Part shown: piece after piece, positions 1 through 64,000 of the stretch
Position numbering within the stretch: the first letter of the stretch is position 1
Layout: every line of letters starts with the position of its first letter
NCBI GenBank assembly: GCA_003388505.1
Contig: QQVO01000013.1
Span: 62,001 to 126,000, forward strand
DNA: 64,000 nt
Source: Planctomycetota bacterium
Lineage (GTDB): Bacteria; Planctomycetota; Planctomycetia; Planctomycetales; Planctomycetaceae
Direction of reading: 5' to 3'
Program-made: the position numbers and the translations under genes
The notes under the pieces: generated by a model
Database searches by the model: none
The model's input: the letters and a program-made list of their open reading frames with translations, nothing else
What the model was told of the DNA's origin: nothing

Positions 1-3000
1 CCGAACCGCGCGGCGGAGACGATGTGGGCGGCGCGATCGGCGTCGTCGAGTGCAGCGAACGCCGCAGCGAGGGCCACGAGCAACAGGATGCCGAGCTTGT
101 TCTCCCAGGTTGTATGTCGCAGGATCCAAGCGATAACCACGAGGGCCAGGCTGACGATGAGGGTCATCTTGAGCCGGTTCCACCAGACGACGTGAATCCT
201 GCGTTCGCCGCCGAGGTTGCTGTAGACGTAGCCCACGAGTCCCTTCTTCTCGAGCGGGAGTCCTGCGTCGCCGCCGCCGATCCAGTTGTTCAGATCGCTC
301 TCGTCGACTTGCGAGGCGGTGTTGGTGAGCGATGAGAAGAGGCGGGGCTGGCGTTCGATGACGAAGTCGGACGGTTCGCCGACCAGCGCGAACTCCTGAG
401 GAATCCAGACGGCGACGCGCTGCTCCTGGACGGCGACGGTGGTCTCGCCTCCCGGCCGCACGTTGCCGATGCCGCCCAGAATCGGGAGCGGGAGTTCCAT
501 CGAACCCCTTGGGTATTCACTTTCTCCGGGGGGCGGGGCGACGTTCCAGCGGAACTGAAACGCGATGAGAAATTCCTCATCGACCGACATCGTGCGGGAG
601 ACGGGGATGTAATAGCTCTCGAAGTTCTCGGTATCGCTCTGCTCGGTCGCTTTCTCGAGTTTGACGTCGCGGCCGGCGACGGTGACTCCCAAGAGTTCGA
701 GATTGACCGGGAGATCGACGAGCAGCCGCTGCCGCTCGGTCGTCTTGACGCGCATTCGCACGCGATAGTTGGCCATGCCGTCTTTGCCGTTGACGATTTC
801 GATCAGAGCCCGGCGGACGACGGTCGCAACGACTTCTTCGATGGCGTTGCGGGTGCGCGTCAGCGTGAGTTGAACGGCCGCGTCGTCAGGCTGCTCGAAA
901 TAGCGGAACGCGAGAGTTCCGCTTTGCGGGAGCAGGACGAGTTCGCGGATGTCGATGGCTTCGACGTCGCCGCCTTCAGCGGATGCCGCGACGGAGAGCG
1001 TTTCATCGCGCGTGACGACGGCTTCTCCGCGCAGACGGGAGAGTTGGACTTCTTCCCGGCCTTCCGCGGCGGGGGTCGGCAGCGGTTTGAAGAGGGAGAT
1101 GACGATTTCATCGGAGGCGGACGATTCGGTTTCGTCCTCTTCACCGTCGGCTGCGTCCGCTTCCGCATCGTCAGCACCGGATTCTTCCAATTTGAGATCG
1201 TAAGTGACGGAGAGCCTGAGTGTGCCGAGCACCTCGCGCTGCATCACGACGGTCCAGGTCACCCACCCGTCTTCCGGGTCGGACGGGGTCTTCTGCATGA
1301 TGTCGGGCGCGGTGGGGTCGGGGCGGACTGCTTCGATCTGGATCAGCGGCGAGACGGCCTCGGGCACTTGGAACTGGAACGTATCGAGCCCGGAGAACTG
1401 GACGCGGTAATCGAGCAGCGTGACGACCTCGGCGGATTGCGGCAGCACATTGACCGAGGTGGCGACGTCCGCGCTGAGGCGGGCCGCCTTGCGTTTGGTG
1501 GTGACGGGAATCGTCACCGGCCGGCGGGTGAAACTCCAGGCGGCCGTGAGCGGCGCGTTTTCCATTTTCCAGTCGGGCGGCGCAGGTAGGGGCTGCGCGG
1601 CGACGACGGCCTCTTCGTTGGTGACGACTTCAATCGATTCGCGGGAGTAGAGGTAGACGCGTCCCGTTTCGCGTTCGGTGTTCTGCGGTTCGAGCAGCGG
1701 CAGGACGACTTCGGACTGGTCGACGCCGGCCTGGAAGTCGCGCTGGGCGGTGACCGAGACGGCGATCTGTCCCTGCCGTTTCTCCGCGAGCGAGATGAGG
1801 AGTGTGCGGGAGGCTTCGTCGAAGTTGAATTCCTTCATGCCGTCGCACTGGACGTCGTCGATCGCGAGTTCTTCCGGGACCGTGAGACTGAGCTGGAAGA
1901 CGCCGGCCCGTTCGACCGTGTAGTTCAGCGATGCGGTGAGCCTGATTTCGTCCTCCATGAAGACGACCTGGGCCGTGTGGTCGATGGTGATCCTCGGTTC
2001 GACCGGCCTGGCGGTCGCCTGAAGAGTGAAAACCGGCGTGAAGAACTTGAACCCGAGCGCGCCGTCACTGCGGACCTGTTCATTGAGTTGCGAGGTGGCG
2101 ATCCGCACGACCCCCTGCTGTTCGGCAATCACCAACGAGAGTTCTTCGGAATGTGTGACCGCGATCTCGCCGCTTTCGCGGACTACGTCGAGGGCGTGGA
2201 CGCCGTTGACGGCGCCGTCGGCGTCGGTACCGGCGACGTGAAAGGCGTCTTCGGGGAGATCGCGGACGGTGTGGACTTCGACGGTCACGCGGCCTTCGAC
2301 TTCGCTGAGGAATTCAACGGTGAGCACCTGTCGCCCGTCGGCTTCCGCCAGTGTGTAGGGTTTCTCGTTAGCGCTGGTGGAAACGCCGATGACCTGATGG
2401 CCGGCCGGGACGGCGACCCGCAATTGACTGAGAGTGCCGCGCAGGATCTCGTAGTGCAGGGCGGTGGTGGTGTGGATCTGTCCGTCGCGCACGTCGACGC
2501 GGGTGAGGTTGTTCACGCTCGTGAGCAGTTCCATCTCGGGTTTCTGACTGACGCGCGGATGCCAGCGGGCCGAGATGCGGCCGGTCGATCCCAAGCTGGC
2601 TTTGACACGTGTGCCGGCCGGTTGCTCCGCCTCGTCCCCGCCGTCATCGGCGGGCAGGCTCACAAGGCGAGGGGTGATGGAGACCGTCTGGTCGTCTTCG
2701 GGGATGACGACTTCGAGCGTGGTGATGCCTACGGTGGGCGTGTCGAAAGTGAACTCGCGCCCGTCTGGCGAAGTGTGGACGCGGGCCACCAGTTCGAGCG
2801 TGACTGTCTGTTCGCCCGATTTTCCCAGCAGCAGTGAGTAGGTTCCGTCTCCCGTGCCGCGGAGCAGGACGTTCTCGTCGTCACTGTTGAGGCTGCCGAC
2901 GGCGGCTTCGCCGAAGCGGACCGGGATTTCGACCCAGGGATCACCCAGCACATTGACGGTGAGTACGGCCTGGATGCGGGCCAGGTCTTTCTCGATGGTG

Positions 3001-3299
3001 GCGGTGTAATCGGCGCGGGTGATGACCGCCTGGACTGGATGCTCGTCGTCGCCGGCTCCGCCGCGATGGGCCTGCCACATCTGCAGCCATTCGGAGTAGG
3101 GAACGATGGCTGAGGCGCCGAGCCTGTTGAAGACCGAATCGAGGTTCCGATACGGAACGTAGATGGTCGGTTCGCCTTCCGGGGCCGGGGGCGCGTCTTC
3201 CTCTTCTTGAGCGAGCAGGGAAGCCGCGGAAAACATCGTGAGCGTCCAGACGGTCAGGAGCGCGTGAAGGCTGTTTCGCATACACGAATTTCGGAGCAT
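1..3299 (-). CDS. Large secreted, membrane-anchored protein of unknown function (3' end missing)
   Basis: The frame is open from the ATG at 3299 (alternative ATG at 3281) to the left edge, about 1,099 codons without a stop, so the C-terminus lies outside the window. The N-terminus has a Sec signal peptide with a hydrophobic core ending near SAASLLAQ and an acidic mature start. The body is long, beta-rich and free of recognised motifs, with an acidic Glu/Asp/Ala stretch around residues 715-735. A hydrophobic segment containing LIVSLALVVIAWIL lies near residue 1050, probably a transmembrane anchor close to the C-terminus. An AGGG sequence 8 nt before the 3299 ATG slightly favours that start. 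I do not recognise the family; the topology implies a large extracytoplasmic domain tethered to the membrane. All frames inside it on the other strand look like shadows. Confidence 0.85.
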   Translation of the reverse strand, partial: MLRNSCMRNSLHALLTVWTLTMFSAASLLAQEEEDAPPAPEGEPTIYVPYRNLDSVFNRLGASAIVPYSEWLQMWQAHRGGAGDDEHPVQAVITRADYTATIEKDLARIQAVLTVNVLGDPWVEIPVRFGEAAVGSLNSDDENVLLRGTGDGTYSLLLGKSGEQTVTLELVARVHTSPDGREFTFDTPTVGITTLEVVIPEDDQTVSITPRLVSLPADDGGDEAEQPAGTRVKASLGSTGRISARWHPRVSQKPEMELLTSVNNLTRVDVRDGQIHTTTALHYEILRGTLSQLRVAVPAGHQVIGVSTSANEKPYTLAEADGRQVLTVEFLSEVEGRVTVEVHTVRDLPEDAFHVAGTDADGAVNGVHALDVVRESGEIAVTHSEELSLVIAEQQGVVRIATSQLNEQVRSDGALGFKFFTPVFTLQATARPVEPRITIDHTAQVVFMEDEIRLTASLNYTVERAGVFQLSLTVPEELAIDDVQCDGMKEFNFDEASRTLLISLAEKRQGQIAVSVTAQRDFQAGVDQSEVVLPLLEPQNTERETGRVYLYSRESIEVVTNEEAVVAAQPLPAPPDWKMENAPLTAAWSFTRRPVTIPVTTKRKAARLSADVATSVNVLPQSAEVVTLLDYRVQFSGLDTFQFQVPEAVSPLIQIEAVRPDPTAPDIMQKTPSDPEDGWVTWTVVMQREVLGTLRLSVTYDLKLEESGADDAEADAADGEEDETESSASDEIVISLFKPLPTPAAEGREEVQLSRLRGEAVVTRDETLSVAASAEGGDVEAIDIRELVLLPQSGTLAFRYFEQPDDAAVQLTLTRTRNAIEEVVATVVRRALIEIVNGKDGMANYRVRMRVKTTERQRLLVDLPVNLELLGVTVAGRDVKLEKATEQSDTENFESYYIPVSRTMSVDEEFLIAFQFRWNVAPPPGESEYPRGSMELPLPILGGIGNVRPGGETTVAVQEQRVAVWIPQEFALVGEPSDFVIERQPRLFSSLTNTASQVDESDLNNWIGGGDAGLPLEKKGLVGYVYSNLGGERRIHVVWWNRLKMTLIVSLALVVIAWILRHTTWENKLGILLLVALAAAFAALDDADRAAHIVSAARF

Positions 3300-3633
3300 T
3301 GAGGTAACCCTGGGGGTCGAATTCCGTCGCGATTGAAGTTCGGGGTGGAATGAGAAATCTGGCGTGGGTGGTCATAACTGGCCCACTGCAAAAGCCGCGC
3401 GATCCGGTACGAATTTACCGATTGCAACGTTTACAGGGAATGCGCAACTTCTGTGTTCTCCGGTACTCTAGAGTATGACGCTCGGGGTCCGCGAGGCATT
3501 GCGATTTTTTGGGGCGGGCGTGTGGGATTTTGCGATTCCGTTCGTCGGGCGGAGACTTGACCGGACGTGCTGCGGCTGATGTTCTGGAGCGCGGGTTTCG
3601 AGGTGGGCACGTGTCTGCAAGGAGAGTTGCCGC
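3300..3633. other. Divergent intergenic region
   Basis: This gap separates two divergently transcribed genes and should hold both promoters. The only structure I see is a perfect 12-bp palindrome, TACTCTAGAGTA, at 3464-3475, and a clear ribosome-binding site AAGGAG at 3619-3624 for the following gene. The small reading frames crossing it have no coding character. Confidence 0.5.
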
Positions 3634-4701
3634 GTGGAAACGATGGGCTTCCGTGATCCGAACGAGCTGCCGGAGGAAGTGCGCAGCGTGCTATCAAAAT
3701 GGCGCGAGACGAGCAGCGGTTGCGAGGTTGTCTCTCCTCGCACTCAGGGATTCAGCGGAGCGACGATCTATCGAATCGCGACAGCAGCAGGAATGTTCTG
3801 TCTGCGGAAATGGCCGGAGGGCGGACTGCCGCAAGCGCGGCTGCGGGAGTTGCACCGTTTTTTGAGGTTTCTGGCAGATCGAGACATCAATGAGTTGGCC
3901 GTTCCCGTGCCTGCGGCGGACGGACCAACGCTGGTTCGACTGAACGGGCGGTTGTGGCAGCTTGAACCGTGGAAACCGGGAGAGGCCGACTTCAAACAGA
4001 ATCCCTCAGGTGCGCGGCTGAGGAATGCGATGCACGCCCTGGCTCGACTGCACGTGACCGCGGCGGAGTACGAGCCCACGGCGCAGGGTGCAAAGTGGTT
4101 CTTTCAATCGGCGGCTGCACCATCACCTGCAGTCGAATCGCGGCTGAAGATGATTCAAGAGTGGGACTCGAACCGCATCCGGGTGGCTCAGGCTGACCTG
4201 GATCGGCTGCACGAGGCCGGCGCCGTTGCGGATGAGATGCTGCGGGTATTCGTACTCTGTGCACCGAAGATTGAAGCGGAGCTTTCGTCGGTACGGGAAT
4301 CGATGTTTTGTCTGCAGCCCTGCCTGCGCGACGTGTGGCACGATCATGTGCTCTTCACGGGAGACGAAGTGACAGGGTTGATCGATGCCTCTGCGGCGCG
4401 GAGTGAGAACGTCGCCTCCGACCTCTCACGGCTGCTGGGCAGCCTGCTGGAGGACGACCACCCGCGGTGGGAGTTGGCGCTCGACGCGTATTCGACCGTC
4501 CGCCCATTGAGTGACCGCGAACGGGGGCTGGTCCGCCTCCTCGACCGCAGTGGCGTGCTGCTCAGTCCGTTGCACTGGGTGGAGGCCTGTCGCTCGCCGC
4601 ACACCCAGCGCAATGCAGGCGTCATGTCACATGTGATCGGGCGAATGACTGAGCTGAACGCCAGACTCAGAAGCCTTGCCGAGAGCATCGGCGGGATATA
4701 G
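3634..4701 (+). CDS. Aminoglycoside phosphotransferase-fold (APH-like) kinase family protein
   Basis: The 355-residue product looks like a cytoplasmic member of the APH/choline kinase-like fold. An N-terminal lobe (SGATIYRI then CLRKWPEG, residues 45-65) resembles the nucleotide-binding loop and Lys-bearing strand. Around residues 230-256 the C-lobe has LRDVWHDHVLF followed by a short hairpin and GLIDASAA. In canonical APH enzymes these read HGDxHxxN and IDFG/IDWE; here the catalytic Asp and the metal-binding Asp are kept, but the His-Gly and Asn positions are changed. The GTG start at 3634 is chosen because AAGGAG sits 9 nt upstream; the ATG at 3643 is too far from it. The substrate cannot be told from sequence: a small-molecule kinase or a degenerate member are both possible. 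It is monocistronic. Confidence 0.7.
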   Translation: METMGFRDPNELPEEVRSVLSKWRETSSGCEVVSPRTQGFSGATIYRIATAAGMFCLRKWPEGGLPQARLRELHRFLRFLADRDINELAVPVPAADGPTLVRLNGRLWQLEPWKPGEADFKQNPSGARLRNAMHALARLHVTAAEYEPTAQGAKWFFQSAAAPSPAVESRLKMIQEWDSNRIRVAQADLDRLHEAGAVADEMLRVFVLCAPKIEAELSSVRESMFCLQPCLRDVWHDHVLFTGDEVTGLIDASAARSENVASDLSRLLGSLLEDDHPRWELALDAYSTVRPLSDRERGLVRLLDRSGVLLSPLHWVEACRSPHTQRNAGVMSHVIGRMTELNARLRSLAESIGGI

Positions 4702-4751
4702 AGGCCGGCATGCTGCGCAACCTGCAGGATTTCTGCAGCCGCTCGCCGCAG

Positions 4752-4928
4752 TCATGCAGCCCGGTGGTCCGTCTCCTGACGGATGACGTGCGCGATGATG
4801 TGGCAGGCTGAGGCGAACAGCAACTGTTTGAGCCAGTGGTCTTTGATTGCAGCGGCGCAACTCTCGATGCCGTCCAGCGCCTGAAGAGCGGTTTCGCGTC
4901 GATCGTTCTCGGTGGCTTTGGCCGTCAT
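4752..4928 (-). CDS. Small 58-residue hypothetical protein
   Basis: An ATG at 4928 preceded by an AAGGGGAAG ribosome-binding-like sequence opens a 58-codon frame in the gap between the kinase-like gene and the ThuA gene. The product (MTAKATENDRRETALQALDG at the start) is predicted helical, with one Cys, a hydrophobic patch LLFASACHIIAHVI and a polar end. The longer version of this frame running upstream to 5663 is only the antisense of the ThuA gene; the part downstream of this ATG lies outside any other gene. Function unknown. The gene would be convergent with the kinase-like gene and divergent from ThuA. Confidence 0.45.
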   Translation of the reverse strand: MTAKATENDRRETALQALDGIESCAAAIKDHWLKQLLFASACHIIAHVIRQETDHRAA

Positions 4929-5075
4929 CTGTCTTCCCCTTGCGGGAGTATCGGCCAGATTGGGCGATCGTGATGACTCGGATTCCCGCGCGTCAAATTG
5001 CACCCAAGTGTCGCCTGCGGCTAGAGTAGAGTGAAACATTACGTCAGCCGCCGGACTTTCTCGCTGAGGACGCTC

Positions 5076-6083
5076 ATGCTTCGATCCGCTCACTTTGCCG
5101 CCGTGATTTTGAGCTGTGTGATTGCCGGTTCGTCTGCCGCCGCTGATGAGCAGTGGGTCGTTTACTCCGGCGGCGATGGGCCGGGGGCGGGGAAGCACGT
5201 TGTGCTGGTGTCGGGAGACGAGGAGTACCGCTCGGAGGAGGCGCTGCCGCAACTCGGCAAGATTCTCGCGGTGCGACACGGCTTCAAGTGCACCGTCCTG
5301 TTCCCGATCGATCCGGAGACGGGCGCGATTCACCCGGACACGAACAACAACATTCCGGGCCTCGAAGCGCTCGACTCGGCCGATCTGATGATCATTGCCA
5401 CCCGGTTCCGCAATCTGCCTGACGAGCAGATGCAGCACATCGTGGACTATGTGGAATCGGGGCGGCCGATCATCGGTATGCGAACAGCGACACACGCCTT
5501 CAATCTCTCCGGCGAGAGCAGCTTCCAGCGCTACCACTGGCAGAGCAAGGAGTGGGACGGCGGATTCGGTCGGCAGGTGCTGGGGGAAACCTGGATCAGC
5601 CACCACGGTCATCACAAGCACGAAAGCACGCGGGGCATTGTGGCGGACGGGATGGAAGATCACCCGATCGTTCGCGGGTGTGACGACATCTGGGGTCCGA
5701 CAGACGTTTACGGCGTGCGGCTGCCGCTACCGGGCGACTCGCAACCGCTGATTCTGGGGCAGGTGCTGGAGGGGATGAGCCCGGAAGACAAGCCGGTCGA
5801 AAACGAAAAGAACGACCCGATGATGCCGGTGGCGTGGATCAAGTCCTGGGAAGCGCCGAACGGCGAGACGGCGCGGATCTTCACGACCACGATGGGAGCG
5901 GCGACTGATCTCAAGAGCGAGGGGCTGCGACGATTGCTGGTGAACGCCGCCTACTGGTGCGTCGGACTGGAGGATGAGATCCCCGAAGAGGCCGACGTGG
6001 ACTTCGTCGGAGAGTACGACCCGACGGAGTACGGCTTCGGCGGTGCGAAGGAAGGCGTGATGCCGGCCGCACACGCGTTGTAA
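5076..6083 (+). CDS. Secreted ThuA-domain protein (trehalose utilisation-type)
   Basis: The product has about 335 residues, with a Sec signal peptide (MLRSAHFAAVILSCVIAGSS) and then a class I glutamine amidotransferase-like ThuA fold: a strand HVVLVSGDEEY, a second strand ADLMIIATRFRNLP, and the motif RPIIGMRTATHAF, which replaces the nucleophile elbow of true amidotransferases. A His-rich stretch SHHGHHKHES and GAATDL near the C-terminus are typical of planctomycete ThuA proteins. ThuA domains are associated with sugar metabolism, but the reaction is not established. The ATG at 5076 is preferred because TGAGGACGCTC lies just before it. A GTG at 5031 would add 15 residues including SRRTFS, which would resemble a Tat signal, but it has no ribosome-binding site. 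Confidence 0.85.
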   Translation: MLRSAHFAAVILSCVIAGSSAAADEQWVVYSGGDGPGAGKHVVLVSGDEEYRSEEALPQLGKILAVRHGFKCTVLFPIDPETGAIHPDTNNNIPGLEALDSADLMIIATRFRNLPDEQMQHIVDYVESGRPIIGMRTATHAFNLSGESSFQRYHWQSKEWDGGFGRQVLGETWISHHGHHKHESTRGIVADGMEDHPIVRGCDDIWGPTDVYGVRLPLPGDSQPLILGQVLEGMSPEDKPVENEKNDPMMPVAWIKSWEAPNGETARIFTTTMGAATDLKSEGLRRLLVNAAYWCVGLEDEIPEEADVDFVGEYDPTEYGFGGAKEGVMPAAHAL

Positions 6084-6098
6084 TGGGGGATGGCTTAT

Positions 6099-6140
6099 GG
6101 CTGATAGCCAATGGCCAATAGCTATCAGCCAATAGCCATT
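6099..6140. repeat. Inverted repeat between convergent genes, possible bidirectional terminator
   Basis: GGCTGATAGC at 6099-6108 pairs perfectly with GCTATCAGCC at 6121-6130 around a 12-nt loop. The surrounding 60 bp is built from variants of TAGCCAAT and TGGCTAT, so several alternative foldings exist. It lies between the stop codons of the convergent ThuA and DUF456 genes, where a bidirectional terminator would be expected, but there is no T-run. Confidence 0.6.
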
Positions 6141-6152
6141 TGCTATCCGCCA

Positions 6153-6719
6153 TCACACAAGGAATGATTCGACGGTGGCGTAGGCGAGCATGACTCCGCC
6201 GACGATGAGTTTGCCGACCGTGCCGAGGACGCGGCCGATCATGGCGCCTTTGCTGATCGAGAGCCGTTCGTGGTTGGCGCGGCCTTTCCAGTACTCGCCC
6301 AGGTAAGCGCCGCCGAACGCACCGAGCGCACCGCCGCCGATGGCGGCGATGACCGGTCCGACGACCGGGATCGGCACGCCGACGATCGCTCCGGTGACGC
6401 TGCCGACGGCTGCCCCAGCGAGTGAGAGGGCCATGGCTCTGCGGCTGGCGCCCTGTTTCGCAGCACCGGCGGCGCTGGCAAGAAATTCGATCAGTTCACC
6501 GAGGCTGGCCAGCACGAGGAGCACGATCACGGCAGTCCAGGTGAAGCCCAGGGCTGTTCCCTCGGCTTCCGGGAGAAAGACCGCACACAGGGCGGCCAGC
6601 GCGAGCATCGCCCAGTTGCCGGGGAGCGTAAAGATCGTCGCCAACCAGCAGACGACGTTGGCGATGAAGAGCAGCCCCACGCCGAACGTCCAGTAGACCC
6701 AATCCGGCGGGTAATCCAT
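6153..6719 (-). CDS. DUF456 family integral membrane protein
   Basis: A 188-residue protein with the DUF456 pattern: an N-terminal membrane hairpin (WTFGVGLLFIANVVCWLATI, then a loop with LPGNW), a third hydrophobic segment (TWTAVIVLLVLASLGELIEF), and a Gly/Ala/Pro-rich pair of segments (GAAVGSVTGAIVG, IPVVGPVIAAIGGGALGA) followed by EYWKGR and a final hydrophobic helix. LPGNW in the first loop and ELIEF before the glycine-rich part are typical of the family. It is an inner-membrane protein of unknown function. It starts at the ATG at 6719, is monocistronic and converges on the ThuA gene. Confidence 0.85.
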   Translation of the reverse strand: MDYPPDWVYWTFGVGLLFIANVVCWLATIFTLPGNWAMLALAALCAVFLPEAEGTALGFTWTAVIVLLVLASLGELIEFLASAAGAAKQGASRRAMALSLAGAAVGSVTGAIVGVPIPVVGPVIAAIGGGALGAFGGAYLGEYWKGRANHERLSISKGAMIGRVLGTVGKLIVGGVMLAYATVESFLV

Positions 6720-6894
6720 TGCTGTGTTTTCAGTTCAGGGTCGGGACAACTTCCACCAGGCGCGTACGAACGCAGTCTCTGCCCTTGTGGTTCGTACGGC
6801 AGAACGGTTTCTTGACGAAAACTGACAGAAAGTCAACGGCCGGGGTGTATGGGCGATTCCCCGGTATTCGCTAGCCTCTCGAACCCAACTCGCG
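6720..6894. other. Intergenic gap with no recognisable feature
   Basis: This stretch lies between two minus-strand genes, and I see no coding pattern or strong hairpin in it. Confidence 0.4.
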
Positions 6895-7518
6895 TCACGC
6901 GGCGCGTGGTTTTCGGTCCTCACCGGTTGGCGATGCCTGCAGAAGACGGACAAACTCCGGCTGCCAGGACTTCGTGAACATGCTCCGGCCGATTCGCACC
7001 AGATCGACAAGATTGTCCGAGTGACCCGCGATGTTCTGGCAGATGGAGACGGACTGGCTGCCGGTGGCGATGCGGATGTAGTTGCCTTGCGACCATTTGC
7101 AGCCGGTTTCGACGCCGAGAATGTCTTCGCGCCGGAGAAAGAGCGAATTGGAATTCATGACGGCGCGGGCGAAGAGGTCTTCATCCTTGAACCGGCGAAC
7201 CAGCCATTTGGCCGCATCGAGCAGCAGGGATCCGGGGTCGGCGGCTGCCTTGTAGGCGAGATGGAGTTGCTTGAGCTGGTCGCGCATTTCCGAGGCGAAC
7301 TGCTTCCAGAGCAGCCCGGCGCCGGGCGCGGACTCGGTGAGCGTGAGGAATACGACGTGATCGGGAAAGAGGTGGACGTCTCCGTCGGGAAGCGTATTGA
7401 ACCAGCGCGGCAGGTCGTCTCCGGGGGCGACGCGCGCCGGGAAAGAGAGTTCGGGCGCCTGGTCATCGTGCGCGTGCAGCGATTCGAGAAATGCAGCGAG
7501 TCCTTCCGGTGCGTCCAT
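6895..7518 (-). CDS. Hypothetical protein, 207 residues
   Basis: A soluble, cytoplasmic-looking protein with no signal peptide or membrane segment. It begins MDAPEGLAAFLESLHAHDDQ and carries a segment WFNTLPDGDVHLFPDHVVFL and later DLFARAVMNSNSLFLRRED. Acidic and basic residues are balanced, and the C-terminus (GEDRKPRAA) looks disordered. I do not recognise a family. The ATG at 7518 has no strong ribosome-binding site. The gene is monocistronic, flanked by intergenic DNA on both sides. Confidence 0.65.
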   Translation of the reverse strand: MDAPEGLAAFLESLHAHDDQAPELSFPARVAPGDDLPRWFNTLPDGDVHLFPDHVVFLTLTESAPGAGLLWKQFASEMRDQLKQLHLAYKAAADPGSLLLDAAKWLVRRFKDEDLFARAVMNSNSLFLRREDILGVETGCKWSQGNYIRIATGSQSVSICQNIAGHSDNLVDLVRIGRSMFTKSWQPEFVRLLQASPTGEDRKPRAA

Positions 7519-7870
7519 GCGAGACCCGTCCTGTTTTTTGAGTTGTCAGTGACTTGCGCCAAGAGGGCGGGGAACGTAGCAGATTCCTGCGGATGGCCTC
7601 CAGACCGGATCGGCGCTCGCGAGTGAAGGAGTGAATAGTGACATCCTCGTGCTGCGCCGGTGCAGACTCTTGTTGTCCTGTGCAGATTCTTGCGCTCGTC
7701 TGTAGCGCACGCTGCCAGCGCGCAGCGGCCTGTGCGCTCACCGGGGCGCACGCAAGGCTGCGTGCGCTACGGTTTCGGGTGGCGGACGACGCCCGCGCTG
7801 GGTTCGCTCGCCGACGAGGGTCGACTGCGATAGGCTGAGTGCAGGAATTCCGGTCTCAAGGGGAATCGAC
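7519..7870. other. Divergent intergenic region with a palindromic repeat
   Basis: The gap between divergent genes holds an imperfect inverted repeat, GTAGCGCACGCTGCC at 7702-7716 against GGCTGCGTGCGCTAC at 7756-7770 (one mismatch), with further GC-rich symmetric sequence between. The short plus-strand frame across it is Cys/Ala/Arg-rich and looks non-coding. AAGGGGA just before 7871 is the likely ribosome-binding site for the next gene. Confidence 0.55.
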
Positions 7871-8965
7871 ATGTTACGCCGTCACTGCCTCTGGTTTTGT
7901 CTGTTACTGTCGAATGTCCTGCACGCAGACGAACCGCCGGCCTACCCGGATCATCAGGATCTCGGTTACTTTCTCACCGAGAAAGGGGGACAAGGATGGC
8001 TGATCACCATCACAAACCCCGAGGAGTGGGAAATCCGGCGCGACCACGTGCTCTCGCATATGCAGAGCGTGATGGGACCGCTGCCCAGGCCGGAGAAACC
8101 GGTCCCCCTCGAAATGGAGGAAGTGGTAGCCGTCAAACTGGAGGGTGACGACGCGGGGATTGTGCGGCACAAGATCCGGTATCACACCGACAATCCCACC
8201 GCGGTCGTAAACGCCTACCTCTTCATTCCCCCGCGGAAAGAGGACGCCAAACTGCCGGCGATGCTGTGCCTGCACCAGACCACCGGCATCGGCAAGGAGG
8301 AACCGGCCGGCCTGGGGGGGAATCCGAACCTGCATTACGCGCTGCATCTTGCGCGGCGGGGATACGTGACGCTCGCGCCGGATTACCCGTCCTTCGGCGA
8401 ATACGAGTACGACTTTGAGGCCGACGACTACATCAGCGGCACGATGAAGGCGATCTACGACAACATTCGTGCAGTTGACCTGCTGCAGTCGCTGCCGGAG
8501 GTGGACGGCGAGCGGATCGGCGTGATCGGACACTCGCTGGGCGGGCACAACGCAATGTTCACGGCGGCGTTCGAGCCGCGGATCAAGGTGATCGTTTCCA
8601 ATTGCGGATTCACGCGGTTCCACAAGTACTATGAGGGGAAGCTGGCGGGTTGGACCAGCCCGCGGTACATGCCACGGATCGCGTCTGAGTATCACAACAA
8701 CCCCGACGAAGTGCCGTTCGACTTCACCGAGATCGTCGCGTCATTTGCGCCGCGGCCGTTTCTGGCGAGTTCGCCGCGACACGACAGCAACTTCGAGGTC
8801 TCGGGGGTGCGCGATGTCATCAAGGCGGCGCGGCCGATTTACGAGTTGTATGGAGCGGAGGAAAACCTGCAGGCGAACTACCCGGACTGCCAGCATGATT
8901 TTCCGGAGGATGTTCGCGAAGTGGCCTACGAGTTTCTGGACCGGCATTTGAAGGGGGCGGAGTGA
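7871..8965 (+). CDS. Secreted alpha/beta hydrolase (dienelactone hydrolase / acetyl xylan esterase-like)
   Basis: A 364-residue protein with a Sec signal peptide (LCLLLSNVLHADEPP region) and an alpha/beta-hydrolase fold. The oxyanion-hole strand LPAMLCLHQTTGIGKEE is near residue 135; the nucleophile elbow GVIGHSLGGHNAMF (GxSxG) is near residue 220; RPFLASSPRHDSNFE holds a plausible acid region, and DCQHDFPEDV near the C-terminus carries the catalytic His. The arrangement matches the family of large secreted planctomycete esterases related to acetyl xylan esterase and DLH proteins. It probably acts on an esterified polysaccharide or similar substrate in the cell envelope; the exact substrate is inferred only from the family. 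The ATG at 7871 follows AAGGGGA by about 5 nt. Confidence 0.85.
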   Translation: MLRRHCLWFCLLLSNVLHADEPPAYPDHQDLGYFLTEKGGQGWLITITNPEEWEIRRDHVLSHMQSVMGPLPRPEKPVPLEMEEVVAVKLEGDDAGIVRHKIRYHTDNPTAVVNAYLFIPPRKEDAKLPAMLCLHQTTGIGKEEPAGLGGNPNLHYALHLARRGYVTLAPDYPSFGEYEYDFEADDYISGTMKAIYDNIRAVDLLQSLPEVDGERIGVIGHSLGGHNAMFTAAFEPRIKVIVSNCGFTRFHKYYEGKLAGWTSPRYMPRIASEYHNNPDEVPFDFTEIVASFAPRPFLASSPRHDSNFEVSGVRDVIKAARPIYELYGAEENLQANYPDCQHDFPEDVREVAYEFLDRHLKGAE

Positions 8966-9063
8966 ATTCGGGCGTCGAGGACAGGACGAATAGAACGCGG
9001 GTTGACGCGGGTGGAACGGATTGACGCGGAGAAACGACAGGAGATCGGCGGTGTGCCTTTCGC

Positions 9064-9135
9064 CCTTGTGCCCAAACTTCTGTTTGGGCACGCCGGAGGG
9101 TGGAGGCATTCTCAAACGGAAGTTTGGGAACGAGG
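9064..9135. repeat. Dispersed hairpin-pair repeat, family 1 copy A
   Basis: Hairpin CCCAAAC-TTCT-GTTTGGG at 9071-9088 is followed after about 22 nt by CAAACGGAAGTTTGGGAACG. The second hairpin is nearly the reverse complement of the first, so the element is an inverted pair of palindromes ending in ACGAGG. Related copies lie at 11979, 22339 and 51971. Confidence 0.8.
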
Positions 9136-9157
9136 AGTGAATTGCGGACGGGTCGTG

Positions 9158-9267
9158 AACCACAAAGGACACGATGGCAGGCCGCGTGGTGAGGGCGTCC
9201 CCTTGGGGACTCTTTGACTTCAATCTCCAGGTTTGGTCTTCGTGATCTTTGTGCCGTTGTGGTTTTT
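9158..9267. repeat. Short 9-nt-period repeats in opposite orientation (family 4)
   Basis: The plus strand near 9158 carries CCACAAAGG then ACACGATGG. About 80 nt later, on the minus strand across roughly 9237-9267, are units like CCACAACGG, CACAAAGAT and CACGAAGAC. The two clusters face each other and could pair. They lie just upstream of the membrane-protein gene. Confidence 0.45.
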
Positions 9268-9286
9268 TCACCCAGCGGAGAGTGAG

Positions 9287-9754
9287 ATGATTCGCTGGAC
9301 GAACAAGCCGTATACGCCGGAGCGGGCGTATCGATGGAGCGTCTGTCCGCTGGCCGCATTATTCGCTTTCGGCGGTCCGGTGTTCGCAATCGCGATTCAC
9401 TTCGTTGCTGAGCCCGCGATCAACAGGGTTCTGTTCGTCGATAGCTATGTCGCCAATCGAGCAATCTTCAGTGCGATTGGAATTCTCGTATGTGCGATCG
9501 GGATCGGCCTCTTCTTGAAATCCAGAATCGCCTGGTACGCGCTGTTTGGGTATCTCCTCTCCGGAACGGTGTGGGGAGTTGCCAAAGAAATGGTCGATCC
9601 CGATTTCGGCGAAGCGCCCAACATCGCGATGGCCGTGACGCTCTGGCTATTTAACACTGCTCTCGGAGTGGGCATCTTTTTCGCCACAAGACCTGTGTTT
9701 CAGCCAGGTAGTCGAGACGGCGAAACGAACAGCGACCCGACGACCCACAATTGA
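9287..9754 (+). CDS. Small integral membrane protein of unknown function
   Basis: A product of about 155 residues with four hydrophobic segments: PLAALFAFGGPVFAIAIHFV, IFSAIGILVCAIGIGLFL, WYALFGYLLSGTVWGVA and AVTLWLFNTALGVGIFF. A short polar tail follows. No catalytic motif is visible and I do not recognise the family. The ATG at 9287 (MIRWTNKPYT) is chosen because GGAGAGTGAG lies immediately upstream. The frame can be extended to 9233, but that extension is encoded by a dispersed repeat and reads as an artefact. Confidence 0.65.
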   Translation: MIRWTNKPYTPERAYRWSVCPLAALFAFGGPVFAIAIHFVAEPAINRVLFVDSYVANRAIFSAIGILVCAIGIGLFLKSRIAWYALFGYLLSGTVWGVAKEMVDPDFGEAPNIAMAVTLWLFNTALGVGIFFATRPVFQPGSRDGETNSDPTTHN

Positions 9755-9830
9755 TGCGTTGTCGTCCATTGTTGATCCACGAACACCAGCTCAATCCGCT
9801 GCATCCGCGGCCCATTCGGTGATTGAGGGG

Positions 9831-10766
9831 CTACGCGCGAATGAGCGCGTCGGCGCCCTGTTCAAGCAGCGAGCCGGCAAGGTCGCGGCCGAGTTGTTCA
9901 GCGTCATTGAGCGAACCGGAGGTGTCGCTGCTGACGGTGGTCTGACCGTCAGGCGAGAGGACAACGGCGTCGATGAGCAGTTGGTCGTCGTCGCGACGCG
10001 CCCAGACGCCGACGGGGGCGTGGCAGCCGGCGCGGAGTTCGGCGAGGCAGGCGCGTTCGGCGGTCGTTTCGGCTCGGGCGACCGGGTCGGTGATCTGCTG
10101 CAGGAGTTCGATGACCGGCTCGTCGTCGGCGCGGCATTCGATGCCGATCGCGGCTTGCCCGACGGCCGGGAGCATCAGCGGCGGTTCGAGACGGATGCTG
10201 ATGCGGCCCTTGAGTCCAAGCCGAGTCAGGCCGGCTTCGGCAAGCACGATCGCATCGTACTCACCGTCGTCGAGTTTTCGGAGCCGCGTTTCGACATTGC
10301 CGCGAATGTCCTGCATCAGCAGATCGCTGCGGTGATGCAACAACTGGGCGCGGCGACGGAGGCTGCCTGTTCCAATGCGGGCGGAGGCGGGCAGGTCATC
10401 GATCGATTCCGCGTGTTGGCCAGACGGCAGCACGAGGACGTCAAATCGGGGGGCGCGTTCCGGGATTCCCGCCAGGGCGAGGCCGTCGACGGTGTCGGTG
10501 GGAAGGTCCTTGAGGCTGTGGACGGCGATGTCGGCGCGGCCGTCGAGCACGGCGCGTTGGACTTCGCGGGTGAAGACGCCCACGCCGCCCATCTCGGCCA
10601 GCGGACGGGTGCGATCCTGGTCGCCGCTGGTGGAAACATGGACGAGTTCGACCTGAGTGGCGGTCTGGTTTCTGAGCAGCGCGGCGACGTGCTCGGCCTG
10701 CCAGAGCGCGAGACTGCTGGCGCGGGTGGCGATGCGAATGGCCGCAGGTGGCGGGGAGGGCGTCAT
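9831..10766 (-). CDS. hemC: Porphobilinogen deaminase (hydroxymethylbilane synthase)
   Basis: A 311-residue enzyme that polymerises four porphobilinogen units to hydroxymethylbilane in tetrapyrrole synthesis. Family signatures are in order: IRIATRASSLALWQAEHVA at the N-terminus, GVGVFTREVQRAVLDGRADI, the active-site strand AVHSLKDLPTD with its conserved Lys-Asp, GTGSLRRRAQLLHHR, DIRGNVETRLRKLDDGEYDAI, PAVGQAAIGIECR, and LAELRAGCHAPVG, whose Cys carries the dipyrromethane cofactor. Length and motifs are normal. The ATG at 10766 overlaps the TGA of the upstream DUF502 gene as ATGA, so the two are translationally coupled. A ferrochelatase gene lies 9 kb away on the other strand. Confidence 0.97.
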   Translation of the reverse strand: MTPSPPPAAIRIATRASSLALWQAEHVAALLRNQTATQVELVHVSTSGDQDRTRPLAEMGGVGVFTREVQRAVLDGRADIAVHSLKDLPTDTVDGLALAGIPERAPRFDVLVLPSGQHAESIDDLPASARIGTGSLRRRAQLLHHRSDLLMQDIRGNVETRLRKLDDGEYDAIVLAEAGLTRLGLKGRISIRLEPPLMLPAVGQAAIGIECRADDEPVIELLQQITDPVARAETTAERACLAELRAGCHAPVGVWARRDDDQLLIDAVVLSPDGQTTVSSDTSGSLNDAEQLGRDLAGSLLEQGADALIRA

Positions 10767-11800
10767 GGTTGGGGCGTCTCCCGCGACGCGGAGACCGCGG
10801 ATTGCGCATTCGCTTGTTGTGCGAGGCGTTCCCGCAGAAGTTCGGGCGTGATTTTCTGTTCGGGCGGAACGAGGACGCCGCAGGAAATGACAAACTGCAT
10901 CGCCTGGTCGACGGAGATGTTCAGGTCGAGGACCGCGCTGCGGGGGACGCACATCGTGTAGCCTGTGACCGGCATGGGGGAGCTGGGGACGATGACAGAC
11001 AGCGTCGGTTCTTCCAGCGCCGTTGCAACGTCGAGCATGCCGTCTCCCGTGACGAGTGCGAGCGACCAGATGCCGCGGCGGGGGTACTCGATCGCGACCA
11101 CGCGGCGATATTCGACCTTGCTCTCGGTGAACAGGAAGTCGGTCACCTGCTTGACCGAGCCGTACACGTTGCGGATGACGGGCAGGCGGCCGAGGATGTT
11201 GCGCTCCAGTTGGGCCACGGTCCACGCGCCGAGCCGGGCGCTGACGATCCGTCCCAGGAAATAGAGCGCCACGATCACCAGAATGACGGCGAAGGCGCTG
11301 AGCAGAAACGCGCTCTTAAAGTACTTCTCTGCCGCGAAATCCATGTAGAAGGTGATCGCCGTATGCGGCATCTCGTCTGCGGGCGTCACCCTGGCAAGTC
11401 GTGCATAATGGTCGTAGGGCACCGCGCGATAGACGAAAGGGACGTAGACGTCCTCGCTACGGCCCAGGAGCGCGTCGGCCGTCTGTTCGGCCGGAGGAAG
11501 CGATCGGAACGCGGACGCCGTCTCCGGAGTGACGGAGTAGTTCCGCCCGCAGTATTCAAGTTCCGGCCGGTTGCGGAGGACGACGAGCGAATCAGCCGCG
11601 ACTGATTCGTCCACAACGGCGGCGAAGACGTACTTCACGGCGGCGGCCGTCGGCTGGATGATGTACCGGTTGACTCCGGTCACGAGCCACAGCACGATCA
11701 CGATCGTCAGAATGGTCGGCAGGCTGATCGCCAGCCCGCGCAGGAAGAAGCGGAGAGCCGGACGTTGCGGTTTCGGTGCGGGGTCGGTTTCAGGGGGCAT
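10763..11800 (-). CDS. DUF502 family integral membrane protein
   Basis: A 345-residue membrane protein with the DUF502 layout: a basic N-terminus then LRFFLRGLAISLPTILTIVIVLW (first helix), an extracytoplasmic loop with an unusual insertion (about residues 45-160), a second helix FLLSAFAVILVIVALYFLGRIVS, then the conserved GRLPVIRNVYGSVKQVTDFL, VVAIEYPRRGIWSLALVTG and VIVPSSPMPVTGYTMCVPRSAVLDL. The family function is not known. The ATG at 11800 (MPPETDP) gives an ordinary start; an in-frame extension to 11926 is basic and His-rich and unlikely to be translated. The stop overlaps the hemC start codon. Confidence 0.9.
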   Translation of the reverse strand: MPPETDPAPKPQRPALRFFLRGLAISLPTILTIVIVLWLVTGVNRYIIQPTAAAVKYVFAAVVDESVAADSLVVLRNRPELEYCGRNYSVTPETASAFRSLPPAEQTADALLGRSEDVYVPFVYRAVPYDHYARLARVTPADEMPHTAITFYMDFAAEKYFKSAFLLSAFAVILVIVALYFLGRIVSARLGAWTVAQLERNILGRLPVIRNVYGSVKQVTDFLFTESKVEYRRVVAIEYPRRGIWSLALVTGDGMLDVATALEEPTLSVIVPSSPMPVTGYTMCVPRSAVLDLNISVDQAMQFVISCGVLVPPEQKITPELLRERLAQQANAQSAVSASRETPQP

Positions 11801-12111
11801 ATTCACGCCGCGAAAAGTGCGTTGCGGAGTGTGTGGTCGGGTTGTTCGCCGATGATGGTAGATGTAGAAGGTGCGGTCAACGCGGTGAGCCGGGGGTTGG
11901 TGTTGTGCGTGCCTTCTGAGCGTCACAGTTCCAAGGGGGCAAGCCCCGTGGTGACTGCGTGAATCGCACCGGTCCGTACCTTGTGCCCAAACTTATGTTT
12001 GGGCACAGACACGGTCACTCCAAAGGGGCGTCCCCAAACGGAAGTTCGGGAACGAGGAGTGAATCCCAGTGGTGAGTTGCGTGCCCGACGCTCCGCTCTT
12101 GGAACGGGGCG
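11801..12111. other. Intergenic gap containing repeat copy B
   Basis: The gap between two minus-strand genes carries the family 1 hairpin pair at 11979-12057 and a small GGGGCAAGCCCC symmetric sequence near 11935. No gene is evident. Confidence 0.5.
11979..12057. repeat. Dispersed hairpin-pair repeat, family 1 copy B
   Basis: CCCAAACTTATGTTTGGGC starts at 11986; the second hairpin CCCAAACGGAAGTTCGGG starts at 12033 and is followed by AACGAGGAGTGAAT. The last string also follows copy A, so homology extends past the hairpins. Confidence 0.8.
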
Positions 12112-12876
12112 CTACGCGTTGCGGCCGATGCCGCGGGCGGCGACAGCGACGAAGACCCGTTTCGCGCCGGCGCTTTTCAACTCGCGAGTGGCGCGGTGGG
12201 CGGTCGTTCCGGTGGTCAGCACGTCGTCGACGAGAAGCACGGTGCGATCGCGCAACAGGTTCTCTTGACGGACGCGAAACGCCCCGCGGAGGTTGTTGCG
12301 GCGTTCGGTGGGAAGCAGGCTTGATTGTTGAGGCGTTCGTTTGACCTTGGCGAGGGTGTGCACGTCGCAGTTCGTCCTGAGTGACCGCGCGAGTCGACGC
12401 GCCATGACGTCGGGCGGCAGATGAGGCCGGGCGAGCCGTTCGAACCAATGGTGTGGAACGGGAATCACGACGTCGATGTTGTGTTCACGAAGTCCGTCCG
12501 CTTCGCGGGCGGCGAGCAGATCGCCCAGGGCGGCTGCGACGGCGTGGCCTCCCGCATGCTTGGCCGCGATGCAAAGTTCCCGGAGTGCGGCCTCGTAGAC
12601 GCCGAGCGAGACGACGCGTTCAAATGCGAACGGGTCCGTCCGGCAGTGAATGCATCCCGAGGTTGTGTCGAGGTGCGGTCCCACGGGGGCGCTGCATCGC
12701 ACGCATCGATCGGGCTGATGCGGGGCAATCAGGTCGGTGCAGGCGGGGCAGAAGCCGTTGGCGGACGGCGAGAGATCGTGCCCGCAGTGCACGCAGGCCG
12801 GGGGATAGACGAACGCCGAACCGGCCTGGATCAGGTCGGCGGCGACGCGGCGTGTCCGTTGGAAGAGGGCCTGCAC
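12112..12876 (-). CDS. comF: ComF family protein (phosphoribosyltransferase-type)
   Basis: About 254 residues. The N-terminal zinc-finger-like part has cysteine pairs CVHCGHD, CPACTD, CVRCSAP and CIHCRTD, and the C-terminal type I phosphoribosyltransferase part ends with the PRPP-binding loop VLLVDDVLTTGTTAHRA. VIPVPHHWFERLARPHLPPD and LAKVKRTPQQSSLLPTERRNNLRGAF are classic ComF/GntX features. In naturally competent bacteria ComF acts in DNA uptake; elsewhere its role is unclear. A GTG start at 12876 preceded by AAGGAG at suitable distance is chosen. The longer frame to 13050 adds a basic leader running into the hpnE promoter and is probably not real. Confidence 0.88.
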   Translation of the reverse strand: MQALFQRTRRVAADLIQAGSAFVYPPACVHCGHDLSPSANGFCPACTDLIAPHQPDRCVRCSAPVGPHLDTTSGCIHCRTDPFAFERVVSLGVYEAALRELCIAAKHAGGHAVAAALGDLLAAREADGLREHNIDVVIPVPHHWFERLARPHLPPDVMARRLARSLRTNCDVHTLAKVKRTPQQSSLLPTERRNNLRGAFRVRQENLLRDRTVLLVDDVLTTGTTAHRATRELKSAGAKRVFVAVAARGIGRNA

Positions 12877-13067
12877 GGGGTCGCTTCTCCTTGTCGGAAT
12901 GATATAACGCGACGACTGACGGCACGACTGCGGCGTCAACCGGAACCTGATGGCACGGCAAGCAAGGGGGGCGCCAATCCCGCACGGTTTCGTGCGGTGG
13001 CCCGCACTTTGAGCATCCCAGAATAAAGCCCTGACAGGGCACGACCGCATCGCGGACGAAACGGCCT

Positions 13068-14516
13068 ATGCAGCGACGCACCGTGATCGTGGGAGGGGGA
13101 TTGGCGGGCCTGGCGGCGGCCGTCGCGCTGGCGGAGCGCGGACTCCCGGTGACGCTGCTGGAAGCCCGCAAGCAATTGGGCGGCCGGGCGGGCTCGTTCG
13201 TCGATCCGGAAACGGGCGAGACGATCGATAACTGTCAACACGTCGGTCTGGGATGCTGTACGAACCTGACGCACTTCTGCCGGAGCGTGGGGATCGCCGA
13301 TCAGTTTCGAGAGGAACGGGAACTCACGTTTGTCGGGCCGAGTGGAGAGACGTGCCGCTTTCGTGAGTCGCTGTGGCCTGCGCCGCTGCATCTGTTGCCG
13401 GCGTTTCGTTCGCTTTCGTACATCTCGGGAGCGGATCGTCGACGGCTCGCGCGGGCGCTGCGAGACTTGGCGAGATTCGATGAGGAAGTGGCTTCGACGG
13501 AGTCGTTCGAGGACTGGCTGATTGCTCACAACCAGTCTGCGGAACTGCGTGAATACTTCTGGAATGTGGTGCTGGTGAGCGCCCTGAGTGAAACGCTTGA
13601 CCGCGTGGATGTCTCCTATGCACGCAAAGTCTTTGTTGACACGTTCTTCGCAAACCGCAGCGGGTGGCGGATGCAGGTTCCAACGGCGCCGTTGGACGAG
13701 CTGTTTAACGGCGCCGTGAGAAGCTGGCTGGAAGATCGCGGTGTCGATGTGCAGACATCCGCCCCGGTGGAGCACCTGGAATTCATCGACGGCCGGGTAG
13801 ATTCGGTTGTGATTCGGAACGGCGAGCGGGTGACGGGCGGAGAGTTCATCGTCGCGGCGCCGCATTGGCGAGTCGGCGAGTTGCTGCCGGAGCGGCTGAC
13901 GTCGCATCCGAATCTGGCGGGAATCGGCCGGATTGAGACGGCGCCGATTTCGAGTGTGCATCTCTGGTACGACCGCCCGGTGATGACTCTGCCTCACGCC
14001 GTGCTTGTCGGTCGATTGAGCCAGTGGATGTTCAATCGCAGTCTGCTGTGGAGCGGGGAGGTGCAACCGGAAGAATACTGCTATCAGATTGTGATCAGCG
14101 CCAGCCGGGGCGTGCGAGAGCAGGGGCGAGACGAGGTTGTGGCGGGAGTCGTGTCCGAGTTGGCCGGGGTCTGGCCGGAGTTCGGGCGCGCCCGTTTGCT
14201 GCGGTCGCGGCTGGTGACGGAGCGTCGGGCGGTGTTTTCGGTTTTGCCTGGGGTTGATCATCTGCGGCCTGCGCAACAGTCGCCGGTCGAGAATCTGCAG
14301 CTTGCGGGGGACTGGACTCGAACGGGATGGCCCTCCACGATGGAGGGGGCGGTGCGGAGCGGTTATCTTGCGGCGGAGAATGTGCTGGGTCGCCTGGGCC
14401 GCGATGAGTCGTTGGTCCGTCCCGATCTGCCGGTGGCCAGGCTGTCTGCAATCTTGCTGGGGCTGCCCGCTCACGATGCGAGAGCCTGGGACAAACAATC
14501 CCGTTCGGACGAGTGA
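13068..14516 (+). CDS. hpnE: Hydroxysqualene dehydroxylase (HpnE-type FAD amine oxidoreductase)
   Basis: A 482-residue FAD-dependent enzyme. The dinucleotide-binding motif VIVGGGLAGLAAAVAL spans residues 6-21 and is followed by LLEARKQLGGRAGSF. NCQHVGLGCCTNL near residue 56, SARSL-type helices, VDVSYARKVFVDTFF and the C-terminal NLQLAGDWTRTGWPSTMEGAVRSG (FAD-binding, amine oxidase type) are typical of HpnE. With HpnC and HpnD this enzyme makes squalene from farnesyl diphosphate by reducing hydroxysqualene; here it stands alone, so the partners must lie elsewhere. It is followed after 24 nt by the K+ channel gene, suggesting co-transcription. Confidence 0.9.
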   Translation: MQRRTVIVGGGLAGLAAAVALAERGLPVTLLEARKQLGGRAGSFVDPETGETIDNCQHVGLGCCTNLTHFCRSVGIADQFREERELTFVGPSGETCRFRESLWPAPLHLLPAFRSLSYISGADRRRLARALRDLARFDEEVASTESFEDWLIAHNQSAELREYFWNVVLVSALSETLDRVDVSYARKVFVDTFFANRSGWRMQVPTAPLDELFNGAVRSWLEDRGVDVQTSAPVEHLEFIDGRVDSVVIRNGERVTGGEFIVAAPHWRVGELLPERLTSHPNLAGIGRIETAPISSVHLWYDRPVMTLPHAVLVGRLSQWMFNRSLLWSGEVQPEEYCYQIVISASRGVREQGRDEVVAGVVSELAGVWPEFGRARLLRSRLVTERRAVFSVLPGVDHLRPAQQSPVENLQLAGDWTRTGWPSTMEGAVRSGYLAAENVLGRLGRDESLVRPDLPVARLSAILLGLPAHDARAWDKQSRSDE

Positions 14517-14540
14517 CAGAGCACGGATGCAAGCCGCTAG

Positions 14541-15524
14541 ATGAGACGACTGCTGTTTATCGTTGGATTGTTGTTCGCGCTGACGGCGACAGGGACGATC
14601 GGCATCCATCTCCTGACCGGGAAACCTTTGCTGGAGTCGGCGTATCTGTCGATCATCACGCTGACGACGGTCGGTTCCCAGGACGTGGCCGGCAACGATC
14701 CTAAGCTGATGGCTTTCGTGATGATCTATCTGGTGTGCGGACTGGGGACGTTCACTTATGCGGGCTTTCAAATCGGCGAGGTGATCGTCGATTCGCAATT
14801 TCGGAAAATCCTGGAGAAGCGACGCATGGAAAAGGCGATAGCCGCGCTGGACGATCACTTCGTCGTCTGCGGGGTGGGCCGGATGGGCACGACGATCTGT
14901 GAGCATTTGACAGCCCGCGGGCAGCCGTTCGTCGTCATCGATCACTCCGCGGAACGCTTGAACGAGATCGCGCGGCCGCGGGAGTGGTTGTTCGTCCACG
15001 GCGACGCGACCGACGACGACGTGCTGATATCGGCCGGAATCAAGCGGGCTCGCGCGCTGGCGACGGCGCTGCCGACCGACGCGGACAACATCTACGTCGT
15101 ACTCTCGGCGCGGATGCTCTCGTCAAAGATTCAGATTATCGCCCGGTCGAGCGACGATGAGGCGATGAAAAAACTGCAGCGGGCCGGCGCGTCGCGGGTG
15201 GTGAGTCCCTTCAGCAGCGGCGCGGTGAAGATGGCGCGGTTCATGCTGAACCCCAGCATCGAGGATTTCCTGGAAGTCGCCGACGACAGCGACCGCGACC
15301 TCGAACTGGCCGAGGTGCAAGTGACCCCCGGCAGTCCGTACATCGGCAAGGAACTGTCGCAGACCGACTTGCGGGAGTTGGGGGTAATGGTGATCGGCAT
15401 CCGGCGTTCCAGTGGCGAACGGCTGCTCCCTCCGCCGGGGACGGCGGTGATTCAGGAGGAGGACAGCCTGTTCGTGTTCGGGAATGCACGGGCGGTCAGC
15501 CGCATGACTTCCCGGCAGGAGTAG
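14541..15524 (+). CDS. Potassium channel protein with RCK (TrkA-N/TrkA-C) domains
   Basis: A 327-residue ion channel subunit. Residues 1-80 form a two-helix pore unit (FIVGLLFALTATGTIGIH, pore loop, then LMAFVMIYLVCGLGTFTYAGF), and residues 105-225 an RCK/TrkA-N Rossmann domain (HFVVCGVGRMGTTICEHL, FVVIDHSAERL, GDATDDDVLISAGIKRA). Residues 250-325 form a TrkA-C ligand domain. The selectivity filter reads TLTTVGSQDV at residues 41-50, where K+ channels normally have TVGYGD, so two filter residues are changed. It should be a tetrameric, ligand-gated inner-membrane channel; selectivity for K+ is uncertain because of the filter. It lies 24 nt downstream of hpnE. Confidence 0.88.
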   Translation: MRRLLFIVGLLFALTATGTIGIHLLTGKPLLESAYLSIITLTTVGSQDVAGNDPKLMAFVMIYLVCGLGTFTYAGFQIGEVIVDSQFRKILEKRRMEKAIAALDDHFVVCGVGRMGTTICEHLTARGQPFVVIDHSAERLNEIARPREWLFVHGDATDDDVLISAGIKRARALATALPTDADNIYVVLSARMLSSKIQIIARSSDDEAMKKLQRAGASRVVSPFSSGAVKMARFMLNPSIEDFLEVADDSDRDLELAEVQVTPGSPYIGKELSQTDLRELGVMVIGIRRSSGERLLPPPGTAVIQEEDSLFVFGNARAVSRMTSRQE

Positions 15525-15528
15525 CATG

Positions 15529-15561
15529 CGCATCGGCGGGCTGACGCCGCGCCGCTCGCCG
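15529..15561. repeat. Dispersed repeat family 2, reverse orientation
   Basis: Read on the minus strand, this is CGGCGAGCGGCGCGGCGTCA continuing into GCCCGCCGATGCG. The same sequence recurs on the plus strand at 49901, 50061, 58258 and 59260. It fills the gap between the convergent channel and ATP-grasp-like genes. Confidence 0.8.
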
Positions 15562-15566
15562 GCGTA

Positions 15567-16622
15567 TCAGTCGGCTGCTTCAATCCAGGTGCGGTGGTTG
15601 ACGATCGCGTCGCCAATCCGGTCGGGTGAGGTCTTGAGAAGCAAGCTGCCGCGCCGCTGGGCGTCGTTCATTTCTTCGCCCGTGCCGTGCCGCCACATTC
15701 CCGATTCGAAACGACGACTCCAGCCCAGGCTGAGTCGGCCCATCGTCCAGCGGGCGTTGACGTCCTGGAGTGGACGCACTCGGAGGTTTCCCTCGGCGTT
15801 GCGATACCGGAGGGCGTCGACTCCGAGCGGACCGAAGTAACCGAGTTGCTGCAGTTCGAGCGCGAGCCGGCCGCCGACATCAAGCGCTTCCGACCATTCT
15901 TCGATTGACGGGGCGGCATTCCCGAAACTGCTGCCGAGGTAGCGGCCGAGGTGATCGGTCAGAAGACCGGTGATACCGTCGAAACGCGGGGCTGTCTCGG
16001 GAGGAATCGTCCAGTGGAGGCTGGCTTCTTCGAGGCGTTCGACCCACGGTTCCCAGATGAGACGTCCCTTCCGGGAAAACCGCTTGCTGAGCCAGCCGAG
16101 TTGTGAGGGCGTCAGGTCCGGTCCGGTCCCCAGCAGCCGGTTTCGAGCCGCACCGCTGTGGTCGGTCCGGATGACCCAGTCCGTCCGCTCGTCGATTTCA
16201 TCGAGCCGCTGCGACAGTTCTGACATGGACGAGACGACCGTGGAAAAATCGAGACCGCAGTCCCAGCGCGATTCGAGTTCCCTTGTAAAGCAACGTGAAT
16301 TGGCCGTGAGAACCGCTTCGGGCGAGGGCGCCGAGACAGTCGCCCGCACACTGCATCCCCAGGAGCGGATGCGGTCGGTCCAACCCCAGGGGACCAGCTC
16401 GAGTCCGTGGGGGATGTCGCTTTCTCTCGAGACGGTCTGCGCCGGGGATGCGAGTGGCTGATCCGGCGGAGACGGACACCAGATGAGGTCGTTTTCGCCG
16501 GCGACGGCGGCCCAACAGGGAGCGAGTTCCGCTTCGAGTCGCCGAAGACCCTCCGGCAGATGCTGCCGGTGTCCCGACAATTCTTCTTCAAACGTGAAGT
16601 TTCCGACGAAGAGTTGCGGCAC
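15567..16622 (-). CDS. ATP-grasp-like protein of unknown function
   Basis: The frame gives at least 351 residues from the GTG at 16622. The C-terminal part contains LQQLGYFGPLGVDALRYR followed by LRVRPLQDVNARWTMGRLSL; an acidic residue then DxNxR is the usual metal/ATP-binding end of ATP-grasp ligases, so the fold assignment is reasonable, but the ATP-binding lysines cannot be placed with confidence. The reading frame stays open and coding-like upstream of the GTG for at least 30 codons (LQLTGAAIEALPLWQGLPDN) with no ATG, GTG or TTG, so the true start may be a rare codon or there may be an error. No signal peptide. Substrate unknown. It converges on the channel gene. Confidence 0.6.
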   Translation of the reverse strand: MPQLFVGNFTFEEELSGHRQHLPEGLRRLEAELAPCWAAVAGENDLIWCPSPPDQPLASPAQTVSRESDIPHGLELVPWGWTDRIRSWGCSVRATVSAPSPEAVLTANSRCFTRELESRWDCGLDFSTVVSSMSELSQRLDEIDERTDWVIRTDHSGAARNRLLGTGPDLTPSQLGWLSKRFSRKGRLIWEPWVERLEEASLHWTIPPETAPRFDGITGLLTDHLGRYLGSSFGNAAPSIEEWSEALDVGGRLALELQQLGYFGPLGVDALRYRNAEGNLRVRPLQDVNARWTMGRLSLGWSRRFESGMWRHGTGEEMNDAQRRGSLLLKTSPDRIGDAIVNHRTWIEAAD

Positions 16623-16974
16623 GTTTTGTGGATCAATCGCGAAGGGGAAGGCGCTGTTGTCCGGAAGGCCCTGCCAGAGCGGCAGCGCCTCAATCGCGGC
16701 GCCGGTAAGCTGTAACGATTGGAGCGGTCTTGACGGAGGTTTTTTGCCGCCGAGCCGATTTCGCGGGGTCTGGTTATGCCGACTGTGGGTCAGGTGACGA
16801 TCGTATCAGGTGTGCCGGGTCGGTCGTACTTCGGGCCCGGCGCCGACCGTCCCGCAAAACGTGCGTGTCCGGACTGCCGATCAGCGCCGACTGATCTCCG
16901 GCGTCCGAGTCGCTGCCGGGAGCACGTCCGACCTTCAGTCCCTGGACGATCCGCCGAGACGATTGACGATCGAG
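16623..16974. other. Divergent region, partly open frame upstream of the ATP-grasp-like gene
   Basis: The minus strand frame of the preceding gene stays open to about 16808 without a standard start. The plus strand frame of the next gene is also open from 16810 but reads Arg/Thr/Ser-rich and non-coding until 16975. Promoters for both genes should lie here; I see no clear elements. Confidence 0.4.
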
Positions 16975-19900
16975 ATGCACTTGAAAGCGGCACTCCGAAG
17001 CGACCGACCTTGCGCGTCATGCCGGGCGATCCTGCTCACGGCGGCTCTGGTCTATTCGCTGAGCGGATGTGTCGGCGATCCGAGCGGCCCTGCGAAAGCG
17101 GTGGTCCGGGGCGCTGCACCGGAGGCAAGTGAGGAGGCTCCCGCGACGATTGTTTCGGCCGAGCAGGTCTGGACGCGGACCGGTGTGTCACTCAAGGCGG
17201 GCCAGCGCGTCACGGTGACGGCGACCGGCCGTGTGGTCGCCTATGACCCGCGATCAGGCGAACGGGACGTCGTCGCCGACGTGGGGCCCGAAGGAACGTA
17301 TCTGTTCAGCCATCGAGTGGCGGACCGGGTGTTTCCCCTGCCCGCAGCGGGTGGCGGGCCGGCGCCCTGTTACGGGCTGATCGGCCGGATCGGGCAGGGA
17401 GAACCGTTCTTCGTCGGATCGTCACGAAGCTGGGCGGCCGATCGGGACGGGGAACTCTGGCTGGGCGTCAACGACTTCGACGTCAGTGACAACAGCGGAG
17501 CCTTTCACGCCAAGATCGAACGTTCCGGTTCGCCGCGTCCGGTCTTCAGCGAACGGGTGATCAGCCGAAACGAGATTGGGGGCGTGCCGGCCGAGAACTG
17601 CTCGGTCGTGGTGTTTTACATCGACGGTTTGCGCCCCGACGTGGTGCGGGAGATGGCGGCGCTGGGGCATCTGCCGAACATTGAGCGGCAATTTCTGCGG
17701 GGAGGCACCTGGCTGTCGAACGCTTTCACGGCGTTTCCGTCGGATACGATCACGTCGAACGGGACAATGTGGACCGGGTGCTTCTCCGACCGTCACGGTA
17801 TGAAGGGACAGGTGGGCTTCAGCCGGCGACGGCAGAAGTCGATCTCTTATCTCGATCCATTCGGACCTCAACGAAGCGCACAATGGTTGTCTCCGCAGGG
17901 AATCGACGGGGCGGTCCAGCAGTCTCAGGCCGGTCTGGTGGGGATGATCGGGGGGGACGACGCCCGTGAGGCGTGGCTCGACGCCCGCCGCAGCAGCGTT
18001 GCGCCGCTGTACGAGCATTTGCAGGACCACGGGATGGACTGGGCGGCCGGCGTGCTGCCGGTGATGACCGAGGTTCCCCCGCCGCTCTGGAGCCGCAGCC
18101 TGGCCCGACACATGCCGTACCTGCAGACGAACCGGGCGTGGGAGTCGATGGACGAAGCGAACGCAGAATACGCCGTCAAGCACCTGCTGGGACGACGGGA
18201 GGCGGTGACGGTGATCTGGCTGCCGGAGACCGACACGTGCAGTCACAAGTGCAGCCGCGGTCAGTTCGGAATGACGCGGCGGACGATCGCCAAGGCGGAC
18301 CGGTTGCTGGGCTCCGTGGTGGAGGAGTTGCGAGCCCAAGGACGGTTGCAGTCGACCTATCTAATGCTGGTGAGCGATCACGGCCATCTGGGAGGCCGCG
18401 AAACGCATCTGTCGCACTTTGACATCGCAACCGACTTCTTTTTTCGGCCGCGGGAAGTCAATGCGGAGGGGGAATGGACGGGAGGCGGATTGGGCCTCTC
18501 GGTGCGGATGCATCGCTACGAGAATCGGCATCCGGGAGATTCCGCGAAAGAGTTTGTGTTCATCGACGGGGACTCCGACGGCGCGGCCCGCCTCTATCTG
18601 CCGCGCGGCGGATATCGGTCCGGGGACTGGAGCGGACCGAACGAGCCGGCGGACCTGCTGCGATACCGGATCGACGAGCATCGCGATGCGATTGATCTGC
18701 CGCGATCGATCGCCAGCATTCGTGCTGTGGCGGGGAACGAGGAGGTCGGGCTGCCGATCGACCTGGTGCTGATGAAACTGAGCGACACCCGCGTGTTGAT
18801 TACGACGGTGGACCGGGGGCAGGCTGTCATCGAAAGGCGGCGCGGCCGGGATGGGAGCTGGGAGTATCGCTACTACGTTGCGGCCGATGTCGTCCCAACC
18901 GAGGAGGGCGACGTCGCGTTCGCTCCGCTTGCCGCGCCGGGAACCGATCCCCTGCTGTTGGTCGATCGATACTCACCCGATTTTCTGGCTGAGTTTCACG
19001 ACGAGCGACGATGGCTTGATCTGACGGCAGACACGGAATACCCCGATTCGGTTGTCTCGCTGGCGCGCCACATGCTGTGGGACGAGCGGATGTCGCAGCG
19101 GGAGCAGGAATACGCGCCGGACCTCGTGGTGACGGCGCGGGCCGGTTGGTACTTCGGCACGGATGCCTCGCCGGGGACGATGCATGGGTATCCCCTGGCG
19201 GAGGCGACGCGGGCAAGTTGGTTCGTGAGCGGGCCGCGCGTGCGGCGGGGAGCGCGGATCGAGACCCCGTGCCGGCTCGCCGATCTGACGCCGACGATCC
19301 TCGATATGGTCGGGCTGTGGACGAATCTGTCGGTTGAGGGGGGTGAAACGGACACGTCTCGGATCGGGTTCGACGGACGGCCGTTGCGGGACTTGTACAA
19401 AGGCGAGATCGAGTACGTCGCAGCCGGCCGAGCGGTCTTCTGGGAGGAGGTCGACCTGGGCGCGTGGAACGCGATCGACTATTCGCCGCTCGATCGTTCC
19501 CGGCTGCTGCCTCGCTCGATTCATGACCCGGACAGCATGTTGGACGTTAATAACCTGGCTTACAGCGCCGCTTCGCTCGCCGACCTGAACGTTGTGCGGC
19601 TGCTGGACGACGTTGTGGCGCCGCTTGCAGGCGGCCGGCAACCGGTCACCGGCGTCGTGGACGGCACCGAGGCCTATGTGAGACGACGTCCCAATCAGCG
19701 GGTTTCGCAGGCGGCGCATGTGCCGAATGTTTCCGGCCTGTCGCTGGCGGATTACAGCTTCACCTCGCAGGGCAACCTGCAACGGGTGGATGACGCGATT
19801 GATTGGGTGCAGTTGTGGGGCGACTCGCTGGATCGGTCGTTGGCACGTCCGCTGCAGCGGGAAACGGTGCCGGTGGCGAGACCTGTGAACCGCTCGATCG

Positions 19901-20070
19901 ACGCGGCCCAAACCGGATTCTGGGAGCTGTACCGTTTCGGTCAGCGGGTGGTCATCAAACTGGTTGATGAGCAGATGCTGACCGGACTGGAGAAGGGGAC
20001 GGACCGGGTTTTGAATTCTTTTCGCCGCGTTCCTGCTGAGATCCCGGCCGAATCGACGAGCAATCGGTAA
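16975..20070 (+). CDS. Lipoprotein with PA-IL-like lectin domain fused to an alkaline phosphatase-superfamily phosphodiesterase
   Basis: A product of about 1,031 residues. The signal peptide ends in a lipobox, LSGC, so it should be a lipoprotein. Residues about 60-185 match the PA-IL/LecA jelly-roll pattern: VWTRTGVSLKAGQRVTVTA, LIGRIGQGEPFFVG, GELWLGVNDFDVSDNSGAF. A large type I phosphodiesterase/sulfatase-like domain follows: CSVVVFYIDGLRPDVV (first metal Asp), the nucleophile region AFPSDTITSNGTMWTG, ETDTCSHK, and LVSDHGHLGG (metal-binding Asp-His). The C-terminal few hundred residues are unassigned. It likely hydrolyses a phosphodiester or phosphonate at the cell surface after carbohydrate binding. 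The ATG at 16975 is chosen because it places the lipobox correctly. Confidence 0.82.
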   Translation: MHLKAALRSDRPCASCRAILLTAALVYSLSGCVGDPSGPAKAVVRGAAPEASEEAPATIVSAEQVWTRTGVSLKAGQRVTVTATGRVVAYDPRSGERDVVADVGPEGTYLFSHRVADRVFPLPAAGGGPAPCYGLIGRIGQGEPFFVGSSRSWAADRDGELWLGVNDFDVSDNSGAFHAKIERSGSPRPVFSERVISRNEIGGVPAENCSVVVFYIDGLRPDVVREMAALGHLPNIERQFLRGGTWLSNAFTAFPSDTITSNGTMWTGCFSDRHGMKGQVGFSRRRQKSISYLDPFGPQRSAQWLSPQGIDGAVQQSQAGLVGMIGGDDAREAWLDARRSSVAPLYEHLQDHGMDWAAGVLPVMTEVPPPLWSRSLARHMPYLQTNRAWESMDEANAEYAVKHLLGRREAVTVIWLPETDTCSHKCSRGQFGMTRRTIAKADRLLGSVVEELRAQGRLQSTYLMLVSDHGHLGGRETHLSHFDIATDFFFRPREVNAEGEWTGGGLGLSVRMHRYENRHPGDSAKEFVFIDGDSDGAARLYLPRGGYRSGDWSGPNEPADLLRYRIDEHRDAIDLPRSIASIRAVAGNEEVGLPIDLVLMKLSDTRVLITTVDRGQAVIERRRGRDGSWEYRYYVAADVVPTEEGDVAFAPLAAPGTDPLLLVDRYSPDFLAEFHDERRWLDLTADTEYPDSVVSLARHMLWDERMSQREQEYAPDLVVTARAGWYFGTDASPGTMHGYPLAEATRASWFVSGPRVRRGARIETPCRLADLTPTILDMVGLWTNLSVEGGETDTSRIGFDGRPLRDLYKGEIEYVAAGRAVFWEEVDLGAWNAIDYSPLDRSRLLPRSIHDPDSMLDVNNLAYSAASLADLNVVRLLDDVVAPLAGGRQPVTGVVDGTEAYVRRRPNQRVSQAAHVPNVSGLSLADYSFTSQGNLQRVDDAIDWVQLWGDSLDRSLARPLQRETVPVARPVNRSIDAAQTGFWELYRFGQRVVIKLVDEQMLTGLEKGTDRVLNSFRRVPAEIPAESTSNR

Positions 20071-20141
20071 CTCGTGGTGGTTTTTGGCGCGAAACGGGAA
20101 ATAATCTGGAAACGCGCGGACCGCGCCCGGATTTCCCTGCA

Positions 20142-21176
20142 ATGATCGACGTCATGTCCGACCAGTACGATGCAATTCTGTTTGTCTCCTTCGGCGGACC
20201 CGAGGGGCCCGATGATGTCATTCCGTTCCTGGAGAACGTTCTGCGGGGACGCAATGTTCCGCGGGAACGAATGCTCGAAGTGGCGGAACACTACCAGCAG
20301 TTCGGCGGCGTGAGTCCGCTCAACGCGCAGGTGCGGGAATTGATTGCGGCGGTCAAGCCGGAATTGACCCAACACGGGATCTCACTTCCCGTCTATTGGG
20401 GCAACCGCAACTGGCACCCGATGCTGGCCGATACGATGCGGCAGATGCGGGACGACGGCGTGCAGCGGGCGGTGGCGTTCGTGGTTTCGGCCTACAGTTC
20501 GTACTCGGGCTGCCGGCAGTACCGGGAAGACATCGAGCGGGCCCGCGAGGCGGTCGGCGATGGGGCGCCGGCGGTCGACAAGCTGCGCGTGTTCTTCAAT
20601 CATCCCGACTTCATCGCGGCTTCCGTGAGCGGCGTGGAGGCGGCGCTGGTGCAGATCCCGGAGTCACGTCGGTCCTCGGCTCGGATCGCGTTCACGGCGC
20701 ACAGCATTCCGGCGTCGATGTCGGAAGGCTGTGACTACGTCGAGCAGCTTACGGAGACCAGCCGGTTGGTCGCGGACGCGGTCGGCGTCGATGACGATCG
20801 CTGGGATCTCGTGTATCAGAGCCGCAGCGGGCGTCCGCAAGATCCGTGGCTCGAGCCGGACATTGTCGATCACATCGGTGAGCTTGCCGAGCGGGGCGTC
20901 TCCGACGTGGTCGTCGCGCCGATCGGGTTTCTCTCGGATCACATGGAAGTGATATTCGATCTCGACCACGAAGCAGCCGATGCGGCGCGGGAGGCGGGCG
21001 TGAACATGATCCGCGCGGCCACGGTCGGAACCCATCCCCGATTCGTCAGCATGATTCGGAAGCTGATTCAGGAACGGCTCGATGCCGCGACGCCCCGCGA
21101 AGCGATCGGCCGCTTCGGTCCGCGCCGCGACGTCTGCCCGGTCGATTGCTGTCCCGCGCCGCGAAGGCGCGGGTAA
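20142..21176 (+). CDS. hemH: Ferrochelatase
   Basis: A 344-residue enzyme inserting Fe2+ into a porphyrin or coproporphyrin ring. Signatures are AILFVSFGGPEGPDDVIPFLENVLRG near the N-terminus, YQQFGGVSPLN, VYWGNRNWHP, VAFVVSAYSSYSGCRQY, RIAFTAHSIPASM (catalytic His), LVYQSRSGRPQDPWLEPDI and VVAPIGFLSDHMEVIFDLDHEA (catalytic Glu). The C-terminus ends DVCPVDCCPAPRRRG, and its clustered cysteines might bind an iron-sulfur cluster as in some actinobacterial enzymes, though the spacing is only suggestive. The start is ATG 20142, with a second ATG four codons later. It converges on tadC, 5 nt away. Confidence 0.95.
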   Translation: MIDVMSDQYDAILFVSFGGPEGPDDVIPFLENVLRGRNVPRERMLEVAEHYQQFGGVSPLNAQVRELIAAVKPELTQHGISLPVYWGNRNWHPMLADTMRQMRDDGVQRAVAFVVSAYSSYSGCRQYREDIERAREAVGDGAPAVDKLRVFFNHPDFIAASVSGVEAALVQIPESRRSSARIAFTAHSIPASMSEGCDYVEQLTETSRLVADAVGVDDDRWDLVYQSRSGRPQDPWLEPDIVDHIGELAERGVSDVVVAPIGFLSDHMEVIFDLDHEAADAAREAGVNMIRAATVGTHPRFVSMIRKLIQERLDAATPREAIGRFGPRRDVCPVDCCPAPRRRG

Positions 21177-21181
21177 CGCGG

Positions 21182-22312
21182 CTACTGCAGTGCGTCTTGT
21201 GCCGATTCCATGCTTGTGTCGAGGATGTCGGCTCCGCCGCCCTGGAAGAAGTCGGACATTTCGATCACGGCCGGTCCCAGCAGGATCATGAAGACGGCCG
21301 GCATCAGACAGAGCACTGTCGGGAACAACAGCTTGAACGAGGCGGTGTTGGCCTGTTGGTCGGCCTGCTGCCGCAGCGTTTCCCGCATGTTATCGCTGTA
21401 CTCGGTGAGCGCTTCCGACATGCTGGTGCCCATCCGCTCGGTCTGGATGAGCAGCGAAGTGAATGAATGCACCTCGGGCAGGTCGACCCGCCGCCCGAAG
21501 TTGACCAACGCCTGTTCGAGAGACCCGACGCGCGTTTGATCCACGACGATTTGCAATTCTTTGGCCAGGGCGGGCGAGACCTCTTGCATGTCGCCGCAGA
21601 TTCTTCGCAGCGCGGCGGAAACGGTCATGCCCTGGCTGACGCACATGTTGAGCATGTCGAGCACGTCGGGCATTGCGCGCTCGATCTCTGCCAGACGCTC
21701 CGCAGCCCGGCTGCGGACGTAGAGCGTCGGCAGCGACCAGCCGAGCATCGGCAGCGCGACGAGCGAACCGATCACCCACGGCTCGGCACTCGGGGGGACG
21801 ATCAGCAACAGCGCCAGTCCGGCCAGAATCGGCAGCACGATGGCGAGATACCGGGCGGCTGCGAGATTATGCCAGGCGTGCGGTTCAAAGTATCCGGCGT
21901 TTTGCAACGACCGTTTGATCTGGCGCTTGCGTTCATCCGATTCCGGCAGGAGTGAGGCGAGGAGCAACGTGAGCCGCCCGAAGGCCAAGTCGCTGCGATC
22001 CGCCAGCGGCGTGTCTTCAAATTCGATGGCCGGGAATGGATCGGTACGGGAAGCGTTCTGCGGTGCGGCGTTGGCATACGCGGCCGCCGGTTGCTGCGGG
22101 CGGGGTGCGGACGACTGTTGAGCGGCTCGAGTTTCGCCGTCGACGTCGGACGCCTCGTTGGGAGTCGGGACGAGTTGCGCCGCTTTCCGCTTCATCCTGG
22201 AGAGGATCGGTTTATTCCCTGATCGCTTGCGGGTGAGAATACGGATCAGCGCCAGCAGGCCGATTACCGCGGCGACGCCGATCAGAATCATCTGGTTCAG
22301 TGGACTGAGCAT
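21182..22312 (-). CDS. tadC: Tad pilus inner-membrane platform protein TadC
   Basis: A 376-residue type II secretion F-domain protein of the Flp/Tad machinery. It has an N-terminal membrane helix (LIGVAAVIGLLALIRIL), a Pro/Ala/Gln-rich linker to about residue 105, paired helices ARYLAIVLPILAGLALLLIV and PWVIGSLVALPMLGWSLP, the T2SF core IERAMPDVLDMLNMCVSQGMTVSAALRRI, and a last helix TVLCLMPAVFMILLGPAVIEM. MPDVLDML and GMTVSAAL are typical of TadC. Its partner in the platform is TadB, the next gene upstream. It is the last gene of the tad cluster, 201 nt after tadB, with two repeats in the gap. Confidence 0.93.
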   Translation of the reverse strand: MLSPLNQMILIGVAAVIGLLALIRILTRKRSGNKPILSRMKRKAAQLVPTPNEASDVDGETRAAQQSSAPRPQQPAAAYANAAPQNASRTDPFPAIEFEDTPLADRSDLAFGRLTLLLASLLPESDERKRQIKRSLQNAGYFEPHAWHNLAAARYLAIVLPILAGLALLLIVPPSAEPWVIGSLVALPMLGWSLPTLYVRSRAAERLAEIERAMPDVLDMLNMCVSQGMTVSAALRRICGDMQEVSPALAKELQIVVDQTRVGSLEQALVNFGRRVDLPEVHSFTSLLIQTERMGTSMSEALTEYSDNMRETLRQQADQQANTASFKLLFPTVLCLMPAVFMILLGPAVIEMSDFFQGGGADILDTSMESAQDALQ

Positions 22313-22338
22313 GGGTCGTGTCCTTCAATTCACCTTTC

Positions 22339-22443
22339 GCCTGGCGCCCCGAACTTCTGTCCGGGCCCACCCGAATCGACTTCTGCTGCGTTTCGCAGTC
22401 GCAATCCTCAGTCGGGTTCCCAAACGGAAGTTTGGGAACGAGG
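22339..22443. repeat. Dispersed hairpin-pair repeat, family 1 copy C
   Basis: A degenerate first hairpin CCCCGAACTTCTGTCCGGGC begins near 22347, and an intact second hairpin TTCCCAAACGGAAGTTTGGG starts at about 22418, ending in AACGAGG. It lies in the tadB-tadC gap. Confidence 0.7.
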
Positions 22444-22454
22444 GATTTCTCTTG

Positions 22455-22484
22455 TTCCATGTTTTCCGTGCCTTCCGTGGTTCC
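22455..22484 (-). repeat. 9-nt-period tandem repeat (family 4)
   Basis: On the minus strand the units are CCACGGAAG, GCACGGAAA and ACATGGAAC. The 21-bp core at 22464-22484 recurs exactly at 56382-56402. Confidence 0.65.
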
Positions 22485-22513
22485 CCTTCCCTGGCGCTCC
22501 ATCGACACCCGAG

Positions 22514-23362
22514 TCATCCGCGACTGCTCCGTTTGAGGATGCGGAAGACCCAGATCGTGCCGATCATCTGCAGGAGGACGGCCGTGATCGTCGCGGTCCG
22601 CCCCCACTCGGAATTCATCAGGTTCGACAGATAGTCCGCTTCGCGGAAGGAGAAATAAACGAGCACGGCGGGCGGCACGATGACCATCAACAGGGCCGTG
22701 GCGCGGCTGGCGGCCGTGGCGGCCCGCAGTCTGCCCTGGAACTGAATCCGGTCGCGGAGCGTCTGGGCCAGACGCTCCAGAACCTTGACCAGATCGCCTC
22801 CCGATTCACGATGAACGCGGAGCGCCGTCACGAGCACGTTGGCGTTGGTCAGCCCGGTGCGCAGCGGCAGTTCGCTCATCGCGTCGCCGATCGACATGCC
22901 GAGTTGCAGCCGCTTTGTGCAGCGGCGGAGTTCGCCACCCAGCGGTTGGGGTGTGTCTTCGGCGACAAGTTCGAGGCAGTTTTCCAGACTGCGGCCGGTT
23001 TTCGCCGCGCGGGCCAGCTCGTCCATCATGGCCGGCATCTGCTGCAGAAACAGCTTCTGGCGCCGCGCCCGGACGATGATCGTCACGACGATGGGAATCG
23101 CCGCGCCGAGACAGGCCGCGAGTGCGGTGGTGAGCAGGTTTTCGTGGATCACGAACAGCAGGCCGCCGACCGCAATCGCGCAGCAGACGCACAGCATCAG
23201 CACCATGGCGGGCGAAAGTTGGGCGCCCGCCTGGATCATTAACCGGTCGAACCCGGAATTGATCCGGTTCGAGAAGCTGTCGGAATCATCGACGGCGAAC
23301 GTCTCCTGCTGCCGCAGGATGCCGGCGAATTCGGGTCTGGCTTGAAGGGTGGGAGCAGCCAT
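22514..23362 (-). CDS. tadB: Tad pilus inner-membrane platform protein TadB
   Basis: A 282-residue T2SF-domain membrane protein, partner of TadC in the inner-membrane platform of the Flp pilus. There are two N-terminal helices (LSPAMVLMLCVCCAIAVGGLLFVI; TALAACLGAAIPIVVTIIV), the F-domain LPLRTGLTNANVLVTALRVHRESGGDLVKVLERLAQTLRDR, and two C-terminal helices. QQMPAMMDELARAAKTGRSLENCLELVA is the TadB-type segment. The ATG at 23362 is preferred over an in-frame TTG at 23377. The 123-nt gap upstream to tadA holds a foldback repeat. Confidence 0.93.
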   Translation of the reverse strand: MAAPTLQARPEFAGILRQQETFAVDDSDSFSNRINSGFDRLMIQAGAQLSPAMVLMLCVCCAIAVGGLLFVIHENLLTTALAACLGAAIPIVVTIIVRARRQKLFLQQMPAMMDELARAAKTGRSLENCLELVAEDTPQPLGGELRRCTKRLQLGMSIGDAMSELPLRTGLTNANVLVTALRVHRESGGDLVKVLERLAQTLRDRIQFQGRLRAATAASRATALLMVIVPPAVLVYFSFREADYLSNLMNSEWGRTATITAVLLQMIGTIWVFRILKRSSRG

Positions 23363-23389
23363 AGCGCGTTTTCTCAAGGGTGACAGTTT

Positions 23390-23460
23390 CGTAGGCGAAG
23401 TCGTCAGACTTCGGATGTCTCCCGGGCATTCGTCAGAAGTCTCACGACTTCTGCTACGTT
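23390..23460. repeat. Dispersed foldback repeat, family 3 copy A
   Basis: On the minus strand it begins GTAGCAGAAGTCGTGAGACT and ends GTCTGACGACTTCGCCTACG, so the ends pair into a long hairpin. A related copy lies at 61964-62035. It sits between tadA and tadB. Confidence 0.7.
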
Positions 23461-23485
23461 GTGAAGGAGATCTCTGAAACGGGTA

Positions 23486-24823
23486 CTATTCGTCCTGTTG
23501 ATTCGGCGAGTAGTGCATGCCGGATTGAAGTTCGCGGGCCTCGAACAGCGACGAATCGACGTCGAACCCGATCGCCGACATGCGACGGAGGCAGAACGGT
23601 TCGTATCCGGTCGCGTAGTGGGCACCCTGGGCCTTGCCGTCTGCGATTCCCGCGAGTCGATAGACGAAGATGTCTTCCACGACGTACTCGCCGTCTTTCA
23701 CGCCGGTCACCTCGGAGATGCGCATCACTTTGCGTTCGCCCGTGGTGAGGCGGGCGATATGTACGAAGACCTGGATGGCGGAGGCGATGTACTGCCGCAT
23801 CACCTGGGTGGGCAGTTCGGCTCCGGACAGGGCGATCATCATTTCGAGCCGCTGCAGCGCGTCGCGGGTGTCGTTGGCGTGCACGGTGCTCATCGATCCG
23901 TCGTGGCCGGTGTTCATCGCCTGGAGCATGTCGAGCACTTCACCGCCGCGGGCTTCACCGACGATGATGCGGTCGGGCCGCATGCGCAGGCTGTTCCGCA
24001 GCAGGTCGCGGATCGAGACAAGGCCTTTGCCTTCGACGTTCGGCACGCGCGTTTCGAGGCTCACGACGTCCGGTTGCTGGAGCTGGAGTTCGGCCGTCTC
24101 TTCGATGGTGACCACCCGCTCGCTGTGCGGGATGAACCGGCTGAGGTTGTTGAGCATCGTCGTCTTACCGGCGCCGGTTCCACCCGAGAGCAGCACGTTC
24201 ATCCGTCCGCGGACGGTCTGGATCAAGAAGTCCGCCATTTCGGGAGCAAGCGACCCCATCTTGACCATGTCTTCAAACTGGACGATGTTCGTCTTGAACC
24301 GGCGAATCGAGAGCGTCGGTCCGCGCAGCGCCAGCGGCGGAATCACGGCGTGGAGCCGGGATCCGTCGGCCAGCTTGGCGTCGACCATCGGCGAGACTTC
24401 GTCGATGCGGCGGCCTGCGCGACCCACCAGCCGCTGAATGAAGTGCAGCAGATGGGCGTCGTCGGCGAACGTGACGTCGGTCTTTTCCAGTTTGCCGTTC
24501 CGCTCGATGATGACCGTGTCAGCTGCGTTCACGAGCACGTCGCTGACGTCGGGGTCTTCCATCAGATGCTGGAGCGGACCGAATCCGTAGATTTCGTCCA
24601 TGAGTTCGCGGACCATGGCGGAGCGATCGGCGTCGGGCAGGCCGACTTCCGGGCGTTCGCACAGATGGTTCGCGAGCGCTCCCAGCTGCTTGCGGAATTC
24701 GTCCTCGCCGATTTCCCCGGCTTTTGCCATGTCGATCGAATCGACCATCTGCTTATGCAGCCGGGTCTTCAACTGCTGGAACTTTCGGCGGGAATCGTTC
24801 TGGGGGGGCGTTGTGGAAATCAT
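23486..24823 (-). CDS. tadA: Tad pilus assembly ATPase TadA/CpaF
   Basis: A 445-residue secretion ATPase that powers Flp pilus assembly. Order of parts: an N-terminal helical region, YGFGPLQHLMEDPDVSDVLVN, RRIDEVSPMVDAKLADGSRLHAV, Walker A VLLSGGTGAGKTTMLNNLSR near residue 215, the Asp box TIEETAELQLQQPDVVSLETR, Walker B RPDRIIVGEARGGEVLDMLQAMNTGHDGSMSTVHAN with the His box, and a C-terminal domain. All catalytic motifs are intact. It acts on the cytoplasmic face with TadB and TadC. Start ATG 24823; tadG ends 12 nt upstream. Confidence 0.97.
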   Translation of the reverse strand: MISTTPPQNDSRRKFQQLKTRLHKQMVDSIDMAKAGEIGEDEFRKQLGALANHLCERPEVGLPDADRSAMVRELMDEIYGFGPLQHLMEDPDVSDVLVNAADTVIIERNGKLEKTDVTFADDAHLLHFIQRLVGRAGRRIDEVSPMVDAKLADGSRLHAVIPPLALRGPTLSIRRFKTNIVQFEDMVKMGSLAPEMADFLIQTVRGRMNVLLSGGTGAGKTTMLNNLSRFIPHSERVVTIEETAELQLQQPDVVSLETRVPNVEGKGLVSIRDLLRNSLRMRPDRIIVGEARGGEVLDMLQAMNTGHDGSMSTVHANDTRDALQRLEMMIALSGAELPTQVMRQYIASAIQVFVHIARLTTGERKVMRISEVTGVKDGEYVVEDIFVYRLAGIADGKAQGAHYATGYEPFCLRRMSAIGFDVDSSLFEARELQSGMHYSPNQQDE

Positions 24824-24835
24824 GGTCGTCCGACC

Positions 24836-26044
24836 TCACTGAGTCAGGTGGAGTTTGTAGACATAGATGTCGGGAGAGACGATCGGGCCTTCGGACAGGT
24901 CTTCCCGCAGAATAGCGGCGCGCGTGGTCACACACGTCGGCTGGAAAACGATCTGGAAACCGCCGTCTTCATCCGTGGAGACGTCCAGGATGCGGCCGGC
25001 CGCGAGACGAGTCGCCCAGACGCGAGTTTGTTTCCAGGACGAGGAGGGTTCAATCGAGTCGTAAAGCAGGCAGATGCGCGGCTGGCCGATGATCGCCCGG
25101 AGGGCATGGGCAGCGCTGGAGTTGGCCTGCGAGTCGCAGCGAAACGGCACGGCGCCGTCGTCGAATCGAAGCTGTCCGCCGAAGCCCCCGAGGTGGCCTT
25201 CGAGGAAGCCGCTCCGGCATTGCTCGGCGATGCGGGAGGCAACGAGACCGGTGCCGACGTCGATAACGTGGCAGTTGGCCTCGGTTTCTTCGTCGGCTGT
25301 CGCGTTTCTCGGAGCGCTGTGCAGGACGATCTCCGGGATGCCGTCGGGTTGTTCCCTGACGACGCCTGCGGCTGCGTCGAACGAGTAACGGTCGCCGCCG
25401 GAGCGTTCCTCGATCTGCCGCCTCCAGGTGTCGGTGCGTTCCCCCAGCGGATCGTTGTTCAGAATCGCCAGCGGCACGGCGGGAACGGCGCCTCCGGGCA
25501 GGCTTGCCACACCCACCACGCGGCCGTCGATGGTCGCTTCGGCCGGCGACACGACGTCCGCCGTGAACTGACCCGTCAGACCTTTGAAAAACAGCGCCAC
25601 GGGGTTTGATCGCCCGCGGGTCCGTCCGGCGAAGACCAGCACCGTGGTCGGAGACGATTCCGTTTCGAGGAAGACTTCACGTCCGGTATCGTCCAGCGCG
25701 ATCCGGCCGACGAGAACATCACCGCCGAGGCTCGCATCGAGCGTGACGGGATTGCCGGCGGCGAAGTTCCGGCCGGCCACGGCGGCTGCGGTGTCGCGGG
25801 CGATTTGGGCGCGGCCGGACGCATCGAAGGTTTCCGTGAGAATTCCGTCGTCTACGAGTTTCGAGGCGCCCGCCAGAGCGGCCGCTTCGGCAGCGGTCCG
25901 CAATTCCAGTTGAGCGGCGTCGATCCAGAGGCGATCGAGCACGAGTGCAACCGCCAGCCCCACCACCAGCAGCGCAACGGCGATCGCCGGGAGGAGATAT
26001 CCCGGTCGAGGGCCTTGCCGGTTGTGAATGATGGCCGGATGCAT
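24836..26044 (-). CDS. TadG-like pilus-associated protein (TadE/G family, Flp-Tad N-terminal domain)
   Basis: A 402-residue protein. After a short basic N-terminus, a single hydrophobic helix (YLLPAIAVALLVVGLAVALVLD) precedes AAQLELRTAAEAAALAGASKLVDDG, the usual Tad N-terminal pseudopilin-like pattern. The rest is extracytoplasmic with several Cys and no known catalytic motif. TadG proteins are thought to help anchor or initiate the pilus. It lies between cpaB and tadA in the cluster, and the gap to cpaB holds a hairpin. Confidence 0.85.
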   Translation of the reverse strand: MHPAIIHNRQGPRPGYLLPAIAVALLVVGLAVALVLDRLWIDAAQLELRTAAEAAALAGASKLVDDGILTETFDASGRAQIARDTAAAVAGRNFAAGNPVTLDASLGGDVLVGRIALDDTGREVFLETESSPTTVLVFAGRTRGRSNPVALFFKGLTGQFTADVVSPAEATIDGRVVGVASLPGGAVPAVPLAILNNDPLGERTDTWRRQIEERSGGDRYSFDAAAGVVREQPDGIPEIVLHSAPRNATADEETEANCHVIDVGTGLVASRIAEQCRSGFLEGHLGGFGGQLRFDDGAVPFRCDSQANSSAAHALRAIIGQPRICLLYDSIEPSSSWKQTRVWATRLAAGRILDVSTDEDGGFQIVFQPTCVTTRAAILREDLSEGPIVSPDIYVYKLHLTQ

Positions 26045-26103
26045 GCTGGATGGGTAACGGGACTCGGTTCGGAAGGGCGGCTTCCGCTGAGGAAACTGGC
26101 GGC

Positions 26104-26130
26104 GGCCCGCCGGCGTAAGACCAGCGGGCC
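26104..26130. terminator. GC-rich hairpin in the cpaB-tadG gap
   Basis: GGCCCGC at 26104-26110 pairs with GCGGGCC at 26124-26130. It could attenuate transcription within the tad cluster, or simply be another palindromic insertion; no T-run follows. Confidence 0.4.
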
Positions 26131-26184
26131 TGCCTCGATTCGCCGTGCTTGACCTTTCAGTGCGTTGCGGACGGGCGCTCAGTC

Positions 26185-27108
26185 TCAGGCGCTCGGGCCG
26201 CCGGCGGGAAGCTCCGAGTCGAGAGCGCCGGTTTCGCCGTCAATGGTTTGCGGCGGTTCACGACCCGATTCGGAATCCCGAGACCCGTTGTCGATCCGGC
26301 GTCGGTTCTGAAACTCCAGCACGGTCCGTCCGGAGCCGTAGAAGATCTCACTGGCGAACGGCCGTTCCGCTGCCGGGATCGGATCGAGTCCGAGGATTTC
26401 ATCGAGCGTGGCGCGATCGGAACGACTGACGGCAACGCCTCCGTCCCCTTTGCCTTCGGGGGTGTAGGTGAGCGTCAGGTCGCCCTTGTCACGGGCCAGG
26501 ATGATGATGTTCGCCTGCTCTTCGGAAAGTTCGAGGGTGACTGTGTTCCCGCCGCGGGCCGCCGGGCTGGCGCCGGACGTGCTGCGGTTGACCGCCAGCA
26601 CCTTGACGCCTTTGAAGAGCGTCATCGTCATGCCGCCGGTCCGTTCCTGGTCGCGGTAGCTGGCCGGCGTGAAGTGCACGTCGACGAACTCTTGCGGCCG
26701 GATCAGCCCGTCGACGGCGGAGGATCCGTCGCCGAGTGCGATCGACACAGCCCGCATGTTTTCGCCGAGTTCGAGCGGCGGAAACTCTCCGGGCGGATAG
26801 AGGTCGGTTGTCAGAATGGCGCGGGCGGCGGTGATGGGCTGCTTGACGACGCGGCCGACGACGACCCGGTCGCTGCGAATCGTTTCGGGCGTCATGTGCG
26901 ACTCGCGCATCCGCCCCAGGGCGATGTGCGCGTCGGTGATGACGGTCCCCGGTTCCAGGTCGGACAGCGCCATGGGGATGGTGAGGATTGGATCCTCCGG
27001 CGGGGCTTCGTCGCGGGCCAGGAGGGTCTTGGCGACGTAGCCGGCCACCAGCAGGCCGACGACGACGAGCATGAGCATTGTCAGTGCGGCGGGAGTCAGG
27101 CGTTTCAC
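26185..27108 (-). CDS. cpaB: Flp pilus assembly protein CpaB/RcpC
   Basis: A 307-residue periplasmic protein with an N-terminal membrane helix (MLMLVVVGLLVAGYVAKTLL), then an SAF domain (LSDLEPGTVITDAHIALGRM; VGRVVKQPITAARAILTTDL) and a C-terminal CpaB/RcpC region (VDGLIRPQEFVDVHFTP; TLFKGVKVLAVNR; TVTLELSEEQANIIILARDKGDLTLTY). The protein ends in a disordered polar tail. It is proposed to interact with peptidoglycan or the outer-membrane secretin. The start is a GTG at 27108. The CpaC secretin normally next to it is absent here. Confidence 0.92.
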   Translation of the reverse strand: MKRLTPAALTMLMLVVVGLLVAGYVAKTLLARDEAPPEDPILTIPMALSDLEPGTVITDAHIALGRMRESHMTPETIRSDRVVVGRVVKQPITAARAILTTDLYPPGEFPPLELGENMRAVSIALGDGSSAVDGLIRPQEFVDVHFTPASYRDQERTGGMTMTLFKGVKVLAVNRSTSGASPAARGGNTVTLELSEEQANIIILARDKGDLTLTYTPEGKGDGGVAVSRSDRATLDEILGLDPIPAAERPFASEIFYGSGRTVLEFQNRRRIDNGSRDSESGREPPQTIDGETGALDSELPAGGPSA

Positions 27109-27162
27109 GGTATTCTTCTCCAGACGGTCGGTTGGGGCGCCGGGCGGGTGGTTGAGCCGGGC

Positions 27163-27570
27163 TTACTCTTTGGCCATTCGTGTTTCGCAGTACAGGTTTC
27201 GTCCCTTGAGGCTGAAGCCGACCGGCCACAGCAGGTCGGGAGACGCGGTCGACATCGGCACGCGGACGGCGACGACGACCAGCTCTCCGGGAACGACATC
27301 GGTTCGGGCGTCGACCTCCGCATTGTTCAACAGATGCGGCGGGAGCGTGCGCCAGACCTCGTTTTCGACGTCCGCGATCGTTGCATTGTGCAGGGTGGCT
27401 TTTCTGGCCCCGGCCCGGCAGGCTTCGACCACGTCGGCGCGGGCGAAGAACAACAGGGAAAACTCGAACAGCCCCATCAGCAGAATGCCGAGAATCGGCA
27501 GCGTGAGCACCAGTTCCATGGTGAGCACGCCGCGACGACGGTGTCTGCGCTGTCCGGACTGACGAATCAT
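27163..27570 (-). CDS. TadE-like minor pseudopilin
   Basis: A 135-residue protein with the TadE signature: a basic leader MIRQSGQRRHRRRG, then VLTMELVLTLPILGILLMGL with the conserved Glu in the hydrophobic helix, followed by FEFSLLFFARADVVEACRAGAR. The remaining residues form a small extracytoplasmic domain. TadE/F pseudopilins are processed by the prepilin peptidase and prime pilus assembly. The ATG at 27570 gives a compact protein; the frame remains open to 28215, but that extension is Arg/Gly-rich antisense of cpaA. It lies 54 nt upstream of cpaB. Confidence 0.9.
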   Translation of the reverse strand: MIRQSGQRRHRRRGVLTMELVLTLPILGILLMGLFEFSLLFFARADVVEACRAGARKATLHNATIADVENEVWRTLPPHLLNNAEVDARTDVVPGELVVVAVRVPMSTASPDLLWPVGFSLKGRNLYCETRMAKE

Positions 27571-27597
27571 TGGAATCTCGCGTCGCAAACGTTGTCC

Positions 27598-27661
27598 GGT
27601 GGGCCCGGCCCACCAGTGGTGTTTATTCTCGAGTGGTAGATCAGCCTGATGGGCCCGGCCC
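27598..27661. repeat. Palindrome and partial duplicate in the cpaA-tadE gap
   Basis: GGTGGGCCCGGCCCACC at 27598-27614 is a near-perfect palindrome. TGGGCCCGGCCC recurs at about 27650-27661. It lies between two tad genes. Confidence 0.5.
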
Positions 27662-27731
27662 GGTTTCTCGTGCGGTCCTCGGTTTTGGACCGGGTGTTCG
27701 TTGTTCGATTTTCCTGCAACCGGCCGCAGCG

Positions 27732-28286
27732 CTACGGCAGTGTCGGGAGTTTCCAGATCAGGACCATCCAGGTGGCCAGAGCCACGGGGACGGCGTACGC
27801 CATGACGCGGCGGCCCTGTTTTTCCTCTGAGGTTTCTCGCTTCTTGCCATCTCGCTTCGTTCGGTCCTTGCCGGTCGCGAGATGTTTCTGAGCGGTCTTG
27901 CGGAAGCTGCCGGAAAAGACGCTGACCACGATGAATCCGAAAGTCGACAGCAGCACGATGACCGTGCTGGCGATCACCACGAGCAGCGTCATGTGGAATC
28001 CCAGCCAGACGCTGAGTGCGCCCATCAGTTTGACGTCGCCTCCGCCCCCTCCGCCGATGACCCACAGGACGAACAGGATGCCGAAGCCGAGCAGAAAGCC
28101 GAGTCCGGCGTCTGCCAGTCCGTCCCATCCGTGGAACACGCCCTGGTAAATCCAGCCTAGGGCGAAGACCGGCAGCGTGAGCTTGTTCGGAATCCTTCGC
28201 TGGCGCACGTCCCACACCGCCGCGGCCGCTGTGAACAGCGAAGCGGCAATCACGAGGACGATCGAGGCGGCGTTCAGTTCGGGCAT
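27732..28286 (-). CDS. cpaA: Prepilin peptidase CpaA/TadV (A24 aspartic protease)
   Basis: A 184-residue membrane aspartic protease that cleaves Flp-type prepilins. The first catalytic Asp lies in AAVWDVRQRRIPNKLTLP and the second in VIGGGGGGDVKLMGALSVWLG, the GxGD motif of the family. It has about five hydrophobic segments, followed by a basic cytoplasmic insertion (KHLATGKDRTKRDGKKRETSE) and a last helix, VPVALATWMVLIW. The ATG at 28286 (MPELNAASIV) precedes the first helix directly; the open frame to 28478 reads Arg-rich and is probably untranslated. It is the first gene of the tad cluster. Confidence 0.92.
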   Translation of the reverse strand: MPELNAASIVLVIAASLFTAAAAVWDVRQRRIPNKLTLPVFALGWIYQGVFHGWDGLADAGLGFLLGFGILFVLWVIGGGGGGDVKLMGALSVWLGFHMTLLVVIASTVIVLLSTFGFIVVSVFSGSFRKTAQKHLATGKDRTKRDGKKRETSEEKQGRRVMAYAVPVALATWMVLIWKLPTLP

Positions 28287-29375
28287 GGTCACGCGCGGAG
28301 GAAACAATGCGGGTACGGTTGTAGAAAACCTACCACACGTTTCAGAAACCAACCGTGCGTGTTGCCGAAGCGTTACAGATTCCTCACACCTCGCGTGCTT
28401 CGTAACGGTTAAACGTCTCGTGGAGCCTCGAAACGCCACAAACCGCTGTCGCCGGCGCGGCCGGTGATCTCCCTGCAACCGGCATCACCGGTGCGATCGC
28501 GCGTCCGGAGCCCTGTCTGGACTCACGCCAGGCCGCAGAGTTGCCAGTGAATGTCGACGTGCCCCATGCCACGGGCGGCTTGTCCGCCCGTGCGGTTCGT
28601 CCGCAGATTGCCCAGCGCGGGCGTTTCCAGCAGGACTCTTCTCGACCACAGCCTTGGAAGGCTGTCAGTGACGCACAACTCTCCCGAAACCCTCAAGCGA
28701 CGTTGACCAGAAACGCCGACTGCGAGCGACGCTGAAGGCGTTGCACAGCAAAGCCGGGGGTCGCGACGACAGGAGCGCACCCCCGATCTGCTTCAGAGTT
28801 CATGCGACAACGTCGACCACGACAACCCAGGGTGGCGCGGCTACGCCGCTGACCCTGGGCTCTGATTGTCGTACGCCTTCAGCGTACTGACTGCACCTGC
28901 GTGGACCGCGTTGACGCCGCCAGTGTGGGATCGAGTCGTGTGTAAGTGACCGCGCTGAACACCTGTCAGTGACACACAACTCGGCTGGGGCCCGCGGCGA
29001 GGAACCGGGCCCAAGGGATTCTCGAACAGGACACAGATTTTGGGGTATTCCTTGAAAGGCGGCGGTGACGAGACCGCATCGATCCAGGCGTAAATACTCA
29101 GCACTCCACTGAAAGCAATCAGCGAAAATCGGTCCAATCCGTGGTCATCCGCGTTCCATTCGAATCTCTCAGAGAGTCACTCCATCGGGGATCGAGAGAT
29201 GTGTGTAAACGGCAGCCTTGGGAGGCTGTGCTACAGACTCCGTACCACGGCCTTCCGAGGCCGTGGCGCCAAAATCGTATTCCCCTCCGCTGATCGCTCA
29301 GAAATACTCGCCAGAAGATAAGCACACGTTGGCAGCCCGGCACTCCGTTGCCAACCGGTGAATCTGTCCGCCCGG
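28287..29375. other. Gene-free, palindrome-rich region upstream of the tad cluster
   Basis: No reading frame here has convincing coding character. It holds at least five hairpins: CACGGGCGG against CCGCCCGTG (28570-28592), ACAGCCTTGGAAGGCTGT (28648-28665), CCCAGGGT against ACCCTGGG with a symmetric loop (28826-28859), CAGCCTTGGGAGGCTG (29213-29228), and CCACGGCCT against AGGCCGTGG (29245-29266). CTGTCAGTGACGCACAACTC at 28662 is repeated with one change at 28963. The promoter of the tad cluster should lie near 28300; no Flp pilin gene is found here. Confidence 0.6.
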
Positions 29376-32300
29376 TCAGTATGCTTCCGAAGCGTCGAGT
29401 CCATCGCGGGTGTTGTCGAGGAGATTGCGGTATGAGTCGGAATTCATCCTCTGGAACTCGCTATTGGCGTCGATCAGGTTCTTGCGCAGTTCGGATTGCC
29501 GCGCCGGTTGGCCGTCGTCCTGCTCGGCTTTTTTGGCCGCGGCTTCTGCCTCCGCTTGCGGCTTGTCCTGCTGCGACGGCTGCAACGGCTGGCGACCGCG
29601 GTAAAACGCGTATCGGTTCGCGTCGAGCCTTGCGATGACGGTGCTCGTGCCGCGTACGTCGTCGGCGATGAACAGGCCGCGCAGATCGGTCTCTCCGGCG
29701 ATGAACTCGTCGTTTGCGGAGCCGATGACGCGGACGTCGACGTCGTCAGCGTACTCATCCTCGGCGACGTCCTTGACCGTAACCCGCACGCGGCCGGAGG
29801 CCGGGTCTTCCTGGACTTCGAGTTCCAGCGGGCTCACCAGCACGAGTCCACTGGAATAATGGTTCTCGCCGCGACAGACGACGAGATACGCTCCGTCTTC
29901 TTCCAACGGGAGGTTCACGATCTGCTCGCGATCGCGGTAGTCGTTGCCGTCGCCGAGATCGATCGTCTCCTCGAAGTGCGGCTTGATCCCGGCGAGGTTG
30001 ATCGCGGTGATACGATCGAGGTTTCTCTGCATGAGTCCGAACTTCATCAGGTCGATGCGGTAGACCTTGATCGACACTTCCGGAATGTTGCGGAACCTGA
30101 GTTCCAACTGCCGGGCGTCGCCGGGGTGCAGCGTTGTCACTTCGTCGAGTGCGACGTCCTTTTCGGTGAAGAACTCGATCGCTTCCGCGGCGTCGGCAAA
30201 GCGATCCTTCACGCGCTGGTATTCTTCGATCGCTTCGCCCGGCTGCCCGAGGCTGTGGTAGATCTGCCCCATGATGTAGATCGCTTCCCACTTGTTCACG
30301 GCGTCGCGCTCCCGGCCGTCGTTCCCGGCGGGGAACTTCGCCTCGGCCACCTTGCGGCAGGTTTCCAGGGCCGCTTCGTGCCGGCCGAGAGCGAACTGGC
30401 TGTAGCCGGTGATGTACCAGTAGGCGTCGATCAGCCGGCTGTCGGGATAGCGCTCGGCATACTGATCACACCGCGCGATCACCGGTTCATACTGCTCGAG
30501 ATCGAGCAGCGCATTGGCCAGGGCGAAGCTCGCCTGGTCGGCCGCCGGATCCTGGGGCCACACGGCCAAAAAGTGATCGAGCATGTCGATCACGCCGTCG
30601 ATGAGGTTCACCCGGGTCAGGCCCGCCGCAACCAGCTTGGGGTCGCCGGCGGCTTCCGGCGCTTTGCGGTAAACCTCCTGCGCCAGGCCGTAGGTGGCGG
30701 CCGCGATGTACGGTTCGGCCGGATAGTCCCGCAGCAGATCTTCCATCACCTGTACGCTGTGCTGGAACTCGCCCCGTGCGTTCAGGAATCCGGCGACCTG
30801 CGACTCCCGCTCGAAGCTTCCCTGCACGGTCGACCGGTAAACGAGATAGCTGCGTTCGTATTCGCCGATCTCGCGATAGGCGTTGGCGACCTGCAGGATT
30901 TCCTCGAATTGCACCGAAACGTCAGGGAACTTCTCTTTGATGATCTCGAAGTAGCGGACAATCTCGCCGTGAGACTGCGCGGACAGCGACGTGCGGAAGA
31001 GCATCGTAACCGTTTGCTTGTAGGCTTCGTCGCGCAGCCGCCAGTCGGTGAACAGACGGCTCAGATGCTCGTGCGCGCCGGCATGATCGCCTTCGTTAAA
31101 CAACCAAGTTCCCAGGTTGTACAACTCATCGGGACTCCACCGGTACTCGTCGTCCGACTCTTCGCCGCGCTCCAGCACGGTCAGCGAACCGACGGCCGCC
31201 GCGGCCATCTGTTGCGGGTCGTAAAAGTTCCGCAGAACCGACGGCGCTACGCGATATTCGCCCGGCACATAACCCACCAGCGTGTACCGAATCCAGCCCA
31301 GATCCCGTTTGTCGCCGAGATAGAAGGTGATTGACCCGGAATCCATCTCATACCGTTCAAAATCGCCTTCAATCGATTCGGTCAGGACCGTGCAACCGGC
31401 GGGAAGCGGTTCGGTGAGGACCAGGTACGGATACTCGACGTCGCTCCGGTTGCTGACGTTGCGCCGGCGTGGAAAGAGCGACACTTCCCCGCGCTGACCG
31501 ACGGGAATCTGCGTGAGCGGATTCGTGAACGCGGAATACGGGAACGCCGCCACATTGAAACCGCGAGGAATGACCCGCCCATCGTGCAACCGGGCGGTCG
31601 GCTCGTAGCGGCGCTCGATCGTCCAGTCGTTCGTGCTCGACTTGAGGTTCTCGGCCGCCACGAACCCGGTCAGCACGGCCGAGTAGCTGAACTCGCCGCG
31701 CCCCTGCATGTCGAAGTTAATGCGTTGCGGCTTGTCGGCGACCAGCAGGTCAGCTGGCACGCTGATCCGCCGGCTGCCGTCCTGGGCGGGGTCGATTGTG
31801 AGCGTCTCGATTTCGCGGTCGTTGACGAAGACCTTGAGCGTGTACTTCTCCGCCACGTGCTCGGTTCGTGCGAACCACTCGGCCAGCGCCATGACGGCCG
31901 GACCGTTCGCCTTTTCCACAGGCCACCGCGAGCCGACCCGCGATCCAAGCAGTTCGTCCGCCAGTTCCGGAATCTTCACGCTCGCCGGATCAACCGCCTG
32001 GAGTGCGAGCAAATGCAGCGCTTTGATCTCCGCATGGTCGGACATCCAGGGGAGCGTTTTGCGATGCGGCTCCTCCGTAGCCGGCTCGTTGCCCACCAGT
32101 TGCAGCAGGTCGTTCGCCATTTCCTTGCGGTCCATCTCGATCAAGACCAGCGCTGAGTGCAGCAGCCCGGAAACCGACAGGCTGTTCCTCTCGCGATGCA
32201 ACTGGTTGGCGGCCGAAAAGTCGGCCTGGCCGGCCGCAGCCAGTCCGTGCAGGAGGATGGCCCGGCCGTTGTGATCGGTTTGCGGGCTCGCCGCCAGCGC

Positions 32301-35300
32301 GGTTTTCAGGTATTGCACCGCGTTGTTGAATGTGTTGGCTTCGACGGCGAACCCCGCATCGCGGGCCGTGGAAAGCGCCCACACGACGCGGCTGGTGAGA
32401 TAACGGTCCGGCTCGGCGGCAGGCTGCCCGCTCCAGCTCCAGGCGCCGTCGTCGCGCTGGCTCGAAATGAGCTGCGCAATCGCTGCGGCAATACGACCGG
32501 ATAGCGCTTCCGTTTCGGGCGTTCCCGCATCCCTCGTGTCGCCGATCATGTTCAGCAGCGCGACGCCGCCCAGAATGTCGGAGACCGACCGTTCAATGCC
32601 GCTCACCGGGATCGCGCAGCGTTCGACCGGGTAATAGCCCCCGCCGAGAACGGCGTCGAGCAACGCTCGGTTCAGGCCCGGCCCGATCAGCAGTTCGAGC
32701 GACGGCGACTCGGCGGCAATCTCGTCATCGAACGATATAAACGCAATCGTGCTCTGCGCCGCTTTCCCGCTGGTGGTGGCATACACCGGCAGACCGAACG
32801 GACGGATGGCGATGCTGCGGGTGCTCTCGTCGGACTCCGCATCCGCCGTGGCGACCGTGAGACCAAAGCGGATCGATTCTCCTTCGGTGATCTCGATCGG
32901 GAACGAGAGTTCGCTCACGCCCGGTCCGGTCACCTCCAGTGTGCGGCTGACTTCGGTCGTCCTCTCGCCGATGGTCGCCGAGAACGTGACTTGGATGCTC
33001 CGCTCACCTGCGAGCGAATTGTGCACCTCCGCCAGGACGCTGGCGGAATCACCCTCGGTGAAGGCGAGCGGGAGCTTGAGTTCGCCGAACAGGTCCTTTT
33101 TGGTCACGACTTCGATTTCCGTCTGACCGGCCAGCGACTCGCCATTGATGCCTTTCGAGCGCAGCGTCCACGCCGTCGACCGTTCGGGCAGCTTGATCGT
33201 CACGCTGGCCTGGCCGGCGCCGTCAGTGACGATCACCGGATTCCAGTACGCCGTCTCGGCGTTCGCCATGCCCGGCAGCAGCCGCAGGCCCTCTTCGGCC
33301 AACCGCTTCAGTTCATCTTCGTCCCGCCCATTGAGGGCAAAGTAGTTCCCGAAGCGGTCGACCCCGTTCAGGTTTCCATTCGTCGACTGCACAAAATCCG
33401 AAAACTCCTGCGGCGATTCAAAGAGAGCTTCAACCTGAATCTCCCCGTCGCTGAGAACGATCACGTCGTCGTCGTCGACTACGGATTGGTGCTGTCGAAT
33501 AATCAGACTCAACGTCGGCTCGTACTCTTCCGCAGTTTGATCGCTTGCCGGCAGCGCAAGGTTAACGCCGCCCTCATCCGCACGCCGCTTTCGATCGAGC
33601 CCGCCCACTGAAGTTCCCGCCGGAGCATCCATCGGCGCGTTCCCATTCGCATCTCCCAGAAATCCGCTCGCCGCATTCTGCCCCTCCCCGCCGAGTCGTC
33701 CAAGGGTGGGGTCGGTTGAGTTAATAACTCTGTGCTCTTCGAGGTCATCGAGTTGCATCCAGAATGAATTCTCTTCGTCGCTACGTAGGCCCCAATCGGT
33801 ATCGTTTCGGGATGCAAGCTTTGACTGGAGTTGCATTGATTGAACGATCGGGCTCTCCGGGGCGATTTGCCGCGCCTGTTCAGCGACTGCACGGGCTTCG
33901 CTGAAGCGCCGCTGATCCATCAGCGCGTTGAATTGCTCAACCAGTACGCGATCGACACCACCGCGTCCCCGTTCTGTATACTCGACTTCCTGGACCGGCT
34001 GAGGCAGTGCGATTCCGCTCCGTGTCTGAATCCTTTGCTCCATCTCCACGACATCCAGAAGATCCTCCGCTGCAGCAGCCTCGCGCTGCAGAATCTCTCT
34101 CCGCTCCGCCTCCGCCAGCAGGTACCGGCTGATGTCGCGCGTGCTCGGACTGTAGGAAAACGTGCAGCTTGTCGACTGACGGATCGACGGCACCCGCTCG
34201 CCGGCGCCGAAGAAAGCGTCGATCAGACCCTGCATGTCATCGAACCGCTGCAGCAGGTTGGACTGGATCAGCGCCAGCGAGAGTTCCGCACTCACCGGCC
34301 TCCCCTGCGGATCGGTGACTTCGATGTCGACGATCAGGTCATCGCCCGGCTTGAGTTCGTCCGCGTTCGCCGTGAGCTTCACGCTCAGCTTCTGCGCGAC
34401 CCGAAACTCGCTCGATGCCGAATGGAACCGGTTCCGCTCCATCACGGCGGCAGAGAGATTGAAATTCGGGGCGAGCGAGGAATCGACCGGAACGTCAATC
34501 ACGTTCTCGCCGGTCTCCAGGTTGACCAGTTGGTAGCCGAGGATCGACGCCCCTTCGTAGGTAATGAGCGCCAGCGCCGGCGCCTCGCGCCAGTGCAGGC
34601 GGACCTGCGCGTCGTCTCCCACCTTGTAGTTGTGCTGCTCGGCAAGAATCCGCAGCCGAACGGCGTCCTTTTCGCCCGAAATAAAGACTCGCGACTGCCC
34701 GCTGATCGTATTCCCGAACCGGTCTTCGCCCGTCGCCCGGATGATGTAGCGGCCCCCCTCCTCAAACTGCAGCGTCTGACGCGCTTCGCCGTTCTCTTCG
34801 TCGGTCGCGGCATCCAGCGTGTCGACCAGCCGTTCGCCCCGCTGTCCCCGCACGAATGTTTCTTCGAACACCTCGATCTCGAGCGGGGTCGCGACCGGCT
34901 CTCCGGCGGCGTCGGCCGCCTTGAACGTGGCGTCGAACGTCTCCCCGTCGATATAGACGTCGCGCAACGTGGAAACGGCGATTTCAAAGCCGCGCGTCGA
35001 GAGATACACGGTCTGCGACGTCGTCAACCCGCGGTCCGGGTACTGAACCTGCAGCGTGAGCGTCTGCGACTCGGCGTACTGCTGGGTCTCGAACGAGACG
35101 GGAACTTCGCCGTTCTCATCGGTGGTCGCCGTCTGCCAGCCGTCGTTGCCGAACTGGTAGCGGATCTCCTGCTCGGCCAGTGGAGCGCCGTAGTAGTACT
35201 TGAGCGAGATCATACCTTCGACGGTCTCGCCGCGGTAGCAGACGTTCTGTTCGAGTTCGGCCGTCAAACGGACCGGCTCCAGTCGGTATTCGAGGACGCT

Positions 35301-37889
35301 GAAACTCGTCTCGTACGACTGGTTCCCCGCCGGCTGATGCAGGTGCACGCGATAGTCCCCCAGCGCAGCAGCTTCGGGCAGGACGAGGTTGTCGGAAATC
35401 GTGCCGAAATCGTTCAGCGCTACATCCCGCGTGTGGATCAACCGACTGCGGGCGTCGTAGACATCGAGCTTGAACTTCTCACCCGCCTGAAACGTGAACC
35501 GGTCCTGGTCGACCCAGCGGACGATCGCCTTGATGTTGACCAGTTGTCCCGCCCGATAGGCGGGACGGTCGGTGTACAAATATCCCCGCGGCGTGAGTCC
35601 GACGGCGAAGTCGAGACCGTTGAGGTTGTTGACGGTCGAAGCCGCGTTCCCTTCCAGGACGGCGAACACGCGCAGGTCGCCGGCCGATTCGAGTTTCTTG
35701 TGGGTCAACTGCATCACGCCGTCGCCGCCGGTCACTTCTTCCGCGAAGATCTCGGAGCCGTCGCTGACCAGCACGCTGGCGCCGGCGGCCGGTTGGCCGG
35801 TCAGCATGTTCTGGGCGAAGAGGAACAGTTCGTTCCGCGACGCCTTGACGATGACGTCGAGATCGCTGACGACGACCATCGTCGTCGCTTCCAGCTTCTC
35901 GCTGGAGACAGTGACGGCCGTAACGCCGGGGCCGTCCATTGGAATGTCGACGTCGTCTTCGATCCGCAGAAACTCCTCGTAATCGCCGACCGTGTGTTCG
36001 AACTGTTCGTCGGGATCAATGAGCGCGATGTCGAGTGTTTCCACGCCGCCCGCCAGATGCATCTTGCGGAAATAGTCGTTCATGTCGATGCGGTAGACCT
36101 TGACCGTCACCGTTTCGACATTGCGGGTTGCGAGTTTGATCCGCGGCTGCTCGTCGGAACGGAACTTGCGCTCCGTCGCGACCTCCAGTTGCGGAGTGGT
36201 GAGCGCACTGATTCGCTCCTGGGCGTGCGACTGGAAATTCCCGGCGACCTGCTTGTAAGCATCCAGCGCTTCGGGAAGCTGCTCGAGTCGGGTCTCGAGG
36301 GTAAATCCAATCATGTAGGCTGCATGCGACGACTCCGCCGACCCCGGATACTTGGAAACCAGTCTCCGCCAATCGGCAATCGCCTGTTCAAAGAGCTGCC
36401 GGCCTTCGTCGTTCAATTCGACTGACTGAGGCGACTCGCCCGCATCAATCGCTTCCTTGATTCGCTCGACGTGCTGCTCCGACGCAGCCGTGAACTTCAT
36501 GCGGCCGAAGTTGAACAGAATCTGCGGTGCGCGGCTGTCGAGGGGATACTTGTTGAGGAAGGTCTCCCACAACGCGCGTGCTGCGTCGTAGTTGCCGGCC
36601 TCGCGTTGCTCCTCGGCCATGGCATATTCGGTGTCGACGATCGTCTGCTGGACCTCGGCCCACTTCGGATCGGTTGGATGTTGCGCGAGGAACTCCCGCC
36701 ACGCGGCGATTGCGGCGTCGTAATCTTTCTGGAGCAGCAGCGCCATCCCGAGCAGGTAACGAGCCTGGGGGACGACCTTTGATTCCGCGTACTCCGCGTT
36801 GCCGATGACCGACTGCAACTGGTCCACCGCCTGCGGTGTGCGGTCGCGGGCGATATAGCTTTGTGCGATCTCCAGTTCCGCCTGCGGGGCGAGTTCGTGG
36901 TCCGGATATTCCGCGATGAACTTTTCCGCGGCGGTGGCGCCCAGTTCCAGGTCGACGTCGTTCGACGGAGACGGAATGCCGTAGGTGTGGGAAAGCTCGT
37001 AGGCCGCCTTGGCCAGAAACTCCTGCACGTCCTCCGGCTGTTCTCCTTCGATCCCGGTCAACTCGCCGGGAAAGTCCTGCCACGTCTTGCGGGCCGCTGC
37101 CGACTGACCGGCGGCGAGTTGCGCCTGACCCAGCCGGAAGTGCGCCTCGGCGACGACTTCAATCGGCGCGGTTTCCCCCGACTCCGGTTCGTCGAGTCCG
37201 TGTTGCCCAAGAAACTGCTGATAGTCGGCGATCGCTTCGCCGACGTTGCCCAGTTCGTGCTGGCAGCGGGCAATCCGGAACTCGATGGTCTGTTGCACCG
37301 GGAGAGTTGGCCCCAGCTTGAGCGCCTCCTGGTAATATGTCAGCGCCTGCTGGTAGTCCGGCTGCTTCGCTTGGGACGGATCCTCCGCCAGCACTCCCTC
37401 GTAATACAGATTCGCAAACTCCAGATAGATTTCCGCCAGTTCGTCCTTTCTCTGCCGGGAGAGAAGTCGTTCGGCCTCGGCGCGGTAGATGTCCCCGGCC
37501 GCCTGGTACTTCCGCGCCCGGACGAAGATGTCCGCCCGCCCGAAGCGCGCCCGGCTGACCCAATCGCCTTCGGCAAACTCTTCTTCAATCCGCGTGAACG
37601 CTTCAACCGCCTCGTCGTAACGGGTCAGTTCGGTCAGAGCACGGCCTTTGAGGTAGAGCAGGAAGTCGGCGCTGGCCACGTTTGGTTCCGCGAGAGCTTC
37701 GTCGATCGCCGCAACGGCTCGGTCGTACTCGCGGGATTGGAGGGCGTCCCGGATGGCGGACTTCAGTTCGGGGGACGACGTGATCTCCGGCGCTGGCTTC
37801 TCCTCCGCCGGCTCATTCTGGGCGAGAATCTGGTGAACAGAAAACAGCGCAACAACACCCGCCAGCAGCCAGCATGTGGAGAAACGCAT
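29376..37889 (-). CDS. Giant alpha-2-macroglobulin-like secreted protein with TPR blocks at both ends, thioester lost
   Basis: A 2,837-residue protein with a Sec signal peptide (CWLLAGVVALFSVHQILAQ). Residues about 40-560 are TPR repeats. A macroglobulin-like domain beginning near IKLATRNVETVTVKVYRIDM (about residue 590) and further MG-type domains follow. A disordered, Asp/Gly/Asn-rich bait-like region spans about 1360-1480. The A2M domain WNPVIVTDGAGQASVTIKLP lies near 1545 and an alpha/alpha toroid near 1760-1970. Where family members have GCxEQ, this protein has SGIERS (residue 1763), so the thioester is absent. After about residue 2250 a second TPR block and a second domain with SIKVYRIDLM (about 2607) repeat the N-terminal architecture. 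The tail is charged and helical. Known A2Ms trap proteases; the role here is inferred to be envelope defence or scaffolding. GGAGG lies 7 nt before the ATG at 37889. Confidence 0.85.
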   Translation of the reverse strand: MRFSTCWLLAGVVALFSVHQILAQNEPAEEKPAPEITSSPELKSAIRDALQSREYDRAVAAIDEALAEPNVASADFLLYLKGRALTELTRYDEAVEAFTRIEEEFAEGDWVSRARFGRADIFVRARKYQAAGDIYRAEAERLLSRQRKDELAEIYLEFANLYYEGVLAEDPSQAKQPDYQQALTYYQEALKLGPTLPVQQTIEFRIARCQHELGNVGEAIADYQQFLGQHGLDEPESGETAPIEVVAEAHFRLGQAQLAAGQSAAARKTWQDFPGELTGIEGEQPEDVQEFLAKAAYELSHTYGIPSPSNDVDLELGATAAEKFIAEYPDHELAPQAELEIAQSYIARDRTPQAVDQLQSVIGNAEYAESKVVPQARYLLGMALLLQKDYDAAIAAWREFLAQHPTDPKWAEVQQTIVDTEYAMAEEQREAGNYDAARALWETFLNKYPLDSRAPQILFNFGRMKFTAASEQHVERIKEAIDAGESPQSVELNDEGRQLFEQAIADWRRLVSKYPGSAESSHAAYMIGFTLETRLEQLPEALDAYKQVAGNFQSHAQERISALTTPQLEVATERKFRSDEQPRIKLATRNVETVTVKVYRIDMNDYFRKMHLAGGVETLDIALIDPDEQFEHTVGDYEEFLRIEDDVDIPMDGPGVTAVTVSSEKLEATTMVVVSDLDVIVKASRNELFLFAQNMLTGQPAAGASVLVSDGSEIFAEEVTGGDGVMQLTHKKLESAGDLRVFAVLEGNAASTVNNLNGLDFAVGLTPRGYLYTDRPAYRAGQLVNIKAIVRWVDQDRFTFQAGEKFKLDVYDARSRLIHTRDVALNDFGTISDNLVLPEAAALGDYRVHLHQPAGNQSYETSFSVLEYRLEPVRLTAELEQNVCYRGETVEGMISLKYYYGAPLAEQEIRYQFGNDGWQTATTDENGEVPVSFETQQYAESQTLTLQVQYPDRGLTTSQTVYLSTRGFEIAVSTLRDVYIDGETFDATFKAADAAGEPVATPLEIEVFEETFVRGQRGERLVDTLDAATDEENGEARQTLQFEEGGRYIIRATGEDRFGNTISGQSRVFISGEKDAVRLRILAEQHNYKVGDDAQVRLHWREAPALALITYEGASILGYQLVNLETGENVIDVPVDSSLAPNFNLSAAVMERNRFHSASSEFRVAQKLSVKLTANADELKPGDDLIVDIEVTDPQGRPVSAELSLALIQSNLLQRFDDMQGLIDAFFGAGERVPSIRQSTSCTFSYSPSTRDISRYLLAEAERREILQREAAAAEDLLDVVEMEQRIQTRSGIALPQPVQEVEYTERGRGGVDRVLVEQFNALMDQRRFSEARAVAEQARQIAPESPIVQSMQLQSKLASRNDTDWGLRSDEENSFWMQLDDLEEHRVINSTDPTLGRLGGEGQNAASGFLGDANGNAPMDAPAGTSVGGLDRKRRADEGGVNLALPASDQTAEEYEPTLSLIIRQHQSVVDDDDVIVLSDGEIQVEALFESPQEFSDFVQSTNGNLNGVDRFGNYFALNGRDEDELKRLAEEGLRLLPGMANAETAYWNPVIVTDGAGQASVTIKLPERSTAWTLRSKGINGESLAGQTEIEVVTKKDLFGELKLPLAFTEGDSASVLAEVHNSLAGERSIQVTFSATIGERTTEVSRTLEVTGPGVSELSFPIEITEGESIRFGLTVATADAESDESTRSIAIRPFGLPVYATTSGKAAQSTIAFISFDDEIAAESPSLELLIGPGLNRALLDAVLGGGYYPVERCAIPVSGIERSVSDILGGVALLNMIGDTRDAGTPETEALSGRIAAAIAQLISSQRDDGAWSWSGQPAAEPDRYLTSRVVWALSTARDAGFAVEANTFNNAVQYLKTALAASPQTDHNGRAILLHGLAAAGQADFSAANQLHRERNSLSVSGLLHSALVLIEMDRKEMANDLLQLVGNEPATEEPHRKTLPWMSDHAEIKALHLLALQAVDPASVKIPELADELLGSRVGSRWPVEKANGPAVMALAEWFARTEHVAEKYTLKVFVNDREIETLTIDPAQDGSRRISVPADLLVADKPQRINFDMQGRGEFSYSAVLTGFVAAENLKSSTNDWTIERRYEPTARLHDGRVIPRGFNVAAFPYSAFTNPLTQIPVGQRGEVSLFPRRRNVSNRSDVEYPYLVLTEPLPAGCTVLTESIEGDFERYEMDSGSITFYLGDKRDLGWIRYTLVGYVPGEYRVAPSVLRNFYDPQQMAAAAVGSLTVLERGEESDDEYRWSPDELYNLGTWLFNEGDHAGAHEHLSRLFTDWRLRDEAYKQTVTMLFRTSLSAQSHGEIVRYFEIIKEKFPDVSVQFEEILQVANAYREIGEYERSYLVYRSTVQGSFERESQVAGFLNARGEFQHSVQVMEDLLRDYPAEPYIAAATYGLAQEVYRKAPEAAGDPKLVAAGLTRVNLIDGVIDMLDHFLAVWPQDPAADQASFALANALLDLEQYEPVIARCDQYAERYPDSRLIDAYWYITGYSQFALGRHEAALETCRKVAEAKFPAGNDGRERDAVNKWEAIYIMGQIYHSLGQPGEAIEEYQRVKDRFADAAEAIEFFTEKDVALDEVTTLHPGDARQLELRFRNIPEVSIKVYRIDLMKFGLMQRNLDRITAINLAGIKPHFEETIDLGDGNDYRDREQIVNLPLEEDGAYLVVCRGENHYSSGLVLVSPLELEVQEDPASGRVRVTVKDVAEDEYADDVDVRVIGSANDEFIAGETDLRGLFIADDVRGTSTVIARLDANRYAFYRGRQPLQPSQQDKPQAEAEAAAKKAEQDDGQPARQSELRKNLIDANSEFQRMNSDSYRNLLDNTRDGLDASEAY

Positions 37890-38195
37890 CGAGTTGCCTC
37901 CGAAGTCGGTTGAACCGATCAAATGTTCAGAATTCGTGCGGCACGGCAAGAACAGCACGCGACGCTCTCAGAGATGACGCACCAGCCGCCACTTCCTTAG
38001 TGCAAAAAGGCATTCTGTTGTGGCGGCGTCCGGCCGAGCTTGCTCCCGGTTTGCGATCCGCGAGGCCGCTGCCCCCGATCAAGACTGGGGAGTGCGACGT
38101 AGAACTATAGAAACGATTCAGGCTCGGAAAGTTCCAGGGAAATCCGTGTCACGCCGATTTCGCGGAGCCGGTTGCCAAACCGATCGATCCGCGTG
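37890..38195. other. Intergenic gap upstream of the A2M-like gene
   Basis: The gap lies between two minus-strand genes. Apart from the GGAGG ribosome-binding site next to the A2M start I see no repeat or gene in it; it should contain the A2M promoter. Confidence 0.4.
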
Positions 38196-38702
38196 TCAAT
38201 AGTTGCGACCGTTCTTCCGGATGTGAACCCAAGGCTTCTCGGTTTCCAGTGCCGGTCCGGCGCCGGCCGACTCAATGTGAATGATATAGACGGTATGGTC
38301 CCCGGCGTCGGCCTGAGCGGCGACCTGGCCTTCCATCCAGCCCAATGCGTCGGCGAGGATCGGCAACCCCCCCGGACTGCGCTGCACCTCGACTCCCTCA
38401 AACGCAAGCTGATCCGGCTCGAAACCGCGGCCGAAATGGCCCAGATACTGCTTCTGGGATTCTCCCACGAGGTTCAGGACCACTCGCGGCGACTTGGCAA
38501 GCCAGTCGTTGAGATAGCGCTTGTTGTTCACGGCGACGCTCACGGCCGGAGGATCAAACCCGGCCTGCTGCACCCAACTCGCCAGCATGCCGGTCTCGGC
38601 GTCTGCGCCGTCGCCTGCCGTCAGAATAAAGATGCCGCTCGGCGTGCGGCCGAGGACTGAGGCGATGGCGTCGAGACTGGTGGCCGCGTCGTTGTTGGGC
38701 AT
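38196..38702 (-). CDS. Flavin reductase-like FMN-binding domain protein
   Basis: A 168-residue protein of the flavin reductase (FMN-binding split-barrel) family. Typical elements are the N-terminal ASVLGRTPSGIFILTAGDG, MLASWVQQAGFDPPAVSVAVN, RVVLNLVGESQKQYLGHFGRG and ILADALGWMEGQV, then DHTVYIIHIESAG. Such proteins reduce or carry FMN, or form the C-terminal part of diflavin flavoproteins. The ATG at 38702 (MPNNDAATSL) is chosen; the frame extends to 38813, but the added part contains an internal Met and looks like leader sequence. It is divergent from the SecA-like gene with 245 nt between them, so shared regulation is possible but not shown. Confidence 0.85.
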   Translation of the reverse strand: MPNNDAATSLDAIASVLGRTPSGIFILTAGDGADAETGMLASWVQQAGFDPPAVSVAVNNKRYLNDWLAKSPRVVLNLVGESQKQYLGHFGRGFEPDQLAFEGVEVQRSPGGLPILADALGWMEGQVAAQADAGDHTVYIIHIESAGAGPALETEKPWVHIRKNGRNY

Positions 38703-38947
38703 GAGGTATTTCGTCCGGTGTCGGAATTTTTGACAGTCGAAGTGCTTCGCATTCGCAGCGACGATCGGATGTTCGTGCATCGTCAGTATCGAGAGTCGCG
38801 AATGGTCCGTCAAATCTCACATCGCCCGTGCCCTGTCGCTACCTGGCGAATTGCGATTCGCGAAAAACGACGCATCTGGTATGAGATCGCACTCATTCGG
38901 TGCGCGGCCATGATGAATCGTCCAGTCACGCGTAACAGCGCGCGTTC

Positions 38948-40855
38948 ATGATGCAGAGCATCCTGCCCCAACAGTTGCAGATTGCACGCTGGACGGCGCA
39001 AGCGCAGGCAGTGCTCGGAAGCGCGGAGCGCCTGGAGGAGATATCGGACGAAGAATTGCGACGCCGCGCGCGCGAACTGGTGTGGACGGTCCGAACTGAG
39101 GGGAATTGCACCGCCGCGCTGCACGCCGTGTATGCGTTGGCGATCGAGTCGACGCGGCGAACGCTCGGTTTTCGTCAGCATCCCGTGCAGGTCGCCGGCG
39201 CGTTCGCGATGGCGGGGGGACGAATCGTCGAGATGCAGACCGGGGAAGGCAAGACGGTGACGGCTGTGTTGCCGGCGGTGCTGCGCGGGATGGTGGGTTG
39301 CGGCGTGCACGTCGTGACCTCGAACGAGTACCTCGCCGGTCGCGACGCCGAACAACTGGCCCCGATCTATGCTCGATTGGGATTGACGGTCGGGCTCGTC
39401 ACTTCGGGACTGTCCGACGATGAACGCCGCACGGCATACGACTGCGACGTCACCTACGGAACGGCGTCTGAGTTCGGATTCGACCTGTTGCGCGACCGGC
39501 TGAAGTCCGGGCCGAGCGCGGATTCGGGAGCTTGCGGAGCGACTGCCGCCTGTTCGGAACGCAGACCCGGCGTGCAACGGGGACATTACTTTGCGCTGAT
39601 CGACGAGGCGGACAGCATTCTCATCGACGAAGCGCGAACGCCGCTGATGATCGGCGCCGAGCGGGCTCAGGAAGCGGGGACGGTGGGGTTGTACCGCTGG
39701 GCCGATCGCACGGCGGAACGGATGAGGCCGAACATTGATTATGTGTTCGACGATCGCAGGCGGCAGGCGCATCTGACGGACGACGGCTGCCGTCGCGTGG
39801 CGCTGTTGCCGAAACCGGAGTTGATCGGGACGTTCAACTCCGAGCGGCTGTTCGAGCATCTGGAGAAGTCGCTGACGGCGCATGCTGCGTTCTCGCGGGA
39901 TCGGGATTACGTCGTGCTGGATGAAGAAGTCTCAATCGTCAACGAGGGGACGGGACGCATCATGGCAGGCCGGAAATGGCAGGAGGGCTTGCACCAGGCC
40001 GTCGAGGCGAAAGAGGGCGTCCCGATTACCGCTGAGACGGGATCGGCCGCAAGGATCACTATTCAGTCGCTCTTCCGGACGTATGAACATCTGGCGGGAA
40101 TGACGGGCACCGCCGTCCAGGCGGCTGGAGAACTGCGGAAGGTTTACCGGGCGAGAGTTTCCGTGATTCCAACGCATCGGCCCTGTCTGCGGCGTCGTTT
40201 TCCGCCCCGCGTTTTTTCATCGCTTGCTGCCAAGCGGCGAGCGGTGGCGGCGGAGGTCAGCCGGTTGATTGGTCTCGGACGCGCCGTGCTCGTCGGCACG
40301 CCTTCGGTGACGGCGTCGGAGGGTCTCCGGCGTGTGTTCGAAGAGCAGGGAATTCCGCATGTCGTGTTGAATGCGGTGCATCATGCGCGGGAGGCGGAGA
40401 TCGTGGCGGAGGCCGGTCAGCCGGGACGTGTGACGATTGCCACCAACATGGCGGGGCGCGGGACCGATATTCTTCTGCACGCCGACGTGCGGGCGGCGGG
40501 CGGCCTGCACGTGATCGCAACCGAGATGCACACCTCGAGCCGGGTCGATCGTCAGTTGGTGGGACGCTGCGCGCGGCAGGGCGATCCGGGCAGTTTTCAG
40601 TTCTTTCTCTCTCTGGAAGACGAACTGCTATCGACGCTGCCGCCCCGCGATCGGGAGGCGCTGTTACGGACGGCTGCCGCCGCGCCGGAGCGGGAACTCC
40701 CTTCGTCGCAGGCATCGATTTTCGTCCGGGCGCAGCGCCGGTTGGAGCGAATGCACGCCAAACAGAGAAAGAACCTGCTGAAGCAGGAACAGCTTCAACG
40801 AAAGCGGTGCCGGGAGATGGGACTCGATCCGTTTCTGGAAATTACGGAGCGGTGA
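38948..40855 (+). CDS. Short SecA-like accessory translocase ATPase
   Basis: A 635-residue SecA paralogue; housekeeping SecA has about 850-900 or more. NBD1 has Walker A MQTGEGKTV (residues 96-104), the DEAD-type box LIDEADSILIDEARTPL (218-234) and a preprotein-crosslinking segment (DRDYVVLDEEVSIVNEGTGRI, then ITIQSLFRTYEHLAGMTGTA). NBD2 has ATNMAGRGTDILL (about 497-509) and GRCARQGDPGSF (about 537-548), where SecA normally has GRSGRQGDPG. After this the helical scaffold and wing domains are heavily shortened, and the C-terminal linker with its zinc-binding SecB site is absent. It should be an ATP-driven motor at the inner membrane for a restricted substrate set. It leads a same-strand run with hlyD-like, M50 and tolC-like genes. 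Start ATG 38948 or 38951. Confidence 0.9.
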   Translation: MMQSILPQQLQIARWTAQAQAVLGSAERLEEISDEELRRRARELVWTVRTEGNCTAALHAVYALAIESTRRTLGFRQHPVQVAGAFAMAGGRIVEMQTGEGKTVTAVLPAVLRGMVGCGVHVVTSNEYLAGRDAEQLAPIYARLGLTVGLVTSGLSDDERRTAYDCDVTYGTASEFGFDLLRDRLKSGPSADSGACGATAACSERRPGVQRGHYFALIDEADSILIDEARTPLMIGAERAQEAGTVGLYRWADRTAERMRPNIDYVFDDRRRQAHLTDDGCRRVALLPKPELIGTFNSERLFEHLEKSLTAHAAFSRDRDYVVLDEEVSIVNEGTGRIMAGRKWQEGLHQAVEAKEGVPITAETGSAARITIQSLFRTYEHLAGMTGTAVQAAGELRKVYRARVSVIPTHRPCLRRRFPPRVFSSLAAKRRAVAAEVSRLIGLGRAVLVGTPSVTASEGLRRVFEEQGIPHVVLNAVHHAREAEIVAEAGQPGRVTIATNMAGRGTDILLHADVRAAGGLHVIATEMHTSSRVDRQLVGRCARQGDPGSFQFFLSLEDELLSTLPPRDREALLRTAAAAPERELPSSQASIFVRAQRRLERMHAKQRKNLLKQEQLQRKRCREMGLDPFLEITER

Positions 40856-40979
40856 GGGCGATCTCCGCAGAATCAAAATTGCCTGAAATCGAAGATTGCG
40901 GCTACGATACCCCGCCGCCGCTCATCGGAGTGACGCCGAGGCTAGGGGCCGTTGCGATACGAATTCAGCGAGGAGTTCC

Positions 40980-41975
40980 ATGCACAGCCTGGCACGCGGC
41001 CCCTGGAAGGACATCTGTTTCAGCAGCGCGCGTGGGCGTCTGCCGATCTGGCCGTTGGTGATCGTCGGAATGCTGTGCCTGGGCTGGCTCGCTGTGGCGG
41101 CCTGGGCGGAACCGTCCGGATCGAGCGCAGCGGCCGACTCTCTCATCGTTCCGGACTGCCGCGTCCTGTTCACCGAGCGGCGGACACTGGCCAGTGAGAG
41201 GTCGGGGGTCGTCTCGCTCGTCGTCGATGAGGGACAGTCCGTCGAGTCGGGTGACATCGTCTTTCAGTTGGACGATCGCGCTCCGCGCGCCGCATTGGCG
41301 GTCGCCGAGGCGCGGGCTGCGAGCGATGTGTCGGTGCGTTCGGCGGAGAAAGCGGCCGAGTTGGCGCGTGCGGAGTACGACATTCGCGTGCTGGCAAACC
41401 GGAATTCCCCGGCGGGAAGTTCCGTGTTCCCTGCGAGCGAGATTCTGCGGAGACAGCTTGCCGCCGAAGCGGCGGAACTCGAGGTCGAATCGGCGCGCCA
41501 GAAGCTCAACGTTCTGGAACGAGAGCGGGATCAGGCGCAGGCGGAACTGGCCGGCTATACGCGGAAGTCGCCGATGGCGGGCCAGGTCGCTCGGGTGTAC
41601 CGCGATGCCGGAGAAACCGTCCAGCAGTCCGAACCGTTGCTGGAAGTCGTCAACACAGGGGAGGTTCGCATCGAGGGATTCGTTCCGGTGGAACAGGTGT
41701 TTCACCTGCGGGTCGGGCAGCGAGTCACCATCCGGCTCGACTTCCCGAACGCCGACCTCCCGGTCGAGCACGAGACGTTTACAGGGACGCTCGGTTTCGT
41801 CGATTCGTCGGTGCAGCCGATCTCGCGGTCCGTTCGCGTCTGGGCGGAAGTCGAAAACCGGGATGACATCCTGCGGGACGGACTGACGGCCGTGATGACG
41901 ATCGACACGGGAAACTCTCCAGCCGGTGGTCCGGTCCGATTCGAGTCGCAGGCCGGAGAATCTCGCGACCGATGA
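40980..41975 (+). CDS. HlyD-type periplasmic adaptor (membrane fusion protein)
   Basis: A product of about 331 residues. The N-terminal membrane helix is LPIWPLVIVGMLCLGWLAVAAWA. It is followed by a biotinyl-lipoyl half (RTLASERSGVVSLVVDEGQSV), a coiled-coil hairpin of Ala/Glu/Arg-rich helices (about residues 95-185), the second lipoyl half (YTRKSPMAGQVARVYRDAGETV) and a beta-barrel part (EGFVPVEQVFHLRVGQRVTIRLD). This is the standard membrane fusion protein plan linking an inner-membrane transporter to a TolC channel. The ATG at 40980 follows GCGAGGAGTTCC; the earlier in-frame start at 40896 lacks a ribosome-binding site. The gap to the SecA-like gene is 124 nt and the M50 gene follows in 34 nt, so the latter two are probably co-transcribed. 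Confidence 0.9.
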   Translation: MHSLARGPWKDICFSSARGRLPIWPLVIVGMLCLGWLAVAAWAEPSGSSAAADSLIVPDCRVLFTERRTLASERSGVVSLVVDEGQSVESGDIVFQLDDRAPRAALAVAEARAASDVSVRSAEKAAELARAEYDIRVLANRNSPAGSSVFPASEILRRQLAAEAAELEVESARQKLNVLERERDQAQAELAGYTRKSPMAGQVARVYRDAGETVQQSEPLLEVVNTGEVRIEGFVPVEQVFHLRVGQRVTIRLDFPNADLPVEHETFTGTLGFVDSSVQPISRSVRVWAEVENRDDILRDGLTAVMTIDTGNSPAGGPVRFESQAGESRDR

Positions 41976-42009
41976 GCAGCGGCGCGGAGATGCGAGAGCC
42001 GGAACAACG

Positions 42010-44238
42010 ATGGACCAGCCTGCCGCGAATCACGAATCACGATCGTCCGCAGATCGGCCGGTTCCCTTGCAACGGCGCAGCGATCTGGTCGTGGAGTTCG
42101 TGACGTACCGGGGTGTTCCTTGGCCGGTCGTCAAGGATCCGTGCGGCCTGAAGTACTACCGGCTCCAGCCGGAGCAGTACCGGTTGCTGCAGCTCCTTGA
42201 CGGACGACGAAGCCTCGCAGAACTGCGCCGGCAGTTGCAGCAGACCGATCCCCATCTGCATGTCACGCTGGCGGAGGTCCAGGCGCTGCTGGCGGACCTG
42301 CACGCGAAAGGCCTGGCCTTCAGTCTCCGGCCGGGACAAGCCGCGCCGCTGATTCAACGGCGACGGCGCGAGTTCTGGAAACAGGTCAGGCGGACGGTCA
42401 GCAATCCACTCTACCTCAAGATTCGGGGATGGGATCCCGACCGGTTTCTGACCAGGACGCTGCCTTTGGTTCAATGGGCGTTTCAGGGTTGGGCCGTGGC
42501 CGGCATGGCGGTGCTGGTGCTCTCATCCTGGCTGTTTCTCGCAATGCGGTTCGACGACGTCCGCCAGCGACTGCCGGAGTTTCAGCAGTTTTTCGGCTGG
42601 CCCAACCTGCTGTTCCTGTGGGTGACGCTCGGGGCCGCCAAGGTGCTTCACGAATTCGGGCACGGATACGCTTGCAAGTATTTCGGGCGGGAGTGCCATT
42701 CGATGGGGGTGATGCTGCTCGTCTTCAGCCCCACGCTGTATTGCGACGTAACGGACGCCTGGATGTTGAAGAGCAAGTGGAAGCGGATCGCGATCGCCGC
42801 CGCCGGGATGTGGGTCGAAGTCGTGCTGGCGGCGGTCGCGATCTTCGTGTGGTGGAACACGCGGCCGGGGCTGTTGCATCACCTCTGTCTGAACGTCTTT
42901 TTCGTCTCGACGGCGACGACGGTCATCTTCAACGCCAACCCTCTGTTGCGGTTTGACGGCTACTACATGCTGGCGGACCTGCTGGAGATTCCGAACCTCC
43001 GTCCGAAGGCGAGCCGGTTGTTTCAGCAGACCTGGGCATGGTACTGCCTGGGCGTCGAACTGCCGGATGATCCCTTCATGCCGGTCTCGGGAAGATTCTG
43101 GTTCGTGCTCTACACGATCGCGTCAAAGGTTTACATGGCGATCATTCTGGCCGGCATTACGGTCTTTCTGTATACCGTGTTGAAGCCGTACCGGCTGCAG
43201 AGCATCGGCATCGCACTGGCGGCCGTTTCACTGACGACGATGCTGATGGGCGCGATCGTCGGCGTCGTTCACGTGCTGCGGATGCCGCGCGAGGAACCGA
43301 TGAGCCGTCCGAAACTTGCGGTCACAGGCGTCCTGGCCGTCTGCCTGATCGCGGGCGTGCTGTTCGTCCCCATTCCGTGGTATGTCTCGGCGCCGTTCAC
43401 GCTCGAGCCGGTCGGCGTGCAGCATGTCTACGCGACGAACTCTGGCACCCTGAATGAAATCGGAACGACGGGTGGCGACTCAGTCGCTCCGGGACAACTC
43501 CTGGCTGTTCTCGAAAGTCCGGAACTGGCGGATGAGCTGCGGAAACTCGAAACCGAGCAGTCGGCGCGACGCATCGCCCGCGACATGGCCATTGCGCAGG
43601 CCGATCCCGACGCGCGAGCGCTGATCGAAAGCGAACTGGCCTCTCTCGCCGAACGCAAACAGAACCTCGACCGGCAGGCGGGACAACTCGAGATTCGCGC
43701 CCCGGTCGGCGGCCGGCTGATCGATCCGCCCCGCCTAGTCGATCCGGTGAGCGGCGGTGTGCGAGAGCGACTCGCAACCTGGACCGGCCGCCCGCTGGAG
43801 CCGGGCAACCGCGGTTGCCTGATCGAGGAGGGGACTCTCCTCTGCAGCATCGCGCCGGACGACCGATACCACGCCGTGCTGCTGGTCGACCAGGAGAGCC
43901 GGGACGAACTGGCGGTCGGGCAACCTGTGCGTCTGAAGATCGAAGACCTCGCGGATCTCACACTGGAACGGAATCTGAAAGAAATCTCCCCGCGATCGCG
44001 GAGCACGGTGCCGCCGGCGCTCTCCAACAAGTTCGGCGGTCCGCTTGCGACCGTGACCGACGCGGACGGCTCAGAACGGCTCACCGGGCGGGCGTTCGAA
44101 GCCACCGTGCCGGTCGACGTCGATCCGCGACTCGTACGCACCGGGTTCCGCGGGGAGGCGCGAATCAGGGTCCGGCATCGCTCACTGGGCGGGTGGATCT
44201 ACCGCTGGCTGCGTTCGACCTTCAAGTTCCGCATGTAG
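42010..44238 (+). CDS. PqqD-like / M50 site-2 protease / HlyD adaptor fusion protein
   Basis: A 742-residue multi-domain membrane protein. Residues about 25-110 look like a PqqD-type winged helix (LKYYRLQPEQYRLLQLLDGR, then SLAELRRQLQQ), the fold that binds leader peptides in RiPP pathways. Transmembrane helices follow, with zinc motif KVLHEFGHGYACKYFG (His214, Glu215, His218) and a second motif NANPLLRFDGYYMLADLLE (about 305-325) holding the third metal ligand, so the M50 site looks intact. After further helices the last 250 residues are HlyD-like: a lipoyl half (SGTLNEIGTTGGDSVAPGQ), a short coiled coil, and a second half LEIRAPVGGRLIDPP. It may cut a substrate in the membrane and connect to the outer-membrane channel. 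The ATG at 42010 is chosen over 41926, which overlaps the hlyD-like gene. Confidence 0.88.
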   Translation: MDQPAANHESRSSADRPVPLQRRSDLVVEFVTYRGVPWPVVKDPCGLKYYRLQPEQYRLLQLLDGRRSLAELRRQLQQTDPHLHVTLAEVQALLADLHAKGLAFSLRPGQAAPLIQRRRREFWKQVRRTVSNPLYLKIRGWDPDRFLTRTLPLVQWAFQGWAVAGMAVLVLSSWLFLAMRFDDVRQRLPEFQQFFGWPNLLFLWVTLGAAKVLHEFGHGYACKYFGRECHSMGVMLLVFSPTLYCDVTDAWMLKSKWKRIAIAAAGMWVEVVLAAVAIFVWWNTRPGLLHHLCLNVFFVSTATTVIFNANPLLRFDGYYMLADLLEIPNLRPKASRLFQQTWAWYCLGVELPDDPFMPVSGRFWFVLYTIASKVYMAIILAGITVFLYTVLKPYRLQSIGIALAAVSLTTMLMGAIVGVVHVLRMPREEPMSRPKLAVTGVLAVCLIAGVLFVPIPWYVSAPFTLEPVGVQHVYATNSGTLNEIGTTGGDSVAPGQLLAVLESPELADELRKLETEQSARRIARDMAIAQADPDARALIESELASLAERKQNLDRQAGQLEIRAPVGGRLIDPPRLVDPVSGGVRERLATWTGRPLEPGNRGCLIEEGTLLCSIAPDDRYHAVLLVDQESRDELAVGQPVRLKIEDLADLTLERNLKEISPRSRSTVPPALSNKFGGPLATVTDADGSERLTGRAFEATVPVDVDPRLVRTGFRGEARIRVRHRSLGGWIYRWLRSTFKFRM

Positions 44239-44498
44239 GTTGCCCCGCGCCGGTCCCGCGCGCTCTCTGATCTGCCGCACCGTAACTTCGGCGGCGAATC
44301 GCAACCGGGCAGTCTGCAGAAACTGCGCTCACATTGCCGATTATGCGGATTCTGCTGATTCCGCGCATTGGAGAAGGCCGATACAGAAACAGCGGCTTCC
44401 CGGGCCGAGCGGTGGAAGCTGCGCGCATTGTCGCGTTCTCCGTCTGCAGACAGGGCTCTCTGCTTCGCCAACAGGATTGCCGTCGTTGCGAACCCGGT
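44239..44498. other. Gap between the M50 fusion gene and the TolC-like gene
   Basis: I find no ORF encoding a plausible small substrate peptide here. The frame of the TolC-like gene is open back to a TTG at 44334, but that region has no lipobox-compatible leader. The gap may contain an internal promoter or processing site. Confidence 0.4.
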
Positions 44499-46499
44499 AT
44501 GGTCCGAATGAGACACAATCCGGTCATTCGACAATCGGGCGGGTCGCCGCATTCGGAGAGGTCTTCTCGCCGAAACCGACGGCTGAATGCGTCTCTCATC
44601 CCATTGGCGGTCGCCCTGTCGCTGACCGCCGGCTGCGCGTGGTTCACCGAGGACCACTATCTCGCACATCGCGAACCGGGAGCGGAGCACTACCTCACGC
44701 AGGCAACGCAGATCGAGTACCCGGACGTCTCCACCTCGACGCCGCACGAAGCCTATGCGGTCGACCCGCGACGGCTTCGCAATCCGACGGAAGACGAAAT
44801 CTGGGATCTGCCGCTTGAGCAGGCGATCCAGCTTGCGCTCGCCAACAGCCAGATCATCAAATCGTCCGGCGCGTTTCTCTCGCCGGGCAACCCGCTCCTG
44901 ATGAATCCCGAGGCGGTCGCGTCAGTTTACGACCCGGCCATTCAGGAGACCGGCGTGCTCTTCGGAAATCGAGGCGTCGAAGCCGCGCTGTCCGAGTTCG
45001 ACGCCCAGTTCACCACCAACATGATCTGGGGTCGCAATGAGGCGATTGCCAACAACCAGTTCAACTCTGGCGGACTCGCGCCGGGATCGACGCTGGTGGA
45101 GGATTCGGCCCTGTTCTCGACCTCGATCAGCAAACGGTTCGCCACCGGCGGGCAGCTCGCCCTCATCCACGACTGGGACTACTCCTGGAACAACTCGCCG
45201 GGGAGGTTGTTCAGTTCGGTCTACGAAGGATCGGTCCGCGCGGAATTGAGGCAGCCGCTGTTGGCCGGCGGCGGGGTGGAATATACGCGCGTCGCCGGAC
45301 CGATCTCGCAAAGCATCCAGGGGGTCACGGGCGTGGGGCAGGGCGTGCTGATTGCACGCATCGACGGCGACATCGCGCTGGCCGACTTCGAGCTGGCCGT
45401 CAGCCGGCTGCTGCGCGACGTCGAACAGACCTACTGGCGGCTGTCCCAGGCGTATCAGACGTATCACAGCGAAGTCGTCGCGCGAAACGAAGCCGAGCAG
45501 GTGTGGGACAACGTGACGCTGCGGGCGGAGGTCCAGGCGCCTGGCGGCGGGGCCGCCGACGTGGCGCGGGCCGCCGAGCACTACTACCAGTCGAGGATCC
45601 GCACGGAAACAGCGCTCGATACGCTCTACGCCCTCGAAGCCGAACTGCGGAGGCTGTTAGGCCTTGCGGTGAACGACGGGCTCGTGATCCGGCCTGCGAA
45701 CGTTCCGTTGACCGCCGAGATTGTTCACGACTGGAACATCGCACTGGCCGACGCCTTCTCAAGACGGCCCGAGTTGCGACGCCAGAAGTGGGCCATCAAG
45801 TCGCTCGATCTGCAACTCAAAGCGGCTGAAAGCCTCACCCGGCCGCGGCTCGACTTCGTCTCAGGCTATCGCGTCAACGGATTCGGAGACGACCTGTACG
45901 GCGATCCCGACGAAGGACTGGGACTGGGAAATCTCGGCAGCGCGTATCATCGGCTGACCGCGGGCGACCAGACCGGCTGGAATCTCGGTTTTGAGTTCTC
46001 CGTTCCAATCGGCCAACGGTTTGCGCACGCCCAGGTCCGTAACTTTGAACTGCGCCTCATCAAGGCGCAGGCCGCTTTGAGAGCGCAGGAGATCGAAATC
46101 AGTCACGAACTGGCGGCCGCGTTCCGCGACCTCGACCGCACGTATCTCGCGATGGAGAACCAGCGGCGGCGAAAGATAGCGGCTGAGCGGCGCTATCTCG
46201 CGCTCAGAGCAGAGTACGAGGCCGAACCGGAGCGCGTCTCGCTCGACGACGTGCTCCGCGCCCGGGACATCCTCTCGCAGACGGAGATCGCACTCCACAC
46301 CAGCGTGAGCGACTACAACATCGCACAGAGTGACATGTACTACCGCACGGGACGACTGCTCGACTACGACAACGTCTGGCTGCACGAGGGCCCGTGGGAT
46401 GCGGAAGCCTCGAAGGACGTGGAACGTCACGCGCGGGCCCGCGCGAACGCTCTGCCGGGAATCGGGCTCCGTAACGACTTGGAACCGCTTACCGAGTGA
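44499..46499 (+). CDS. TolC-type outer-membrane efflux lipoprotein
   Basis: A product of about 666 residues. The signal sequence ends in lipobox LSLTAGC, giving a lipidated mature start. The body carries two repeats of long helices and outer-membrane strands: WDLPLEQAIQLALANSQIIK, SISKRFATGGQLALIHDWDY, ELRQPLLAGGGVEYTR, then helices (LLRDVEQTYWRLSQAYQTYHSEV) and, in the second half, GWNLGFEFSVPIGQRFAHAQVRNFELRLIKAQAALRAQEIEI. It should form a trimeric outer-membrane channel with the two adaptors encoded just upstream. ATG 44499 or 44508 both keep the lipobox; the TTG at 44334 would place the hydrophobic core too far in. It converges with the metzincin gene, 33 nt away. Confidence 0.88.
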   Translation: MVRMRHNPVIRQSGGSPHSERSSRRNRRLNASLIPLAVALSLTAGCAWFTEDHYLAHREPGAEHYLTQATQIEYPDVSTSTPHEAYAVDPRRLRNPTEDEIWDLPLEQAIQLALANSQIIKSSGAFLSPGNPLLMNPEAVASVYDPAIQETGVLFGNRGVEAALSEFDAQFTTNMIWGRNEAIANNQFNSGGLAPGSTLVEDSALFSTSISKRFATGGQLALIHDWDYSWNNSPGRLFSSVYEGSVRAELRQPLLAGGGVEYTRVAGPISQSIQGVTGVGQGVLIARIDGDIALADFELAVSRLLRDVEQTYWRLSQAYQTYHSEVVARNEAEQVWDNVTLRAEVQAPGGGAADVARAAEHYYQSRIRTETALDTLYALEAELRRLLGLAVNDGLVIRPANVPLTAEIVHDWNIALADAFSRRPELRRQKWAIKSLDLQLKAAESLTRPRLDFVSGYRVNGFGDDLYGDPDEGLGLGNLGSAYHRLTAGDQTGWNLGFEFSVPIGQRFAHAQVRNFELRLIKAQAALRAQEIEISHELAAAFRDLDRTYLAMENQRRRKIAAERRYLALRAEYEAEPERVSLDDVLRARDILSQTEIALHTSVSDYNIAQSDMYYRTGRLLDYDNVWLHEGPWDAEASKDVERHARARANALPGIGLRNDLEPLTE

Positions 46500-46532
46500 C
46501 GATGCGGAGTCCCTTCGGGTGCGTCACGCTTC

Positions 46533-49500
46533 TTACGACACGACCTGCACGATATCGAGGCCGTTGAGGACGGCTTGGGCATTGCTGCCGCCGAGGTCGG
46601 CGATGCGGAGCGTCAACTGTCCGTCCGAGACCGTAACACGATACGTACGGGTCTCGTACTGCCGCGGCAGACTGTCGACACTGTCGACTTGGACGCCCTC
46701 AATGAAGACGCCCATCTGGTCATGCGTCGTATTCAGGCTGCCCATGGTGAGCGTGACGTCGTAAGTTCCGTTCGCGAGGTCGACGGCGAACGTCGCGTCG
46801 TTGGTTCTGACGAAGTCCCTGGTCAGCGCATCGGTCCCCTTCTGGCTCACGTTCTTGCGAGAGCCGCTGAGCCAGCCGTATCCGGTTGAACTGTCATAGT
46901 TCGTGTTGGCGGTGACTTTCTCGTAGCCGTCGGCGAGGGGCGATTTGCCCTTTCCGAAGTCGAAGTGGTATTCGTCGCCGGTGATGACCAGGTCGACGCT
47001 GGTTGTGAAGACGTCGTCGCTACCCTCACCGGCCGTGCCGTCCTGGTCCTGATCCATGGCGTTGTCGGAAGCATCCGTGATCTGCGGTCCGACCGAGAGT
47101 GAATACGTGCCGGGCGTTGACTGCGACGCAAACGTCACTTCGTACTGCGTGCTGCTGATCCTCGTGACGGTCAGACCGCTGATCGACCCGTTCGGTCCGG
47201 TGAGCGTCGCGTCGGCGGCGGTGAACGTTCCGTCGGCGATCGGCTCGCTGAACGTCAGTCTGAACGTGTCGAGCGTGTTCGGCTGGCTGCCGCCGGAGGT
47301 GGACGAAACGACGCGCGGGCCGGTCGTGTCGTCTTCTCCACCGCCGTCGCCGCCATCCACCTGGACGATATCCAGCCCGTTGAGAACCGCGTGTGCATTG
47401 CTGCCACCGAGGTCGGCGATGCGGAGCGTCAACTGTCCGTCGGTGACGGTCACCCGGTAGGTGCGCGTTTCATACTGGTTGGGGTCGCTGTCGACGCTGC
47501 CGACTTGAGCCCCCTCGATGAAGACGCCCATTTGGTCATGCGCCGTATTCAGGCTGCCCATGGTGACAGTGACGTCGTACGTTCCGTTCGCCAGGTCCAC
47601 CGCGAACGTGGCGTCGGTTGTCCGGACGAAGTCCCTCGTCAGCGCATCGGCCCCCTTCTGGCTCACGTTCTTGCGCGTTCCACTCAGCCAGCCGTAACCG
47701 AGTGAGCTGTTGTAACTGAGGTTCGCTGTGACCTTTTCGTAGCCCTCGGCGACCGGAGATTTCCCCTTGCCGAAGTCGAAGTGATACTCGGCGCCCGTGC
47801 TGATCAGTACGGCGTCCGTGGTGTAGACATCGTCGCTGCCTTCACCGGTCGTTCCGTCCTCGTCCTGGTCCATCGCGTTGCCGGCCAGATCGGCGATCTG
47901 CGGTCCGACCGAGAGCGAGTACGTGCCGGGCGTCGACTGCGAGACGAAGGTCACTTCGTATTGTGTGCTGCTGATCTTCGTGACGGTCAGGCCGTTGATC
48001 GACCCGTGCGGGCCGGTGAGCGTCACGTCAGACGCCGTGAACGTGCCCTCGGCAATGGCCTCACTGAAGGTGAGCGTAAACTTGTTGAGCGTGTTGGCCT
48101 GATTGCCGCTGGGCGTGGAAGAGACGACGCGCGGTCCGGTGGTGTCGCCGGAACCCGCGGCGTTGATTGTCCCGCTCAACAGGTAGGCGCCGAGGCTGGC
48201 GTAGTCGGAGTAGCCGTTGGAGCCCGCCTTGCCAACGCCGCTGACGTGCAGATAGTACGTGCCGGCAGCGACGGACGTGGTCAGGCCGGCGTCCAGTTGA
48301 TTCGTCGGATTGGACGAGGCGACGAGCCCGCCGCTCGAATCATACAGTTGCAGCAGAATGTCGAGGTTCGCCCCCAATGCGGCCTGAGAAGCGTTGAGAG
48401 TGATCGATCCGGCGCCGGTGCTGAAGGAAAAGACGTCGACGTCGGTGTTCCGCTCGATCAATCCGCCGTCGTCGACTGTCAGGTTCGTGACGGCGAGTTG
48501 CGATGCCGACGAGGCGTTGTTTCCGACGTCGTCCGCCCGATAGCCGAAACCGTTCCAGGTGGTGATGATCTGCAGGTCATCCTGGGTGTTGTTCGCGCCG
48601 GAGTATTCGCCCCGGCTCCATTGGGTCACTTCCTTGTAATAGCCGACGCCCATGATCGGAGCCCAACCCGTCTCGCCGCTGCCGTGTCCGGAGTAGTAGC
48701 TCGTCCCGGATCCGCCGTCGTGTGAGAGGCCGAGTGTGTGCCCAACCTCGTGGCTGATGGCCTCTGCCGTGAACTTCTCATTGCCGTTGCCAAGCATATT
48801 GCTGAACACGAAAGTCGGCGTGTCCGAATTCCAGTTGAAGGAATTCAGATAGGCCACTCCGCCCGCAGTCCCGTACCAGGAACTTGTGGGGCTGATGACG
48901 ACGCGGATGCCCCATTCGGCGTCTCCCGCTCCGCTCCTGGTCAGGGCCGCCGTTCCCGGGTCTTGCGTCGTCACGTTCACGTCGAAGGGCAGAAAGTCTT
49001 CCGCCACGCGCTGCCAGATCCGCTGGATGCGAGCCAGTTCGTTGTCACTGAAGGAGGAGCCGCCCTCGAAGCTGTAGGCGGCGGAGTTGATGTCGTTTCC
49101 GCCGTTCCAATAGGTGCCGCTTGTCAGATGTCCATCGAAGTCGAGGTAGATGGTGTGGCTCGCGCCGGGGTTGCTGTGCAGTTTAAACGTGTCGGAAAGA
49201 GGAACGAGCGCCCCCGTGCCGTCGAAGTCGCCGGTGGCGCCCCCGGTCTCGTCGAGCAGACTGAGATCAGGAAGATTCGTGACCGCGCTGTACTGATTGC
49301 CGAATTCGTCGTAGCGAGTGCAGCACATTTCGCAAGTGCAGGAGTCGCCATGACCTTGCTCGTGCTGATTGTGGTGTTCACGCTGCTGGTGGTGTTCCAG
49401 GTGGTGCTTGTGATGGCCGCCGTCTTCGCTTTCCTGCAGATCGACCTCGGCCGGCGGGAGGTCCGGCGCGACGGCGGCGCAAAGCAGAATTCGCGACTCA

Positions 49501-49604
49501 AGCGTTTCGGCAGATTTGGCAAGGCCCTGCGCGCGACGACGTCGCGTTCGTCGAGAGCCGGGGAAACCAAGCTTTTCCCCCAGCGCACTGAGAATTGCGG
49601 GCAT
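46533..49604 (-). CDS. Secreted metzincin metalloprotease with His-rich segment and duplicated Ig-like/malectin-like modules
   Basis: A 1,023-residue protein. The N-terminus has an Arg-rich start and SAETLESRILLCAA, a LExRxLL motif common to large secreted planctomycete proteins in place of an ordinary signal peptide. Residues about 60-95 are His-rich (GGHHKHHLEHHQQREHHNQ) followed by a Cys cluster SCTCEMCC, a likely metal-binding tract. The protease domain has the zinc motif SHEVGHTLGLSHDGG near residue 284 and a Met-turn-like APIMGVGYYK. A pre-peptidase C-like beta domain (DVDVFSFSTGAGSITLNAS) follows. The C-terminus holds two copies of a 272-residue unit, each a bacterial Ig-like domain (DTTGPRVVSST) plus a carbohydrate-binding, malectin-like domain (DFGKGKSPVAEGYEKVTAN). 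The ATG at 49604 (MPAILSALGE) is chosen. It faces the export genes and may be their substrate (inferred). Confidence 0.85.
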   Translation of the reverse strand: MPAILSALGEKLGFPGSRRTRRRRAQGLAKSAETLESRILLCAAVAPDLPPAEVDLQESEDGGHHKHHLEHHQQREHHNQHEQGHGDSCTCEMCCTRYDEFGNQYSAVTNLPDLSLLDETGGATGDFDGTGALVPLSDTFKLHSNPGASHTIYLDFDGHLTSGTYWNGGNDINSAAYSFEGGSSFSDNELARIQRIWQRVAEDFLPFDVNVTTQDPGTAALTRSGAGDAEWGIRVVISPTSSWYGTAGGVAYLNSFNWNSDTPTFVFSNMLGNGNEKFTAEAISHEVGHTLGLSHDGGSGTSYYSGHGSGETGWAPIMGVGYYKEVTQWSRGEYSGANNTQDDLQIITTWNGFGYRADDVGNNASSASQLAVTNLTVDDGGLIERNTDVDVFSFSTGAGSITLNASQAALGANLDILLQLYDSSGGLVASSNPTNQLDAGLTTSVAAGTYYLHVSGVGKAGSNGYSDYASLGAYLLSGTINAAGSGDTTGPRVVSSTPSGNQANTLNKFTLTFSEAIAEGTFTASDVTLTGPHGSINGLTVTKISSTQYEVTFVSQSTPGTYSLSVGPQIADLAGNAMDQDEDGTTGEGSDDVYTTDAVLISTGAEYHFDFGKGKSPVAEGYEKVTANLSYNSSLGYGWLSGTRKNVSQKGADALTRDFVRTTDATFAVDLANGTYDVTVTMGSLNTAHDQMGVFIEGAQVGSVDSDPNQYETRTYRVTVTDGQLTLRIADLGGSNAHAVLNGLDIVQVDGGDGGGEDDTTGPRVVSSTSGGSQPNTLDTFRLTFSEPIADGTFTAADATLTGPNGSISGLTVTRISSTQYEVTFASQSTPGTYSLSVGPQITDASDNAMDQDQDGTAGEGSDDVFTTSVDLVITGDEYHFDFGKGKSPLADGYEKVTANTNYDSSTGYGWLSGSRKNVSQKGTDALTRDFVRTNDATFAVDLANGTYDVTLTMGSLNTTHDQMGVFIEGVQVDSVDSLPRQYETRTYRVTVSDGQLTLRIADLGGSNAQAVLNGLDIVQVVS
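46549..48180. repeat. In-gene direct duplication, period 816 bp
   Basis: Two copies of the coding module are about 816 bp apart and very similar at the DNA level, for example the CGAGGTCGGCGATGCGGAGC strings at 46592 and 47408, and CATGGCGTTG at 47055 against CATCGCGTTG at 47871. The period is a multiple of three (272 codons). Confidence 0.85.
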
Positions 49605-49700
49605 GGAACGGCCTCTCGCTCTCAAGATGTGCGTCGAACGCGGCGAATCATGCGAATGGCATCGGCCGGAGCGGCCGAGATTCAAGCATAGAACACACAT

Positions 49701-50115
49701 CTCCCGTTGCCGGAACGATCCGCAAAATTTTACAACCGACCCGCAATCCGCACGGTCGGCCCGACTCGCCGGACGGTCCCTTCACACACAATCGGTCTTC
49801 GGCATCCTCCCTGGTGCGCTGCACGGCATCGAGCGGCGGCGTGCCAGACGCGCCAAGCGGTGCAATCGGTACGATCGCGACCGGTTCCGGCGCCGGCGGG
49901 CGAGCGGCGCGGTGTCAGCCCGCCGATTCATCCTCAGCAGCGGCGACCGGCGAGTTGGTTTCCGGCTTCCACGCGGTCGGTTACATTGGCCGCCGGTTCG
50001 GCGGCGGGTCTGCCTTGTTCCCGCAAGTCGTTGCAGTTGCGTCAAGTCATCGGCGTCGGGCCAGCGGCGCGGCGTCAGCCCGCCGATTCGTCCTCCAGCC
50101 ACACGAGGAGACGGC
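49701..50115. repeat. Gap with two copies of repeat family 2
   Basis: The noncoding stretch upstream of the RraA-like gene has GAGCGGCGCGGTGTCAGCCC starting at 49902 and CAGCGGCGCGGCGTCAGCCC at 50062, each followed by GCCGATTC-like sequence. They are about 160 bp apart in direct orientation. GAGGAG at 50105-50110 is the ribosome-binding site of the next gene. Confidence 0.7.
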
Positions 50116-50766
50116 ATGGGAATCTCACTCGATCAGATGCGGGAGTCACTCTACTCCGCGGTCGTCTGCGACGCGCTCGATGGGCTCGGGTACCGCAATC
50201 AATCGCCGCGCGTGCCGCTCCCGCCCATGACGACCGACCGGCTGCTGGTCGGGCGCTGCAAGACGACACTGTGGGTCACCATGTATCACGAAGACCCCAG
50301 CCCTTACGAACTGGAACTGAAAGCGGTCGACAGTTGCCGCCCGGACGATGTGATGATCGCCGCCGCGGAGGGATCAATGCACTCCGGCGTGTGGGGCGAA
50401 CTGCTCTCGACGGCTGCGAGCAACAGCGGGTGCGTGGGAACCATCGTCGACGGCGCCGTTCGCGACGTTGCCAAAATGCGACAGATGGGCTTCCCCGTGT
50501 TCGCCCGCGGCAAGTGCTTGTACGACAGCCAGAACCGGCAGCGGGTTGTGGACATCGACGTAACAGTCGAGATCGACGGCGTGCAGTTTTCACCGGGCGA
50601 CCTCGTCTTCGCCGATGAGGACGGAGTGGTGGTGGTCCCGCAGGAGATCGAACAGCAGGCCGTTGCAGCCGCCTGGAAGAAAGTGAACGACGAAAACGTC
50701 ACACGCGATGCCATCAAGGCCGGAATGAAAGCCACCGAGGCCTACGAAAAGTACGGAGTCCTGTAA
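50116..50766 (+). CDS. RraA-like protein (4-hydroxy-4-methyl-2-oxoglutarate aldolase family)
   Basis: A 216-residue member of the RraA/HMG aldolase family. The conserved core is SNSGCVGTIVDGAVRDVAKMRQMGFPVFARGK (about residues 105-135), containing GxxxDGxxRD with the metal-binding Asp and Arg. Near the C-terminus GDLVFADEDGVVVVPQEI is also characteristic. Family members are metal-dependent lyases or RNase E regulators; in planctomycetes most are of unknown substrate. The ATG at 50116 is preceded by GAGGAG 5 nt upstream. The upstream extension back to 49516 is repeat-derived. It is the first of three same-strand genes that may share a pathway. Confidence 0.88.
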   Translation: MGISLDQMRESLYSAVVCDALDGLGYRNQSPRVPLPPMTTDRLLVGRCKTTLWVTMYHEDPSPYELELKAVDSCRPDDVMIAAAEGSMHSGVWGELLSTAASNSGCVGTIVDGAVRDVAKMRQMGFPVFARGKCLYDSQNRQRVVDIDVTVEIDGVQFSPGDLVFADEDGVVVVPQEIEQQAVAAAWKKVNDENVTRDAIKAGMKATEAYEKYGVL

Positions 50767-50782
50767 CGCCCACGGTCCAACG

Positions 50783-50804
50783 CCCACCGGTTGCAACCGG
50801 TGGG
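50783..50804. terminator. Perfect hairpin, possible terminator after the RraA-like gene
   Basis: CCCACCGGTT and AACCGGTGGG pair with a GC loop (50783-50804) and are followed by CTTTCG. The stem is perfect, but the T-run is short, so it may be a weak terminator or another palindromic repeat. Confidence 0.5.
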
Positions 50805-50831
50805 CTTTCGCGTAGAAGAAAACCAACCACA

Positions 50832-51911
50832 ATGAGCATCTGGCGATACGCAGACCTGTTGCACAAGGTGCCGCAGGAGCATCGCATCTCACTGGGGGAA
50901 GGCGACACGCCGTTGATCCGTTCGCGGCGGATCGGTCCCGCGGCGGGGCTGAGGAACCTGTTCTTCAAGCTGGAGGGGGGAAACCCGGCCGGCTCCTTCA
51001 AGGACCGCTTCGCCTGCGCTGCGGTTTCCGGAATGCTGGCCGACGGCAAGCAACGCTGCATCGCGACGTCGAGCGGAAACACCGGCGCGGCCCTGGCCGC
51101 CTACACGGCTGCCGCCGGAATCGAATGCCACATCGCCATCGTCGAAACCGCGCCGCTCAGCAAGCTCAAACAGATGCTCGTCTACGGAGCGAATATCTTC
51201 CGCATCAAGGGTTTCGGACTTGACCCGGTCGTTTCCGAAGCGGCGTTTGGGGAACTGCAGCGGATGGGGAGCCGCGACGACTCGGCGGTGCAAATCAGCG
51301 CGTATCACTTCAGCCCTGCCGGGATGACCGGCGTGCAGACGATCGCCCACGAACTGGCCGAACAGGCCGAGGCGCCGGTCGATCATGTCTTTGCGCCGGC
51401 CGGGGGAGGCGGTCTCTGCGTCGCGCTCGCCCGCGGGTTCATGCAGAAAGCAGATCAGGGCCGGTTGGACAATGTTCCCGCCGTTGAGATCGTCCAGCCT
51501 GAGGGGAACGACACCATCGCGTCGCCGCTGCGTCGCGGCGATGAGGGGGCCCAGACCGTCACAGCGACCACGAAGATCAGCGGGCTGCAGGTGCCCAATG
51601 TGATCGACGGCCACGATGCGGTGCAGGAGTGCCGGGCCACCGGCGGGTCGGGCCATGCGGTTCCGGATGATCTCATCTGGGAAACACAGGCCCGCCTGGC
51701 CCGCGAGGAGGGAATCTTCTGTGAACCGGCCGCCGCAACGGCGCTGGCGGGGGCCTTGCGGGCCGCGGAGGAAGATCGCATCGCGCGCGACGCCAACATC
51801 GTCTGTCTCGTGACGGGAATCGGATTCAAGGACGAGGCGTCCATCGACCGGATGCTGGCGGGAGTCGAATGCCCGATGATCGACCTCGACCAGTTGCGCG
51901 AGATAGAGTGA
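50832..51911 (+). CDS. Threonine synthase-like PLP-dependent enzyme
   Basis: A 359-residue fold type II PLP enzyme. LGEGDTPL (about residue 22) and EGGNPAGSFKDRFA, with the PLP-binding Lys, match threonine synthase. CIATSSGNTGAALAAYTAAAG binds the PLP phosphate, APAGGGGLCVALARG is the glycine-rich loop, and EGIFCEPAAATALAGALRA is typical of the C-terminus. It might be true threonine synthase or a related elimination enzyme using a different substrate. It lies 65 nt after the RraA-like gene, with a hairpin between them, and 138 nt before the racemase-family gene. Start ATG 50832. Confidence 0.85.
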   Translation: MSIWRYADLLHKVPQEHRISLGEGDTPLIRSRRIGPAAGLRNLFFKLEGGNPAGSFKDRFACAAVSGMLADGKQRCIATSSGNTGAALAAYTAAAGIECHIAIVETAPLSKLKQMLVYGANIFRIKGFGLDPVVSEAAFGELQRMGSRDDSAVQISAYHFSPAGMTGVQTIAHELAEQAEAPVDHVFAPAGGGGLCVALARGFMQKADQGRLDNVPAVEIVQPEGNDTIASPLRRGDEGAQTVTATTKISGLQVPNVIDGHDAVQECRATGGSGHAVPDDLIWETQARLAREEGIFCEPAAATALAGALRAAEEDRIARDANIVCLVTGIGFKDEASIDRMLAGVECPMIDLDQLREIE

Positions 51912-51970
51912 CCGCGAGTTCTCCTGCTCCTGAACCCTCCGACTCCCCGAATCCTCGACAACCTCGAAAA

Positions 51971-52044
51971 CCTCGTTTCCAAACTTCTGTTTGGGAACGT
52001 TCAACTGCCATCGTCCATGTCCAAACAGAAGTCTGGGCACGAGG
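51971..52044. repeat. Dispersed hairpin-pair repeat, family 1 copy D
   Basis: CCTCGTTTCCAAACTTCTGT starts at 51971; the second part TCCAAACAGAAGTCTGGGCA begins at about 52020 and ends CACGAGG. The whole 74-bp unit is an inverted repeat bounded by CCTCG and CGAGG. Its last bases form the ribosome-binding site of the following gene. Confidence 0.8.
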
Positions 52045-52049
52045 GGACT

Positions 52050-53387
52050 GTGAAAACTGATTCGGAAAGCTCGACATTGCCACCTGATACCCCCACGTCC
52101 CGAGCCTCCGGCCCCACCCAGGAACACGCCTACGCGCGCGGACCGAAGATCACGGCGATCGAAACGGTCGTCCCCGATGACGTGATGCCGGGCCTGCTGC
52201 TCCTGCGAATCCACACCGATGCGGGAACCGCGGGCGGCGAACCCTTGATCGGTCACGGCGAGACCTACTACATCCCGCAGGCCGCCGCCGCGGCGATTCA
52301 CGACTGGATGGCCCGTCGTCTGCTCGGCGCCGATGCCTGCGCTATCGAGAGCCACTGGCGGTTTCTCTACGAACGCTGCACCGCATTCGGAGGGACCGGC
52401 GCAGAACTCCGAGCCCTCTCAGCCATCGACCTGGCGCTGTGGGACATTCTCGGCCAGTTGACCGGGCAGCCGGTCTGGCGTCTGCTCGGTGGACCGGTGC
52501 GATCCCGAGTCCCGGTCTACAACAGTTGCGGCGGACCGTTCTATGGAGGACATGAAGCGGAACGCAGCCAGATTTCCGGCAGCATCGGTTGGCCCGGGCA
52601 CGGCGATCCCGGCGCGCCCGGTCCGCTGGAAGACAATTGGATGAGCATCCATCAGCCGGGCGACCTCGCCGAGGAATTGCTCGCCGCCGGCTACCGGGCG
52701 ATGAAGCTCTGGTCGTTCGACCGAATCTATCGTGAAAAAGGAGGCCGGCGAATCGACTGGGAGGATGTGGCCGAAGGCGTCGCGCCGTTTCGAGCGATTC
52801 GCGAGCGCGTCGGCGATCGAATCGAGGTGATGCTCGACGGTCACGGCTTCTTCGCGCTCCCCGCCGCCCTGCGGATTGCCCGTGCGATGCAGGACGTTCG
52901 ACCACTCTGGATGGAGGACGTGATCCGTCCCGACTGCCCCAGGACGATCGCCGCATTCCGGCAGCAGGCCGGGGTGCCAATCGCCGTCAGCGAAATGCTC
53001 GTCACCCGCGACGCCTACCGCACTGTGCTCGATCTCAACGGGGCCGACTACGTAATGATCGATCCCACTTGGGTCGGCGGAATCAGCGAGTCGCGCCGCA
53101 TCGCCGAACTGTCCGACGTCTACAACATCCCCGTGTTGATGCACGACTGCACCGGACCGCTGACGTTGTTTGCAGGGCTCAACGTGACAGCGTCCGTGCC
53201 GGGCGTCTGCTATCAGGAAACGGTCCGCGCCCACATCGCCACGCTCTACCCGAGGCTGATCGACGACGAAGTCACAATCGACGACGGCCACATCGATCTG
53301 CCGGCCCGCCCCGGTCTCGGCGTCCGCCTGCTCGACGAACTCTTCACCGCCGACCGCCCGAACTATCGCATCAGTCGAGCTGAGTAG
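52050..53387 (+). CDS. Mandelate racemase/muconate lactonizing enzyme-family protein (enolase superfamily)
   Basis: A 445-residue enolase-superfamily enzyme, probably a sugar-acid dehydratase. N-terminal capping domain elements are followed by the (beta/alpha)7beta barrel with metal ligands in EVMLDGHGFF (Asp), PLWMEDVIRPD (Glu) and VPIAVSEMLVTR (Glu). Candidate catalytic bases are Lys in YRAMKLWSFD and the His of VLMHDCTGPLTLF. Such enzymes remove a proton next to a carboxylate and often dehydrate acid sugars to 2-keto-3-deoxy acids. The GTG start at 52050 (VKTDSESSTL) is chosen, with GAGGGG 5-8 nt upstream; the ATG at 52017 begins inside a dispersed repeat and is unlikely. Confidence 0.85.
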   Translation: MKTDSESSTLPPDTPTSRASGPTQEHAYARGPKITAIETVVPDDVMPGLLLLRIHTDAGTAGGEPLIGHGETYYIPQAAAAAIHDWMARRLLGADACAIESHWRFLYERCTAFGGTGAELRALSAIDLALWDILGQLTGQPVWRLLGGPVRSRVPVYNSCGGPFYGGHEAERSQISGSIGWPGHGDPGAPGPLEDNWMSIHQPGDLAEELLAAGYRAMKLWSFDRIYREKGGRRIDWEDVAEGVAPFRAIRERVGDRIEVMLDGHGFFALPAALRIARAMQDVRPLWMEDVIRPDCPRTIAAFRQQAGVPIAVSEMLVTRDAYRTVLDLNGADYVMIDPTWVGGISESRRIAELSDVYNIPVLMHDCTGPLTLFAGLNVTASVPGVCYQETVRAHIATLYPRLIDDEVTIDDGHIDLPARPGLGVRLLDELFTADRPNYRISRAE

Positions 53388-53498
53388 TGGTCCTTTTCCA
53401 AACGTCACACGATTATTCATATCCTGCTTAGCCGCGACACGCAGGGGATCGCTTCGTTTCGACTCGCAACGATCGACGGATAACGTCGCAAAAGAACG
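53388..53498. other. Convergent gap with no recognisable feature
   Basis: This stretch lies between the convergent racemase-family and phosphatase genes. I see no strong terminator hairpin in it. Confidence 0.4.
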
Positions 53499-55130
53499 TC
53501 AGGCACTCTCCTTCCGAACAATCGCCACCGCCGTCACGTCATCCGCCAGCGTCCGCGTGCCGGTGAACTGGATCACCTCTTCGAAAAGCCCGTCAACGAG
53601 ATCCTCCGCGCTCCCGTTTCTGCTGCCCAGAATCACTTCCCGCACGCGCTTGAGCCCGAACTGTTCGTGCTCCGCATTGCACGCTTCGCTGACTCCGTCT
53701 GTCGCGAGCAACAACACGCTCCCGACCGGGACGGAATCGATTTCCGCAATATCCGGTCCGGATTCTGCCGACACGCCGAGCGGCACTCCGGTCGCGTCCA
53801 GCATCGACGATTCACCATCTGCATTGACCCAGAACGCGGAGTGCCCGGCGCCCAGGTAACGAACGGTTTCCTGGCCGGGCGAGATCTGGCAGAGGAACAT
53901 CGTCACGAAACGCCGCCCCTGCGCGTCTTCGCAGAGCAGACTGTTGACGCGCGCCACCGCGTCCTCCAGATCATCCGATGTGCGCGACAGAGCGCGCAGC
54001 GTCGACCGGACGTTCGCCATCAGCAGCGACGCCCCGGCGTCGTGCCCACTCACGTCCGCCACGACGATTCTCACCCCGCCGTCGTCCAGCGTGATGTAGT
54101 CGAAGTAATCACCGCCCACAGACTCGGCGAAGTCACAGCGTCCCGCGACGTCCCAGCCTGCGACGGACGGGGCCGCACTGGGGAGCAATCGCTGCTGAAT
54201 GTCACGCGCCAGTCTCAGTTCCTCCTGCGCCACACGGAGCGCCGCCTGCGCCCGGTAAGACCGTGAATAGTCGACCATCAGGCCCATCAGCGGCGTCAGA
54301 TATCCCAGCACCTTCATGGCGCTCGCCATGTTGAACGCATTGTCGTAGAGCGTTTCGGAACTCATCGCGTAAAGCTGAGCGACGACGTGCGGGAGGATGC
54401 TCACCTGCAAGCCGCGGGCGAAAAGGCTGCGATTGCGTCGATAAACGCGCGGCAGCAGAATGCCGGCCGCCAGGAGATACATCGCCAGGGGAATCAGGTC
54501 GAGCGGGCGGTGAATGAACTCCGGCCAGACGGAAGCAATCTCCGGATAGTCTTCCAGTTCCGCAAAGAAATGGACGACCGCGTAGGACGTCAATGCGAAC
54601 AGCAGACCCATCAGCAGCATGTACCGCAGGCCTCGCGCGGGCAGTTTCCTGTCTCGCCAGACGAACGGCGCCGTCCCGGCAACGACGATCGCTGCATTGA
54701 GACAACGCGACACCGTCCACACGAACGGAACGAACTGCTCAAGTTCGCGCGGTTCCTCCGTCAGCATGTCCTCGGCCAGCACCAGGAATCCGTCGAGGCA
54801 CCCGGAGAAGAACAGCGCCGTGCCGACGATCGGCGTGATGATGTCCCGCGCCAGAAAATAATGCACGAACGAAAACCACACCGTCACCAGCGCAATGCAG
54901 AAAGCCGTCCACTCCAGCAGCGAAAACACGAACGCGCCGCGCAACGTCTGGTAGAACATCGCCTTCCGTCCGGCCTCGTCCAGCAGCGTGTAGTCCGTCG
55001 GGTCGAACGGACGCACTTCTGTCCCGAAATCGGCGCCGAAGAGATTCAGCGCCACCGGCGCAACGGTCAGCGCCGCCACGGTCCAGACAACGCTTCTCGG
55101 GAAACGTGCATCGCGGGAATCGGCAGGCAT
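53499..55130 (-). CDS. Membrane-bound PP2C/SpoIIE-type serine phosphatase
   Basis: A 543-residue protein. The N-terminal 290 residues hold seven or more hydrophobic segments (VVWTVAALTVAPVALNLFG, FSLLEWTAFCIALVTVWFSFV, IITPIVGTALFFSGCLDGFLVLA and others), a membrane sensor module resembling MASE-type domains. A helical linker LRVAQEELRLARDIQQRLLP precedes a SpoIIE/PP2C phosphatase domain: VAGRCDFAESVGGDYFDYI (metal Asp), VVADVSGHDAGASLLMANVRS, and LLLATDGVSEACNAE, then DDVTAVAIV. All the expected metal-binding Asp residues are visible. It probably dephosphorylates an anti-sigma antagonist or similar protein. An in-frame TTG at 55133 is one codon upstream; ATG 55130 is preferred. Confidence 0.9.
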   Translation of the reverse strand: MPADSRDARFPRSVVWTVAALTVAPVALNLFGADFGTEVRPFDPTDYTLLDEAGRKAMFYQTLRGAFVFSLLEWTAFCIALVTVWFSFVHYFLARDIITPIVGTALFFSGCLDGFLVLAEDMLTEEPRELEQFVPFVWTVSRCLNAAIVVAGTAPFVWRDRKLPARGLRYMLLMGLLFALTSYAVVHFFAELEDYPEIASVWPEFIHRPLDLIPLAMYLLAAGILLPRVYRRNRSLFARGLQVSILPHVVAQLYAMSSETLYDNAFNMASAMKVLGYLTPLMGLMVDYSRSYRAQAALRVAQEELRLARDIQQRLLPSAAPSVAGWDVAGRCDFAESVGGDYFDYITLDDGGVRIVVADVSGHDAGASLLMANVRSTLRALSRTSDDLEDAVARVNSLLCEDAQGRRFVTMFLCQISPGQETVRYLGAGHSAFWVNADGESSMLDATGVPLGVSAESGPDIAEIDSVPVGSVLLLATDGVSEACNAEHEQFGLKRVREVILGSRNGSAEDLVDGLFEEVIQFTGTRTLADDVTAVAIVRKESA

Positions 55131-55285
55131 CAATACGGACCGCGAAGGGCGATGTTCACGTGGGGACGCCGAGCGGAGCCAACGCGACCGTCAGCAGGCG
55201 TCGTGAACGGGGCGAGGGCGTCTCAGCATAGTCGCGCTGGCTGCCGGGAGCAATCGGCGCAGCGATCGACTGCGGATAGCGAGTC
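55131..55285. other. Intergenic gap between the phosphatase gene and uppP
   Basis: No feature that I can recognise is present here. Confidence 0.4.
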
Positions 55286-56053
55286 TCACGCAAGGAGTTG
55301 CCAGATGATCGTCGCAATTCCCACCGCTCCGCAGTACCACGCGAACCAGTGGAGTTTCCGGCCGACGACGAGTTTCAACAGCCCATGAAGCGCAACAACG
55401 CCCACACCGAACGCCGTCACCGTTCCAGTCAGCAGCGGGCCCCAGCCGAGGTCGCTCTCTCCCGCGTGCAGCAGATCCCCCAGATGCAACACCATCGCGC
55501 CAGTCAGCGCGGGAATCGCGATAAAGAACGAAAAGTCGGCGGCCGCATCCCGCCTGAGTCCGCTCACCAGCCCGCCGAAAATCGTGCTCCCCGAGCGCGA
55601 GATGCCCGGCACGGGGGCAATCGCCTGAAACAGCCCGACGACCAGCGCGTCCCGCCAACTGATTTTTTCCAGGCGCCGCTCGCCGTGCTCCACGCGCCTC
55701 GTCAGCGCCATCAGCAGCGCGGTCACGCACAGAGCGCATCCGGCGACGACCGGCGTATCGAAGAAACGGTCGATCTGGTCCTTGAGCAGCAGACCGACCA
55801 CAACCACCGGCAGCGTCGCCACCACGATCGCCACACACAGCCGCGGCGACTTGAGAATCGGAAAAAGCCGGTTGCGATACACGACCAGAATCGACAGCAG
55901 CGTGCCGAAATGAAGCGCCACGTTGATGCGGACGTTCTCATACTCGCCGCCCAACAGGGCTTCACCGATCACCAGGTGACCGGACGAGCTGATCGGCAGA
56001 AACTCCGCCACCCCCTGGATCGCGCCGAGCAGAATGGCAGTGAAGTAATCCAT
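55286..56053 (-). CDS. uppP: Undecaprenyl-diphosphatase UppP
   Basis: A 255-residue integral membrane phosphatase that recycles undecaprenyl diphosphate for cell-wall and polysaccharide synthesis. The N-terminal signature is AILLGAIQGVAEFLPISSSGHLVIGEALLG, with the conserved Glu and Ser cluster; the second motif PVPGISRSGSTIFGGL contains the catalytic Arg/Ser. Several hydrophobic helices follow (IPALTGAMVLHLGDLL, GTVTAFGVGVVALHGLLKLVV). Length is normal for the family. Start ATG 56053. Confidence 0.95.
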   Translation of the reverse strand: MDYFTAILLGAIQGVAEFLPISSSGHLVIGEALLGGEYENVRINVALHFGTLLSILVVYRNRLFPILKSPRLCVAIVVATLPVVVVGLLLKDQIDRFFDTPVVAGCALCVTALLMALTRRVEHGERRLEKISWRDALVVGLFQAIAPVPGISRSGSTIFGGLVSGLRRDAAADFSFFIAIPALTGAMVLHLGDLLHAGESDLGWGPLLTGTVTAFGVGVVALHGLLKLVVGRKLHWFAWYCGAVGIATIIWQLLA

Positions 56054-56408
56054 CTTCGGGCCAACGCCGACCGGGTCGAGAAAAAGTACGGCCGGCTGTG
56101 CCGGCCGGATCCTGTTACGCGCCGTCTACGACGACTGCGGCCGGAAAAGCCAACCCAACTACGGCTGAAGCTTGCGGACACGCTGAAGCAGACGGCTTGT
56201 TCAGGAGACGCGGACCGTCTCGCAAGTGGTCCATTTCAAGAGCGTCACATGGTTTCACGCGTTCCGTTCCGGGTCGGAACTCAACGATAGGAACAACGCG
56301 TGCGTCAACTCTCAAACGGACCAGTTACCAATACAGCCCAGCGAGAGCACTAGCCGCACCCCACGCACCACTTTCCGTGAATTCCGTGCCTTCCGTGGTT
56401 CCAAACCG
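56054..56408. other. Gap with a 9-nt-period repeat next to the pepF stop
   Basis: No gene is visible. On the minus strand near 56370-56402 the units CCACGGAAG, GCACGGAAT and TCACGGAAA run in tandem. The 21-bp core at 56382-56402 is identical to one at 22464-22484 in the tad cluster. Confidence 0.6.
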
Positions 56409-58220
56409 CTACGAAGTCTCCAATCCGCACAACCGCACAAACTCCTCCACCCGCTGCTCAACGACGTCCAGCCCGCGATTCCAGAAGTCGGGCTGCGAGA
56501 GATCGAAGCCGAACGACGACGAGACCGCGTCCTCGGTCTGCATCGCGCCCGTTGCCGTCAGGAACTGCCGGTACTGCTCGGGAAACTCGCCGCCTCCCTC
56601 CCCGGCGAGCGAATAGACCCCCTGCGAGAGCAGATAGCCGAACGTGTACGGGAAGTTATAGAACGGCCAGCCGCTGATGTAGAAATGCAGCTTCGAGATC
56701 CAGAAGCCGGGATACCAGCCCTCGGCGTCGAGGCCGTCGCAGTACGCCTCCTGCTGTGCCGCCCGCATCAGTTCCGAGAACTGCTCAGACGACAGTTCCC
56801 CCTCCGCCCGTTGCACGTGGAAGTTGTTCTCGAAGATGAACCGGGCGTGGATGTTCATTAGAAAGGCGATCGCGTCGCTGAGCATGTTGTCGAGGATCGA
56901 CAGCTTCTCGGCATTGCCGCCCGCATCGGCCAGGCGGCGGTCGCCGAGCACCGCCTCGGCGAAGGTCGAAGCCGTCTCCGCCAGATTCATCGGATAGTCC
57001 TGCAGGAAGTACGGCTGTGTGCGGAGCACATAAGAGTGGTAAGCGTGTCCCAACTCGTGCGCCAGCGTCGACATGCTGTCCGGCGAGTTGGTGAACGTCA
57101 TGAAAATCCGCGACTCCTGCCTGGACGGGAACCCGGTGCAGAATCCCCCCTGACGTTTCCCCGCACGGTTCTCCACTTCCACCCACCCATCACGCAGCGC
57201 CCGTTCCGCGAACTCGCCGAAATCGTCGCTGAACTCCGTAAACGTCTTGATGATCAGTCCGCAGGCGTCGTCGTATTCCAGTTTGGCCGCTCCTGTCCCG
57301 GACGCCCCCACGGGGGCCAGCAGGTCGTACCAGCACAGTTTGTCGAGACCCAGCAGTTTCGCTTTCGCTTCAAAATACCGCAGCAGCATCGGCTTGCGGT
57401 CGGAGATCGTCGACCACATCGTCTCCAGCGTCTCACGACGCAGCCGGTTCAATCGCAGCGGAAGATCGAGGTGGTCCTGCACGCCGAGCCGCCGGTACTT
57501 GCTCAATCGAAACCCGGAGATGTGATTGAGCGCCTCGGCACACGTGTCGGCGATGCTCTGCCAGGCTTTGTCCGCGGCGAAAAAGTTGTTCTCGCGCACC
57601 GTCCGCTCGCTCGAATCGAAGTGCACCTGCCCCGGCGATTTACGGACGATTTCCCCTTTTTCCATCACCTCAATCCGCAGTTCTCCCGAGAGCCGGTCAT
57701 ACAGCCGGCCCCAGGCGTGAATCCCGTCGACCGCCAGATCGGCCGCCAGCAGTTCCTGCTCTTTCGGCAGACGGTACGCCGCGTTGCGGCGGCACTCCTG
57801 CAGAAAGAACTCCACTCTCTGAGTCCGTTCGTCAGCCGCCGCGGCCTTCGAGAGGGAGTCGTCATCGGTCTCCCGCAGGGCCAGTTCGAGATTCGTGAGC
57901 ACCTGTTGATACAGCGGTTCCAACCCGCTCAACACGCCTTCCAGCCGCTGAAATGTCTTGTTCTCCGCTTCCGCCGCAGCGTGGCAGCCGACGTGCGATC
58001 TCAGATCCGACGCCAGCTTGAAGACGCCCTCCGTCCGCTCCAGAAACTCACCCCACCCCGCCGCGTTCCCCGCATCAATCGGAGCAAACTCCTCCGAATC
58101 AGCGGCAAGCTGTTCCAGATCGGTCCGAAATGATCGGAGCACCGACTGAAACTCATCCGTCTCCGGATGCGGCAGAATCGAGTCGAGGTCCCAGACGACG
58201 GGAAATAAAGCTTCTGGCAT
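56409..58220 (-). CDS. pepF: Oligoendopeptidase F (M3 family)
   Basis: A 603-residue cytoplasmic metallopeptidase. The zinc site is STLAHELGHAYHSYVLRTQP (HExxH, about residue 390) with a downstream metal-ligand Glu in NLAETASTFAEAVLGD. QGGFCTGFPSRQESRIFMTF before it, and GWYPGFWISKLHFYISGWPFYNFPYTFGYLLSQGVY after it, are standard PepF/M3 features. The N-terminal helical domain and the overall length are as in the family. It degrades short oligopeptides in the cytoplasm. Start ATG 58220, with a dispersed repeat just upstream. Confidence 0.94.
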   Translation of the reverse strand: MPEALFPVVWDLDSILPHPETDEFQSVLRSFRTDLEQLAADSEEFAPIDAGNAAGWGEFLERTEGVFKLASDLRSHVGCHAAAEAENKTFQRLEGVLSGLEPLYQQVLTNLELALRETDDDSLSKAAAADERTQRVEFFLQECRRNAAYRLPKEQELLAADLAVDGIHAWGRLYDRLSGELRIEVMEKGEIVRKSPGQVHFDSSERTVRENNFFAADKAWQSIADTCAEALNHISGFRLSKYRRLGVQDHLDLPLRLNRLRRETLETMWSTISDRKPMLLRYFEAKAKLLGLDKLCWYDLLAPVGASGTGAAKLEYDDACGLIIKTFTEFSDDFGEFAERALRDGWVEVENRAGKRQGGFCTGFPSRQESRIFMTFTNSPDSMSTLAHELGHAYHSYVLRTQPYFLQDYPMNLAETASTFAEAVLGDRRLADAGGNAEKLSILDNMLSDAIAFLMNIHARFIFENNFHVQRAEGELSSEQFSELMRAAQQEAYCDGLDAEGWYPGFWISKLHFYISGWPFYNFPYTFGYLLSQGVYSLAGEGGGEFPEQYRQFLTATGAMQTEDAVSSSFGFDLSQPDFWNRGLDVVEQRVEEFVRLCGLETS

Positions 58221-58257
58221 GCCTGAGTCTCAAGATTCTAGAAAACAACGTTCATTG

Positions 58258-58352
58258 CGAGCGGCGCGGCGTCAGCCCGCCGATGCGAATTACTTTGTGC
58301 GGCGGTTCGGTGTTGATCGGTACCATCCGGGGGCTGACGCCTCCCGGCTCGC
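58258..58352. repeat. Dispersed repeat family 2 and an inverted partner
   Basis: CGAGCGGCGCGGCGTCAGCC starts at 58258. About 40 nt after it ends comes GGGGGCTGACGCCTCCCGGC, which resembles the reverse complement of the same core, so the two may pair. They lie upstream of both pepF (minus) and the amidinotransferase gene (plus). Confidence 0.65.
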
Positions 58353-58424
58353 CCGCGCTTGGCCGGACTTTACCATCGCCGGATGCGGCATTCCACCAGT
58401 GAAGTTTCGGGATAGAATTCGGAC

Positions 58425-59252
58425 ATGCCGTTCCCGCGTCCCACCATCCTGATGTGTCCGCCCGACTTCTACGGGATCGAATACGAGATCAACCCCTGGA
58501 TGAGCCGCAGCCGCGCCAGCGACTCATCGGAAGCCCGCAGGCAATGGCGCGCACTGCACGAACTCCTCGTCTCCCTCGGCGTCGACGTGCGGCTGATGGC
58601 CCCGGTCAAAGGGCTGCCCGACCTGGTCTTCACCGCCAATGCCGGCCTGATCTGGCATGACAAGGTCTTCCTGTCGCGTTTCCGCCACGAAGCCCGCCAG
58701 GGCGAGACGCCGCACGACGCGGAATGGTTCGCAGACGCCGGTTTCCATACGATCGAACTCCCGCCCGGCATGGACTTCGAAGGAGCAGGAGACGCGCTCT
58801 TTTGCAGCAAGACGCTCTACGCCGGCTACCTCATCCGCAGCGACGCCCGCTCCATGCAATGGGTCGCCTCCGAAATCGGCTGCCGCGTGCTGCCGCTGCA
58901 ACTGGTCGACGATCGCTACTACCATCTCGACACCTGCTTCTGTCCGCTCGCTCCCGGCGAAGCCATCTACTATCCCCCCGCCTTCGACCGCTACGCGCGA
59001 AGCTCCCTGCGCCGGTACGTGGACAACCTGCTGCCCGTCTCCGAAGAGGAAGCGGCTCGCTTCGCCTGCAACGCCGTCGTCGTCGGCAAGGACGTCGTGC
59101 TCAACACCGGCTGCCCGCAACTCGAAGCCGAACTCACCCAGCGCGGCTACACAACACACGCCACCCCGCTCGATGAGTTCATCAAAGCCGGCGGCAGCGC
59201 CAAATGCCTAACCCTCAGACTGGACGGCGAAGACGCCGCCCTCTGGGAATAA
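58425..59252 (+). CDS. Dimethylargininase-like amidinotransferase
   Basis: A 275-residue protein of the amidinotransferase/DDAH fold. The conserved blocks are PTILMCPPDFYGIEYEINPW at the N-terminus, GLPDLVFTANAGLIW with the substrate-binding Asp/Asn, PGMDFEGAGDALF (Glu/Asp), YYHLDTCFCPL with the catalytic His, and the C-terminal active-site Cys in GGSAKCLTLRL. The Cys-His pair suggests hydrolysis of a guanidino compound such as methylated arginine to citrulline plus an amine; other specificities (agmatine, arginine deiminase-like) cannot be excluded. Length fits the DDAH branch. Start ATG 58425. Confidence 0.88.
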   Translation: MPFPRPTILMCPPDFYGIEYEINPWMSRSRASDSSEARRQWRALHELLVSLGVDVRLMAPVKGLPDLVFTANAGLIWHDKVFLSRFRHEARQGETPHDAEWFADAGFHTIELPPGMDFEGAGDALFCSKTLYAGYLIRSDARSMQWVASEIGCRVLPLQLVDDRYYHLDTCFCPLAPGEAIYYPPAFDRYARSSLRRYVDNLLPVSEEEAARFACNAVVVGKDVVLNTGCPQLEAELTQRGYTTHATPLDEFIKAGGSAKCLTLRLDGEDAALWE

Positions 59253-59259
59253 CCACCTG

Positions 59260-59295
59260 CGGCGAGCGGCGCGGCGTCAGCCCGCCGATGCGTCC
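59260..59295. repeat. Dispersed repeat family 2
   Basis: CGGCGAGCGGCGCGGCGTCA begins at 59260 and continues into GCCCGCCGATGCGTCC. It sits between the convergent amidinotransferase and MFS genes. It matches the inverted copy at 15529 over more than 30 bases. Confidence 0.8.
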
Positions 59296-59337
59296 TTCCA
59301 TTCACCGCATCCGACGTTCCCAAGTGCCCAAGCCGCC

Positions 59338-60852
59338 TCAATCGCTTTCGTCCATCAGATCCTCCCCCGGTTCCGGCAGGAAGAAGCTGAGAATGAAGCC
59401 GGCGAGATAGACGGCCGTTCCAATAATCGCCGCCGTGTAGGCCCACTGTTCCGTACCGGTTTCTCCCGGCATGAACGGCTTCGAAGCGAGATTGCTCGTC
59501 ACCCACGCCATGCTGGTTCCAATCAGCCTGCCGCCGATATTCGCCGCGAAACTCTCGCCCGTCCCGCGCAGGTGCAGCGGGTACACACGCGGCAGGTAAT
59601 TCCCCCAGAAACTGAACTGCCCCACCGTGAACAACCCGGCGAAGAAGATGCCGATGTAGAGCCAGTCCAGATTGTGAATGGCGGCGACCGCGAACGTGAA
59701 CGGAATCACAATCAAACCCGGAATCTGGAAGATGCGAATCAGTTTTCGCTGGCTGAGAATGCGGACGACGAGCAGCGCGAGCAGAAACCGCCCGAACAGG
59801 CCGCCAATCTCCTGAGTCTTGGTCACGAGGTGCAATTCTTCCTCAGCGGCCCGCCGCGTCGCTCCGCCGATGATTTTGGCCCGTTCCTCCTCGCTCTTGC
59901 CCTCCAGTTCGCCCTCGACCTCAGCGATCGCCTTCTGCTTCACTTCCGGCAGGCCGGACAGCATGTGCCGCGTCTGCTGCAGCGCCCCGAAGGCGGCTCC
60001 GTAACTGCACGCGAACATCAGCATCGTGATGATCGATGTCCTGCGATACTGCGGCGCAAACAATTCCCGAATGCTCGGACGATGCAGCGTCCCGGCGTCC
60101 TTCTTCCGTTTCCACGCGGGCGATTCGGGGAGGAAAGGACGGATGAAAATCAACGGGATCGCGGGAATCAGTCCCGACATCAAGGTGTATCGCCACGGCG
60201 CATAGTGGTTGAATTCCCGGCCGGCCTCCCCGAACGCCGTCAACCACTCCGGCAACGGGATCGCGGGAAGTTGCAGGGCCGGCAGCGAAATCCCGAAGAA
60301 CAGGACGGCCGGTTCCCCTTTGGCCCAGCCCACCGCCAGCCCGTACGCGATCGCCACGAGCAGGCCGCCGATCGATGAAAACGCCTGCGTGTAACCCAGC
60401 ACGCGTTCGCGTTGTTCCCGTTCCGGGAAGAGTTCCGCCAGCCAGGCGACCGCCGCCACGAATTCCACGCAGACGCCGATGAACGTCGTGCAGCGGAAGA
60501 ACAGCAGCATCCAGATGTTCGTCGAGAAACCGGCGGCGAAGGCTGAGAAGGCATACAGCAGGATGCTCCACGTCAGCACCCGCCGGCGGCCGAGAATGTC
60601 GGTCAGATATCCCCCGAACAATCCGAACACGCCGCCCACGATTGCCGGAATGTAGAACAGCCTGCCGACCCACATGCCGTAATCGCTGCCCGGCCCTTTG
60701 ACCACGCCGCCAAGTTCCAGCAGCGCCGGTTCCACAATCAACGGCAGCATCAGGAGTTCATAGATGTCGAACGCGAAGCCGATCGAGGCGATCGTGCAGA
60801 TCAGCCACGCGACCGTGTTCATCGGCGTCTTTTGAGGGCGGGCGTCGCTCAT
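59338..60852 (-). CDS. Major facilitator superfamily transporter (sugar porter-like)
   Basis: A 504-residue inner-membrane transporter with 12 predicted helices. Motif A is GGYLTDILGRRRVL after helix 2, and PESPAWKRKKDAG after helix 6 matches the PESPRxL pattern of sugar/MFS porters. The central cytoplasmic loop is unusually long, with a charged helical segment (IAEVEGELEGKSEEERAKI). It carries a small soluble substrate by proton or ion symport; the substrate is unknown. The ATG at 60852 (MSDARPQKTP) is preferred over an upstream in-frame start at 60936. Confidence 0.9.
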   Translation of the reverse strand: MSDARPQKTPMNTVAWLICTIASIGFAFDIYELLMLPLIVEPALLELGGVVKGPGSDYGMWVGRLFYIPAIVGGVFGLFGGYLTDILGRRRVLTWSILLYAFSAFAAGFSTNIWMLLFFRCTTFIGVCVEFVAAVAWLAELFPEREQRERVLGYTQAFSSIGGLLVAIAYGLAVGWAKGEPAVLFFGISLPALQLPAIPLPEWLTAFGEAGREFNHYAPWRYTLMSGLIPAIPLIFIRPFLPESPAWKRKKDAGTLHRPSIRELFAPQYRRTSIITMLMFACSYGAAFGALQQTRHMLSGLPEVKQKAIAEVEGELEGKSEEERAKIIGGATRRAAEEELHLVTKTQEIGGLFGRFLLALLVVRILSQRKLIRIFQIPGLIVIPFTFAVAAIHNLDWLYIGIFFAGLFTVGQFSFWGNYLPRVYPLHLRGTGESFAANIGGRLIGTSMAWVTSNLASKPFMPGETGTEQWAYTAAIIGTAVYLAGFILSFFLPEPGEDLMDESD

Positions 60853-61293
60853 GGAAGGGTATCTCGAGGAGGGTCGGCGATCAGGCGGGCGGTCACGAAG
60901 CCCGTACAGAATGAGCGGCACGGCAAGAACTTGCAACCGACCGGCCCTGTGGCGCGCTCGTAAAGCCTGATTCGATTGTTACACGCAAAGTCGCGAAGCC
61001 GCCAAGGGGCGAGCGATGGCGACCTTGAGGGAAACTGAAGACCTGACCTTCCCCGATTTCCGTGCGTTGACGTGCCCGAGTCGGAACGACTCAAGCTATT
61101 TTCTCCGCAGCTCAGCGGCTCTGCGTGAGCCCATCGTTCAGCGAGATCGCGGGTTGGACGGTGAATCCCGGGATTTCCGAGATTCCTGTGGATTCTCTGT
61201 CACATCGCTGACTCGTCTCCGCTGAGGAAGGGAGCCGTTGGATCATCAGATTCAGCCCCCCAGAGCAATTGACCTTCTGAACCGGAGAGAACC
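60853..61293. other. Divergent gap with short degenerate repeats
   Basis: The region between the divergent MFS and Pro-rich protein genes carries a 9-nt-period stretch (CACGCAAAG, TCGCGAAGC, CGCCAAGGG near 60981) and a CTGCGTGAGCC-like sequence. I see no gene. AACCGGAGAGAACC just before 61294 is a plausible ribosome-binding site. Confidence 0.45.
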
Positions 61294-61893
61294 ATGAAAC
61301 GCGTGTTCACGATGCTCACGATCCTCAGCATGTTGTCCGTCGGGCTGATGGCAGCCGCCGACGCTGAGGCGGGATGCAACCGCTACAAGAAAAGCTGCAA
61401 GAGGCGTCCCGCGCCGCGGCCGGCGCCCGTTGCGCCGTTTCGCCGGGGTAATCCCCCTCCGCCGTCGCGACCCGCCGTGCCTCCGCCCCGCGGTCCCGTT
61501 GGACCGAGCAATCCCGTCGGCCCCAATGGCCCGAACGGACCGCTGGCCAACGATCCGGTCAATCCAGCGAATCCGGCGAATCCGGCGATCAATATTCCCG
61601 CCGGCTCGACGATCCTGCTCCCCGGCAACCGTGGTGAAAAAGCCGGCGCGGTCTACCTGCTGTTCGACGGCGTGCGACTGCCGCTGATCGTCGAAGAGTG
61701 GGCGGCCGAGGGGATTACCGTGACTCTCCCCTCGATGCAGCTCAACTCGGCCAAACAGGTCAAGATCGAGATCGTCCGCAGCGGCGCCGCTGCCGAAACG
61801 ATTGACGTCGTCCTCAATCCCCCGCCGAAGGTGATCGTCAAGGACCAGCCGGTCGTTGTGACAGCGCCTCCGGCTCCCGTGGCCGCTCGGTAG
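61294..61893 (+). CDS. Small secreted Pro/Asn-rich protein
   Basis: A 199-residue protein with a Sec signal peptide (MLTILSMLSVGLMAAADAEA) and a short Cys/Lys patch (GCNRYKKSCKRR). A Pro-rich low-complexity stretch with NPVGPNGPNGP and NPANPANPA repeats follows, then a compact C-terminal beta domain (AGSTILLPGNRGEKAGAVYL, VRLPLIVEEWAAEGITVTLP). The C-terminal part looks like a small immunoglobulin or surface-binding domain. No family recognised. It may act at the cell surface or in the periplasm. ATG 61294 with GGAGAGA upstream. Confidence 0.7.
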   Translation: MKRVFTMLTILSMLSVGLMAAADAEAGCNRYKKSCKRRPAPRPAPVAPFRRGNPPPPSRPAVPPPRGPVGPSNPVGPNGPNGPLANDPVNPANPANPAINIPAGSTILLPGNRGEKAGAVYLLFDGVRLPLIVEEWAAEGITVTLPSMQLNSAKQVKIEIVRSGAAAETIDVVLNPPPKVIVKDQPVVVTAPPAPVAAR

Positions 61894-61963
61894 TTGATCG
61901 GTCCGCACCGAAGAGTTCGCGCGCAAGAAAAGGGTGCGCGGACTCATTTTTCTCCGCGGTGTC

Positions 61964-62035
61964 GCAGAAGTCGTAAGACGTCTGATCGCTGAATTCACGA
62001 TACGTCCGCAGTCTCACGACTTCGGTGACACTTTC
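61964..62035. repeat. Dispersed foldback repeat, family 3 copy B
   Basis: It begins TCGCAGAAGTCGTAAGACGT and ends CAGTCTCACGACTTCGGTGA, matching the copy at 23390-23460 in layout and in both arms but in the opposite orientation. It lies between convergent genes, just after the stop of the Pro-rich protein and before the stop of the selenium-binding-protein-like gene. Confidence 0.7.
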
Positions 62036-62044
62036 CAGCGTGGA

Positions 62045-63490
62045 TCAAATCCAGATATCCGAAGTCGAGTCGCCGCCGGGAAAGCGCATTTCGTGAGCCC
62101 GGGCGGGGCCGTCCGGCTCTTTTCCGAAATCGACGAAGAAGTCTTCGTTGAGCGTGAGGCCGCCGTTCGCCGTGTCACAGTCAAGCTGCAACAGCCACGA
62201 GCCGCGTTCGGCCATGTCGGGGTAGAACTGGTTGTCCCAGGGGCTGTAGAGCGAATTGGTTACGTAGAGCCGCTTGCCGTCCAGACTGAGCTGCAGCATC
62301 TGCGGACCGCCGCCGAGCGTTTCCCCGGCCAGTTCCCGCGCCTTGCCGAGCACGCCTCCCAGCCAGACCTGGCCGGTCAGCGTGGGATGCGAAGGATCAC
62401 TGACGTCGTACTGGCGAATGTCGCCATGCAGCCAGTTGGAGAAGTACAGCCAGCGATCATCAAGGGATAGCACCAGATCGGTGATCAAACCGGGCACGGC
62501 GAACGGCCAGCCGTCGACCTCCACCGGATCGACCTGCACGACCTTTTCGGCGGCCCACTGATCGCCCGGCTTGTCCCAATGCCAGATCGCGCTGGAGAGC
62601 GCCGCCCCGACAAAGCCGTGCGTGCTGTCCGGATTGTGATGAAACCGGACTTCCAGAGGAATCAGGCCTTCTTCCCCAAGGTCGATGCTTTGGGTGATGA
62701 CGCGCTGTTCCCAATCCCAGAAGTGCAGATGCCGGCCGTATTTCCCGGCCGCAACGTCGTCCAGTGAAAAGCCGCGTGAGACGGTATTCGGCGCCCCCCA
62801 TTCACTGGAGATCATCACGTTGTGGCGCGGCTGGTACCAGAAGTCGTAATTGAAGTTCATCCCCTCGCGCGAGTCGGCCCAGCTTCCGACGATCTCGAAA
62901 TCCTGATCGAACAGTAGAAACCCGCCCGGCCCGTTCCCGACCGCGTCGCCGAGCATCGAGATCATGATGGTGCCGTCCCCCCGGCAGTGGACCGTGTGCG
63001 GGGCGGAGAGGCCGGTGTTGCGGCGAATCGCATCTCCGTCGATCACCTTGTGCAGCCGGGGCTTCGCCGGATCAATCGCGTCCAGAATGTGGATGTTGCT
63101 GGAGGCGATGCCCGGAACCACCAGGTAACGCCGCATCTTGTCCTCGTCGGCGTGGCAACTGCTGCACGCGTTCCAGCCGAAGTGGTGGAGTTCGTCCCCC
63201 AGGCCCGGCATCGCAGCGCGGTGGATCACCTGCCCATAGGCGGGCGACTCCGGGTCGACGTCGACCGTCGCCAGGTAGTCCGGCTTCGCGGTGTTCGTCC
63301 CGGTGTAGATGCACGGGAGATAGAGCAGAGTTTCCCGGGGCGACTTCATCGCCTCGGCAGGGGAAGCGTATGTCGGGCCGCAACACCTTGCGGCGGAGTC
63401 ATCGGCCTGCAGATGTTGGCTGACGAGTGTCGCGTGATAACTCGCCAGAGAACCGGCTGCGACCGAGCCGAGAAATTTTCGTCGATCCAT
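62045..63490 (-). CDS. SBP56-type protein / methanethiol oxidase
   Basis: A 482-residue protein of the selenium-binding protein 1 / methanethiol oxidase family. The N-terminus is a Tat signal ([20 protein letters not shown]), so export is via the Tat system. The propeller part contains [20 protein letters not shown], the Cys-containing motif of the family, and later [20 protein letters not shown] and [19 protein letters not shown]. Members oxidise methanethiol to formaldehyde, sulfide and peroxide with a copper cofactor. The ATG at 63490 is preferred; the longer frame to 63532 adds a leader without a better signal. The partial gene upstream ends 47 nt before it on the same strand. Confidence 0.9.
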
Positions 63491-63537
63491 GGGCTGGCAA
63501 TCTCCTGCAGATCGCTGAATGCGTCGTGTCACGAGGA

Positions 63538-64000
63538 TTATTGAGCTGATTCTTCGCGTTCTGCGCGGCGAATCTCATAACGCCGCGCCGGCGGCTGGTT
63601 GATCTCGAAGATTCTGTCTTCGATTTCGCGGGCGGCCGCCACCTGCTCCGCCACGCGTTCTTCCATGCCCTCGATCTGCTGCTCCCGTTCCGCGAGTTGT
63701 TCCGCGGCCTGCTTGTCATCGGGATTGGCGTCAGCCTGACGCCTGGCCCGCGCGTAGCTCTGAAACTTCAACCATTCGCCGCGTAGTGCGACGATGGGAC
63801 CGGCGTTTCGTTCGGCGTTCAGTTGCGCGACTTCGAGCGCCTGCTGGAACTGCGGCGTGGTTTCGTTCGCCTGCAACTCGATGTGCCGCTCCAACGCGGT
63901 GTGCGGGTAGGTGCCGACGACGACGTCGTCGATGGCCACGGTGTACCGGCCGGGCTTGAGGCCGTGGATTTCCAGTGCTTCGCGGCTGAAGCGATGGCCC
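63538..64000 (-). CDS. C-terminus of an SGNH/GDSL hydrolase-like protein (5' end missing)
   Basis: The frame is open at the right edge, so the N-terminus lies outside. The visible 154 codons read [20 protein letters not shown] then [20 protein letters not shown], the usual C-terminal pattern of large planctomycete SGNH/GDSL hydrolases, followed by a charged helical tail with [19 protein letters not shown]. The identification rests on this C-terminal pattern alone; the active-site Ser and His blocks are not in view. It is upstream of the SBP56 gene with only 47 nt between them and may form an operon with it. Confidence 0.6.

Follow-up and report, generated by a model that had tools for sequence, protein, structure and literature searches.

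The window analyzed here is a stretch of 64,000 nucleotides from a planctomycete genome. Its minus strand carries an open frame that starts with an ATG at position 37889 and stops at position 29376 (coding 29379-37889 plus stop). Translation of this frame gave a giant protein of 2,837 aa and ~310 kDa related to the protease-trapping alpha-2-macroglobulins (A2Ms), here referred to as the double-ended protein, whose parts are compiled in Table 1.

Table 1. Parts of the double-ended A2M-family gene and its product, with positions in the window
Feature	Residues	Positions	Strand	Basis
Whole gene: double-ended, thioester-less A2M-family protein	2,837 aa	29376-37889	-	Open frame; A2M, MG2 and A2M_BRD over Pfam cut-off
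Signal-peptide-like N-terminus without lipobox	~1-23	37821-37889	-	Sequence MRFSTCWLLAGVVALFSVHQILAQ, judged by eye; lipobox pattern absent
N-terminal TPR array	44-564	36198-37760	-	TPR Pfam models; model helices 21-541
First NIE-like beta domain, contains VKVYRIDMNDY	567-683	35841-36191	-	Model strands 544-660; profile A3
First MG1-like beta domain (Pfam bMG3)	688-755	35625-35828	-	Model strands 665-732; bMG3
MG2 domain	768-865	35295-35588	-	PF01835, E 3.6e-18
A2M_BRD (bait-region domain)	1080-1208	34266-34652	-	PF07703, E 5.5e-12
Hypervariable bait region	~1262-1520	33330-34106	-	Length and sequence vary among 43 homologues, often Gly/Ala/Pro rich
TPR-like hairpin within bait region	1314-1389	33723-33950	-	tblastn match G000:C6, E 3.8e-17
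A2M (MG7) domain	1546-1635	32985-33254	-	PF00207, E 5.2e-13
Thioester-domain (TED) fold, CxEQ lost	~1742-2030	31800-32666	-	Profile A5; motif alignment
C-terminal MG (CTMG/bMG10) domain	2120-2237	31179-31532	-	Profile A2 positions 86-203 vs YfhM 1496-1634, E 1.4e-14
Second TPR array	2253-2575	30165-31133	-	Model helices 219-541; TPR Pfam matches 2433-2560
Second NIE-like beta domain, contains IKVYRIDLMKF	2578-2695	29805-30158	-	VIA-align to 4zjh
Second MG1-like beta domain	2700-2764	29598-29792	-	VIA-align to 4zjh; profile A4 vs 4zjh, E 1.4e-5
C-terminal helical tail	2776-2824	29418-29564	-	Model helices 742-790; tails compared among homologues

According to Pfam, the gene is neighbored by Flp-pilus genes and by flavin reductase/SecA-like genes. 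The Flp/Tad pilus-type genes (CpaB/RcpC and an A24 prepilin peptidase) are located downstream at 24836-28478 and were not conserved beside the homologues. Between 38948 and 46499, one strand encodes a short SecA-like ATPase of 635 aa and, after it, HlyD-like, M50-peptidase/HlyD-like and outer-membrane efflux (OEP) proteins, a set which looks like an accessory export cluster. No conserved neighbor gene was found in the ~6 kb flanks of 42 homologues; apart from shadow frames of the A2M-like gene, nothing there had widespread matches.

The core of the protein is that of an A2M. MG2, A2M_BRD and A2M (MG7) were present in this order, each over the Pfam cut-off, and bMG3 scored 34.3 bits against a cut-off of 34.9 on the first MG1-like domain. 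Profile A5 matched the TED region of YfhM and of human A2M with E-values of 1e-34 to 1e-43 (1e-42 for the TED of YfhM), and profile A3 aligned from its position 91 onward with YfhM and the Salmonella A2M. By profile comparison the TED fold is followed by a C-terminal MG domain, the succession expected of the A2M superfamily. The thioester itself is missing: the GCxEQ motif was not found in the double-ended protein (P0001), and in the motif alignment its place reads SGIER.

The bait region sits between the A2M_BRD and A2M (MG7) domains. It contains a TPR-like hairpin of ~76 aa that shares 51% identity with part of a secretin-like protein of 1,592 aa encoded in the same genome (contig C6, L081), and no hairpin at this level of identity was seen in the bait regions of the 42 homologues. 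The hairpin apparently results from domain shuffling between two envelope proteins. A different TPR-like hairpin was observed by eye at the same place of the bait region in the distant homologues L070, L073, L075 and L079.

The initial annotation had described a TPR block ending in a single macroglobulin-like domain at either end of the chain. The order of TPR and beta structure holds at both ends, and the two motifs that were used to locate the domains begin at residues 596 (VKVYRIDMNDY, given as about 597) and 2607 (IKVYRIDLMKF, as given). However, behind each array lies a pair of beta domains, NIE plus MG1, rather than a single domain, and at the second end a helical tail comes after the beta pair. 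The extent of the duplication was therefore understated, since the duplicated unit is a TPR array together with two beta domains that match NIE-MG1 of the E. coli A2M.

Comparison of residues 1-900 with residues 2151-2837 by BLASTP aligned the two ends directly (391-682 with 2431-2693, E = 4e-11). The beta part alone gave E = 7e-10, with 28% identity over 102 columns. In profile-profile comparison based on 43 homologues, the N-terminal and C-terminal units of TPR plus beta pair matched with 100% probability (E = 7e-44) and the beta pairs alone with E = 3e-31. In a control the C-terminal pair was compared with residues 1-2240, and its sole match was residues 564-750 (E = 7.5e-26, next best E = 0.03); against the remaining core domains taken singly the best value was 6e-4. 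Since the C-terminal pair matches residues 564-750 only, the likeness of the ends is not a general Ig-type similarity, and this domain-by-domain control excluded chance or generic Ig-like resemblance. The TPR arrays matched each other with E = 1.6e-20, but several registers scored nearly equally, so that the sequence cannot tell which repeats were copied.

AlphaFold2 models were built from alignments of 43 rows for residues 24-880 (mean pLDDT 91.1) and 2035-2837 (mean pLDDT 88.3). In both, a long TPR array leads into a pair of beta domains whose strands follow one another in identical order and at nearly the same model positions (544-732 and 544-730, respectively). The C-terminal pair matched NIE-MG1 of the E. 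coli A2M by VIA-align, both in entry 4zjh (Z 14.9, 191 aligned residues, rmsd 4.0) and in entry 4zjg (Z 14.7). For the N-terminal model, TPR proteins fill the matches listed by VIA, and Foldseek placed the Salmonella A2M at rank 4. The profiles of the N-terminal and the C-terminal unit both matched one stretch of the E. coli/Salmonella A2M (222-333 of the YfhM chain). Together with the common strand order, this is indirect evidence that the second domain corresponds in fold to the first, the point on which the initial annotation had made its reading depend.

In total, 42 homologues with long open frames were collected, three from GTDB contigs and the others by a phylum-wide search with the C-terminal unit; all 43 aligned proteins belong to Planctomycetota. 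Both units were present in each of the 43. An artefact of annotation, of a frameshift or of a single genome was rejected, as 42 further open frames without stops carry both units. When all units were placed in one tree, the N-terminal copies of the 43 proteins formed one group (support 96/95) and their C-terminal copies another (99/95). The two outgroup rows of this tree had very long branches, joined each other and were not used as root. The separate grouping of N and C copies means that one duplication preceded the split of these lineages and that both copies have been inherited since. The N-terminal module of TPR, NIE and MG1 was thus duplicated a single time, prior to the divergence of these planctomycete proteins, and its copy came to lie after the CTMG domain. 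The internal duplication proposed in the initial annotation is hereby supported, the second pair being specifically homologous to the first and occurring in every homologue examined.

The C-terminal unit was matched in 124 of 392 planctomycete genomes, a count that includes weak matches which may be ordinary A2Ms. Strong matches of its profile (E under 1e-50) were found in at least 73 of 297 nearer genomes. Among the matches listed, the strong ones came from ~19 genomes of the source's own family and from nearly all of one other family (f5). In many genomes the complete frames showed a second, weaker match to the C-terminal unit ~1,950 aa upstream within the same open frame. No plasmid relatives were found. 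Two double-ended A2Ms, both with thioester, occur in one genome, G169 (L075:5897-13966 and L079:3172-11286). The open frame of L067 (5728-16056) has 3,443 aa and is ~800 aa longer at its N-terminus; no Pfam domain was found in this extra part, which may be a mere upstream open frame. In divergent members the Pfam support for the A2M core weakens, and L071 had no match to PF00207.

An A2M normally ends at the CTMG domain. This applied to the other A2M of the genome (2,132 aa), which ends at MG10 (bMG10 at 1981-2102), carries the thioester YPYGCTEQ and contains an NIE-MG1-like stretch only once, at 448-657. TPR-like sequence was recognized by eye ahead of this stretch, although no TPR model passed in Pfam. 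No second NIE-MG1 copy was found in this protein or in E. coli YfhM; among the A2Ms examined, the double-ended layout is therefore unusual, as had been suggested. With Type I A2Ms (E. coli YfhM/ECAM, Salmonella SaA2M) the planctomycete protein shares the order NIE-MG1, MG2-MG7, bait, TED and CTMG. It differs from them by a TPR array ahead of this order, by TPR-NIE-MG1 and a helical tail after CTMG, and by the lack of the CxEQ thioester. YfhM-like Type I A2Ms are lipoproteins with a pbpC neighbor; the planctomycete protein has no such neighbor, and the lipobox pattern was not found at its N-terminus. The literature collection searched held no paper joining macroglobulin, tetratricopeptide and planctomycetes.

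The CxEQ thioester was absent in 34 of the 42 relatives and kept in 8. In the tree built from both ends, one group with support 100 united 34 proteins without thioester, and L076 lacked the thioester elsewhere in the tree, so that thioester status changed twice. Loss would be the likelier direction, because ordinary A2Ms, including the other A2M of this genome, have the thioester. The C-terminal helical tail was found only in the thioester-less group of 34; the thioester-bearing homologues end directly after the second MG1. The tail may mark an assembly that has changed in the thioester-less clade. It was observed to end often in a GV-x-V-like motif.

A thioester-less A2M has been studied in Pseudomonas aeruginosa. 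This protein, the Type II A2M MagD, has 165 kDa and belongs to a six-gene mag operon; in the account cited here it traps TEV protease non-covalently after bait cleavage and binds partners from its own operon (PMC5764988). The A2M core with a bait region and without a thioester is common to MagD and the double-ended protein, whereas TPR ends are not described for MagD in that account (PMC5764988). No mag-like operon was seen by Pfam analysis of the genes beside the double-ended gene.

The second known system with related features is CAGE, a recently described hollow D2 homotetramer of ~1 MDa that is most prevalent in PVC bacteria including Planctomycetota (PMC12485934). CAGE proteins are Tetrahymena CAGE1-3 and Dictyostelium AbpF, and most bacterial forms have signal peptides of 21-22 aa, which eukaryotic forms generally lack (PMC12485934). 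Their domain order is alpha-alpha-beta(x6)-split beta around alpha-beta-alpha-alpha-200 aa beta, with helical domains at 1-105 and 142-443, beta domains at 444-555, 556-635, 636-748, 758-843 and 851-951 and a sixth that is split, then the split beta around a helical domain, a beta domain at 1606-1738, helical domains at 1751-1833 and 1879-2011 and a beta part at 2014-2215 (PMC12485934). In Tetrahymena CAGE1 (2,216 aa) no Pfam domain was found, A2M was the best fold match for domains 4 and 6 only, and the paper mentions neither TPRs nor a thioester nor a duplication (PMC12485934).

When these published boundaries were compared with our models and profiles, the domain order was alike (PMC12485934). 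The lengths in the planctomycete protein and CAGE, respectively, were ~118 and 112 aa for NIE, ~87 and 80 for MG1, ~108 and 113 for MG2, ~130 and 133 for CTMG and ~196 and 202 for the C-terminal beta pair (PMC12485934). The C-terminal succession of a helical and a ~200 aa beta part, the prevalence in Planctomycetota and the bacterial signal peptide, putative in the double-ended protein, are likewise shared (PMC12485934). In contrast, the planctomycete protein is longer than Tetrahymena CAGE1 (2,837 against 2,216 aa), and its A2M domains are easily found by Pfam (PMC12485934). No CAGE chain was among the PDB matches listed, neither by sequence (P0001 and profiles A1-A5, up to 60 matches each) nor by fold (up to 50 matches); the PDB entries may be unreleased. 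Given the same domain order and similar lengths, the chance that the planctomycete family represents bacterial CAGE or near kin appears even or somewhat better, an assignment set by the published boundaries. The split beta around a helical domain in CAGE resembles CUB around TED.

Taken jointly, we lean towards an explanation in which the protein with its anciently duplicated end module forms an envelope-exported, closed and hollow non-covalent trap and is probably the bacterial form of CAGE or its nearest relative. The signal-like start without lipobox suggests that the protein would be exported to the cell envelope. Like modules at both chain ends suit a closed symmetric assembly, and the subunits may associate via their two TPR-NIE-MG1 ends into such a hollow structure. 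Since the thioester is absent, the protein would not bond covalently, and protein clients or proteases could be enclosed and retained non-covalently. The trigger may be a cut in the hypervariable bait region, by analogy to the thioester-less MagD. The most likely role would thus be that of a non-covalent trap or container in the cell envelope.

We consider it unlikely that the protein is instead a monomeric Type II A2M, a MagD-like protease trap whose TPR ends both dock partners or the envelope and build no cage. The missing thioester and the retained bait region would fit such a monomer, and TPRs usually bind proteins. The behavior of MagD towards TEV protease and its operon partners, as given in the cited account, points in the same direction (PMC5764988). 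However, unlike the mag or pbpC operons, the 42 homologues have no conserved neighbor, and conservation of the duplicated end in the whole family hints at a symmetric role. Also improbable is a general envelope container or chaperone without protease trapping, in which the bait region would now be a mere linker. The main lineage is without thioester, and the CAGE authors, who saw no cargo, propose that their complex is a chaperone, a container or a protease trap (PMC12485934), yet the bait region is still long and variable as in active A2Ms, and relatives of identical double-ended layout retain the thioester. Two independent fusions of TPR and Ig-like domains without any duplication are largely refuted and highly improbable: such folds are common and the TPR registers are ambiguous, but among the MG domains of the protein only the N-terminal pair is matched by the C-terminal one, and both pairs match one and the same YfhM stretch.

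CAGE itself might be an A2M-superfamily machine that arose from a thioester-bearing bacterial protease trap, a proposal to which we give slightly less than an even chance. Here the N-terminal module would have been copied to the C-terminus, the thioester lost, and the like ends would close a symmetric hollow tetramer. The steps would be retained in living planctomycetes as single-ended proteins with thioester, double-ended proteins with thioester and double-ended proteins without it.

The A2Ms considered in this analysis and in the papers cited are single-ended, whereas this family has one module at both ends and has kept it across a phylum. As it comprises double-ended proteins with and without thioester, it would show how a covalent protease trap could turn, step by step, into a closed container. 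If the family is bacterial CAGE, that megadalton complex would gain an origin and a function that can be tested.
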